DNA of 34,983 nucleotides from an uncultured Bacilli bacterium (lineage in GTDB: Bacteria > Bacillota_I > Bacilli_A > RF39 > UBA660): NCBI GenBank assembly GCA_947629405.1, contig CANRDL010000011.1, forward strand, positions 1 to 34,983, written 5' to 3'. The position numbers and the translations under genes were made by a program. Positions 1 through 34,983 of the stretch are shown one piece after another. Each line of letters opens with the position of its first letter. The stretch's first letter is position 1. The notes under the pieces were generated by a model that was given only the letters and a program-made list of their open reading frames with translations, was not told the DNA's origin and did not search any database.

Positions 1-34
1 TTTATCTCGCATATTCATTATATACTTTTTTTCA

Positions 35-69
35 ATAAAAGAAAAGACCATTGACTTTGTCAACAGTCT
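35..69 (-). terminator. Rho-independent terminator (distal of two)
   Basis: Read on the minus strand, an imperfect stem (AGACTGTTGAC / GTCAATGGTCT around AAA) is followed by a U-rich tail (TTTTCTTTTATTG). It lies just beyond a second hairpin at 73-103, so the leftward lipoprotein gene ends in tandem terminators. Confidence 0.6.
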
Positions 70-72
70 GAA

Positions 73-103
73 AAAAAATGTTTATTATCTATAAACATTT
101 TTT
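73..103 (-). terminator. Terminator overlapping the end of the lipoprotein gene
   Basis: Perfect stem ATGTTTAT / ATAAACAT, extended by the flanking A and T tracts. It contains the last codons and the TAA stop of the leftward lipoprotein gene. The complement of the A8 run at 71-78 supplies the U tract. Confidence 0.6.
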
Positions 104-873
104 ATTTTTTGATTATTTAATTCTTCTTGTTGGACATATAAATCATCATATGTTATTTCTTTTGTTTCTGATAATAATCCAGAATCTTTAACGGTAGAAA
201 GTGCTAAATCAACATTTCCTTTTAAAGATTCTTTAACATTTTTACAATCACTACCTACTCCTGTTTGTTTGTATGCTATTAATTCATTATCTTTATATAT
301 TGCTATGCTAGACATATTATCACCTTTATATAAGGCTTTTTTGTCATCAGTTAATAAATATGCATCTCCTAATTTTAAATCTTTTTTAGCAGTAGCTGAA
401 GAATAAACAACTGTATATTTTTCTCCAAAATATTCTTGTAATGTTTCAATTTTAAGATCATAATCAAAAGAAGCAGTTCCTTTATAAAAATTATTATTAT
501 ATAGACTATAACAATCTGGCCATACCATGATTATATTTTTCCAATAAAATGCAGATGACATTTCATTTGAAAAATCAGTACCATATTCTTTTGTATCTAT
601 AACTTTTGCAAAATTTTTAGGTTCTATACTTGATAACCCAGATGTATAATCTTGTTTTTTACTTTCTAAACCATTAACATCAATAATATAAGAATATAAA
701 CCATTATAATCTTCTAAATTCTCAGTTTCAACTAAATAACCTACTTCTTCACTTACTGTTTTATTATTTTTACCACAACCACTCATTAAAATAGCTGCAC
801 TAGTTGCTAAAGCTAAAATCCCCAGTTTTTTTCTCTTATTTTTTAATAAATCTTTTTCTTTATTTGTTTTCAT
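85..873 (-). CDS. Lipoprotein of unknown function
   Basis: A 262-aa predicted lipoprotein. The start is ATG at 873, preceded by GAGGGGGAT; the longer reading frame back to 945 would run through the promoter at 904-932, so the inner start is preferred. The N-terminus is a basic stretch (KNKRKK), a hydrophobic core and a lipobox ending LMSGC, with lipidated Cys at residue 33. The mature part is acidic and polar with no membrane segment, so it should be anchored on the outer face of the membrane. I recognise no domain. It sits alone, with its own strong promoter and tandem terminators. The promoter overlaps two palindromes about 20.5 bp apart, so a DNA-binding regulator probably controls it. The lipoprotein call is firm; the role is unknown. 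Confidence 0.85.
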   Translation of the reverse strand: MKTNKEKDLLKNKRKKLGILALATSAAILMSGCGKNNKTVSEEVGYLVETENLEDYNGLYSYIIDVNGLESKKQDYTSGLSSIEPKNFAKVIDTKEYGTDFSNEMSSAFYWKNIIMVWPDCYSLYNNNFYKGTASFDYDLKIETLQEYFGEKYTVVYSSATAKKDLKLGDAYLLTDDKKALYKGDNMSSIAIYKDNELIAYKQTGVGSDCKNVKESLKGNVDLALSTVKDSGLLSETKEITYDDLYVQQEELNNQKIKNVYR

Positions 874-903
874 TTTATTATCCCCCTCTTTTTTATTGCC
901 AAT

Positions 904-932
904 ATAATAGCACTTTTTTGACAAAATGTCAA
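904..932 (-). promoter_or_regulatory. Strong sigma-A promoter of the lipoprotein gene
   Basis: On the minus strand: TTGACA (complement of 927-932), a 17-bp spacer, then TATTAT (complement of 904-909). The -35 box is one arm of the palindrome at 918-932. Confidence 0.75.
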
Positions 933-952
933 CTTTTTTTAACAAAAGTTAA
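918..952. promoter_or_regulatory. Two tandem palindromes, candidate operators
   Basis: TTGACAAAATGTCAA at 918-932 and TTAACAAAAGTTAA at 939-952 are related palindromes. Their centres are about 20.5 bp apart, close to two helical turns. The first covers the -35 box. This is the layout expected for a dimeric repressor binding twice on one face of the DNA; the regulator is not identified. Confidence 0.45.
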
Positions 953-1002
953 TTTTATTACAATTAATTATAGTTTTCTAACAAAATATAATTAAAAATA
1001 AT

Positions 1003-1047
1003 GAGGCCGGATATTAAGTAGTAAAACTACATCATATCTCTGGCCTC
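1003..1047 (-). terminator. Long compound hairpin after the prsA-like gene
   Basis: Outer stem GAGGCC / GGCCTC, then GATAT / ATATC, then an inner GTAG / CTAC stem with loop TAAAA. It is much more GC-rich than its surroundings. On the minus strand it is followed by ATTATTTTTAATT, a weak U tract. It probably terminates the leftward PrsA-like gene, but its size and three-part structure also fit a mobile repeat or structured RNA element. Confidence 0.5.
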
Positions 1048-1088
1048 TAGCATTTCAAATAGTATAACATAAAATTATTTTAATACAT

Positions 1089-2120
1089 CTATTCACTTTC
1101 ATTTGCTGTATTAGTTTGATTTATTAAATATTGAATATAGTTTCCATATTGACTTTCAAGTTCACTATCTTCAATTTTCATATCATATTTTTTTCTTAAA
1201 TCAGTCATCGCATCAATTTGAATAGTCTTATTATTAGTTTTTTCTTCTTTCGCTAAAGTATCTTTAATTGTAGATTTCAATTTAGATAATTTTGCTTTTT
1301 CTTTAGATCCTGTTCTTAAAATAATATGATAACCATATGAAGTTTTAACAGGTTCTTTTGTATATTCATTATCTTTTAAATTATATGTAGCATTGGTAAA
1401 TTCTTCTACCATAGTTGTATCACCAATTTTATTGAAATATCCCACATCTCCACCTTTTTCTTTGCTTGCAGTATCATCAGAATATTCTTTAGCAAGTTTT
1501 TTAAATTCTTTTTTTACATCTTTTGCTTCATTTAATTTATTTATTACTTCTTCAGCTTTTTTCTTAGCTTTATCTTCAGCTTTTTTGATTTGTTCATCAG
1601 TCATATCATCATTTTTTTCAACTTTAATTAAGATATGACTTGCTCTTACATCACCAACAACTTCTTCATCATAATATTTTTGAATTTTTTCATCGGTAAC
1701 TTGTTTTTTAGCATAATCATCAACCGCTTTATTTCGCAAATAATTAATATAAATATATTCTTTAAAACCGGCTTCATCTTCTACTCCGTAATTACTTTGA
1801 ATATAATTTAAATAATCATCATCATTTGGATAATATTCTTTAATGCTCTTAATTGTTGAATCGGCATATTCTTTCATTTCATCAGTAACTTCACTACCAT
1901 ATTCTTTATGTAGACAATAATCATCCATCATTTCTACTAATTTATAAACTCCATAGGAATTTTTTAAATCTTTATAAAGTTCATCAACACTAATTTTTTG
2001 ATTATTTTTAAAACTTACTACTGCATCCTCTCCATTTTTTAATTTTGATACTTTTCCACATGAACAAACTAATAATAAACATATGGAAATTCCTAATACT
2101 TTTTCAATTTTATTTTTCAC
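1089..2120 (-). CDS. prsA: PrsA-like foldase lipoprotein (parvulin PPIase)
   Basis: An extracellular membrane-anchored peptidyl-prolyl isomerase that helps exported proteins fold. The 343-aa form starts at GTG 2120, ten bases after AGGAGG (2131-2136). An upstream in-frame ATG at 2162 lies between the -10 and -35 boxes of the promoter at 2146-2174 and cannot be used. Residues 1-21 are a lipoprotein signal ending VCSC, with Cys21 lipidated. Residues ~30-155 form a SurA/PrsA-like helical region. Residues ~157-272 are a parvulin domain, recognised by RASHILIK, GGDVGYFNK and YGYHIIL. The tail is charged and helical. It is a single gene, divergent from the small YjcZ-like genes. Length is slightly above the usual ~290-300 aa. 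The family call is firm; the symbol assumes orthology. Confidence 0.9.
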   Translation of the reverse strand: MKNKIEKVLGISICLLLVCSCGKVSKLKNGEDAVVSFKNNQKISVDELYKDLKNSYGVYKLVEMMDDYCLHKEYGSEVTDEMKEYADSTIKSIKEYYPNDDDYLNYIQSNYGVEDEAGFKEYIYINYLRNKAVDDYAKKQVTDEKIQKYYDEEVVGDVRASHILIKVEKNDDMTDEQIKKAEDKAKKKAEEVINKLNEAKDVKKEFKKLAKEYSDDTASKEKGGDVGYFNKIGDTTMVEEFTNATYNLKDNEYTKEPVKTSYGYHIILRTGSKEKAKLSKLKSTIKDTLAKEEKTNNKTIQIDAMTDLRKKYDMKIEDSELESQYGNYIQYLINQTNTANESE

Positions 2121-2145
2121 TTTTTTTATTCCTCCTAACAAAATT

Positions 2146-2174
2146 ATCATATCAAAAATCATAATAATTTACAA
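2146..2174 (-). promoter_or_regulatory. Promoter of the prsA-like gene
   Basis: Minus strand: TTGTAA (complement of 2169-2174), 17-bp spacer, TATGAT (complement of 2146-2151). Expected initiation is near 2139, just upstream of AGGAGG, which fixes the GTG start at 2120. Confidence 0.7.
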
Positions 2175-2203
2175 GATAAACACTCACACAAAATAACATT
2201 TTC

Positions 2204-2212
2204 CATACAATA
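2204..2212 (+). promoter_or_regulatory. Possible -10 element of the YjcZ-like genes
   Basis: CATACAATA lies 32 bp upstream of the first YjcZ-like start. It resembles the -10 of mother-cell sporulation sigma factors (SigE CATACA-T, SigK CATANNNTA) but also contains TACAAT, acceptable for sigma-A. No clear -35 is visible. Low confidence. Confidence 0.25.
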
Positions 2213-2244
2213 TTATGAAAAGACAAAAAAAGGAGGAATGATTT

Positions 2245-2331
2245 ATGAGTAACAACTGCGGATGTTTGGGACCTGCTATTATATTAGTTCTATTCATCTT
2301 ATTAATAATCATTGTAGGAGCATTCATCTAG
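2245..2331 (+). CDS. YjcZ-like small membrane peptide (28 aa)
   Basis: A 28-residue peptide, too short for most gene callers. ATG at 2245 follows AGGAGG (2231-2236) at ideal spacing. A short Cys- and Gly-containing head (MSNNCGCLGP) is followed by one hydrophobic helix, about residues 11-28. The pattern (I/V)LFILLIIIVG is typical of the YjcZ / sporulation-associated tiny proteins of Bacilli, which have a glycine-rich head and a ...VLFILLIIVG helix. It should be a single-span membrane peptide. A second, similar gene follows 29 bp downstream with its own strong RBS. Function in the family is unknown. Sporulation in this organism is not shown by anything else in the window. Confidence 0.75.
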   Translation: MSNNCGCLGPAIILVLFILLIIIVGAFI

Positions 2332-2360
2332 TCTTTTAAATTTTTTTAGGAGGTGTCCCC

Positions 2361-2474
2361 ATGGGTTGTAATAAACCTTGTAAAAAGGAAACTTGTGGAA
2401 TCAATAATGGTCTATTTATAATTGTACTATTTATTTTACTTGCAATTATACTAGGATCAGCGATTTTTTATTAG
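2361..2474 (+). CDS. YjcZ-like small membrane peptide (37 aa)
   Basis: A 37-residue companion of the preceding peptide. ATG at 2361 follows AGGAGGTG (2348-2355). The head (residues 1-17) has three cysteines and several lysines; residues ~18-36 form a hydrophobic helix with LFIIVLFILLAIILG. Helix and overall plan match the upstream peptide, so the two are probably an old duplication and co-transcribed. A terminator follows at once. The cysteines in both heads (two and three) are unusual compared with the Gly/Tyr-rich heads I associate with YjcZ, and could allow disulphide or metal contacts; that is inference. Confidence 0.75.
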   Translation: MGCNKPCKKETCGINNGLFIIVLFILLAIILGSAIFY

Positions 2475-2496
2475 AAAGAGGGTTACCTCTTTTTAT
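2475..2496 (+). terminator. Terminator of the YjcZ-like pair
   Basis: AAAGAGG, loop GTTA, CCTCTTT, then a T tract, immediately after the TAG stop of the 37-aa gene. Confidence 0.75.
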
Positions 2497-2509
2497 TATG
2501 GCAAATTTA

Positions 2510-2518
2510 TGGTATTAT
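2510..2518 (+). promoter_or_regulatory. Extended -10 promoter of the HerA-like gene
   Basis: TG-G-TATTAT, with TATTAT at 2513-2518, about 28 bp upstream of the start codon. The -35 region is only a T-rich stretch. Confidence 0.4.
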
Positions 2519-2545
2519 TAATTATGAAAATAAAGGGTGATAAAA

Positions 2546-4306
2546 ATGTTTGGAAAAGTTATTTCTATTAATAAGAATACTGTTATTTTAGAAAATTTAA
2601 AAGGTGAAAGTGAAGCATCTATTTTAAATTATCATGTAATTTTTGAAGAAAATAATCGAAGTGTAGTTGGCGAAATAATTGCCATTAATAATAAAGAAAT
2701 TACTATTTTATTAGTTGGCGAGATTAGAAACAATCATTTTACTTCCGGAGTAATGAAAAAACCAACATTAAAAACTGCTCCAAGAATAATTTATAAAAGC
2801 GAATTAGATTTATTACTTGGCCCTCAAGATATCTCTCAAAAAAATGCCATGTATATAGGTAAATCAAACATTTATGAGGGTTATAATGTTTCAGCTTCTT
2901 TAGATGAATTTATGGCCCACCATTTTGCCGTAGTCGGAAATACTGGTGCTGGTAAAAGTTGTGGTGTTGCTCGTTTAATTCAAAATATTTTTGAACATAA
3001 TGATTCATCTTTACCAGTTAATGCTCATGTTTGTATTTTTGACTTTTTCGGTGAATATAATTCAGCCTTTCGTGATCTTTCCAAACTACCTAATATTAAT
3101 TTTAAAAGTTACACAACTCAAACTGAATTTAGTGAAAGTGAAACAATTCAAATTCCCGCTTATTTTTTAGAAGTAGATGATTTGTCACTTCTATTAAATG
3201 TTACAGATACAATCCAAATTCCAATTATAGAAGAGACATTAAAACTTACTTATATCTTCACTTCTAAATCTGATGAAGTTTTAAATTATAAAAATCATAT
3301 AATTGCCTCTGCTTTATTAGATATATTATCCAGTGGTAAATCTTCTACCCAAATTAGAGATCAATTAGTAGCAATATTAACAAAGTACAATACCGCTAAG
3401 TTAAATTTAGATTCAATAATTGCTCAACCTGGATATAATAGAACATTAAAACAATGTTTAAATATTGATTCGCAAGGAAAAATGAATGCAGTTGGTGCTG
3501 TAGTTGATTTTTTAAATTCTTATTTACAAGAAGATGTTTCTAAAATTGAAAAAGACCCTAAAGCGACTTACTCATTAGATGATTTATTATATGCTATGAA
3601 CTTTGCTTTAATTAAAGAAGGTACTTTAAATAATCAAACAATGTATGAGAAAACAAATACTTTAAAAGTTCGTTTGGAAGCCATAATAAATAGTGATCAT
3701 AAAAAATATTTTGAATGTGAAAATTATATTTCTAAAATTGATTATGTTAAACAACTATTTATGACCAATACTTCTGAAAATGCCCAAATAATAAATATGA
3801 ACTTTAATTATGTTGATGAAAGATTTGCTAAATCTTTAACTAAAATATTTGCCAAATTATTTTATAATTTTTGTACAAGTTTAAAAGATAGAGCTTCCTA
3901 TCCTATTCATATGATTTTAGAAGAAGCACATAGATATGTTCAGGATGATAAAGATATCGAAATTATTGGTTATAATATTTATGACAGAATTACTAAGGAA
4001 GGAAGAAAATATGGACTTATATTAGGATTTATTACTCAAAGACCAAGTGAGCTTTCTAAAACTAGTTTATCCCAATGTTCTAATTTTATTTCTTTTAGAA
4101 TGTTCCATCCTGATGATATTTCCATTATTTCCTCAATATCTGCGAATGTCGATGCTGAAACGATTGATAAAATAAAATCATTACAGCCTGGTAGCGCCTT
4201 AGTATTTGGAAGTGCTTTTAATCTTCCCCTAATTGCTAATTTTGAACTTCCTTCTCCAATGCCGGCTAGTACATCAGTAGAAGTTACAAATAAATGGTTT
4301 AGTTAA
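2546..4306 (+). CDS. HerA-like ATPase (DUF87, HAS-barrel)
   Basis: A 586-aa hexameric DNA-translocase-type ATPase of the HerA/FtsK superfamily. ATG at 2546 is chosen because AAAGGGTGA ends about 5 bases upstream; the in-frame GTG at 2537 lies inside that RBS. Residues ~1-60 resemble the HAS-barrel, a small beta-barrel found in HerA. Walker A is GNTGAGKS at 131-138, Walker B with catalytic glutamates is MILEEAH at 456-462, and GRKYG (486-490) with TQRPSELS (497-504) match the C-terminal HerA signature. In archaea HerA works with the NurA nuclease in end resection; in bacteria homologues also pair with SIR2 or nuclease partners in phage defence. No NurA, SIR2 or nuclease gene adjoins this one, so its partner and task are open. 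Confidence 0.88.
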   Translation: MFGKVISINKNTVILENLKGESEASILNYHVIFEENNRSVVGEIIAINNKEITILLVGEIRNNHFTSGVMKKPTLKTAPRIIYKSELDLLLGPQDISQKNAMYIGKSNIYEGYNVSASLDEFMAHHFAVVGNTGAGKSCGVARLIQNIFEHNDSSLPVNAHVCIFDFFGEYNSAFRDLSKLPNINFKSYTTQTEFSESETIQIPAYFLEVDDLSLLLNVTDTIQIPIIEETLKLTYIFTSKSDEVLNYKNHIIASALLDILSSGKSSTQIRDQLVAILTKYNTAKLNLDSIIAQPGYNRTLKQCLNIDSQGKMNAVGAVVDFLNSYLQEDVSKIEKDPKATYSLDDLLYAMNFALIKEGTLNNQTMYEKTNTLKVRLEAIINSDHKKYFECENYISKIDYVKQLFMTNTSENAQIINMNFNYVDERFAKSLTKIFAKLFYNFCTSLKDRASYPIHMILEEAHRYVQDDKDIEIIGYNIYDRITKEGRKYGLILGFITQRPSELSKTSLSQCSNFISFRMFHPDDISIISSISANVDAETIDKIKSLQPGSALVFGSAFNLPLIANFELPSPMPASTSVEVTNKWFS

Positions 4307-4307
4307 A

Positions 4308-4334
4308 AAAAACTTCATATTTGAAGTTTTTTTA
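4308..4334. terminator. Bidirectional terminator between convergent genes
   Basis: AAACTTCA / TGAAGTTT with a 4-nt loop, A-tract on one side and T-tract on the other. It serves the HerA-like gene (plus) and the DUF308 gene (minus). Confidence 0.8.
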
Positions 4335-4976
4335 TTTAGTTTTATTTTTACTATTTTTTTTAGGCGCTGATTTAATATTTTTAGATTTGACAGTTTTAAC
4401 TTTGCTATTACTTGCTTTTTTAATTTTCTTATCAGGACTTTTTTGACAATAATATATATACATAACAATTTTTAAAATTCCATAGATAAGTAATACTAAA
4501 CCAATAGCGCTAAATACTAAATTAGAAAACATTATCATATATAGACCAGCAAGTATTAATACTATGGAAAATATTAAAGGTATTAAGAAACCTTTTTTAG
4601 ATTTTATTGCTGGTATTACTAAAACTAATTGATTAATTCCAGAAAATAAAATCCATATTCCCATTGTAATTCTTATTATTACTTCAATAGCTGATGAAAA
4701 TATTACTAATAAAATAGCAATTATAATAAATATAATTCCACTGGCTAATTGCATGTATCTAATTTCATTATTTACTTTATCCATTTTAAAATAATCTTTT
4801 ATTTTAACTAAACCATAAATTGCTGATAGAATTGCCAATACATATGAAATAAATTTAACAACAACAGATGGATTAGAAAAAATTAAAGAACCAATTACTA
4901 TCATAATTATAGCTGAAAGTAGATACTTAGTTGAGGTATAACTAGTTTTTTTAGTTTCTATTATAGTTTCAATCAT
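4332..4976 (-). CDS. DUF308-type multi-pass membrane protein
   Basis: A 214-aa integral membrane protein. ATG at 4976 follows AGGAGTGAT. About six hydrophobic segments occupy residues ~18-165, arranged as repeated helix pairs with short polar links (examples: AIIMIVIGSLIF, YVLAILSAIYGLVKI, GIIFIIIAILLVIF). This plan is that of the HdeD/DUF308 short-repeat family. The last ~35 residues are a strongly basic, low-complexity cytoplasmic tail rich in Lys, Ser and Asn. In enterobacteria HdeD relates to acid stress; no function can be transferred here. It appears monocistronic, with a terminator shared with the HerA-like gene. Confidence 0.7.
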   Translation of the reverse strand: MIETIIETKKTSYTSTKYLLSAIIMIVIGSLIFSNPSVVVKFISYVLAILSAIYGLVKIKDYFKMDKVNNEIRYMQLASGIIFIIIAILLVIFSSAIEVIIRITMGIWILFSGINQLVLVIPAIKSKKGFLIPLIFSIVLILAGLYMIMFSNLVFSAIGLVLLIYGILKIVMYIYYCQKSPDKKIKKASNSKVKTVKSKNIKSAPKKNSKNKTK

Positions 4977-5041
4977 TTTATCACTCCTTATATTTTACAT
5001 ATCAATTTTATCACAAAATTATTATTAGTAAAAGTAATAAA

Positions 5042-7093
5042 TTACATACTTAATTTTATTAAATCAAAATAAATTCCACATTCATTATATATTTGATCAC
5101 CTATTTTGGCTTTTCTAGTAATTATTTTTTTACCACCTAATTTTTCATAAAATTTTATCGCCTTTTTATTTTCATCTAGACACCAAATTATCATATTTTT
5201 TTTACCATGAGTCATTAGTTCTTTAGCAGTTTCTTTTACCAAAGATGTACCAATTCCTTTTCCCGTTTCACCTGATTTTATATATAAACTAACAAGTTCC
5301 GCATCAAATTTATCTTCTTTTTCATTTAAATCAAAACAAGAATATCCAAGAACTTCCTCATCTTTTACTGCTACTAAAACTAAATCTTTATATTCTTCAA
5401 AACTATCAATATATCTTTCAGTTTGTTTTTGATAATCAAGTTCATTTAAATATTTTGAGGCAATTATTTTATCATAAGTATTTTTCCAACCATCAATCTT
5501 AATGTGAGCCATTTGTTCTTGATCTTTAAGTTCATTTTTTCTAATTATATAATTATCTTTTGGTAATAATTTTTGTAAAACTAAATGCATATTTTTATAG
5601 GAATTAATCATTAAATCATCATCAAGAGCAAATGTAACTCTACCAATAAGTTCATCTTTATATGGCCAGCTGATAGATTGACCAATTAAAAATCTAATAC
5701 GACATGTTTCATAAAAAAATTTTAATAAATCTCTTTCGGTATTGATAATTTTATCATTATATTTCATTCCCTTAATACTAGTAAAATCTAATATTGCAAA
5801 AAAACCGGCATCAGGTTCTAAATTATCAGGAAATTTTACATAAGGTAAACCTTTTAATAATTCATCTTTAAAATCACCAACAGTTGCTTCTACTTTTTTA
5901 ATTATTTTATTTTTTAAATCTTTATTTTCAATAGTATCTATTCCCATTACTAACGCCTTTAAGAGATTATATTTGTATATATATAATTCTCGTAAGTCTT
6001 TAAAATATTCGTCATAAACTTTTTCTCTTTCTTTAGAAACATTAAACGCTCCTTTTAAAGCCCTGCCAATAATATCGGGAGATGAATCCATTTCTTGAAA
6101 TGTTCTATTTACAATTTCCCTAATAATAATTTCATCGGCTACTACAAAACCAGCTCTCAAACTAGCAAGACCATAACTTTTAGATAATCCAAATAAAGAG
6201 ATTGTATTTCTAAACATTCCAAGAATACTAGCAATTGGTTTAGCTAAATTATCTTTAGCAAATGATATATCTCGATAAACTAAATCATCGATAATAAATA
6301 CTCCTCTTTTTAAACATACTTCACCTATAGATTTAAGACGCTCAGCCTCTTTTTCACCCATAACTTTACCAGTTGGATTATTGGGATTGGCATTTAAGAA
6401 CGCTACAACTCTTGGAACATAACCTTTTCTTCTATTATATACTTTTTGTAAACTTTCATTAATATCATCTATTTTATCGGCAAGTTTTTTAGGATTTATT
6501 AAAAAGTTATCTTCTTTTTCTAAATTAATAATTTCTACTTCCGCTCCCGCTCTTTCTGCTCTAATAGTAAATAAACCATAATTTGGTCCAGTAACAAGTA
6601 ATACATCACCTGGTTGAGAAATAATATTAATAATAATATTAAAAATTATTGAAGTAGAAGGCAAAAATGTAATATTGTGTACTGATAGTCCTTTTTCGTC
6701 AATATCCTTATATGAATAAGGCGCAGTATTAATAAAGCCAATACTTTCTACATAGTCAAGTAAATCTTTTCTTATTCGGTCATCACCTTCGGTATAAGGA
6801 TATCGATACATATTATCTTCATCTAATAATTTTTTCATTTCTTTAATAGATAATGGAAAAGGTTTATAATTAACGGGATTTCCACCACCTAAATCGGTAT
6901 CCGGAATAGTAGTAATATTTTCATCACGAACTTCATAGCCATAATAATCAATGGCATCAGCTATACTTTGGACAGTTGGATTAAACTGTTCATTATCAAT
7001 TCTATAGCCAATAAATGGCAGTCCAAATCTTCTTTCCCCTAATCTGGGATTTAATTTTAATAATCTATCTATTGCATTTGATTTTACTAACAT
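5042..7093 (-). CDS. PLP aminotransferase fused to GNAT acetyltransferase
   Basis: A 683-aa two-domain enzyme. ATG at 7093 follows GAGGAGAG. Residues ~1-512 are a fold-type I aminotransferase (class I/II): NPNNPTG at 236-242, DDLVYRD at 269-275, the PLP lysine in SLFGLSKSYG at K305, and SLRAGF with R313. Residues ~514-680 are a complete GNAT domain with the acetyl-CoA loop TGKGIG at 610-615 and the typical C-terminal NKKAIKFYEKLGG (642-654). The reading frame is continuous, so this is a true fusion rather than overlapping genes. The aminotransferase part is longer than the usual ~400 aa, with an insertion near 340-420. The fusion suggests that the amino group made or removed by the first half is linked to acetylation by the second; the substrate is unknown. 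It has no clear operon partner. Confidence 0.85.
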   Translation of the reverse strand: MLVKSNAIDRLLKLNPRLGERRFGLPFIGYRIDNEQFNPTVQSIADAIDYYGYEVRDENITTIPDTDLGGGNPVNYKPFPLSIKEMKKLLDEDNMYRYPYTEGDDRIRKDLLDYVESIGFINTAPYSYKDIDEKGLSVHNITFLPSTSIIFNIIINIISQPGDVLLVTGPNYGLFTIRAERAGAEVEIINLEKEDNFLINPKKLADKIDDINESLQKVYNRRKGYVPRVVAFLNANPNNPTGKVMGEKEAERLKSIGEVCLKRGVFIIDDLVYRDISFAKDNLAKPIASILGMFRNTISLFGLSKSYGLASLRAGFVVADEIIIREIVNRTFQEMDSSPDIIGRALKGAFNVSKEREKVYDEYFKDLRELYIYKYNLLKALVMGIDTIENKDLKNKIIKKVEATVGDFKDELLKGLPYVKFPDNLEPDAGFFAILDFTSIKGMKYNDKIINTERDLLKFFYETCRIRFLIGQSISWPYKDELIGRVTFALDDDLMINSYKNMHLVLQKLLPKDNYIIRKNELKDQEQMAHIKIDGWKNTYDKIIASKYLNELDYQKQTERYIDSFEEYKDLVLVAVKDEEVLGYSCFDLNEKEDKFDAELVSLYIKSGETGKGIGTSLVKETAKELMTHGKKNMIIWCLDENKKAIKFYEKLGGKKIITRKAKIGDQIYNECGIYFDLIKLSM

Positions 7094-7157
7094 AAGCTCT
7101 CCTCATAGTTTTATCTTGTCTAAATTATATCATTAATAATTAATAAATACAAAAATA

Positions 7158-7180
7158 AAAAAAGAAGATATCCTTCTTTA
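7158..7180 (-). terminator. Terminator of the amidoligase gene
   Basis: AAAGAAG (7161-7167), 5-nt loop, CTTCTTT (7173-7179). Read leftward it is followed by TTTTTTATTTTTG. The TAA stop of the amidoligase gene lies in the stem. Confidence 0.75.
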
Positions 7181-8200
7181 TTTATTTTTAATAAATTCTT
7201 TTGATTTTTCTAATATTTTATCACTGATAGTAAATGATTTTAAATATTGTCGCAAAAAATAAATTTTATCTAAATTATTGTTAAATATCATATCACTCAA
7301 CTCTAAAGCTTGTTGTAAATATATTTCATTATAAAAATTTAGCTTATTATAATTTTTTTCGTTAATACGATGTCTTCTTTGAATAAGATCATCATCAAAT
7401 TCAGAACATTTTGAGTATTTTAATATATTTACTAATAAATTTACATTATTTTGCCATATTACTGGTTCAAAAGTGCTATTTGGGCATCTGAACTCTATTG
7501 TATTTTTAATATTATCGATATTTTGAAAATTAACAGCTTGATATCGTGAATCAATAACATTTTTTAAAATTTCTTTATAATTTTTATCCCCATTTTTATT
7601 ATTTAAATATTCTTTCCATAATACATTAGATATTGGATTAGCATAATTTAACATAGATTCTCTATATGTTAAAAAATCACCATAACAAAATCGATAAATA
7701 ACATTTTCATATGTAGACCAAAGCTTAAAAAAATGCAACCATGATTCATATTTCGTCCCTAAAATTTGTTTCCCAATATGAATATGTCCTCCTGAATTTA
7801 GACCAATTTTAGCATGTTCTTTAGTTATTTCACACACTTTTTTTAAATTTTGCCAAGTTGAAATCCTATCTTTTAAAATTGGTGAATTAATTTCCACGCC
7901 ATTTGATAATGATCCATCATATTTTACTTTCCATTCATTATTAATTTCATTTTTTATTTTTTCTTTAGAAGCATGTTCACATTCTATTTCTAAGCCAAAA
8001 GTTATCGAATTATCAAAGCCTAATTTTTTTCTTAGTATTAGATAAAAGTTATCCAAATAGTATAATAAATCTAATAAATCTGTAGCATTAAATGTTGATA
8101 ATTTATTATCAGAATTTGGTTTTAAATATTTAAAAATTTCTTCATTTAAATTATCAATTCTTAATTCTCTTCTTTTTTTGGCATATTTACCCCTTGACAT
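7178..8200 (-). CDS. Amidoligase-fold enzyme (Amidoligase_2-like)
   Basis: A 340-aa protein resembling the putative COOH-NH2 ligases of the glutamine-synthetase/GCS fold (Amidoligase_2). ATG at 8200 follows GAGGTAATTAAG. The family pattern is seen in order: FGLEIE (68-73), KYDGSL (93-98) and GVEINSP (101-107), GGHIHIG (137-143) and EFRCPNS (236-242). The acidic residues and the two His residues are the expected ATP/metal and substrate ligands. Such enzymes are thought to form amide or peptide bonds, and occur in phages and mobile elements. It begins 5 bases after the stop of a two-TM membrane protein gene, downstream of a tyrosine recombinase, all leftward. It is therefore likely cargo of a small integrated element; its substrate might be that membrane protein or the envelope, which is inference. 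Confidence 0.75.
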   Translation of the reverse strand: MSRGKYAKKRRELRIDNLNEEIFKYLKPNSDNKLSTFNATDLLDLLYYLDNFYLILRKKLGFDNSITFGLEIECEHASKEKIKNEINNEWKVKYDGSLSNGVEINSPILKDRISTWQNLKKVCEITKEHAKIGLNSGGHIHIGKQILGTKYESWLHFFKLWSTYENVIYRFCYGDFLTYRESMLNYANPISNVLWKEYLNNKNGDKNYKEILKNVIDSRYQAVNFQNIDNIKNTIEFRCPNSTFEPVIWQNNVNLLVNILKYSKCSEFDDDLIQRRHRINEKNYNKLNFYNEIYLQQALELSDMIFNNNLDKIYFLRQYLKSFTISDKILEKSKEFIKNK

Positions 8201-8205
8201 CTTAA

Positions 8206-9039
8206 TTACCTCGCCAGCCTATTATAATTATCTTTTTTGATTTTCAATTTTTTTACTAAATCTTCAATTTCACTAATATCATAATTTCTTTCAATTTCTG
8301 AAAGTCTCCAAGAAAAATCATAACCCGCTTCAATTCTAAATGATGAGATTCCAAAGTAAAGCAAAAGTAAAACTACTATAAATCCAATAGATACTGCTAC
8401 ATTAACGCCAGTACTTTCTTGAACAAAAATAAAATCTTTTTTATTTAAATCATAAATTATTGCTTGTAAATAATCTTTTTTATTTAGTTCTTCTTCAGAC
8501 AAATTATTTTTTGTTTCTTTTATTTCATACTTTGATTTGCCAAATAAATCCTCTAAAGTAAAATTTTCATCATTATTTTTAACAATTTCTTTTAATTTTT
8601 TTTCTGATATATCATCTAATTTTATTAAATAAGATTTGACTGTTCTAGTATAAGTATTATCAGCATTTTTTTCCCATTGACCATAATGTTTTAAAAAACT
8701 AGTTGGTAAGTCATTCCAAATACTATCATAATATTGCTCATATCTTGTGTTATTATAACTATCAAAATCTTTCATTTCTACTAAATAGTTTTTGTGATTA
8801 TCTTTAACAAATGGATATCCAAGTCCTATAAGTTTTAATACTCCTAATAATAAACCAGTTGATATTATATATGGATAAATAGCTCGTAAACATGCTAATG
8901 ATATTTTCAATTTCTTTATCCTTTTATTTCTTTTAATCTTATCATTAGATTTACTAATTTTTTGTTCTAAATCAGTTATTTCATTTTGCATATTTATTAA
9001 CAAGTTTTTTTGAAAATTATCTTTTTCCTTTTTATTCAT
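8206..9039 (-). CDS. Two-TM membrane protein next to amidoligase
   Basis: A 277-aa protein with no family I recognise. ATG at 9039 follows a GGGGG RBS. Residues ~1-45 are charged and helical, probably coiled coil. A first membrane helix lies near residues 52-72, then an extracytoplasmic domain of ~135 residues rich in Tyr, Asn and Lys, a second helix near 209-231 (VNVAVSIGFIVVLLLLYFGI), and a charged cytoplasmic tail of ~45 residues. This is the topology of a surface sensor or a substrate-presenting anchor. Its leader RNA carries the palindrome at 9056-9082 just before the RBS, so a hairpin could control translation. It is co-directional and closely linked (5 bp) with the amidoligase gene. 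Confidence 0.8.
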   Translation of the reverse strand: MNKKEKDNFQKNLLINMQNEITDLEQKISKSNDKIKRNKRIKKLKISLACLRAIYPYIISTGLLLGVLKLIGLGYPFVKDNHKNYLVEMKDFDSYNNTRYEQYYDSIWNDLPTSFLKHYGQWEKNADNTYTRTVKSYLIKLDDISEKKLKEIVKNNDENFTLEDLFGKSKYEIKETKNNLSEEELNKKDYLQAIIYDLNKKDFIFVQESTGVNVAVSIGFIVVLLLLYFGISSFRIEAGYDFSWRLSEIERNYDISEIEDLVKKLKIKKDNYNRLAR

Positions 9040-9055
9040 TTTGACCCCCTATTTA

Positions 9056-9082
9056 ATTCTCAAAGTTTTGAACTTTGAGAAT
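9056..9082. repeat. Palindrome A, upstream of the two-TM gene
   Basis: Perfect 12-bp inverted repeat (ATTCTCAAAGTT / AACTTTGAGAAT) with a 3-base loop. Its 21-bp core (9059-9079) is the exact reverse complement of the core of palindrome B at 9200-9220. Neither strand shows a U tract, so it is not a simple terminator. It lies immediately before the GGGGG RBS of the membrane-protein gene, so it could be an operator or a leader hairpin. Confidence 0.75.
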
Positions 9083-9135
9083 AATTTAAAAATTAGAGAG
9101 AATAAATAAAATAATTAAAATATGACACAAAAAAC

Positions 9136-9164
9136 TTGACAAAATATAAAAAATATTTTAAAAT
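9136..9164 (+). promoter_or_regulatory. Promoter of a predicted small RNA
   Basis: TTGACA at 9136-9141, 17-bp spacer, TAAAAT at 9159-9164, reading rightward against the flanking leftward genes. No protein gene on the plus strand follows it; a terminator lies about 50 bp downstream. Confidence 0.6.
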
Positions 9165-9170
9165 AGCTCA

Positions 9171-9228
9171 TAGTTGTTGAAAGCAATGAATTTATTTAAC
9201 TCAAAGTTCAAAACTTTGAGTTTTTTTA
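9171..9228 (+). ncRNA. Predicted ~58-nt small RNA in the integrase element
   Basis: Bounded by a good promoter (9136-9164) and an intrinsic terminator made by palindrome B (stem 9198-9208 / 9212-9222, loop CAA, T7 tail at 9221-9227). The RNA would be antisense to the last ~9 codons of the integrase gene. Its terminator hairpin has the same sequence as the leader hairpin in the mRNA of the two-TM gene (palindrome A on the minus strand). A 16-codon open frame from ATG 9187 exists but runs through the terminator and lacks an RBS. The boundaries are inferred, not observed. Confidence 0.45.
9198..9228 (+). terminator. Palindrome B: terminator of the predicted small RNA
   Basis: AACTCAAAGTT, loop CAA, AACTTTGAGTT, then T7. 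It contains the TGA stop of the integrase on the opposite strand. Its core mirrors palindrome A at 9059-9079. Confidence 0.7.
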
Positions 9229-10094
9229 TTAAATGAACACATTGGATAAAGATTATTCATCATTTTTATTTTAGTTTCAAAACTAGGATGCACATAACGA
9301 TCTAAAGTTATTTTTACATCAGAATGTCCTAAAATTTCGCTTAATGTTTTAGGATCAAATCCTGATTCAATACATCTGGTTGCAAAAGTATGTCTTAAAG
9401 CATGAAAGTTATATTTTTTTAAATTTAAACCATTTATAATCTTTTTAAAATAATTTGCATAGCATCTAGGTTCAATAAAAGATGTGCTACCTGTCAATAA
9501 GAAAAAGTTATCTTCTTTTTTTAAATTTTTTAAAATAGGTAAAATAAAATTAGGAATTGGAATAGCTCTTATAGATGAAATTGATTTTGGTTCATCAAGT
9601 ATAACTATTGTTTTAGTTTTTATTTTTTTATCAAAATTTTTAACTCTAATTAAAGTTTTTTCAATATTTATAAGTTTATTTTTTAAATCAATATTTTTCC
9701 ATTTTAAAGCACAGATTTCGCCAATACGAAGTCCAGTATACAAACTCAACAATAATCCTATTGATTTTTCATCAATGCTTTTACTTAATTCAACTTCTAA
9801 TTTTTTTTGATCATTTTTTGTTAAAATTTGAATTTCTTTTTTCTTAATTTTAGGCATGGTAAAATCAATATCAATATTTGCATATTTTAATACTTGTTTT
9901 AATATAACTAAAATATCTTTTACTGTTTTAGGTTTAAGGCCTTTATTTAATAACTTTTCAGTAAAATTTATTATTATTTCTTTATTAATTTCCTTTTTTT
10001 TATATTTACCAAAATTAGGAATTAAATAGGCATTACATATATATTCGTAAATAGAATAAGTTGACATTTTACAAGATATTTTTACACTTTTCAA
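9201..10094 (-). CDS. Tyrosine recombinase (phage/ICE-type integrase), main part
   Basis: Catalytic part of a site-specific tyrosine recombinase that integrates and excises a mobile element. SAM-like core-binding residues lie in the first ~90 aa of this frame. The catalytic domain shows the active-site Arg in GLRIGEICALKW, HALRHTFATR (His-x-x-Arg), LGHSD, and the nucleophile Tyr in TLDRYVHPS. The open frame starts at TTG 10094 with no ribosome binding site. The true N-terminus is the 46-aa fragment at 10148-10288, which reads into this frame if one A is added to the A9 run at 10158-10166; the intact protein would be ~362 aa, a normal length. It lies upstream of the membrane-protein and amidoligase genes. 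As written the gene is split. Confidence 0.85.
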   Translation of the reverse strand: MKSVKISCKMSTYSIYEYICNAYLIPNFGKYKKKEINKEIIINFTEKLLNKGLKPKTVKDILVILKQVLKYANIDIDFTMPKIKKKEIQILTKNDQKKLEVELSKSIDEKSIGLLLSLYTGLRIGEICALKWKNIDLKNKLINIEKTLIRVKNFDKKIKTKTIVILDEPKSISSIRAIPIPNFILPILKNLKKEDNFFLLTGSTSFIEPRCYANYFKKIINGLNLKKYNFHALRHTFATRCIESGFDPKTLSEILGHSDVKITLDRYVHPSFETKIKMMNNLYPMCSFNKKTQSFEL

Positions 10095-10147
10095 CCAAAT
10101 ATATATATTAAAACTAAATAAAGATTTATTAATAGTAACATAATCTT

Positions 10148-10288
10148 TTAGTATTTCTTTTTTTTTAAAATTTCTTTCATGTCTTTACCATATATATAAC
10201 CATAATGTATGGAACCATCATCTCTAATGCCTTTTTCATATCTAAGAGAATATCTTCCATCTTTTCTTAAATATATTTTTTCTTTCAC
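10148..10288 (-). pseudogene. Integrase N-terminal arm-binding fragment (frameshifted)
   Basis: GTG at 10288 follows AGGAGG with a 6-base gap. It reads 46 residues (VKEKIYLRKDGRYSLRYEKG...), a typical arm-type DNA-binding beta-sheet of Tn916/phage integrases, then stops at TAA 10148-10150. The shift is in an A9 run on the coding strand (10158-10166): a tenth A would join it in frame to the recombinase body, which is open across the junction. It may be a real mutation, a homopolymer sequencing error, or a slippery site. Confidence 0.75.
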
Positions 10289-10395
10289 TATAATCCTCCT
10301 TTCATTTTAAATATTACATAAAAATAATTTTTTTAATAAAAAAATAATAATTTATTTATCGTATTAAATTATTATCTTTAACTAAATTTATATAA

Positions 10396-10434
10396 ATAAA
10401 AAAGTAACAAAAATATTAATTGCTACTTTTTTAA
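10396..10434 (-). terminator. Terminator of the 188-aa gene
   Basis: Read leftward: AAAAAGTAGCAA, 9-nt loop, TTGTTACTTTTTT, a 12-bp stem with one G-U pair and a U tract. The TAG stop is inside the stem. Confidence 0.75.
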
Positions 10435-10989
10435 AACATTTACTTTTTCAAATGGTTCTTCACAAATATAATAAACATGATATCCTTTATCACCACTCAA
10501 TTGATCGGGAACAGCTCCACTGATTCTTATATTTTTACAACCTTGAGATTCTAATATACTTACAGCACTTTCCTGAGCTCTTTTAGCATACAATGAATAA
10601 ATATCCATTACATCACTTTTTAAATGATATTTTCTTTCAAATTTTAATTTTTTTCTATCAACACCAATTGATAATAAAGCATTATCTTGTAAAGATGCTT
10701 TTATTAATTCCTGAGGTTGCATATCATATAATGATTCTATATCTTTTAAAGAATTGAGCATATATTCTTCTTTATCTTTATCATATGAAACACCCCAAAG
10801 GCAAAGTCTAGCGGCATTTTTTATATTACCTGTAACATCATAAATGCTATTATGTAAATTCTTAATAACATTTATTACATAATCTACAACTTTTTCTTCA
10901 TGTAAACTAATTTTATTATTAGCAAGATAATTATAAATAAGGGCAATAAAAATTATACGACTTTTTTCAATTCTATTAACATTTTTCAT
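10423..10989 (-). CDS. Conserved-looking protein of unknown function (188 aa)
   Basis: ATG at 10989 follows GGAGGGG. It is a soluble, mostly helical protein with no signal peptide or membrane segment. Residues ~1-50 are helical; ~60-72 carry NAARLCLWGVSYDKDKEE; the C-terminal ~60 residues look alpha/beta and end in SGDKGYHVYYICEEPFE. I do not recognise the family. It has its own terminator and lies between the integrase fragment and tRNA-Arg. If the mobile element used the tRNA 3' end as its attachment site this gene would be element cargo, but I found no flanking direct repeat, so it may equally be a core gene. No function is proposed. Confidence 0.75.
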   Translation of the reverse strand: MKNVNRIEKSRIIFIALIYNYLANNKISLHEEKVVDYVINVIKNLHNSIYDVTGNIKNAARLCLWGVSYDKDKEEYMLNSLKDIESLYDMQPQELIKASLQDNALLSIGVDRKKLKFERKYHLKSDVMDIYSLYAKRAQESAVSILESQGCKNIRISGAVPDQLSGDKGYHVYYICEEPFEKVNVLKK

Positions 10990-11063
10990 AAATTCCCCTC
11001 CAAACCGAAAGTTACTATAACATATAAATTTAGGAATTACAATAAATAATTTTAGGTATATTA

Positions 11064-11085
11064 AAAACTTGGAAATCCAAGTTTA
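11064..11085 (-). terminator. Terminator after tRNA-Arg
   Basis: AAACTTGG / CCAAGTTT with a 4-nt loop, followed leftward by TTTTTAATA, about ten bases past the tRNA 3' end. Confidence 0.7.
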
Positions 11086-11094
11086 TTTTAAATC

Positions 11095-11171
11095 TGGCGT
11101 CCTTGGGCAGATTCGAACTGCCGACTTTTCGCTTAGGAGGCGAATACTCTATCCTACTGAGTTACAAGGAC
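11095..11171 (-). tRNA. tRNA-Arg (anticodon CCT)
   Basis: A 77-nt cloverleaf with encoded CCA. Acceptor GTCCTTG / CAAGGAC, discriminator G, anticodon stem TTCGC / GCGAA with loop CTCCTAA (anticodon CCT), and TPsiC arm GGCAG-TTCGAAT-CTGCC. It reads the AGG codon. Confidence 0.95.
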
Positions 11172-11179
11172 ATGTAATT

Positions 11180-11208
11180 ATTATACAACAAAAAAAGAGT
11201 TTATTAAA
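11180..11208 (-). promoter_or_regulatory. tRNA-Arg promoter inside the upstream terminator
   Basis: Minus strand: TTTAAT (complement of 11203-11208), 17-bp spacer, TATAAT (complement of 11180-11185). The -35 lies in the terminator hairpin of the HD-domain gene and the spacer contains its U tract. Confidence 0.6.
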
Positions 11209-11212
11209 CTCT
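11190..11212 (-). terminator. Terminator of the HD-domain gene
   Basis: AGAGTTT / AAACTCT with a 3-nt loop, then T7 read leftward. It includes the TAG stop and overlaps the tRNA-Arg promoter. Confidence 0.75.
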
Positions 11213-11711
11213 ATCTTGAAACTATTATTACATTAAATAAAAATAATATAAATATAGATATTGGTAAAACAAATTTAGTACTATAACCTTCTTTAATAGA
11301 AACTATTTTGTCCGCTAAAGTTACTACCCAACTTTCTTTATACTTAGGAGCTTTTAAGTTCCAAGGAAACATATGCGATAAAATAGCATCTTTTTCCATA
11401 TCAGAAAGATTATAATATTTAGAACTATTTTTAACAGCTAAAGAAGGATGAGTTTTATATCTTTTTATAGCATTTAAATCTTCCATTTCTTTATTTGTAA
11501 AAAAATCATGCAAAAGAGCCGCTCTCGTTGCGCCAATATAATCTAACTTTTTAAAGTTTTTACAAAAATTATAAGTTTTTTTAGCAACTTTAACTGAGTG
11601 ATCATATCTAGATATTCCATGATGTACCTCTTTATTTAATTTTTTAAATTCTTTATTATCTAAAATATCATTGACAACACTGTTGAAATCAATTTTTGTA
11701 TTTTTAGACAT
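11211..11711 (-). CDS. HD-domain phosphohydrolase with C-terminal TM helix
   Basis: A 166-aa metal-dependent phosphohydrolase. ATG at 11711 follows GAGGTGAA; the in-frame GTG at 11720 is part of that RBS. HD-type metal ligands appear in the right order: H38 (RYDHS), H68-D69 (LLHDF), H88 (HPS), H113 (LSHMFP) and D134 (LADK). This arrangement suits the YedJ/YqeK-like branch of HD hydrolases acting on small phosphorylated molecules or nucleotides. Residues ~147-164 form one hydrophobic helix, so the enzyme is probably tail-anchored at the cytoplasmic face of the membrane, which is unusual for such a small HD protein. It is monocistronic. The substrate is unknown. Confidence 0.82.
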   Translation of the reverse strand: MSKNTKIDFNSVVNDILDNKEFKKLNKEVHHGISRYDHSVKVAKKTYNFCKNFKKLDYIGATRAALLHDFFTNKEMEDLNAIKRYKTHPSLAVKNSSKYYNLSDMEKDAILSHMFPWNLKAPKYKESWVVTLADKIVSIKEGYSTKFVLPISIFILFLFNVIIVSR

Positions 11712-11798
11712 TTTATTCACCTCGAACTATTACATTATATCATATTAATTTAAAATTATACTATTTTACATAATATTTAATTATTTATTTACAATAAT

Positions 11799-12467
11799 TT
11801 ACACATTGCGTCTTTTAATATTAATTCTTGTTTTTGCTTTCAAATGTGGGAAAGCACTAACAAGTCTTTTTAATAATTTAGATTTCTCAGATAATTTATT
11901 TCGTACATATTTAGAAATTTCCACAGTCCTATCAGAATTTTTATCATCATTTTTAGTTAATTTTCGGAATTTAAATATAGTAACTGAAGAAATATATAAA
12001 TCTGTTAAGAAAATTATTGTTAATAACCCTGTTATTATTGTCAATAGTAAGTTAGGAATCTTATTTATAAAAGTAATAACAATGGGATTAATTAAATAAA
12101 CAAATATTATTCCTGCTACAGCAAATAAGATTAATGTTTCTAAACATACTCTTCCATTAATATTAAATTTTCTTTTGCTGTAGTCCCACCATCTAGCATG
12201 AAATATTTTTTCAAATATATATGATGTAAAATATTCCAAAAAAGCACAGATGAGCATAATTTTTAATGCAACCGAAATAATATCTTCTGTCTTATCAAAA
12301 ATCTGCATTATAACTAAGCAAGCTATTCCGTAAATCGGACAAATTGGTCCAATTAAAAATCCTCTATTTATCCAATTATTGGTCTCTATTTCCGTATAAA
12401 ATACTTCAATTAGCCACCCGATAAAACTATATATAAAAAAGGCAAATATAATTACTTTAATATCCAT
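11799..12467 (-). CDS. Putative ABC-transporter permease (CmpB / PF06541 type)
   Basis: A 222-aa membrane protein with the strongly conserved signature of the 'putative ABC transporter permease' (CmpB) family: FIGWLIEVFY (15-24), NRGFLIGPICPIYG (34-47), EYFTSYIFEKIFHARWWDYS (78-97) and FNINGRVCLE (101-110). About five membrane helices occupy residues ~1-160; the last ~55 residues are basic and cytoplasmic. No ATPase gene accompanies it, and the family's transport role has never been firm. It starts at ATG 12467, 16 bases after the lipid-kinase stop, with a weak AGTGG RBS, so it is translated from the lipid-kinase mRNA. Confidence 0.85.
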   Translation of the reverse strand: MDIKVIIFAFFIYSFIGWLIEVFYTEIETNNWINRGFLIGPICPIYGIACLVIMQIFDKTEDIISVALKIMLICAFLEYFTSYIFEKIFHARWWDYSKRKFNINGRVCLETLILFAVAGIIFVYLINPIVITFINKIPNLLLTIITGLLTIIFLTDLYISSVTIFKFRKLTKNDDKNSDRTVEISKYVRNKLSEKSKLLKRLVSAFPHLKAKTRINIKRRNV

Positions 12468-12483
12468 TTAAAACCACTCTACT

Positions 12484-13404
12484 TTAATCTATAAATAACT
12501 TATCAACTTTTCTAGAAGGTACTAACATATTAATATCCTTGCTTATTGAAAAATTAATATCTGTTTTTGTTTCTTTAAATTCTTCGCCATCTAAACACCA
12601 TGACTCATTTGGTCTTTCATAAAACTTAATTGAAAGTTTATCAGTTCGATAATATTCAATTCCTTTAATCTCTTTAGTCTTATTTGAAGTAACTACTTTA
12701 AATAAGGCATTTATAATATCTGTTTTCTTTTTTAAATTACAAAACGCTACTTCAAATTTATTATCATCAAGTTTTACATCAGGATAAATATTATTTACTC
12801 CTCCTATTCGACTACTATTGGATATAAATATAAATGAATAATCGCCACTTACTGTTTTATTATCAACTGTATAAGTTAACTTATAGGTTTTTAAAGTTTC
12901 TTTAGCTCTTTTAAATCCATGAATAAAATAAGCTATCTTCCCTACTTTTTTCTTTAATTTTCGCGGTGTGCTATAAGCAACATCGACATAATTTCCAAAA
13001 GCAGCAACATAAACAAAACCTCTATTATTTATAAGACAAGTATCAATATTTTTAATTTCACCATTTAATAGCATCTCTAAATCTTTTACATAATTATTTG
13101 TATAACCATACATTTTGCCTACATCATTTGAAGTACCTAAAGGTAAATTAGCAATAAGTAGTTTTTTCTTTCTTTGAAGATTACCATTTAGAACTTCATT
13201 TAATGTTCCATCGCCACCAGCAACTATAACTAAATCACATTCTTTAATATGTTTTGTTATTTTAGTGGCATCGCCTTGTTTTTTAGTATATTTAACTTCT
13301 GTTTCATAATTATTTATAGCTAAAATATTGATAAATCTTTCCATTAATTTTTCTTTATTATTTGTCCCACTTTGAGGATTACAAATAATTATACATTTTT
13401 TCAT
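12484..13404 (-). CDS. Diacylglycerol/lipid kinase (YegS/BmrU family)
   Basis: A 306-aa soluble lipid kinase that phosphorylates diacylglycerol or a related lipid at the inner membrane face, recycling it for phospholipid or lipoteichoic-acid metabolism. ATG at 13404 follows GGAGGGAC. The nucleotide-binding GGDGT is at 63-67 in the typical context VIVAGGDGTLNEVLNG. The N-terminal NPQSGTNN (9-16) and the C-terminal WCLDGEEF complete the DAGK catalytic pattern. Length is typical (~300 aa). Transcribed from a good promoter at 13436-13464, with the CmpB-like gene next. Whether it is DgkB or a BmrU-type paralogue cannot be told by eye. Confidence 0.9.
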   Translation of the reverse strand: MKKCIIICNPQSGTNNKEKLMERFINILAINNYETEVKYTKKQGDATKITKHIKECDLVIVAGGDGTLNEVLNGNLQRKKKLLIANLPLGTSNDVGKMYGYTNNYVKDLEMLLNGEIKNIDTCLINNRGFVYVAAFGNYVDVAYSTPRKLKKKVGKIAYFIHGFKRAKETLKTYKLTYTVDNKTVSGDYSFIFISNSSRIGGVNNIYPDVKLDDNKFEVAFCNLKKKTDIINALFKVVTSNKTKEIKGIEYYRTDKLSIKFYERPNESWCLDGEEFKETKTDINFSISKDINMLVPSRKVDKLFID

Positions 13405-13435
13405 TTATGTCCCTCCAAATAAAGACGACGTATTG

Positions 13436-13464
13436 ATTATAATATATTTTACAAAAAAATTCAA
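13436..13464 (-). promoter_or_regulatory. Promoter of the lipid kinase operon
   Basis: Minus strand: TTGAAT (complement of 13459-13464), 17-bp spacer, TATAAT (complement of 13436-13441). Predicted start near 13429, 25 bases before the ATG. Confidence 0.75.
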
Positions 13465-13476
13465 TTTTTATTATCT

Positions 13477-13722
13477 TTATGCTTTATTATTCAAATAATA
13501 ATTTCGTTCATTTAAGTCCATTGCTAGTTGATCTAACTCTTCAATTTCTTCATTTTCTAAATCTAGATTATTATTTATAAATAAATCAATTAACATAATT
13601 ACTTCTCTTAAATTTTTACAACTTTGAAAATCAATATTATATTTTTTTAAAATTTCTATTTGATAGTCAGAAAGTAATAATTTACCACTTTTTTTTAGTA
13701 AATATTTATTTATGTTCGTCAT
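13477..13722 (-). CDS. Small unknown protein overlapping galE
   Basis: An 81-aa acidic, helical protein without a membrane segment. ATG at 13722 lies inside the 3' end of galE (17-bp overlap); a more distant in-frame start at 13737 lacks an RBS. A moderate GAG-type RBS sits inside galE. Residues ~20-70 alternate leucines and acidic residues (LENEEIEELDQLAMDLNER). No family recognised. It probably depends on galE for transcription and translational coupling and ends the four-gene operon. Confidence 0.65.
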   Translation of the reverse strand: MTNINKYLLKKSGKLLLSDYQIEILKKYNIDFQSCKNLREVIMLIDLFINNNLDLENEEIEELDQLAMDLNERNYYLNNKA

Positions 13723-14722
13723 GATATTTTTTCTCAAAATTCCAAGCTGATTTACACATATCTTCTAAATTTCTTTTAGCAGTAAAACCAAGTTCTTTTT
13801 GGGCTTTTTGGGGATCAGAATAGCAAGTAGCAATATCTCCTTTTCTTCTTTCAACTACCTTATAGTTAATTTTAACATTATTGACTTTTTCAAAAGTTTT
13901 TATAAGGTCAAATACTGAATAACCAACACCAGTTCCTAAATTATAAATAAATAATCCTTTATTTTCTTTATTAAGTTTTTCTAACGCTTTTATATGTCCA
14001 ATAGCGAGATCTACAACATGGATGTAATCTCTTACGCCCGTACCATCTTTGGTATCATAATCATCACCAAATACACTTAATATTTCTAATTCTTTAGTTG
14101 CAACTTTAGAAATATAAGGCATAATATTGGCAGGAATTCCCGTAGGTACCTCCCCAATTAATCCACTTTCATGAGCCCCAATAGGATTAAAATATCTTAA
14201 AATAGAAATACCAAAATCATTATCAGATGTATATACATCTTTAAGAATTTGTTCTACAAATAATTTTGATGTCCCATAAGGATTAGTCGTATTTCCCGTT
14301 TTACATTCCTCTGTTATCGGTATAACTTCAGGATTTCCATACACGGTTGCACTAGAAGAAAATACGAGTTTTTTACAATTAAATTCTTTCATAACTGATA
14401 AAAGACTTAAAACAGTTGAAACATTATTAGTATAATATTCAATCGGTTTTTCTACACTTTCTCCCACGGCTTTAAAAGCAGCAAAATCAATGACGGCATC
14501 AATTTGATTTTCAGAAAATATTTTTCTAAGTAATTTTTTATCAATCATATCTCCTTCATAAAATTTAAAATCTTTAGCTGTTATTTTTTTAATATTTTCT
14601 AATACTTCTTTCCTACTATTAGAAAAATTATCTAAAATTACAACTTCATAATTATTATTTAATAATTCTACGGTAGTGTGACTTCCAATATATCCAGCCC
14701 CACCTGTTACTAATATTTTCAT
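13706..14722 (-). CDS. galE: UDP-glucose 4-epimerase
   Basis: Interconverts UDP-glucose and UDP-galactose, linking galactose use to cell-surface polysaccharide synthesis. 338 aa, the normal length for GalE. ATG at 14722 follows AGGAGAG. The NAD-binding GGAGYIGSH (7-15) starts the Rossmann fold; FSSSATVYG and NPYGTSK supply the catalytic Ser and Tyr-x-x-x-Lys; RYFNPIGAHESGLIGE and GTGVRDYIHVVDLA are classical GalE blocks. It lies 17 bases after the methionine-gamma-lyase-like gene in the SDR operon. Confidence 0.97.
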   Translation of the reverse strand: MKILVTGGAGYIGSHTTVELLNNNYEVVILDNFSNSRKEVLENIKKITAKDFKFYEGDMIDKKLLRKIFSENQIDAVIDFAAFKAVGESVEKPIEYYTNNVSTVLSLLSVMKEFNCKKLVFSSSATVYGNPEVIPITEECKTGNTTNPYGTSKLFVEQILKDVYTSDNDFGISILRYFNPIGAHESGLIGEVPTGIPANIMPYISKVATKELEILSVFGDDYDTKDGTGVRDYIHVVDLAIGHIKALEKLNKENKGLFIYNLGTGVGYSVFDLIKTFEKVNNVKINYKVVERRKGDIATCYSDPQKAQKELGFTAKRNLEDMCKSAWNFEKKYHDEHK

Positions 14723-14739
14723 ATATATTCTCTCCTTAT

Positions 14740-15969
14740 TTATTTTATTAATTTATTTACAGCATTAATAACTGCATATTTTCCATAATAATAAGAAATT
14801 GAGCCTTGCATATAAGCTATGTAAGGAGGACGAATTGGTCCATCGCAAGATAATTCAATAGATGAACCTTGGACAAATGATCCAGATGCCATGATTACTT
14901 TATCATCATAACCTGGCATATCATCAGGAATTGGTAAAAAAGATGAATCAATTGGTGATGCACTTTGAATTCCTTGAACAAATTTAATTAGTTTATTTTC
15001 ATCATTAAAAATAATATTTTGTACTATATCTACTCGTTCATCATTATATTTAGGTTCAACATTATAACCTATTTCTTCTAATAAACAACTTGCAAATATC
15101 GCTGTTTTTAAACTGTTTGATACAACTAAAGGAGCAAAAAATAAACCTTGAAATAATCCTTTATTTGCCCCTAAAGTTGGCCCAACATCTTTAGCTTCTC
15201 CTGCCACATTTAATCTCTCAGCACACAAATTTATTAAATCTTTTCTACCAACTATATAAGCACCATTAGGAGTTATTCCCCCTCCTAAGTTTTTAATAAG
15301 AGACCCAACTGTCAAATCGGCTCCTACTTCACTTGGCTCTTTTAATGATACAAACTCACAATAACAATTATCTACCATAATAATTGTTTCTGGGGCAATA
15401 TCTTTTATTATCTTTATTACTTTTTCGATTTTGTTAATACTGATACTTTTTCTTGTTGAATAACCTTTAGATCTTTGAATTTCAATTAATTTTACTTTAT
15501 TCTTTTTTAAATAATCAGCAATTTTATCATAATCAAAATCATCATTTATTAAATCTATTTGATCATATTTGATATTAAATGACTTTAATGAACTTGGATT
15601 TTCTTTTAAACCAATTACTTCATCTAAGGTATCATATGGTTTACCAGTTATTGAAAGCATTAAATCATCTGGTCTTAAAATAGCAAATAAACAAACTGAC
15701 AAAGCATGAGTTCCGGAAATAAATTGATTTCTAACTAGAGCATCTTCGGTTTTAAAAATATCACTATAAACTTTTTCTAATTTTTCTCTACCTTCATCAT
15801 TGTAGCCATAACCAGTGGTAATTGAAAAATGATTAGTAGAAACTTTATTTTTAATAAAAGCATTTAAAACTTTTTTACTATTTTCTTCTTCTATTTTATT
15901 TATTTTTTTAAATTCAATTTCTACTCTTTTTTCAATATCATTAATTAATTCTAGAGAAATATCTTTCAT
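14740..15969 (-). CDS. Methionine gamma-lyase-like PLP protein (PF06838)
   Basis: A 409-aa PLP enzyme of the family often labelled 'aluminium resistance protein' or methionine gamma-lyase family (YnbB of Bacillus). Family blocks: FSITTGYGYNDEGREKLE (48-65), NQFISGTHALS (81-91), DLMLSITGKPYDTLDEVIG (102-120), MVDNCYCEF (198-206), and VGSLIKNLGGGITPNGAYI with the likely PLP lysine K226. The length is normal. The ATG at 15969 overlaps the TGA of the SDR gene (ATGA), so translation is coupled. In many Bacillota this gene lies near miaA/hfq/glnR; here it sits between an SDR and galE. The true substrate is uncertain. Confidence 0.9.
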   Translation of the reverse strand: MKDISLELINDIEKRVEIEFKKINKIEEENSKKVLNAFIKNKVSTNHFSITTGYGYNDEGREKLEKVYSDIFKTEDALVRNQFISGTHALSVCLFAILRPDDLMLSITGKPYDTLDEVIGLKENPSSLKSFNIKYDQIDLINDDFDYDKIADYLKKNKVKLIEIQRSKGYSTRKSISINKIEKVIKIIKDIAPETIIMVDNCYCEFVSLKEPSEVGADLTVGSLIKNLGGGITPNGAYIVGRKDLINLCAERLNVAGEAKDVGPTLGANKGLFQGLFFAPLVVSNSLKTAIFASCLLEEIGYNVEPKYNDERVDIVQNIIFNDENKLIKFVQGIQSASPIDSSFLPIPDDMPGYDDKVIMASGSFVQGSSIELSCDGPIRPPYIAYMQGSISYYYGKYAVINAVNKLIK

Positions 15970-16688
15970 AGTATGCCTCCATCAACTCTTATTATTTCAC
16001 CATTTACATAACTTGCTTTATCACTAGCTAAGAAATAAACTACTTCAGCTATTTCTTCTGGTTTTCCAATTCTTTTTAGAGCAATTTTTTCTACATCAAC
16101 TTCGTCATTTTGACACATATTAGTATCTATCCAACCAGGTGCAACAGCATTTACTCTTACATAAGGCACATAATATTTAGCTAAATTTTTTGTCATATTT
16201 ATTAAAGCGGCCTTTGAAGCATCGTAGTCTAAAGAGCTTGGATAACACTCATCAAGACCATTATTAGATGCAATATTTATAATGGAACCTTTTTTATTTT
16301 TATACATTATTTTTCCTATATATTTAATAGTTAAAAAAGGCCCCAGTAGATTTACATCTAACACTTTTTTAAATTCATCTAAGCTTTTATTTTCGATAAA
16401 ATTATCCATGGCAATCCCCGCATTATTTACAAGACAATCAATTTTTGGGAATTTTAAAATTATTTTATCTACCATGTCTTTAACTTCATTTTCTTTTGTA
16501 ACATCACATTTTACTGTAAGACAAGAAATATTAAAATTTTTTTCTAATTCATTTTTTAATTTTTGAGCTTCTTTTTCAGATTTATTATAATTAATTACTA
16601 CATTATAATTATTTTTGGCAAAAATGTAAGCAATTGCTTTTCCAAGTCCTCTACCTGCTCCCGTAATTACTACAGTTTTTCTATCCAT
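15966..16688 (-). CDS. SDR oxidoreductase, FabG-like
   Basis: A 240-aa NAD(P)-dependent short-chain dehydrogenase. ATG at 16688 follows GGAGGAAAC. Cofactor loop TGAGRGLG (9-16), NNAG (88-91), active-site N113, S141, Y155 and K159 (YDASK) are all present. The C-terminus ASYVNGEIIRVDGGIL matches FabG and related 3-oxoacyl reductases. With no acyl-carrier or other fab genes beside it, it could be a FabG paralogue or a sugar/alcohol dehydrogenase. First gene of the operon with the methionine-gamma-lyase-like gene, galE and the 81-aa gene. Confidence 0.88.
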   Translation of the reverse strand: MDRKTVVITGAGRGLGKAIAYIFAKNNYNVVINYNKSEKEAQKLKNELEKNFNISCLTVKCDVTKENEVKDMVDKIILKFPKIDCLVNNAGIAMDNFIENKSLDEFKKVLDVNLLGPFLTIKYIGKIMYKNKKGSIINIASNNGLDECYPSSLDYDASKAALINMTKNLAKYYVPYVRVNAVAPGWIDTNMCQNDEVDVEKIALKRIGKPEEIAEVVYFLASDKASYVNGEIIRVDGGIL

Positions 16689-16720
16689 AGTTTCCTCCGT
16701 TATTTAAATTATTGTTTATA

Positions 16721-16749
16721 ATTATATTTTAACATAACTAGACAGTAAA
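16721..16749 (-). promoter_or_regulatory. Promoter of the SDR-galE operon
   Basis: Minus strand: TTTACT (complement of 16744-16749), 17-bp spacer, TATAAT (complement of 16721-16726). It overlaps the 3' end of the DUF6512 gene. Confidence 0.65.
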
Positions 16750-17238
16750 TATTGGTAAATTAGGTGGATTTAATGTAAATATTATGTATATAACAATTAT
16801 TAAAATTATTACTAATATCGAAACTATTGCTGGAAGTGACTTTTTAGCATATTTATAAAAATGAATAGCTAGTAAACTACCAATCGTTATCGCAATTAAT
16901 AAGATTATAATATCAAAAATTAAACTTTCAACTCCAAAGGCACCAGTGTAAAAATAAAAAATAAAAGGAATTGCTATAATTGAACTTACAATGGCTAACA
17001 AACAAGAAGTAAACCATTTATTTTTATTTAAATCATTCTTTTTTAGGATATATACTACTAAATAATAAACAAATGTGGGAATTAAAACTAATTTAGTATG
17101 TTCCCATATACTTTCATTTATTGGGGCTATAAAACCAATTAAAAGATTTTCACCACTCCATTCATAAATCATATGAAATAAACTACCAATAACAAAAAGA
17201 ATGGGAATTGATAGCAAAATAAATTTTTTATATTTCAT
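16738..17238 (-). CDS. DUF6512-type membrane protein
   Basis: A 166-aa membrane protein with five hydrophobic helices. ATG at 17238 follows AGGAGAG; the upstream ATG at 17256 lies within the RBS region. The N-terminal block GSLFHMIYEWSGENLLIGF, followed by APINESIWEHTKLV, is the hallmark I associate with DUF6512 proteins of gut Bacillota; the conserved Glu, Asn and His residues of this block sit at the membrane surface. Function unknown. It appears monocistronic with no obvious terminator before the SDR promoter. Confidence 0.75.
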   Translation of the reverse strand: MKYKKFILLSIPILFVIGSLFHMIYEWSGENLLIGFIAPINESIWEHTKLVLIPTFVYYLVVYILKKNDLNKNKWFTSCLLAIVSSIIAIPFIFYFYTGAFGVESLIFDIIILLIAITIGSLLAIHFYKYAKKSLPAIVSILVIILIIVIYIIFTLNPPNLPIFTV

Positions 17239-17279
17239 TGTTTTCTCTCCTTTCATACTAAAGTATATGAAAGTTTATA

Positions 17280-17308
17280 TTGATTTTTTTACTATTTATT
17301 GATAATAT
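17280..17308 (+). promoter_or_regulatory. tRNA-His promoter
   Basis: TTGATT (17280-17285), 17-bp spacer, TAATAT (17303-17308), about 15 bases before the tRNA 5' end. Confidence 0.7.
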
Positions 17309-17322
17309 AATAAATGTCTTAT

Positions 17323-17399
17323 GGCGGAATTGGTGAAGTGGTTAACACGGCAGATTGTGGCTCTGTTATGCGTGGGTTCGATTCCCACATTTCGCCCCA
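17323..17399 (+). tRNA. tRNA-His (anticodon GTG)
   Basis: 77 nt including the extra 5' G(-1) paired to C73, which is specific to tRNA-His, and an encoded CCA. Acceptor GCGGAAT / ATTTCGC with one G-U pair; anticodon stem CAGA / TCTG with loop TTGTGGC (GTG); TPsiC arm GTGGG-TTCGATT-CCCAC. Confidence 0.96.
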
Positions 17400-17408
17400 T
17401 TTAAAAAT

Positions 17409-17445
17409 AACTTACGAACTAATTAAAGTTCGTAAGTTTTTATTT
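17409..17445. terminator. Bidirectional terminator after tRNA-His
   Basis: Perfect 12-bp stem AACTTACGAACT / AGTTCGTAAGTT with loop AATTAA; T-rich tails on both sides. Serves tRNA-His (plus) and the PurZ-like gene (minus). Confidence 0.8.
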
Positions 17446-17458
17446 TATATAGCAAAAT

Positions 17459-18538
17459 TTATTTTCTTAAATCTATGATATCACAATCTCTTTCTCCAGT
17501 TCCAATTATTGTAACAGGTGTATTAGTTATATCTTCCACTTTTTTGATAAAATCTTTTACTTTATTTGGTAACTCATCATAATTATTACATCTATATGCT
17601 TTCCAATCAATATACTGAGCAAAATTTAAAACAATTTGTGTAGGTTTATTTATCATTACATTATATTTTAATCTATTCCAATTCATTTCAAAAACGCGTC
17701 TTGTTTTTTTAGTTACAGTTGTATATTCTTTTAAATCAATGTCACTACCACATCTATTTTTTACTTCATTCCAAGTAATTTCTTTACTTCCATCATAATC
17801 TCCACTGTAAATATCTTCACCTATATCTGTTTTATTACTTATTCTAATAGGATATGGTCTTATTACCATAAAGATATCTTTTACTTTAAAAGGACTACAA
17901 CCGGCATCGGCAATTAGTTGACTTGCACTGCACATTCTACTGGTAACATTAGGATAATCAAGTCCATAATTTATATCTAAATCTTGACCTTGAGCACCTT
18001 CAATTAAAATATTATCATTGCATTGATTTATCATCTTTGCTGTATCTGTTATTTCAATAATATTTTTTAAATCTTCGGGAAGTTCTAAAAAATAATCTTT
18101 TGCTAAAATAACATTAGGATTTCTCATAATTTTTTCTGCTTGAGCAGAACCGCATCCCTTAAAAGTTGATCCACTTTTTATTATTCTTTTTTCTTCCTCA
18201 CGATGTTTTTCTAAAATAATCATAGCTCTTGGATGAATATATATTTTTCTATTTCCAATTAAGTTTTTATATTTTCTTATTTCATTAAATAAAATTTCTG
18301 GAGTAATAATACAACCAGCATTTAATACTAATTTACATTTTGGATTTAATATTGCCATAGGTAAGTGACTAACAACAACTTTATCTCCATTATCATCTAC
18401 ATAAGTATGACCAGCATTACTAGACCAGTTATTTGTAGAAAGTGCAAAATAATCATGTTTTGCTAAATAACCACAAATTTTACCTTTTCCACAACTTCCT
18501 GCTTGCCCATCTATAACTATTGTTAAATTTCTATTCAA
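17459..18538 (-). CDS. PurZ-like adenylosuccinate synthetase homologue
   Basis: A 359-aa PurA-superfamily ligase (IMP/dGMP + Asp to a succino-purine nucleotide), clearly shorter than bacterial PurA (~430 aa). The P-loop reads GQAGSCGKGK (11-20): the catalytic Asp of PurA (GDEGKGK) is Ser15. NAGHT (41-45) keeps the catalytic His44. GSTFKG (123-128) replaces GTTGRG, and EGAQGQDLD (180-188) is kept. TTVTKKTRRVF (273-283) replaces the GRRRR loop. LNFAQYID (304-311) stands where PurA has TKLDVLD, so the Asp that reads guanine of GTP is gone. From memory, these match phage PurZ, the 2-aminoadenine (Z) enzyme. The start is TTG 18538 after GGGGGAT, 11 bases past the NUDIX stop, implying coupling. A purine-nucleotide modifying role is inferred. 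It is unlikely to be the housekeeping PurA. Confidence 0.82.
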   Translation of the reverse strand: MNRNLTIVIDGQAGSCGKGKICGYLAKHDYFALSTNNWSSNAGHTYVDDNGDKVVVSHLPMAILNPKCKLVLNAGCIITPEILFNEIRKYKNLIGNRKIYIHPRAMIILEKHREEEKRIIKSGSTFKGCGSAQAEKIMRNPNVILAKDYFLELPEDLKNIIEITDTAKMINQCNDNILIEGAQGQDLDINYGLDYPNVTSRMCSASQLIADAGCSPFKVKDIFMVIRPYPIRISNKTDIGEDIYSGDYDGSKEITWNEVKNRCGSDIDLKEYTTVTKKTRRVFEMNWNRLKYNVMINKPTQIVLNFAQYIDWKAYRCNNYDELPNKVKDFIKKVEDITNTPVTIIGTGERDCDIIDLRK

Positions 18539-18549
18539 ATTAAATCCCC

Positions 18550-18984
18550 CTAATCATAAAATTTTTTTATATTTTCTAAATCTAATATTTCTTTTACAAA
18601 CTGATTTAAATTTGAAAATCCAGCAATTTCTTTATTATCAATATTCATAACAAAATTAATATCTTTCCATTCATAATGTCCCTCTTCATTATCAAGGACA
18701 TTTACCTCATCAACAAAATCATACATGACATTTAATATAGTATTACTATTTATTGTATTGGATTCAGGATATATACATGTTACTAATAATTTTGGATTTG
18801 TTATAACAATATTTGCTTCTTCTATACTTTCTCTTTTGGCAGCATCAAAACATGTTTCATTTTCTTTTATTTTTCCACCGATGCCATTCCAACAATTTTT
18901 ATATGGTTGTCTGTTTCTTTTGACTAACAATACTTTATCGCCGCTTTTATTAAATAACATAATTACTACATAATTTTTATTCAT
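18550..18984 (-). CDS. NUDIX hydrolase (MutT-like)
   Basis: A 144-aa NUDIX pyrophosphohydrolase, usually cleaving a nucleoside triphosphate or other diphosphate-linked nucleotide to the monophosphate. ATG at 18984 follows GGAAGG. The NUDIX box (37-59) begins at GGKIKENE and ends in RESIEEANI, fitting GX5EX7REUXEE except for Asn in place of the last Gly. The upstream VVIMLFNKSGDKVLLVKRNRQPYKNCWNGIGG is typical of MutT/8-oxo-dGTPase-like members. It is the first gene of a two-gene operon with the PurZ-like synthetase. By analogy with phage MazZ, which makes dGMP for PurZ, it could feed dGMP to that enzyme; this is inference. Confidence 0.88.
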   Translation of the reverse strand: MNKNYVVIMLFNKSGDKVLLVKRNRQPYKNCWNGIGGKIKENETCFDAAKRESIEEANIVITNPKLLVTCIYPESNTINSNTILNVMYDFVDEVNVLDNEEGHYEWKDINFVMNIDNKEIAGFSNLNQFVKEILDLENIKKFYD

Positions 18985-19130
18985 ATAAACCTTCCAAATA
19001 ATAAATTTATGTAATTATTATATCATATTTCAAAAAAATTTTATATAATCTCATTTAATTATAATAAAAATTATCAATTAAAAAATATACTTTATTTTAG
19101 ATAAGTAGTTAAAATATATCGAAAATATGA

Positions 19131-19136
19131 TAAAAT
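19131..19136 (+). promoter_or_regulatory. Extended -10 of the MBL operon
   Basis: TG-A-TAAAAT with TAAAAT at 19131-19136, 21 bases before the MBL start codon; the -35 (GTTAAA) is poor. The rest of the 172-bp gap between the divergent NUDIX and MBL genes shows nothing else clear. Confidence 0.45.
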
Positions 19137-19156
19137 TATTATGAAAGGTGGAAAAA

Positions 19157-19804
19157 ATGAAAGTAACAAAATATCCTCAATCTTGTCTAATGGTTGAAAC
19201 AAATAATAAAAAAATTTTAATTGATGCAGGAGGATTAAAATATCAAGATAAATTTTTAGATGAATGGAAAAAAGCTGATTTAATTCTTATAACACATAAA
19301 CATGGTGATCATATCAAAAGTGATGTATTAAAAGATATTAACATACCTATTTATTCTACTCAAGAAGTACAAGATACTTATCCTGAAATTAAATTCAATA
19401 TTGTAAAAGAAAATGATACTTTGGATTTTGATAATGTAAAAATTGAAGTGGTTAAAGCAATTCATGGATATAATCCTTTATTGAAAAATGGCGGACAAGT
19501 CTTTGAAAATGTTGGATATATAATAGATGATGGTAAATGTAGATTATATACTACAAGTGATACAATTTGCTTTAATAACGATTATAAAGTTGATGTTGTT
19601 GCCCTTCCAGTAACAGGTTATGGATTAACTATGTCAGCATTTGAAGCTTCCCTATTTTCACAAGAATTAGGAGCAAAATTAGTATTACCAATTCATATGG
19701 ATAATGATAAATATCCAACAGATATAGAATACATGAAGAAAAATTTTGATAAATTCAATATCAATTATAAAGTTTTAGATATTGAAGAAACAATAGAGAT
19801 TTAA
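19157..19804 (+). CDS. MBL-fold metallo-hydrolase (UlaG-like)
   Basis: A 215-aa metallo-beta-lactamase-fold hydrolase. ATG at 19157 follows AAAGGTGG; the GTG at 19148 is inside that RBS. The di-zinc motif THKHGDH is at 46-52, preceded by ILIDAGG (20-26) as usual. Further ligands are likely His in AIHGYNP, Asp in TSDT and His in LPIHMDN. The short beta-sandwich form without extra domains and the Y-to-H start (KYPQSCLMVE) resemble the UlaG-like/'predicted Zn-dependent hydrolase' group. Substrate unknown. First gene of a rightward run with the PNPOx-like genes. Confidence 0.88.
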   Translation: MKVTKYPQSCLMVETNNKKILIDAGGLKYQDKFLDEWKKADLILITHKHGDHIKSDVLKDINIPIYSTQEVQDTYPEIKFNIVKENDTLDFDNVKIEVVKAIHGYNPLLKNGGQVFENVGYIIDDGKCRLYTTSDTICFNNDYKVDVVALPVTGYGLTMSAFEASLFSQELGAKLVLPIHMDNDKYPTDIEYMKKNFDKFNINYKVLDIEETIEI

Positions 19805-19819
19805 AACAGGAGATAAATT

Positions 19820-19975
19820 ATGAACGAAACATTTAAATTTTTAAAAGAAAATATATAGGTAAATTTTGTATCTACTATAAATGGAAATAAACCAAGTTGT
19901 AGACCTTTTGGAGATCCAATTATGGTTGATAATAAAATTTATGTTATCATAAGTAAGCATAAAAATGTAGAATAA
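19820..19975 (+). pseudogene. Broken PNPOx-like gene (in-frame stop, truncated)
   Basis: ATG at 19820 follows AGGAGAT. Codon 13 is TAG (19856-19858). The same frame then reads VNFVSTINGNKPSCRPFGDP and on to TAA at 19973-19975. This is the N-terminal third of a pyridoxamine-phosphate-oxidase-like flavoprotein (typical start: MNE..FLK....FVSTI.G..P..RPFG), so the gene has an internal stop and has lost its C-terminal two-thirds. It lies between the MBL gene and an intact PNPOx-like gene of a different subtype. Confidence 0.75.
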
Positions 19976-19995
19976 TAATAGAAAGAAGAATAAAT

Positions 19996-20373
19996 ATGAA
20001 TTTATTTAATTATAAAGATTTAATTAATGACAAACCAATGCATATTGCCACAGTCAATAAAAATAATAATCCTAATCTCTCAGTTGCTTCCGATGTTAGA
20101 GTAATTGAAGAAAATAAAATAATAATTTCTGTTAATGAGATGGTAAACACTCAAGAAAATATTCAATATAATCCTAATGTAGTTTTAACAATTTTTGATA
20201 AAAATTATAAAGGATTACGAATATTTGGTAATGCAAAATTTTTTGCTGATGGAAAATACTATGATTTCTGTAAAAATACATTTTTTAGTAATAATGATGT
20301 TACCCCTTTCGGAGCTACAAAACCTAAGGGAGCTATTGTAGTTACTGTTAATAATGTACAAAATTTTGAATAA
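19996..20373 (+). CDS. PNPOx-like flavin-binding protein
   Basis: A 125-aa split-barrel protein of the pyridoxamine-5'-phosphate-oxidase-like superfamily. ATG at 19996 follows AGAAAGAAG. The fold signature is PMHIATVNKNNNPNLSVASDVRVIEENKI (first beta strands), then NPNVVLTIFDKN and GLRIFGNAKFF. Proteins of this size bind FMN or F420 and act as small oxidoreductases or nitroreductase-like enzymes. The preceding pseudogene belongs to the same superfamily but is not a tandem copy. Co-transcribed with its neighbours. Substrate unknown. Confidence 0.82.
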   Translation: MNLFNYKDLINDKPMHIATVNKNNNPNLSVASDVRVIEENKIIISVNEMVNTQENIQYNPNVVLTIFDKNYKGLRIFGNAKFFADGKYYDFCKNTFFSNNDVTPFGATKPKGAIVVTVNNVQNFE

Positions 20374-20410
20374 AATAATTTTATTTATATTTTAAATTAA
20401 AGGAGTTAAT

Positions 20411-21556
20411 ATGGAATATTTACAAGAACAAAAATTTATTAATAATTTAAAATATGGAGATTTTGTTAAAATATTTAATACTTATTTTTTAGTAAAAAAT
20501 ATGGAAATTAAAAAGGAAATAGTAAAAATAACTTTAAAAAACATGAATACTGGAAAAATTAAAGATGAATTATTTACATATGATTTATTAAGAAAATTAA
20601 ATGTTGAAAAAATTGATTTAAAATTTATAAAACAAGATGATAATTATTATTATTTTCAAAATGAAAATAAAGAAGAAATAAAATATAAAATAACTTTTAT
20701 TGGAACAGATTTTTTATATATTATCAAAAAAAAGAATAAAGAATTTATAAAATATGTTGAACCTATATATATAGATTACTGTTCAAATAATATAAAAAAA
20801 GGAACAAAAATCAGTCTTAAAACTAATACTGATAATGCTAAAATTTTTTATACTTTAGATGGAAGTATACCAGATAAAAATTCCAAATTATTTAAAAAAG
20901 ATTTAATTATTAAAAAAGATTGTTTATTAAAAGCAGTTGCCTCTAAAAATGGTTATAAAAATTCATATGTAGCAGAATTTCCTTTTTATTTAAAAAATCG
21001 TAAAATTCGTATTTTTTTAAGCCCTTCTCGTCAAAAATATAATTTAGGTATTAAGGGAAGTGGATACACTAGTGAAATGCAAGAGATGAATAAATTATGT
21101 GATGAAATAGAAAATATTTTAAAAAAATATGATGTTATATTATATCGAAATTCGTATGAAACATTTATTGAAGATTGGACTAAGATTAATCATGAAGAAT
21201 GTATAGATTTACATTTAGCAATTCATTCTAATGGCTCTTATGGTCACTGGAAAAAAGGTGTGGAAAATTGGATACATGACTCATACAGCAGCACCTATTC
21301 ACTTGCTAAAAAAATTTATGATGAAGTATACTCTATTTATCCCGCTAATAATGATCCTTTAACTAATCATGGTATAAAATATGCCAATGGATTTTTAGCT
21401 GAAGCAAATCCTGCTTACTTTACATTTGGTATCAATTTAGAAGTTGCCTATCACGATAATTTAGAAGATGCTAAATGGCTAGTTTCCAAACGAAAAGATA
21501 TTGCTAAAGCAATTTGTAAAGCATTGATAGATTATTATCAATTAGAAAGAAAATAA
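20411..21556 (+). CDS. Amidase_3-like hydrolase with chitobiase-type domain
   Basis: A 381-aa protein; ATG at 20411 follows AAAGGAG. Residues ~1-115 are a Lys-rich beta region of unknown type. Residues ~117-193 form a chitobiase/beta-hexosaminidase C-terminal-like domain (ISLKTNTDNAKIFYTLDGS and CLLKAVASKNGY). Residues ~199-377 resemble N-acetylmuramoyl-L-alanine amidase (Amidase_3): IFLSPSRQKYN where most members have the GHG zinc His, then EMQEMN (acidic ligand), LHLAIHSNG (H272) and INLEVAYHD (E344). Some clostridial and phage amidases use the SPS.Q form. No signal peptide is visible, so export or phage-like lysis would need another route. It likely cuts peptidoglycan; last gene of its operon. 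Confidence 0.72.
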   Translation: MEYLQEQKFINNLKYGDFVKIFNTYFLVKNMEIKKEIVKITLKNMNTGKIKDELFTYDLLRKLNVEKIDLKFIKQDDNYYYFQNENKEEIKYKITFIGTDFLYIIKKKNKEFIKYVEPIYIDYCSNNIKKGTKISLKTNTDNAKIFYTLDGSIPDKNSKLFKKDLIIKKDCLLKAVASKNGYKNSYVAEFPFYLKNRKIRIFLSPSRQKYNLGIKGSGYTSEMQEMNKLCDEIENILKKYDVILYRNSYETFIEDWTKINHEECIDLHLAIHSNGSYGHWKKGVENWIHDSYSSTYSLAKKIYDEVYSIYPANNDPLTNHGIKYANGFLAEANPAYFTFGINLEVAYHDNLEDAKWLVSKRKDIAKAICKALIDYYQLERK

Positions 21557-21561
21557 TAAAA

Positions 21562-21608
21562 GACTTAATTAAGTTATTTAATTAAGTTATTTAATTAAGT
21601 TTTTTTAT
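21562..21608 (+). terminator. Terminator built from a 13-bp tandem repeat
   Basis: TTAATTAAGTTAT is repeated at 21565, 21578 and 21591 (period 13), each containing the palindrome TTAATTAA, and ends in T7. Alternative AACTTAATTAAG-type stems can form. A likely terminator of the MBL-amidase run, grown by repeat slippage. Confidence 0.55.
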
Positions 21609-21664
21609 ATTGATAATTGTATAAATCAAATCAATATCTGGCAAAATAATATTGAGGAAATAAT

Positions 21665-23050
21665 ATGAATAATTTAAAAAAATATAATCAAAAGAGAAAT
21701 TTTAATAAAACTTCTGAACCAATTGGCAAAAAAGAAAAATCGAAAAAAAAATTAAGGTTTGTTGTTCAACATCATTTAGCTCGTAAAGATCATTATGATT
21801 TTCGATTGGAATGGAATGGTACTTTGAAAAGTTGGGCTGTTCCTAAAGGTCCTTCTTATAATCCCCAAGATAAAAGATTAGCTATTCAAGTTGAAGATCA
21901 TCCTCTAGAATATCGTAATTTTGAAGGAGTAATACCTAAAGGAGAATATGGTGGCGGAACAGTAATGATATTTGATGAAGGTTATTGGGAACCTTTATAT
22001 GAATCAAAAGAAAATGCTTTAAAATTTAATTTATATGGTAAAAGATTAAAAGGAAAATGGACATTAATTCACTTTAAAGATGATAATTGGCTTTTAATCA
22101 AAGAAAAAGATTCTATTAAAGGATTTAATGATATAAATAAATTTAAAACTAGTATAAAGACTGGAAAAACAATGAAAGAAATAGAAAATGGAAATAAGAA
22201 AGAAGATAATTGTCTTAAGAATATTAAAATATCTAATCCTGACAAAATTATTTTTAAAAACCCTAAAGTTACAAAACTTGACTTAGTAAATTATTATAAA
22301 AAAGTAGCTAAAAGAATGCTTCCATTTTTAGAAAAAAGAATTATAAGTACAATTAGATGTCCAGATGGTTTTAAGGGAGAAAAATTTTTTAAAAAACATT
22401 TTGAAAATATTAATCAAAACCTTAAAATGATAAAAATTAAAAATAAATCTTCCAAAGATGATGATTATTATTATATAACTGATATATGTGGTTTAATTTC
22501 TGAAGTGCAAATGAATAGTTATGAATTCCATACCTGGGGATGTAATGTTGATAATTTAAATCATCCTAATATTATGGTTTTTGATTTAGATCCTGATGAA
22601 AATATGAATTTAAAAAAAGTTCGTCAAGGTGTTAAAGATTTAAAAAGTATATTAGATGAATTTTCCTTAACATCTTTCTTAAAAACTAGTGGCGGCAAAG
22701 GATATCATGTTGTCGTACCACTAAACTCGATTAAAACATGGAAAGAATTTAGTAAAGTTGCTCAAAATATTGCTAAATTAATGGAAACAAGATGGCCTGA
22801 TAAGTATACCAGTAATATTCGTAAAGAAAAAAGAAAAGGAAAAATTTTTATTGATTGGCTTAGAAATACTAAAAGTTCAACTAGTGTCGCGCCCTATTCA
22901 GTAAGACTAAGAGAAAAAGCATATGTATCTATGCCTATTTCCTGGAAAGAATTAGATTCTGTAAAACCAAATGGCATTACTATAAAAGAAGCGTTAAAAA
23001 AAATAAAAAATAAAGATCCTTGGCAAAATTTTTTTGACATTAATCAATAA
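21665..23050 (+). CDS. LigD-like phosphoesterase-polymerase without ligase
   Basis: A 461-aa fusion of two modules of bacterial NHEJ protein LigD. ATG at 21665 follows GAGG. Residues ~25-170 are the 3'-phosphoesterase (PE) domain: QHHLARKDHYDFRLEW (35-50) and VEDHPLEY (76-83) carry the metal-binding His/Asp, and GEYGGG is at 93-98. Residues ~186-458 are the primase-polymerase (POL) domain: STIRCPDG (228-235), catalytic FDLDPD with D307/D309, SGGKGYH (342-348), FIDW with D397, and SVAPYSVRLR (407-416). The ATP-dependent ligase domain is absent, and no Ku or ligase gene is in the window. It would process and fill broken ends or gaps, with a ligase supplied elsewhere. Confidence 0.9.
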   Translation: MNNLKKYNQKRNFNKTSEPIGKKEKSKKKLRFVVQHHLARKDHYDFRLEWNGTLKSWAVPKGPSYNPQDKRLAIQVEDHPLEYRNFEGVIPKGEYGGGTVMIFDEGYWEPLYESKENALKFNLYGKRLKGKWTLIHFKDDNWLLIKEKDSIKGFNDINKFKTSIKTGKTMKEIENGNKKEDNCLKNIKISNPDKIIFKNPKVTKLDLVNYYKKVAKRMLPFLEKRIISTIRCPDGFKGEKFFKKHFENINQNLKMIKIKNKSSKDDDYYYITDICGLISEVQMNSYEFHTWGCNVDNLNHPNIMVFDLDPDENMNLKKVRQGVKDLKSILDEFSLTSFLKTSGGKGYHVVVPLNSIKTWKEFSKVAQNIAKLMETRWPDKYTSNIRKEKRKGKIFIDWLRNTKSSTSVAPYSVRLREKAYVSMPISWKELDSVKPNGITIKEALKKIKNKDPWQNFFDINQ

Positions 23051-23081
23051 AAAAAGTAACAATTTTGTTACTTTATTTTTT
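23051..23081. terminator. Bidirectional terminator between convergent genes
   Basis: AAAGTAACAA / TTGTTACTTT with a 2-nt loop, T-rich on both sides. Serves the LigD-like gene (plus) and the ClpB-like gene (minus). Confidence 0.75.
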
Positions 23082-23147
23082 AGATGAACCTAATACCTCC
23101 TATGGATATTATATTATGTTTTAAATACTATAGATGATTTTTTAATT

Positions 23148-24083
23148 TTATAAGGTTTCAATAACTTCATCAGAGTTTTTATCTTCTTCATCAAGTAAAT
23201 CTTTAAATTCTTCTTTAAATTTAGCTATTTCTTTTACTTTGACATCTTCATATACACTTTTACAATTTTCAATAGCCTTTAATACATCATGGATTAATAC
23301 TGATTTTCGATTTTCAAATAATGTATTAGAATAAGCACTTTGCATAATAGCAAGACAAATATCAGGATATCTTGAAGAAATCTCATAAATTCTTTTATAT
23401 TCATCAGTCATTTGAACAACAAATTCTACTATCTTCTGTTTGACAAAATCAGTATAGCCAAACTTAACACCTGTTTTCTTTTCAATTTTTGGCATAGTAC
23501 CCATTACTATTTTTACAGTATCTTCTTGATTAGATTCCGGAATATCTACTTTTATAAATCTTCTTAAAAATGCCCTATCTCTTAAGATATAAGTTTCATA
23601 TTCTTCATTAGTTGTGGCACCAATCATTTTAATAGTTCCACGGTCAAGTCCTGGTTTTAACATATTAGCAAAATCCATACTATTATTAGCATCTTTATTA
23701 ATTAAAAGATGAACTTCATCTATAAACAATATAACATTTGTTTCTTTTTTTAATTCTTCAATTAATAATTGTAAACGATTTTCTACTTGGCCTTCTGAAA
23801 CTGTTTCACCAAGTAAAGCAGTTATATTTATTCTAATAATTCTCCACCCTTTTAAGGCATCAGGAACTAAACCTTTTTGGATTCGATATGCTAATCCTTC
23901 CACTAATGCAGTTTTACCAACACCAGCTTTACCAACAAGTAAAGCACTTTTTTCTGGTGTTAATAATATTAAAATCATTTGTTTTATTTCTTCATCTCGA
24001 GCAATAGAAGGATCAGTAATATATTCTGTAGCAGTATATTCTTGACCATAATTTTTTAACATGCTTACTTTTTCTTGTTCCAT
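23148..24083 (-). CDS. Single-domain ClpA/ClpB-type AAA+ ATPase
   Basis: A 311-aa AAA+ protein equal to one D1 module of ClpA/ClpB/ClpC. ATG at 24083 follows AGGAAAGTGAT. Walker A GKAGVGKT (51-58), Walker B VILFIDEV (117-124), sensor-1 region GATTNEEY (155-162) and the arginine-finger pair RDRAFLRRF (168-176) are intact; the closest look is to the D1 block [17 protein letters not shown]...VPDALKG. The N-terminal Clp_N repeats, the M-domain and the D2 module are all missing, so it is not a normal disaggregase or ClpP partner. The charged C-terminus is coiled-coil-like. It lies 49 bp after murF with no terminator and is probably co-transcribed with it. Target unknown. Confidence 0.82.
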
Positions 24084-24132
24084 ATTATCACTTTCCTAAA
24101 TTTAGTATATTATTTTTTTTCCATTTTAGCAA

Positions 24133-25503
24133 TTATAACTTATTAAAATATTCTTTAATCATATTAACAAGGTCGATTAATTTCATTCCATTTGATGCTT
24201 TAAATAAGACAGTATCATCTTTTTGTAAATTAGAAATTAAATAGGAATATGCCTCATTAATATTTGGAAAATAGCTTATATCTTCTTCCCTCATGCCTTC
24301 ATCAACAGCACTGAAAGCTATGTATTTAGAATAATCACCAATACAAATTAGTTTATCAATTTTTAATTTACCTACTATACAACCTACATCATGATGAATT
24401 TTTTTAGAAAATTCTCCTAATTCTAAAATATCACCAAGAACGGCTATTTTTCGTTTGCCATCTTGCACTTTTAAAAAATTTAAAGCCTCTTGCATTGATT
24501 CTAAATTAGCATTATAAGCATCATTTATAATGTTTATTTGCTTGGCTGTTTTTATAACTTCTAATCTATTTTTAGCAAGATGAAAAGTTTTTATTCCAGC
24601 AATTATTTTATTATCTTCTATATTTAAAGTTTTTCCAACTGCATAGGCTAATAAACTGTTATAAACAAAAGCATCTCCCGGTATTAAAATCTCAACTTTA
24701 TTATTATTTAACTTATAAGTTGAAGAATTATTGTATCTTTCAATATTTTGAGCCATATAGTCACTTTTATTGTTTATACCCACAGTAATTATTTTTTGAT
24801 TATTTATTTTTAAATTATTTAACATATCATTATCATTATTGATAATTAAAATGCTATTTTCTTTCATTCCATCAATTATTTCTAATTTAGCTTTTAAAAT
24901 ATTTTCACGAGATCCTAATTTGCCAATATGAGCTGTTCCTATATTAGTAATAACGCCAATCGTGGGTTTGGCAATATTAGAAAGTAAAGATATTTCGCCA
25001 AGAGAATTCATACCTAATTCTAGTACTAGTACTTCTTCATCTTGCAGTTTTAAAATTGTAAAAGGTAGCCCAATACCATTATTTTGATTACCTTCTGTAT
25101 TTAAAACCTTATACTTTTGAGAAACAACATTAGTAATAATATCTTTTGTACTTGTTTTTCCGACACTGCCAGTTATAGCTATTACGGGAATATTATATAA
25201 ACTTCTTTTATATGCCGCAATATCCTGCAAAGCTTTTACTGAATCTTCAACTAAAATTATAGTATTCTCTTTTGTTTTTATACAATTTTCATCATCAATA
25301 ATTGCTGCTTTTGCTCCTTTTTTAAAAGCATCTTCATAAAATTTATTACCATCAAAATTTTTACCTTTAATAGCAATGTACAAATCACCATTTTTAATAG
25401 TTCTTGTATCTTTAGAATAATTAATTATTTCTAGATTTTTATTTCCACAAATTAATGTACCTTTAGTACATTTTAATATATCGTCAATTGTTAAATTTTT
25501 CAT
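24133..25503 (-). CDS. murF: UDP-N-acetylmuramoyl-tripeptide-D-Ala-D-Ala ligase
   Basis: Cytoplasmic Mur ligase that adds D-Ala-D-Ala to the UDP-MurNAc tripeptide, the last step of the soluble peptidoglycan precursor. The 456-aa form starts at ATG 25503 after GAGAGGAAAC; the longer frame to 25560 crosses a TG-G-TATATT promoter element. N-terminal substrate domain SRDTRTI-type block (YSKDTRTIKNGDLYIAIKG, 29-47), ATP loop ITGSVGKTSTK (110-120), NEGN-like NTEGNQNNGIGLP, and C-terminal LGDILELGEFSKKIHHDVG are typical MurF. The ClpB-like AAA gene follows downstream. Confidence 0.95.
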   Translation of the reverse strand: MKNLTIDDILKCTKGTLICGNKNLEIINYSKDTRTIKNGDLYIAIKGKNFDGNKFYEDAFKKGAKAAIIDDENCIKTKENTIILVEDSVKALQDIAAYKRSLYNIPVIAITGSVGKTSTKDIITNVVSQKYKVLNTEGNQNNGIGLPFTILKLQDEEVLVLELGMNSLGEISLLSNIAKPTIGVITNIGTAHIGKLGSRENILKAKLEIIDGMKENSILIINNDNDMLNNLKINNQKIITVGINNKSDYMAQNIERYNNSSTYKLNNNKVEILIPGDAFVYNSLLAYAVGKTLNIEDNKIIAGIKTFHLAKNRLEVIKTAKQINIINDAYNANLESMQEALNFLKVQDGKRKIAVLGDILELGEFSKKIHHDVGCIVGKLKIDKLICIGDYSKYIAFSAVDEGMREEDISYFPNINEAYSYLISNLQKDDTVLFKASNGMKLIDLVNMIKEYFNKL

Positions 25504-25568
25504 ATCCAGTTTCCTCTCTAATAAAAATATACCATGAAATGTATAATTTTTGTAAAACAATTTATATA

Positions 25569-25588
25569 TTTGTAAAATATTTTACAAA
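25569..25588. promoter_or_regulatory. 20-bp perfect palindrome between divergent genes
   Basis: TTTGTAAAATATTTTACAAA at 25569-25588, with a further half-site TTTGTAAAA about 20 bp to the left (25549-25557). It lies between murF (left) and the 127-aa gene (right). Perfect symmetry plus a phased half-site suggests a regulator-binding site. AT-rich composition makes chance palindromes more likely, so confidence is moderate. Confidence 0.4.
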
Positions 25589-25652
25589 ATATAAATAATT
25601 CTTTTATTTTTATTTCTTATATTATATAATTTATTTGCAGGGGAATAAATTT

Positions 25653-26036
25653 ATGAATAGTGAAATAATTTTAAATTTAATTTATTATTTAAATAAACTT
25701 TATATGAATGATTATAAACGATATCCTCGTTTAGATTTTAAAGAAGGAAAATGTCTTTATTTTGCTAAAATTTTAAAAAATATTATTAATGATGGCTATA
25801 TTCAAGCTAATGATGAACATTGTGTATTTGTATATAATGATATAGCTTATGACATTTCGGGAATAGTAGATATAAATAAGTACCCATATAATTATGATAC
25901 TGATCCATATACCCATAATTGGACAGATGATTTTTTAGCACCAAAAGATAAAGAAACTATCCAATTTTTCGATCAAGTAATTAATCATTTAACTGAAAAC
26001 GGAATTAAATATTTAAAAAAATATTATTATAATTAA
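25653..26036 (+). CDS. Unknown protein with possible Cys-His-Asp triad
   Basis: A 127-aa soluble protein. ATG at 25653 follows AGGGGAAT; the frame can be extended to TTG 25635, but that lies upstream of the RBS. The central part reads FKEGKCLYFAKILKNI (29-44), then DEHCVFVYNDIAYDISG (54-70). The order Cys34, His56, Asp67, with Cys at a helix start and His and Asp on neighbouring strands, is the pattern of transglutaminase-like/papain-fold enzymes. This is a motif-level guess. The aromatic, acidic C-terminus carries DPYTHNWTDDFL. Divergent from murF behind a palindromic site. Confidence 0.7.
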   Translation: MNSEIILNLIYYLNKLYMNDYKRYPRLDFKEGKCLYFAKILKNIINDGYIQANDEHCVFVYNDIAYDISGIVDINKYPYNYDTDPYTHNWTDDFLAPKDKETIQFFDQVINHLTENGIKYLKKYYYN

Positions 26037-26098
26037 ACTAATTTAAAAATATGAATTTTTATTAAGATAATGTATATAATTTATTGTATAAAAAAATA

Positions 26099-26126
26099 TT
26101 TACTTTTTTTAAAAATAAAGTATAAT
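26099..26126 (+). promoter_or_regulatory. Promoter of the 228-aa gene
   Basis: TTTACT (26099-26104), 16-bp spacer, TATAAT (26121-26126). It places the transcript start near 26133 and supports the ATG at 26160 over upstream in-frame starts. Confidence 0.65.
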
Positions 26127-26159
26127 ATATATTACATTAAGAAAGGAAAAATTATAAAA

Positions 26160-26846
26160 ATGGAAAATATAAATAATATACAATATTTTTTAGTCAAAAT
26201 AGGTTTTAAAAATATAGATCCTACTTTATTTACTACGCTTGCTGTTATGCTTAAAAACAATTTGCCTACTTTATTAGGTGAAGATTTTACATTTGATATT
26301 GAAAAAAATAACAAAATTGACGATGACAATACAAAAGTTATTGGATATGATTTAAAAATAAATTCTAATTTTGATAAAAATCAACTTGATGTAGAAATCC
26401 TACCTAATAAACAAATAACTATCTATAATAAAAATTTAAATAAAGAATTAAAAGCTATAATAACTTCTGAGGAAGAAATTGTTATGTCTAACAAAACATT
26501 TGAAGGTAATGAGGTTTTTAATCAAACTATTTATATTAGAAAAAGCAATGAAACATTACCAGTAATATACATAACTGAACAAGGAGATAATACTAAAACA
26601 AATACTGTTTTTGAATCAAAAGGTACTGCTTTTAAAACTGGACAAGAATATATAATGCAGTATTATAAAAATATTGCCAAAGATTTTGAAGGTCATAAAT
26701 ATTATACTAGATATGTATATGGAAATGATCCACAAGATATAGCCAGATATTGTAGTGAAATTTTTAAATCATTAGATAATTTTAAGAAAAAAGAAAACGA
26801 GAAAAATAATACTAAGAAAAAAAGAAGAGGAAGAAAAAGGAAGTAA
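26160..26846 (+). CDS. Unknown protein with basic C-terminal tail
   Basis: A 228-aa soluble protein. ATG at 26160 follows AAGGA; upstream in-frame Met codons precede the promoter. Residues 1-195 alternate short beta strands with polar loops (VIGYDLKINS, DVEILPNKQITIYN, VIYITEQGDNTKTNTVFES). Residues ~200-228 are coiled-coil-like, ending in a run of Lys and Arg (KKKRRGRKRK) of the kind that binds nucleic acid or acidic surfaces. No known domain recognised. It is monocistronic, with a palindromic terminator overlapping its stop, and lies just before tRNA-Asn. Confidence 0.75.
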   Translation: MENINNIQYFLVKIGFKNIDPTLFTTLAVMLKNNLPTLLGEDFTFDIEKNNKIDDDNTKVIGYDLKINSNFDKNQLDVEILPNKQITIYNKNLNKELKAIITSEEEIVMSNKTFEGNEVFNQTIYIRKSNETLPVIYITEQGDNTKTNTVFESKGTAFKTGQEYIMQYYKNIAKDFEGHKYYTRYVYGNDPQDIARYCSEIFKSLDNFKKKENEKNNTKKKRRGRKRK

Positions 26847-26864
26847 ATATTTACTTCCTTTTAA
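26837..26864 (+). terminator. Terminator of the 228-aa gene
   Basis: GGAAGTAAAT / ATTTACTTCC palindrome followed by TTTT; contains the TAA stop. Confidence 0.7.
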
Positions 26865-26871
26865 AAAATAT

Positions 26872-26901
26872 TTGACAAAGCTATAATATATATTATATAA
26901 T
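26872..26901 (+). promoter_or_regulatory. tRNA-Asn promoter
   Basis: TTGACA (26872-26877), 18-bp spacer, TATAAT (26896-26901), 12 bases before the tRNA. Confidence 0.75.
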
Positions 26902-26912
26902 TAATGAGCAAT

Positions 26913-26988
26913 GCCCGATTAGCTCAGTCGGTAGAGCGCACGGCTGTTAACCGTTAGGTCGTAGGTTCGAGTCCTACATCGGGCGCCA
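26913..26988 (+). tRNA. tRNA-Asn (anticodon GTT)
   Basis: 76 nt with encoded CCA. Acceptor GCCCGAT / ATCGGGC, discriminator G, D-arm GCTC-AGTCGGTA-GAGC, anticodon stem ACGG / CCGT with loop CTGTTAA (GTT), and TPsiC arm GTAGG-TTCGAGT-CCTAC. Confidence 0.97.
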
Positions 26989-26997
26989 TTTAAAAAT

Positions 26998-27025
26998 TAA
27001 ACAAACATTATGTTTGTTTTTTTTT
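26998..27025 (+). terminator. Terminator of tRNA-Asn
   Basis: AACAAACAT / ATGTTTGTT with one unpaired T in the loop region, then a long T run. Confidence 0.75.
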
Positions 27026-27029
27026 ATAA

Positions 27030-27058
27030 AAAAATACTTCCTTTATTGGAAGTATTAT
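27030..27058 (-). terminator. Terminator of the slipin gene
   Basis: AATACTTCC, loop, GGAAGTATT, read leftward into TTTTTTTATAAA; overlaps the slipin stop. Confidence 0.7.
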
Positions 27059-27795
27059 TTTTTGGAAGCTTTTCCTTTCATTGCTTCTAATATTTCTACT
27101 GGTAAAGCAAATATAACTGTATTAGATTGATCAGAAGATATATCATTTATTGTTGATAAAGTTCTTAAATGCAAAGCCCCAGGTGTTCCAGCCATAGTTT
27201 TGGCAGCCTTTGCTAAGTTTTGAGAAGCTTCAACCTCACCTGCTGCTTTAGTAATTACTGCTTCCTTTTCTCTTTCTGCTTCAGCAACTTTAGCAATTAC
27301 TCTTTTCATTTCTTCAGGTAAAGAAACATCTTTAAGTTCTACATTTTCAACTTTTATTCCCCATTCATCTGATGCTTTATCTACTATTTTGCAAATTTGT
27401 TCACTAATCATTTCTCTATTAGATAATAATTCATCTAAAGTTACGGAACCAACTGCATTACGCATAGTAGTTTGGGCAAGTTGCGATACAGCAAAATTAG
27501 AATTTTCAACAGCCAAAACCGATTTTGAAGCATCAAAGATATGATAATATAAAACAGCATTAATTTTAACTGAAACATTATCTTTAGTAATTGCTTCTTG
27601 TTCGGGAACATCAACTGTTTTTACTCTTATATCAACTTTTCTACAACTTTGAAAAATAGGAAAAACTATGTGCCATCCAGGATTTAATATTTTAGTAAAC
27701 TTACCTAAACAAAATTTAATTCCCCTTTCATATTCATTAACTTGTTTGATAGAAACTAAAATAATAATTATAATAACTAAAAAAACTAAAAACAT
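27055..27795 (-). CDS. Slipin, SPFH/band-7 membrane-scaffold protein
   Basis: A 246-aa stomatin-like protein that oligomerises at the membrane and organises microdomains. ATG at 27795 follows AAAGGAG. Residues 1-16 are an N-terminal membrane hairpin (FLVFLVIIIIILVS). QVNEYERGIKFCLGKF and NPGWHIVFP, then VDVPEQEAITKDNVSVKINAVLYY, are the slipin SPFH signature. The C-terminal half holds the coiled coil AKVAEAEREKEAVITKAAGEVEAS. Bacterial slipins usually pair with an NfeD protease-like gene; none adjoins it here. It is divergent from the VanY-like gene. Confidence 0.93.
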   Translation of the reverse strand: MFLVFLVIIIIILVSIKQVNEYERGIKFCLGKFTKILNPGWHIVFPIFQSCRKVDIRVKTVDVPEQEAITKDNVSVKINAVLYYHIFDASKSVLAVENSNFAVSQLAQTTMRNAVGSVTLDELLSNREMISEQICKIVDKASDEWGIKVENVELKDVSLPEEMKRVIAKVAEAEREKEAVITKAAGEVEASQNLAKAAKTMAGTPGALHLRTLSTINDISSDQSNTVIFALPVEILEAMKGKASKK

Positions 27796-27835
27796 ACATA
27801 CTCCTTTCCCCTATATTATATCATATTTAATTTTA

Positions 27836-27864
27836 TTGCAAAAAATATAATTTATTATTATAAT
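27836..27864 (+). promoter_or_regulatory. Promoter of the VanY-like gene
   Basis: TTGCAA (27836-27841), 17-bp spacer, TATAAT (27859-27864). The predicted start is only ~10 bases before the ATG, overlapping GAGGTAAG, so the leader is very short. Confidence 0.7.
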
Positions 27865-27881
27865 AAAATTGAGGTAAGCGT

Positions 27882-28826
27882 ATGAAATTAAAGAAAAATG
27901 TTAAAATTTTTTTAATACTTTTCATCGTAGTATTTATAGTTATTTTTGGTGGTATTAAATTAACTAAATATATTATTTATATCAATTCTGATACTTATAA
28001 ATTATTAAATAGAGGTTATTCGGAAAAAGAAGTAAAATTATTTATAAAAATATTAGATGAAAAAAGAATAAAAAAACTAGAAAATTCGCGAAAAAATGAA
28101 CAATTATATAATATCTTAAAACAAAAATATTTTATGAAAAAAAACTTATCTAAATATGAAAAATACTTAGAAGATAATCCTAAAACAAGTTATAAAGATG
28201 TAATTGCAATAATTAATACTAAAGCTAATTACAATTGGTATAATAAAAAACAAACTAAAAAAACTGATATGTCTAAAAAAGATTTAATATTAGTAAACAA
28301 ATTTAATTATTTAGATGAAAATTATGAGCCAAACGATTTAAAAAAGATATCATTACAATATGCCTACAACGATAACATTATAAGAGAACATGTAAAAGAA
28401 GCCTATGAAAAAATGGCCAAAGATGCTAAAAATAAAGGTATTAAATTAATAGCTTCTTCATCATACAGAGATTATAAATCTCAAGATATTTTATATGAAA
28501 GATATAAAGTTCAAAAAGGAACTGAAGAAGCTGACAATGTATCAGCAAGACCAGGATTTTCAGAACATCAAACTGGATTAACACTAGATATTTTAACCGA
28601 TAATATTACAATGAGTGAATTTGAAAATACTGACGAATTTAAATGGTTAATAAAAAATGCTTATAAATATGGCTTTATACTACGATATCCTAAAAATAAA
28701 ACTTACATAACTGGTTATTCATACGAAGCATGGCATTATCGATATGTTGGCAAAAAAGTTGCCGAAATTATTCATAAAGAAAATATAACATTTGATGAAT
28801 ATTATGCCTATTATATAGAAAAATAA
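27882..28826 (+). CDS. D-Ala-D-Ala carboxypeptidase, VanY-like (M15B)
   Basis: A 314-aa membrane-anchored zinc peptidase trimming peptidoglycan stem peptides. ATG at 27882 follows GAGGTAAG. A single N-terminal helix (residues ~8-33) anchors it outside. Residues 40-150 are a helical, Lys-rich stalk. The M15B catalytic domain is ~165-312: ASSSYRDYKSQ (191-201), the zinc motif SEHQTGLTLD with H229 and D236, catalytic E282 and third ligand H285 in EAWHYRYVG. VanY-type enzymes in vancomycin-resistant strains need vanS/R/H/A genes; none is here, so housekeeping cell-wall maturation is the likely role. Confidence 0.92.
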   Translation: MKLKKNVKIFLILFIVVFIVIFGGIKLTKYIIYINSDTYKLLNRGYSEKEVKLFIKILDEKRIKKLENSRKNEQLYNILKQKYFMKKNLSKYEKYLEDNPKTSYKDVIAIINTKANYNWYNKKQTKKTDMSKKDLILVNKFNYLDENYEPNDLKKISLQYAYNDNIIREHVKEAYEKMAKDAKNKGIKLIASSSYRDYKSQDILYERYKVQKGTEEADNVSARPGFSEHQTGLTLDILTDNITMSEFENTDEFKWLIKNAYKYGFILRYPKNKTYITGYSYEAWHYRYVGKKVAEIIHKENITFDEYYAYYIEK

Positions 28827-28856
28827 ATCAGTTTAAAAAAACTGATTTTTATTTGC
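28826..28856. terminator. Bidirectional terminator between convergent genes
   Basis: AAATCAGTTT / AACTGATTTTT with an A-rich loop; serves the VanY-like gene (plus) and the small lipoprotein gene (minus). Confidence 0.75.
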
Positions 28857-29280
28857 ATTGTGCTCCCATTTTTACATAAGAATCTATTAATTTTGTATAG
28901 TCAATTTTATTGTTGACAATAATATTTTTAAATGATGAATTATCTTTAGCCAATTTTGAAATATTTATTTTAGAATAATCGTAATTTACTACTAAATCAA
29001 TATATTTAGTAGTTTTATTTATATTATAAACTACTCCACCATATTTTTCGCCAAAAGATTTATATGTTTCATTTAATCTTATATTTAGATTATCTATATA
29101 TTCTTCATCATTATTAGCATAATGTTTTCTTAATATTACCTTATTTACTTTATTATTTTGGGAAAATATTTGATATTTGGTATTATTATTTAAAACACAG
29201 TTAATTTCTTGTTGATTATTTTTACAACCAGTTACAAATAATAATAAAAGGGTTAAAAGACACATAGAAATTTTTTTCAT
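28849..29280 (-). CDS. Small lipoprotein, DUF1307/YehR-like
   Basis: A 143-aa lipoprotein: MKKISMCLLTLLLLFVTGC gives lipid-modified Cys19. The mature domain has short beta strands and two conserved-looking segments, KYGGVVYNINKTTKYIDLVVNYDYSKINISKL-type spacing, then YTKLIDSYVKMGAQCK. This resembles the YehR/DUF1307 lipoproteins but the match is only partial. Its ATG (28280-series end at 29280) overlaps the TAA of the phosphomannomutase-type gene as TAATG, so translation is coupled. Role unknown. Confidence 0.8.
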   Translation of the reverse strand: MKKISMCLLTLLLLFVTGCKNNQQEINCVLNNNTKYQIFSQNNKVNKVILRKHYANNDEEYIDNLNIRLNETYKSFGEKYGGVVYNINKTTKYIDLVVNYDYSKINISKLAKDNSSFKNIIVNNKIDYTKLIDSYVKMGAQCK

Positions 29281-30641
29281 TATAATAATTCCTTTTTATA
29301 ATCATTAATAAGTTTTAAATATTTTTCTTGTAATTCGTTAAGTTGTTTTTCAGTTAAAGCCTCAATTCTTAAAGTAAGATTTGGACCAGTATTGGAAGCT
29401 CTTAAACTTACCATATAATCATTTTCTTCTATTCTAAGGCCGTCAATATCAATAAAACTAATATTATTATTTTGGCAATATTCACATATTTTATCAATTA
29501 CTTTAAATTTAATATTATCGGGAGTAGCAATTTTTATTTCCGGTGTATTTTTAAAAGGTATAATATCATCTAAATAATATGTTAATGGTTTTTTATTATT
29601 GGCTAATATTTCAATTAATCGTAAGGATGAATATATTCCATCATCTATACCTAAATATTTATCATTAAAGACAAGATGACCAGAATATTCTCCACCAAAA
29701 AGAATTTTATCTTTATTTATTTTATTTTTAACAAAAGAAGCTCCAGTTTTATATAAAATCGGATTTCCACCTAACTTTAATATTTCCTTTTTCATATTAA
29801 GTGAACATTTTACATCAAATAAAATATCTTTTTTAGATAGTTCACTTAAAATATTTTTAACAAAAATTATCATAAGCAAATCAGCAGAAATATATTTTCC
29901 ATTGTTCAAAACAACACCAATACGATCACCATCACCATCATAGGAAACACCTAAATCTGCTTTTTCTTTTATTACTTCTTTTTTTAACATTTCTAAATTT
30001 TCTTCAACGGAAGGATCTGGATGATGATTAGGGAAATTACCATCAGGAGTACCACAAATTATTTTATAATTAATATTTAATTTGCTAAATACCTTATCAG
30101 CGATTAAAGCCGTAGCGCCATTTCCTGGATCAACAATTACTTTTAAATTATTATTTTCAATATGTAAATTATGAAGAATTTCCTTTATGTAATCTTTTTC
30201 TAAATTATAATATGATATTTTACCTTTACCTTTTAAAAATTTACCTTTATTTAAATAATCATAATAAGTTTGTAACTCATCACCACATAAACTAATATTA
30301 TCTTTCATAAAAAACTTAAAACCATTTTCATCTTTTGGATTATGTGATGCCGTAACCATTAAAGAAGCTGTTTTAAAAAATAATGTTGCATAAGCACACA
30401 TTGGCGTTGTACATTCTTTAATTTCTATTACATCAATTGATGAATCACTTAGTCCTTTTAAAACATTTTTATAAAGAGAATTAGAAGATAGCCTAACATC
30501 TTTACCAATTACAACATTTTTATAATCTTTTTCCTTTAAAAAACTACCAAAAGAAAGTCCTACTTGATAAGCAACATCTTCATTAATTTCTATAGGATAT
30601 TTTCCTCTAATATCATACTTTCTAAGTATATTCTGAATCAT
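29280..30641 (-). CDS. Phosphomannomutase/phosphoglucomutase (ManB-type)
   Basis: A 453-aa alpha-D-phosphohexomutase interconverting hexose 1- and 6-phosphates for cell-surface sugar synthesis. ATG at 30641 is preceded by a modest GGTGAT. The four family blocks are present: KYDIRG (8-13), the phosphoserine loop TASHNPKDENG, the metal loop SYDGDGDRIG, and the sugar loop GGEYSGH; the C-terminal phosphate loop is RASNTGPNLTLR. RASNTGP and the N-terminal FRKYDIRG-like start favour the PMM/PGM (AlgC-like) branch over GlmM. Translationally coupled to the small lipoprotein. Confidence 0.93.
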   Translation of the reverse strand: MIQNILRKYDIRGKYPIEINEDVAYQVGLSFGSFLKEKDYKNVVIGKDVRLSSNSLYKNVLKGLSDSSIDVIEIKECTTPMCAYATLFFKTASLMVTASHNPKDENGFKFFMKDNISLCGDELQTYYDYLNKGKFLKGKGKISYYNLEKDYIKEILHNLHIENNNLKVIVDPGNGATALIADKVFSKLNINYKIICGTPDGNFPNHHPDPSVEENLEMLKKEVIKEKADLGVSYDGDGDRIGVVLNNGKYISADLLMIIFVKNILSELSKKDILFDVKCSLNMKKEILKLGGNPILYKTGASFVKNKINKDKILFGGEYSGHLVFNDKYLGIDDGIYSSLRLIEILANNKKPLTYYLDDIIPFKNTPEIKIATPDNIKFKVIDKICEYCQNNNISFIDIDGLRIEENDYMVSLRASNTGPNLTLRIEALTEKQLNELQEKYLKLINDYKKELL

Positions 30642-30670
30642 ATTATCACCATATTAAATATATCATGTAT

Positions 30671-30701
30671 TTAAAAAAAGATAAAGTTAGTCTTTATCTT
30701 A
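30671..30701 (-). terminator. Terminator of the AAA/VWA operon
   Basis: AAGATAAAG, 5-nt loop, CTTTATCTT, then T7 read leftward, just before the stop of the VWA gene's neighbour region. Confidence 0.75.
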
Positions 30702-32114
30702 TTATTTTTTCATAATCTTAGATTTTGATGAATTTGGAATATAAACTAATTTATTTAATTGTTCTTCATTTATATAAATCACTTTACCACCAGGAGGATT
30801 AATTTTTTTATTTCCAAAAACTATCCAAATTGCATTTATTACTTTAGTAGGCATATCAGCATGTCCATCCGTAAAAATAATTTTGTTTTCTACTCTATTA
30901 GAAAAAGCATTAATTGCTACATTAAAATCAGTACCGCCTCGACCAACAAATTTCATTTTTTCAATATCGTTTTTATTTCGAATATCATTAAAACCATAAA
31001 ATTCAGTATCAAAACATCCTACTTTAACTTTAGAACTTTTTAAAATATTTAGACATTCCATTAAAAAATTTCTTAATAAAATATCATTTATAGAGCTACT
31101 TGTATCAAGTAAAATTTCTATTTCTGGCTCTGGAACATCTTCAATATAAGGACTAATTATTCCATCTTCTAAAGTAGGATTTTTAAATGACCAATCAATA
31201 TCTATATTCACAGCATCTTTTAATAATTTTGTCCAATCAACTAGGGGTTTTAATTTATCTATATTATTTATATAAAAAGGAGTGCTATTAGTTTTACTAC
31301 CTGCTTTTGAAAATTGTTCTTTTAATGTTTTTTTTAATTCTTCCAAACGTTTTTTCCTTTTTTCTCGCATTTTATCAAAAACATCTTTTTCCTTCATTTT
31401 TCCAAATTTTTCTATTTCTTTATTTATTTTTTCTTCTGTTTCACTAATATCATTTCCCATTTGTTTTAGTGCATCTTTCCAAATTTTATGGGCGTTATTA
31501 GCATGTTTATTGGAAAATTTATTTTCTGATTTTTTCTTGCCATTTTGAGCATTGGAATTTTGGGATTGCTTATTTTTTTGCTCATTAGAATTATTACCTG
31601 AATTTTTAGAATCATGATTTGAATTATTAGATTTATGAAATTGTGAAGAACTTTGATTACTTGATTTACTATTAGAATTAGAATTACCGCTAAATTTTTG
31701 ATGATTTTGTTCTGCTCTTTTCTCTTTCATGAGTTTATCATAAATTTCTTCAGCACTATAGTTGCTTGCATCTGGCATGTCGACATCATCTGGACTAAGT
31801 GGTAATCCATCTTTTTTTAGTTGAGCATTAATAACTGCATCGGCTGCTATATTAAATAATTCATAATTTTTTCCTTTACTTCTTTTTATATGATTTAATG
31901 CGATATGACTTATTTCATGTGCAAAACAAAAAGTTTGTTCATCTTCACTTAAATTGGATAAAAATTCTGGATTATAATAAATTCTTTTTCCATCATTGCA
32001 TAACGGAGCATTTCCTACTTGATGAGGAATAAATTTTATATTGGCTATAATATTACCAAAATCCTCATATTTTACTAATATTCTATTTATTATTTCTTTT
32101 TCAAAATTATTCAT
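30702..32114 (-). CDS. DUF2201-type metallopeptidase with VWA domain
   Basis: A 470-aa protein. ATG at 32114 is chosen because AGGTGATG sits right before it; ATG 32120 overlaps that RBS. Residues ~1-130 are a putative zinc-peptidase domain with FAHEISHIALNH (HExxH at 66-70) and a downstream NIAADAVIN that fits a third ligand region. Residues ~141-205 are a low-complexity Ser/Asn/Lys linker. Residues 210-275 are charged helices. Residues ~330-448 are a VWA-like domain with MIDAS residues DTSSS (337-341), GGTD (393-396) and FTDG (414-417). This two-domain plan (DUF2201) normally accompanies a MoxR-type ATPase. Last gene of a three-gene overlapping operon; the AAA protein probably acts on or activates it. 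Confidence 0.88.
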   Translation of the reverse strand: MNNFEKEIINRILVKYEDFGNIIANIKFIPHQVGNAPLCNDGKRIYYNPEFLSNLSEDEQTFCFAHEISHIALNHIKRSKGKNYELFNIAADAVINAQLKKDGLPLSPDDVDMPDASNYSAEEIYDKLMKEKRAEQNHQKFSGNSNSNSKSSNQSSSQFHKSNNSNHDSKNSGNNSNEQKNKQSQNSNAQNGKKKSENKFSNKHANNAHKIWKDALKQMGNDISETEEKINKEIEKFGKMKEKDVFDKMREKRKKRLEELKKTLKEQFSKAGSKTNSTPFYINNIDKLKPLVDWTKLLKDAVNIDIDWSFKNPTLEDGIISPYIEDVPEPEIEILLDTSSSINDILLRNFLMECLNILKSSKVKVGCFDTEFYGFNDIRNKNDIEKMKFVGRGGTDFNVAINAFSNRVENKIIFTDGHADMPTKVINAIWIVFGNKKINPPGGKVIYINEEQLNKLVYIPNSSKSKIMKK

Positions 32115-32119
32115 ATACA

Positions 32120-32530
32120 TCACCTAATATGTGCTACTAAAGAATAAATTTCTTCATTTATTAAATTTTTGTCAATTTTCTTACATGTAATAATAACTTG
32201 ACAATTATTAGGCAAGTCTAAAGTTCCAATTTTATGATATTTTATTATATCCATAAATTTAATTTGTTCTTTAACTGAAATATCAGTTATATTTTCAATA
32301 ATTAAATAGTTACTAATATCATTTTCTCTTCTTTTTACATTTAAATACCAACTTGGCGGCATAAAAGTATGATTATTAAAATGGCCATTTAAATTATTAA
32401 GATCAATATCTGCTTTAATAATTGTACCAACATCTTTTATAATACTTTCGGATAAACCTTCAACTAAAATGGGAATTTCTTTAACTTTTAAATATTCACT
32501 GATTAAAGATAATTTATCTTTGTTTAACAC
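32120..32530 (-). CDS. Degenerate AAA-like protein of the VWA operon
   Basis: A 136-aa protein that lines up along its whole length with the AAA core of its upstream neighbour. IPILVEGLSES (19-29) stands in place of AVFIHGKSGDGKS. MPPSWYLNV (57-65) matches APPWYQRL. NYLIIENITD (74-83) replaces Walker B HILFLDELTN. DLPNNCQVIITCKKI (105-119) matches ELPKNCRVVAAGNEI, and LVAHIR matches FNRFAHVYI. The P-loop Gly-Lys and the Walker B Asp are lost, so it should not hydrolyse ATP. It probably acts as a structural or regulatory subunit. GTG at 32530 overlaps the AAA stop by 7 bases; its TGA overlaps the next gene. Confidence 0.75.
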   Translation of the reverse strand: MLNKDKLSLISEYLKVKEIPILVEGLSESIIKDVGTIIKADIDLNNLNGHFNNHTFMPPSWYLNVKRRENDISNYLIIENITDISVKEQIKFMDIIKYHKIGTLDLPNNCQVIITCKKIDKNLINEEIYSLVAHIR

Positions 32531-34428
32531 TTTCTTGTTCCTTTCTTTGATTTTATCATTCTAAGTTCCGCTATTTTTTCTAATCTTTTTTCATCATCAT
32601 GACAATATAAAGTATCAAATAAAGCAAGAAATTCCGGGTCTAAATTGGCAACAAAGTCTCTAATTATTTTAACATTTTTTTCATCAACGAAAGATAACCC
32701 AACAACTGTAGCATATTTTTCACTAATATCCATTTCTAAATTAGATTTATCATAATTATTATTTATAACATCTTCTATAGTTATAATCTTTTTACAACAA
32801 AAATCTACAAAATCGCTAGTTAATGCTTCTCCAACTAACGCTCTTAACATTTCTGGATTTTTAGTTTTATATAAAATTTTAGAAGCCATTTCCCATTTTC
32901 TAGGATCAGCATTTGGTGTTTCCCCATTATATTCGCTGCGTAAAGCTTTGTCTCTTTTATAAGAAATAAAAGCTAAAATTGCAGGATGAATTTTAGGCAA
33001 ATTTTCGTCTTCTTCATAAGTTAATCTTTTATAATCTTTTGCTGGAGTTACAGCCCAATTAAGCCATGATTCAACTGTTGTATCTATATAAACATGTGCA
33101 AAACGATTAAATAAAGGTTCCGCTATTTCAAAGGCTGCTTTACTATCGTTTATTTCATTTCCAGCAGCAACAACCCTACAATTTTTAGGTAGTTCAAAAA
33201 AATCGTTAACTTTACGATCTAATGCTATACTATATCCATATTTTTGCATATTTAATGAAGCATTTGTAAGTTCATCTAAAAATAATATATGTATTTTATT
33301 AGGCTCTTTTTCACATTTATCCACTAATCTTTGATACCAAGGTGGAGCGATATATTCAACTTTTTTTTCATCATTATTTTTTATAGCCATTCCAATTAAT
33401 AATTCAGGAGTTAAAGTTCCTATTGAAACAATTTCACAATCAGGATCTATTTGTCTTACTCTTGCACTTTTTCCATCACCTGATTTACCATGTATAAAAA
33501 CAGCAACGCCACTTTCTACTACTCCTTTAATAATATCTTCTTCACTAACTTTTTCAAAAGTAAAATTATAAGGATTTGGTATTTCTTTTTCTTTACCTAT
33601 TTCTTTAATTATTTTTTCTTCCGTTGATTTTTTATAGGTATTAATTGAACTTAAATCAATAATAAGATATTTATCCATGTAATTATATACATTAGTTAAC
33701 AATGACGAATTATCATAATTTAATTCATTTAAATAATTTCCCGTACATATTATTTTTTTGCAAATGGCCAGAATATCTTTCTCACTATGTAACCATTTTA
33801 ATGGCTCATATTTAATCCAAACATAATCTCCGTCTTTATACTTATTTCCATCAGAAAGTTTAAAATAGTCACCTTCAAAACAAGAATTAACTTCAACTCT
33901 AACGAAGCTTTCCCCGTTATATTCATATCTAATTAATCTTTTTGGTTTAAAAACTTCTTTACAATGTGAATAAGCATTATATTTTCGAGGATCAATAATT
34001 GGTCCTGGTAAATTTGAAACATTTAATTTATTATATTCAAATAATCTTTTTAATTCTTTTTGATTTATAGCTATACTTTGAGGGTATGCTCCATATTCTA
34101 TTTCGCCATTTAATTCTATGCCTGAAGAATTTTTCGATATTTCTGAGAATGGCAAAACCGGACGACATCCAATATTTTGTTTCAAAAATCGTGGTTCAGA
34201 CATAACGCCATCTTCATCAATAACACGGGCATCATTATATTCATCTTCAGTTTTAACCCAATAATATCCAGTTCTATTTTTTAAAATATTTCCTTCATTT
34301 GTATATTTATCTGATACATACCCACCTGTACAAATTGCAAAATCTGATATTGCTGCCATAGTTCCATATTTTTTAAATATATCTAAATTATCAACTTGAT
34401 TCTTTTTTAACACAGTTAGTTTACTCAT
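32524..34428 (-). CDS. MoxR-like AAA+ ATPase with DUF6273-like N-terminus
   Basis: A 634-aa protein. ATG at 34428 follows GAGGTGAT; the GTG at 34437 is inside that RBS. Residues ~1-260 are a beta-rich region: EYGAYPQS (111-118), YEYNGESFVRVEV, and KYKDGDYVWIKYEPLKWL (196-213), resembling DUF6273-type modules. Residues ~290-455 are a MoxR/CbbQ-type AAA core: Walker A GKSGDGKS (314-321), Walker B ILFLDEL (381-387), sensor-1 AAGNEI with N424 and an Arg finger at FNRF (R442). The rest is a helical lid. It heads an overlapping operon with a degenerate AAA copy and a metallopeptidase-VWA protein, the typical MoxR-VWA chaperone pairing. Client unknown. Confidence 0.88.
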   Translation of the reverse strand: MSKLTVLKKNQVDNLDIFKKYGTMAAISDFAICTGGYVSDKYTNEGNILKNRTGYYWVKTEDEYNDARVIDEDGVMSEPRFLKQNIGCRPVLPFSEISKNSSGIELNGEIEYGAYPQSIAINQKELKRLFEYNKLNVSNLPGPIIDPRKYNAYSHCKEVFKPKRLIRYEYNGESFVRVEVNSCFEGDYFKLSDGNKYKDGDYVWIKYEPLKWLHSEKDILAICKKIICTGNYLNELNYDNSSLLTNVYNYMDKYLIIDLSSINTYKKSTEEKIIKEIGKEKEIPNPYNFTFEKVSEEDIIKGVVESGVAVFIHGKSGDGKSARVRQIDPDCEIVSIGTLTPELLIGMAIKNNDEKKVEYIAPPWYQRLVDKCEKEPNKIHILFLDELTNASLNMQKYGYSIALDRKVNDFFELPKNCRVVAAGNEINDSKAAFEIAEPLFNRFAHVYIDTTVESWLNWAVTPAKDYKRLTYEEDENLPKIHPAILAFISYKRDKALRSEYNGETPNADPRKWEMASKILYKTKNPEMLRALVGEALTSDFVDFCCKKIITIEDVINNNYDKSNLEMDISEKYATVVGLSFVDEKNVKIIRDFVANLDPEFLALFDTLYCHDDEKRLEKIAELRMIKSKKGTRKC

Positions 34429-34530
34429 AATTATCACCTCAATAATTATAAAATTTAAAAATACTAATAAAAAATATATCTATTTTTTAATTCATTTGAT
34501 GGCTTTTAAAACAAACTTTATCACATGTAA

Positions 34531-34539
34531 AGTATATCA
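34531..34539 (-). promoter_or_regulatory. Possible extended -10 of the AAA/VWA operon
   Basis: Minus strand TG-A-TATACT (complement of 34531-34539), about 100 bases before the AAA start; -35 region is only A/T-rich. The 153-bp gap shows no other clear signal. Confidence 0.35.
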
Positions 34540-34581
34540 TACAATATTTTTTTTTACTAGTTATACACAGAAAACAATTAT

Positions 34582-34983
34582 TTATTTTTTAGCTAATTTT
34601 TTTACTATTTCTTCTTTTTCTAGTAAGTATTCTTTATTTACTTTAAATTTTACCGGATACATTTTTGGTTTACTTTTTTCTTTATTTTCTTCTCTTATTT
34701 TTTTGATTTCTTTTAACATCTCTAGTTTTTCTTTCCCTATACTTTTTATTACCTTACTTTTTATAAACCATAAATATAATATATATGATGTGTCTTCTCT
34801 TAATTCGGCTTCTATTATTTCACTTTCAGTTTTTAAACTTTCTTTTAATATATATTTAAATCCTTCTCTTATCTCTTTTATTTGATCATCTTTCTCGTTT
34901 TTTCTCGCTTCTTCTTTTGCTAAGTCACAAATATTTATCTTCTTTCCATCATTTGTATATATATAATAAAAATCTTCTCCTAT
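34582..34983 (-). CDS. Partial unknown protein, truncated by the window edge
   Basis: An open frame without a start enters at the right edge (134 codons including the stop) and ends at TAA 34582-34584. The visible 133 residues begin IGEDFYYIYTNDGKKINICD and are highly charged, with long Lys/Glu-rich helices (EEARKNEKDDQIKEIREG, LEMLKEIKKIREENKEKSK) and a central SYILYLWFIKSKV. The C-terminus is basic (KKLAKK). No family recognised. An open frame of this length in such AT-rich DNA, with good Lys/Glu codon structure, and co-directional with the AAA operon, supports a real gene. Confidence 0.65.
   Translation of the reverse strand: MGEDFYYIYTNDGKKINICDLAKEEARKNEKDDQIKEIREGFKYILKESLKTESEIIEAELREDTSYILYLWFIKSKVIKSIGKEKLEMLKEIKKIREENKEKSKPKMYPVKFKVNKEYLLEKEEIVKKLAKK

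Follow-up and report, generated by a model that had tools for sequence, protein, structure and literature searches.

A mobile gene pair of a NUDIX hydrolase and a PurZ-like synthetase in uncultured Bacilli

The locus and its two proteins

The window, that is the whole stretch of 34,983 nucleotides analysed, came from an uncultured Bacilli bacterium of the gut whose genome assembly was 1.13 Mb in size and 88.7% complete. Near its middle, on the reverse strand, were two adjoining genes separated by 11 bases:

18550..18984, minus strand: NUDIX hydrolase gene, 144 aa, with an intact Gx5Ex7REx2EE box and WNGIGGK as in MTH1-type enzymes
18545..18551, minus strand: AGGGGGA ribosome-binding site of the PurZ-like gene, read directly from the sequence and overlapping the TAG stop of the NUDIX gene
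17459..18538, minus strand: PurZ-like synthetase gene, 359 aa, TTG start, Ser15 at the position of the catalytic Asp
17404..17437, minus strand: hairpin followed by a T-run, a putative terminator read directly from the sequence

Re-reading the sequence returned the open reading frames, coordinates, 11-bp gap and overlapping ribosome-binding site just as an earlier note on this DNA had them. The hairpin and T-run are probably a terminator common to both genes. The contig was unremarkable chromosomal DNA, with genes for methionine gamma-lyase, an SDR, a Mur ligase, LigD and phosphoglucomutase, and among the neighbours scanned no phage genes were seen around the pair, in agreement with the earlier note. 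An Rfam scan of the window matched tRNAs only and no riboswitch, and riboswitch control of the pair was therefore dropped.

The 359-aa protein matched the Pfam family Adenylsucc_synt with 148 bits. The NCBIfam models for short-form PurA (PRK04293) and PurZ scored 238 and 214.8 bits, each below its own cut-off; as the PurZ cut-off is 300 bits, we call the protein PurZ-like and not PurZ. A PHROGs search matched the PurZ family with one further, marginal match, and the best PDB matches were P. horikoshii PurA and the PurZ of phiVC8 and S-2L. The NUDIX protein matched the Pfam NUDIX family with 42.8 bits and had weak similarity to known structures (best PDB E 9e-7).

Active-site residues were mapped onto S-2L PurZ as described in PMC8342488. 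Ser15, TTVTKKTRRVF and LNFAQYID, on which the earlier note had based its assignment, were present and aligned with S23, the T273-T276 loop and N305/F306/Q308 of S-2L PurZ, respectively; Ser15 was invariant in a 20-row alignment. Residues S23, N49, A50, H52, T132, R146, Q190, R240 and R280 of the phage enzyme were all retained, as were the T273-T276 tip and the N305/F306/Q308 ATP pocket. Position V241, with a proposed role in exclusion of the 2'-OH (PMC8342488), was occupied by a bulkier Ile, and the pocket further differed at Y21 (Ala) and P336 (Glu), two changes that could alter the substrate. The AlphaFold (AF2) model, with a mean pLDDT of 78 and two poorly defined loops, resembled the folds of short PurA and PurZ (Z 26–30), the top Z of 30.0 belonging to the archaeal-type short PurA; its low-confidence parts were the aspartate and phosphate loops. 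Comparison of folds did not tell PurA and PurZ apart.

Relatives, pairing and mobility

A single scan of GTDB genomes returned 27 loci, 26 of which (L034-L059) were bacterial relatives of 73–85% identity, 23 of them full-length; the remaining locus, L060, retained only the tail of the synthetase. In a maximum-likelihood tree, 24 such proteins formed one clade (support 100/100), whose sister was a set of IMG/VR phage proteins of 50–55% identity (98/91). The clade fell on the side of phage PurZ (99/95), apart from the PurA of bacteria and of P. horikoshii, as a sister clade of its own that was not nested within the known phage PurZ clade. This placement was unchanged after removal of two long branches, and an AU test rejected a tree in which the clade was constrained with bacterial PurA (p-AU 0.000113). 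Tree, AU test and pocket residues agree on the PurZ-like identity put forward in the earlier note, and the enzyme class is well supported. The nearest kin outside the bacterial clade were phage contigs (L061, L062, L068, L110, and L111). Codon positions 1+2 differed by 8–18%, far less than fourfold sites (40–57%), indicating purifying selection; with 26 bacterial relatives and an invariant Ser15, this makes a chance observation untenable.

The clade is likely new. A published classification sorted 481 viral PF00709 proteins against at most two prokaryotic sequences per phylum, and its PurZ group included four archaeal sequences and no bacterial ones (PMC12884076). Within the open-access literature searched, PurZ papers dealt with phages only. 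A second PurZ-side group of ~457-aa proteins, with an insert of ~100 residues, was found in this bacterial family as well, in 11 genomes. Six of these proteins (L007-L009, L013, L015, and L090) adjoined a 298-aa Ppx/GppA-like protein, named by eye, and at L010 an MTH1-like NUDIX gene lay ~1.2 kb upstream.

The same NUDIX protein (142–145 aa) was encoded directly upstream of the synthetase in 16 intact loci, the window and 15 others, and it also preceded the broken synthetase copies in L059 and L060. One MAG had two copies, L049 and L051, on separate contigs, and in both of them another kind of NUDIX domain was fused N-terminally to give a protein of 510 aa; this domain carried WF and PDD motifs, which we take to be those of MTH1. 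A third NUDIX type lay 77 bp downstream in L041 and L056, and in L040 just its C-terminal end seems to remain. At L055 the synthetase had no NUDIX partner, in a genome with both purA and purB. The replacement of one NUDIX by another suggests that the activity was needed rather than a particular gene. The coupling on the chromosome that the earlier note described was borne out by conserved pairing, fusion and replacement, and a functional coupling of the PurZ-like enzyme to NUDIX is well supported.

The pair is a mobile two-gene cassette. Five loci (L045, L046, L047, L048, and L050) carried it in a block of ~1.9 kb that was 98.6–99.7% identical and had four different left flanks. The sharp common left edge, TGGAGCGA, was located at L045:7329, L047:2136, L048:7340 and L050:72, and the contig of L046 started at this edge. 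Wrong contig binning cannot account for flank changes within one contig, whereas misassembly could in single cases. In L046 and L048 the block ran on into a Mob-type relaxase region (identified by eye), and several other copies were near serine recombinases. A palindrome-like stretch, GTTCGAACAG, preceded the edge in L035, L038 and L047 and is possibly a recombination site. Truncated copies occurred at L057, L059 and L060, and since the cassette was horizontally spread and sometimes broken, it is considered accessory. A tRNA-His gene adjoined the window copy; a tRNA as insertion site was rejected, most other copies having no adjoining tRNA. In a genome of the same genus (G035), the contig stopped at the spot where an empty site was sought.

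The distribution of the cassette was mobile and patchy, and the genes within a few kb of its copies were mixed, comprising housekeeping genes, recombinases, intron RTs and a relaxase. PADLOC matches near copies were few and partly generic (viperin-like radical SAM, DRT, dCTP deaminase), and a consistent enrichment of defence-type genes beside the copies was not found. In L048 (4963-6931) a radical SAM gene followed by another gene lay just upstream of the pair, and the product of the latter may be the protein that gave a match to the 5-hmdU DNA kinase family (HMUDK_hel).

Purine route and possible function

PurZ products require PurB for the next step, and phages rely on the host's enzyme for it (PMC8342488, PMC12884076). 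In the source genome, at 88.7% completeness, we found no second PF00709 protein, no purB and no lyase of the PF00206 superfamily. MAGs are incomplete; PF00206 lyases, purB included, were not found in 11 of the 17 carrier genomes (the source genome and 10 of 16 others). The superfamily was likewise absent from all 17 other family members tested whose genomes encode PurZ-side proteins, G026 and G150 holding fragments only. Across the whole family sample, purB occurred in 5 of 193 genomes, so that the family mostly lacks the route, and carriers are no exception in this. A canonical PurA without any PF00206 lyase was encoded in seven genomes of the family (loci L020, L022, L024, L025, L026, L028, and L029). 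Among these, L022 had a NUDIX gene 25 bp upstream of purA, while L020 had a YfbR-like HD gene and a nucleosidase as neighbours and L026 a deoxyribosyltransferase-like gene with PnuC (the neighbours at all three loci named by eye).

The earlier note had called for a check for a separate full-length purA and would have taken its absence as the mark of a housekeeping enzyme. No other PF00709 protein was found, but purB is absent too, so the 359-aa protein is not thereby made a housekeeping PurA. The lack of another PurA, of PurB and of any superfamily lyase makes both housekeeping PurA function and finished synthesis of 2-aminoadenine (Z) unlikely.

The reading we prefer, at about an even chance, is a mobile two-gene module acting on the nucleotide pool. 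The NUDIX hydrolase would cleave a purine (d)NTP to the monophosphate; its likeliest substrate, by analogy with MazZ, is (d)GTP, and the product would then be (d)GMP. Judging from its residues, the PurZ-like synthetase would then use ATP or dATP to join Asp to C6 of (d)GMP, dGMP + Asp + ATP being the reaction of the phage type, and would yield N6-succino-2-amino-(d)AMP. Because most hosts lack a fumarase/PurB-superfamily lyase, this compound might be an end product or an irreversible sink, or some further enzyme might process it. The cassette thus probably changes or drains the guanine nucleotide pool, and our favoured guess, from its behaviour, is that altered or drained nucleotides act against phages. 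A wider and more tentative proposal is that succino-purine (deoxy)nucleotides serve as a working product or irreversible dGTP sink without any lyase, made by PurZ-type and even PurA-type synthetases, with mobile NUDIX-PurZ cassettes as one form of this use, e.g., against phages.

The strongest competitor has the same chemistry completed by a lyase of an unrelated family. The seven genomes with canonical PurA and no PF00206 hint at either such an enzyme or lyase-free use, and its action in carriers is possible; however, no conserved neighbour was fit to be the lyase, and we consider this explanation improbable, though less so than those below.

A phage gene carried as cargo, or a prophage remnant without host function, would fit the phage contigs that are the closest outside relatives. 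The earlier note had listed a prophage relic among its options; we do not favour it, given strong purifying selection, an independently mobile cassette with no phage genes seen around it, and a long-lived NUDIX pairing when an adjacent NUDIX gene occurred in none of the phage loci. Cargo without function is accordingly unlikely.

Slightly less likely still is host synthesis of 2-aminoadenine for use in its own DNA or nucleotides, of the kind found in phages S-2L and phiVC8. The PurZ-type residues agree with this, and the phosphohydrolase partner resembles the pairing of MazZ with PurZ (PMC8342488). Removal of the succino group would nevertheless need adenylosuccinate lyase, and the source genome has neither purB nor a PF00206 lyase; a 2-aminoadenine end point without a lyase is unlikely. 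By phmmer, homologues of DatZ, MazZ and DpoZ were not found in the window or near copies L034-L068, which also ruled out a full phage-like Z-cluster near any bacterial copy, and the finished modified purine envisaged in the earlier note is not supported. DNA_pol_A was not found in the eight phage contigs.

A role in a modified-purine metabolite pathway, such as that of a nucleoside antibiotic, is very doubtful. Rhizobium leguminosarum plasmids (L136:5366-12928 and L141) do carry a PurA homologue together with folE, purB, queE, IMP dehydrogenase, nitrile hydratase and queC, a cluster that looks like a toyocamycin/sangivamycin-type 7-deazapurine pathway. Their protein, however, retains the Asp and groups with archaeal PurA, and the PurZ-like locus has no biosynthetic partners or lyase. 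Least probable of all is a housekeeping adenylosuccinate synthetase on the route from IMP to AMP: the protein is the sole PF00709 kind in the source genome and in 9 of 16 other carriers (two copies in G205), but canonical PurA is also present in some carriers, Ser replaces the catalytic Asp, and the tree, the AU test and the lack of PurB to complete AMP led us to discard it.

Comparison with known systems

That a PurZ-like clade exists in bacteria, is mobile, is linked to NUDIX and resides in hosts lacking PurB implies either a use of succino-aminopurine nucleotides beyond Z-DNA or a new lyase. Which of the two holds matters for understanding how Z genomes arose and for nucleotide-based defence. 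Phage PurZ (S-2L, phiVC8, and SH-Ab 15497) shares with the window protein the Ser in place of the catalytic Asp, the TTVTK loop, the N-F-x-Q/N ATP-binding motif, the short form and a phosphohydrolase partner gene. The window protein differs in its ~32–36% identity to these enzymes, its separate clade, its location on a bacterial chromosome and its GSCGK in place of GSTGK; its partner is a NUDIX protein rather than the MazG-fold MazZ, DatZ is missing, and most of the hosts have no PurB. Archaeal-type short PurA (P. horikoshii, 5k7x/2d7u) is alike in length and fold and gave the highest structural Z (30.0), yet it has Asp and a GRRRR loop where the window protein has Ser and TKK, and it lies outside the PurZ-side clade. 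The window NUDIX protein shares the NUDIX box and WNGxGGK with MTH1/MutT-type hydrolases, despite its weak similarity to them (best PDB E 9e-7).

Fusions on Rhizobium and Agrobacterium plasmids (L131:5458-7750, L132:5443-7735, L133, L138, L139, and L140) likewise join a Ser-type PurZ-like domain to a nucleotide enzyme in a mobile context. They differ from the window protein in a P-loop kinase-like N-terminus, a DUF7002 partner encoded downstream of the fusion and a separate lineage. A YfbR-like HD gene lay near these loci, in regions with AbiE, SIR2, AbiJ or UvrD, and they are possibly a plasmid-borne nucleotide module or a defence system. These plasmid fusions lend support to the idea of PurZ-like enzymes serving bacteria in accessory nucleotide modules.

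Follow-up and report, generated by a model that had tools for sequence, protein, structure and literature searches.

The window, a stretch of 34,983 nucleotides from a contig of an uncultured Bacilli bacterium, contains three co-oriented genes on its minus strand between positions 30702 and 34428 (Table 1). These are gene A, encoding a MoxR AAA+ ATPase; gene B, encoding a pseudo-AAA protein; and gene C, encoding a DUF2201 peptidase-VWA protein. A reading of the sequence alone had described the three genes as overlapping by 3–7 bp, and the ORF coordinates agree, with 7 bp between A and B and 4 bp between B and C. Gene A is assigned the ATG at 34428 as its start, and an in-frame GTG at 34437 is a possible alternative. 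The host is a gut bacterium of the small-genome Bacilli.

Table 1. Positions of the genes, motifs, and candidate domains of the A–B–C locus in the window
Feature	Positions	Strand	Basis
Gene C, DUF2201 metallopeptidase-like + VWA, 473 aa, low-complexity linker	30702..32123	-	PF13203, PF09967
C VWA MIDAS DTSSS, residues 340–344	31092..31106	-	sequence
C HEISH zinc motif, residues 69–73	31905..31919	-	sequence
Gene B, pseudo-AAA, 136 aa, large subdomain only	32120..32530	-	profile, structure, motif losses
Gene A, MoxR AAA+ ATPase, 634 aa	32524..34428	-	ORF; phrog_1297 ATPase, E 3e-49; RavA structure match
A AAA+ module, residues about 294–546	32791..33549	-	structure match and motifs
A Walker A GKSGDGKS, residues 314–321	33466..33489	-	sequence
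A sensor part 2, residues about 108–258, homologous to DUF6273 N-terminal half	33655..34107	-	hhalign
A sensor part 1, residues about 1–97, homologous to DUF6273 C-terminal half	34138..34428	-	hhalign
A residues 65–93, relic of DGR variable region	34150..34236	-	alignment with the VRs of L049, L054, L055, L056, L059, L063
Site of Avd, TR, and RT in relatives, none here	34438..34983	.	tblastn

The motifs of the AAA+ module of A are intact (Walker A GKSGDGKS, Walker B FLDE, sensor-1 Asn, Arg finger LFNRF, and sensor-2 Arg), and all five are invariant across the aligned homologues (n=18). The model of residues 294–546 matches RavA with a Z-score of 13.8 (3.5 Å, 219 residues), and NorQ and CbbQ are matched with a Z-score of 12.3 each. 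Dynein and MCM come within about 1–2 Z of these MoxR matches, and hence the fold alone is insufficient to assign A to MoxR. A VWA partner with a MIDAS is encoded alongside A, in gene C. No match to the AAA_3 (MoxR) Pfam family was found for A by hmmscan, and A is likewise missing from the proteins of the genome that match AAA_3; by this measure A would be a divergent member of MoxR. Sequence searches of solved structures with A or B returned nothing useful.

Ahead of the AAA+ module lie two segments that were related by hhalign to opposite halves of a DUF6273 protein of 285 positions, in permuted order. Part 1 aligns with positions 221–280 (E 1e-5) and part 2 with positions 11–143 (E 1.7e-8). 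The A proteins of relatives match PF19789 (positions 90–168 of 172), the best of them scoring 20.6 bits, below the cut-off of 23.5; the A protein of the window has no PF19789 match. This arrangement points to a circularly permuted DUF6273 (C-lectin-like) domain, and the sequence alone also fits tandem half-domains. Tandem half-domains are the usual intermediate of circular permutation. Foldseek and VIA searches were carried out with the whole A model, and the matches were all taken by the AAA+ module; the N-domain was thus masked, and the lack of a C-lectin match is uninformative. The DUF6273-like character of this region had been recognized in the sequence-only reading, and the role proposed there, that of a recognition module, is plausible; what that reading missed was the retroelement that hypermutates the domain in relatives and the decay of this element in the genus of the window.

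In six relatives, a diversity-generating retroelement (DGR) consisting of Avd, a template repeat (TR), and a reverse transcriptase (RT) is located directly upstream of A. Pairing of TR with the variable region (VR) was proven in the six loci listed in Table 1, in which 57 of the 65 sites that distinguish TR from VR are adenines in the template. The rewritten stretch in A is 77–100 bp in length, and there is a constant TR/VR difference at the 3' end. The RT beside A matches PF00078 (E 9e-19 and 8e-17), and Avd matches PF22296 (bAvd) at E 8e-6 in L049 and 0.01 in L054, both below the curated cut-off of 40 bits. Divergence is limited to the VR in six near-identical pairs (p 2e-5 to 8e-8). The two A genes of L053 differ less in the VR than elsewhere, so that divergence of the DGR type is not found in every paralogue pair, and in G268 a stop codon occurs inside the VR. 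Variable regions of DGRs are near-universally C-terminal (PMC8144416); the VR of A is close to the N-terminus and is followed by about 540 codons. The canonical element after the VR is a cruciform with a GRNA loop (PMC3240598). Such a cruciform was sought after the VR of A; a weaker conserved hairpin with a different loop occurs there instead, within the reading frame, and is therefore a candidate cis element only. Taken as sequence evidence, these features indicate that the DGR of the relatives hypermutates the sensor domain of A, and with its ATPase sensing domain hypermutated by a retroelement, the gene set looks like a diversifiable detector.

The window itself has no match to RT or Avd by tblastn, and no homologous RT was found in the rest of its assembly, which is 88.7% complete. 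The tblastn search revealed RT and Avd pseudogenes in the sister locus (L047, in G001). Positions 34582–34983 of the window hold an unrelated 133-aa ORF that runs to the contig end. The genome of the window does encode an RT, C14, but this was ruled out as the DGR enzyme, being a UG31-type defence RT. The DGR is dead in the genus of the window, reduced to pseudogenes in the sister species and lost here, with A being its former target. Decay of the retroelement has fixed the last variant of the sensor and left the VR as a frozen relic. It is conceivable that the entire operon of the window is likewise a relic, non-working after loss of the DGR and on its way out. The pseudogenes in G001 and the loss in G000 are consistent with this, as are the destruction in the window of the element after the VR and the faster divergence of the N-domain than of the motor. 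However, none of the three frames is broken in the window or its sister species, purifying selection acts on the motor, B, and C (NG86 dN/dS 0.18–0.41, well under 1), and the window's allele retains its catalytic motifs, which makes a mere relic quite improbable.

Gene B was modeled by AlphaFold with a pLDDT of 88, and the model matches CbbQ (Z 11.6) and NorQ (Z 11.4). Structure prediction, the test put forward in the sequence-only reading, thereby returned an AAA fold for this 136-aa protein. Compared as a single pair, B and A show a relationship that is only suggestive (BLASTP E 4e-4; Smith–Waterman score reached by 2 of 2000 shuffles). The comparison of their profiles gave E 5e-7, and in 395 genomes the best non-B matches of the B profile were the operon's own A proteins (E 2e-7 to 4e-7), which together put the collinearity of B with the neighboring AAA core, as first noticed in the sequence, beyond chance. 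None of the 16 B homologues retains the P-loop or the catalytic Glu. Also absent from B are the Arg finger and the whole lid, the chain stopping before the latter. Two losses had been named at the outset, and that of the P-loop extends to the family; the window's B lacks the Walker B Asp, as stated, whereas 9 of the 16 homologues retain it. Profile kinship, predicted fold, and motif losses uphold the original view of B as a duplicated, catalytically dead AAA subunit, and B is a degenerate AAA+ large subdomain and kin of A.

Gene C exceeds the Pfam cut-offs for both DUF2201_N (PF13203, E 7e-33) and VWA-like (PF09967, E 5e-14), and no β-propeller is present among its Pfam domains. Its HExxH motif (HEISH) and the intact MIDAS of its VWA (DTSSS / GGTDF / FTDG) are as previously described. 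The HExxH motif is present in 14 of 16 loci and broken in L048 (HEICY) and L049 (HVICH); as L049 has an intact DGR, peptidase activity of C is not required everywhere.

The gene order A-B-C is found in 15 of the 16 species-level loci that encode B. In G020, B is located ~12 kb away from A–C and is still conserved, and A–C pairs without B occur in G007 and G398, as well as in the more distant G045, G088, and G369. B therefore marks a single clade, and not all such pairs include it; whether the triplet always includes B, as had been asked earlier, receives a divided answer, with the order conserved and the pair also existing without B. This distribution bears on the possibility that B, rather than forming part of the ring, acts independently as an inhibitor or antitoxin-like partner, which would bind A or C through its remnant AAA face and silence the machine until displaced on sensor engagement. 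B is a small protein whose reading frame lies between those of A and C and overlaps both; it retains AAA core surfaces without a lid or nucleotide site, and it is conserved in G020 despite its distance. Silencing by B is not obligatory, however, given the A–C pairs that lack it, and we regard such a role as doubtful.

The distribution is patchy: among the 395 genomes of the class, 15 have a relative of A and about 4 have the triplet or B. Comparison of the neighborhoods of triplet loci revealed no client gene conserved beside the triplet. Among the flanking genes examined, ordinary ones with metabolic or regulatory functions are as frequent as mobile ones and there is no defence island, and PADLOC has no model matching A, B, or C. 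Scanning Viral_contigs with a single B or A protein as query gave no match. Profiles matched one contig, which has holin- and endolysin-like genes plus an ABC transporter; owing to the transporter, the cassette may sit beside a prophage rather than within a phage. Characterized MoxR-VWA pairs are maturation chaperones (PMC13036017), and A–C might similarly mature or repair cellular complexes, as do NorQD, CbbQO, and RavA-ViaA, with the variable domain tuning it to changing client or surface proteins instead of invaders and B serving as an assembly subunit. The mixed flanking genes accord with such a chaperone. Hypermutation, however, is of no obvious need to it, and the missing client gene and the patchy distribution also speak against it; we consider it unlikely.

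The reading we favor, at a probability of roughly 0.55, is that A–B–C constitutes a MoxR-VWA remodelling or conflict machine in which the diversifiable sensor sits on the motor and B serves as a catalytically dead subunit of the ring, the likeliest use of the machine being defence against phages or other mobile DNA. The sensor of A would bind a foreign or variable ligand and bias the A ring. The ring would grip the VWA of C, as NorQ grips NorD, and pull or twist it, which in turn would switch the zincin-like domain of C. Docking of MoxR and VWA at the ring seam has been described for NorQD (PMC13036017). B, having neither lid nor nucleotide site, may occupy a fixed position within the A spiral or at its end (the seam) without taking part in the cycle, and from there we propose that it sets the docking place of C or the time at which the ring fires. 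The existence of A–C pairs without B counts against this explanation, as the scheme can evidently run without B. So do the broken HExxH motifs of L048 and L049, the lack of a PADLOC match for any of the three proteins, and flanking genes that, as far as examined, form no defence island. More tentatively, the locus may represent a bacterial immune sensor whose hypermutated component is the AAA+ motor itself. With each retrohoming event the ring would gain a new antigen-binding crown, the dead AAA subunit would fix the seam and so turn ligand binding into a single directed pull on the peptidase-VWA effector, and permutation of the C-lectin-like domain would have let the VR leave the C-terminus.

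Sensors diversified by DGRs are known in MoxR-VWA conflict systems. The ternary conflict systems in which a DGR diversifies FGS/CLec domains (Kaur et al. 2020, PMC7159879; DGRs of Thiohalocapsa PB-PSB1, PMC10907252) share with A–B–C a MoxR AAA+ protein, a VWA partner, and a DGR acting on a C-lectin-type sensor. In those systems the vWA or another target protein carries the variable domain at its C-terminus, whereas in the present locus the domain is at the N-terminus of the MoxR protein and apparently permuted. Their third component is VMAP, iSTAND, FtsH, or a β-propeller, but here it is a MoxR-derived pseudo-AAA, so that by this component A–B–C does not belong among them. The zincin-like domain on the VWA protein sets A–B–C further apart, as does its occurrence in small-genome Bacilli, the ternary systems being found mostly in multicellular bacteria. 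Their role in defence is a prediction in the literature as well (PMC10907252). NorQ-NorD, CbbQ-CbbO, and RavA-ViaA have in common with the locus the fold of A and B and a VWA with MIDAS as ring partner, but the described pairs have no separate dead AAA subunit, DGR, or C-lectin-like sensor. DGRs of the Bordetella phage BPP-1 type likewise have an RT, Avd, adenine-specific TR/VR differences, and a constant TR/VR difference at the 3' end; those of the relatives differ in the N-terminal position of the VR, with its long coding stretch downstream, and in the in-frame candidate cis element with a non-GRNA loop. Tentaclins and other DUF6273 DGR targets (PMC10743442) also possess a DUF6273-related C-lectin-like variable domain, but tentaclins are phage receptor-binding proteins with Ig domains, and the domain of A appears circularly permuted instead. 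Phage families homologous to those of A (phrog_1297 ATPase, E 3e-49) and C (phrog_1314 peptidase-VWA, E 1e-62) are distant, with 22–28% identity among the matches listed, and the ATPase family was matched in 530 phage records.

Relative to the papers found, a DGR that targets the MoxR motor itself, an N-terminal VR in what is probably a permuted C-lectin-like domain, and a dedicated, catalytically dead AAA subunit are together new. The locus and its relatives add small-genome Bacilli to the multicellular bacteria in which DGR-diversified MoxR-VWA machines were described, and they offer compact loci for studying sensing, hypermutation, and ring mechanics.

The three genes overlap on the minus strand of the window. 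Alignment of protein A places in it the full set of catalytic motifs of an active AAA+ ATPase. Protein C has a DUF2201_N match at E = 7e-33 and a VWA-like one at E = 5e-14, and in the window carries an HEISH motif and a complete MIDAS. The HExxH motif of C is broken at two related loci, which counts against C being a simple protease effector: L048 has HEICY, and L049, whose diversity-generating retroelement (DGR) is intact, has HVICH.

Coordinates of the operon and of features at other loci
Feature	Position	Strand	Description
Operon	window 30702-34428	minus	three overlapping genes
Gene A	34428-32524	minus	634-aa AAA+ ATPase
Gene B	32530-32120	minus	136 aa
Gene C	32123-30702	minus	DUF2201_N and VWA-like domain
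Stand-alone DUF6273-like genes	L042:10085-10963, L042:11038-11934, L043:8921-9826		window genome, contigs C15 and C4
UG31 reverse transcriptase	L045:1147-2730		window genome, contig C14
A gene with interrupted VR	L111:6496-8460		G268:C23
Inverted repeat	L054:3967-3988		~43 bp after TR

Divergence between near-identical A proteins is confined largely to a single short segment of their N-domain. Between loci L054 and L055, 7 of 28 residues differ in this segment, as against 2 of 279 in the remaining N-domain and 2 of 335 across the motor. The same restricted divergence is seen in five further pairs; the two copies at L051 show it less cleanly, and the two at L053 do not follow it. Directly upstream of A in these relatives are ORFs of ~340–370 amino acids with LPLGNQSSQ-type and YMDD motifs; the two tested are reverse transcriptases (RTs; PF00078, E = 9e-19 for L054 and 8e-17 for L063). 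The gene upstream of the RT encodes a protein resembling Avd (PF22296, E = 8e-6 for L049, below the curated cut-off), with the template repeat (TR) between the two genes. Across the TR and variable repeat (VR) pairs of 77–100 bp at six loci (L049, L054, L055, L056, L059, and L063), 57 of 65 differing sites fall on adenines of the template, where adenine accounts for 153 of 528 bases; the count excludes a constant A/C site in an RPD/RPA codon. L054–L056 are closely related and have one TR in common, so the six loci are not six independent origins. An adenine-biased TR/VR difference of this kind is what defines a DGR. An A gene in G268 has an in-frame TAA within its VR, as random adenine mutagenesis may be expected to produce, and its adjoining RT is 67% identical to that of L063. 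An inverted repeat, ATATATTTTATGTAAAATATAT, is conserved after the TR at all six loci and may belong to the TR RNA or act as a terminator.

In a survey of DGRs, VRs were near-universally C-terminal, which its authors attributed to cis elements needing noncoding sequence (PMC8144416). At the six loci a short in-frame element, CGAACnnAGTGAGRGG, occurs 30–31 bp past the VR. It recurs at four loci with decayed or partial DGRs (L047, L048, L057, and L060) and is absent from the compared A genes without an adjacent DGR, including that of the window. It could form a hairpin, but one unlike the GRNA-loop cruciform of BPP-1 (PMC3240598), and it is therefore a candidate cis element only.

By profile comparison, the N-domain of A is a circularly permuted DUF6273, since its first part (amino acids 1–97), which contains the VR, corresponds to the C-terminal half of that family (hhalign E = 1e-5) and its second (amino acids 108–258) to the N-terminal half (E = 1.7e-8). 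Relatives of A give subthreshold Pfam matches to DUF6273 at positions 90–168 of 172. In phage tentaclins, DUF6273 has been described as a C-lectin-like domain targeted by DGRs (PMC10743442). The window's genome has three stand-alone relatives of the permuted domain, none of them next to an RT and two arranged in tandem; G001, G026, G028, and G035 have similar proteins. These genes are possibly remnants of other DGR targets. DUF6273 fragments also occur no more than a few kb from RT genes akin to that of the DGR (G010:C96, G019:C23, G004:C2, G026:C65, and G020:C8), which suggests several further DGRs in the same bacterial family.

The sequence-only reading took B for a catalytically dead AAA subunit, and its fold and loss of the P-loop are both borne out. 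The AlphaFold model (pLDDT 88, pTM 0.83) corresponds along its entire length to the AAA+ large subdomain (CbbQ, Z = 11.6, 2.6 Å, 119 residues; NorQ, Z = 11.4; Foldseek E = 4e-5). The lid is wholly absent. All 16 B sequences lack the P-loop and catalytic Glu, and nine keep the Walker B Asp. B matches a single A marginally (BLASTP 4e-4; 2 of 2000 shuffles score equally well), but the two profiles match clearly (E = 5e-7). In 395 genomes of the class, the strongest matches of the B profile outside B itself are to A, in the very operons that encode B (E = 2e-7 and 4e-7), and B thus probably derives from A by duplication.

One scan for B across 84,980 species genomes yielded 16 loci. Fifteen have the order A-B-C, with overlaps frequently of 1–4 bp; at the sixteenth (G020), B lies ~12 kb from the A-C pair. 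Having been recovered through B, these loci are uninformative on how often it is absent. With A as the query, B-less A-C pairs turned up in G007 and G398, which branch together by themselves, and in more distant relatives, so that B is a feature of one clade rather than a constant partner. Some loci (L050, L051, and L053) have a second or third A with a different N-domain. The B-less pair in G007 (L033, contig C26) lies inside what, as read by eye, appears to be a mobile element encoding a relaxase-like protein and a serine recombinase; recombinases also occur near L050 and L059.

The sister species G001 has pseudogenes of Avd and RT immediately upstream of A. The window has lost both, and an unrelated ORF runs to the contig end; the rest of its 88.7%-complete assembly yielded no homologous RT. 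A UG31 defence-type RT in that genome (PADLOC PDLC03770, E = 9e-90) is unrelated to the DGR. B, C, and the motor of A are still under purifying selection (NG86 dN/dS 0.18–0.41, with dS rough at such base composition). Given this continued selection and the loss of the DGR, the window holds a machine in which the last sensor variant has become fixed.

Multicellular bacteria are known to have MoxR-VWA systems diversified by DGRs (PMC7159879, PMC10907252). In those systems the third component is a different one, and the variable domain is carried by the VWA or by some other target protein, whereas here it is on the MoxR protein. The literature found, of partial coverage, reports no DGR acting on a MoxR protein, permuted variable domain, or pseudo-AAA partner.

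Sequence comparison and structure together show a motor, a dead subunit, and a peptidase-VWA protein and, in relatives, a DGR-written sensor. By analogy with NorQD structures (PMC13036017), the VWA of C would bind the A ring at its seam, with an element in the pore. Because B has the large subdomain and lacks the lid, it could pair with a neighbor on one side only, and would then terminate or seal the A spiral, marking the seam. A ligand bound by the sensor may trigger the pull on C, and the purpose of the machine may be defence.
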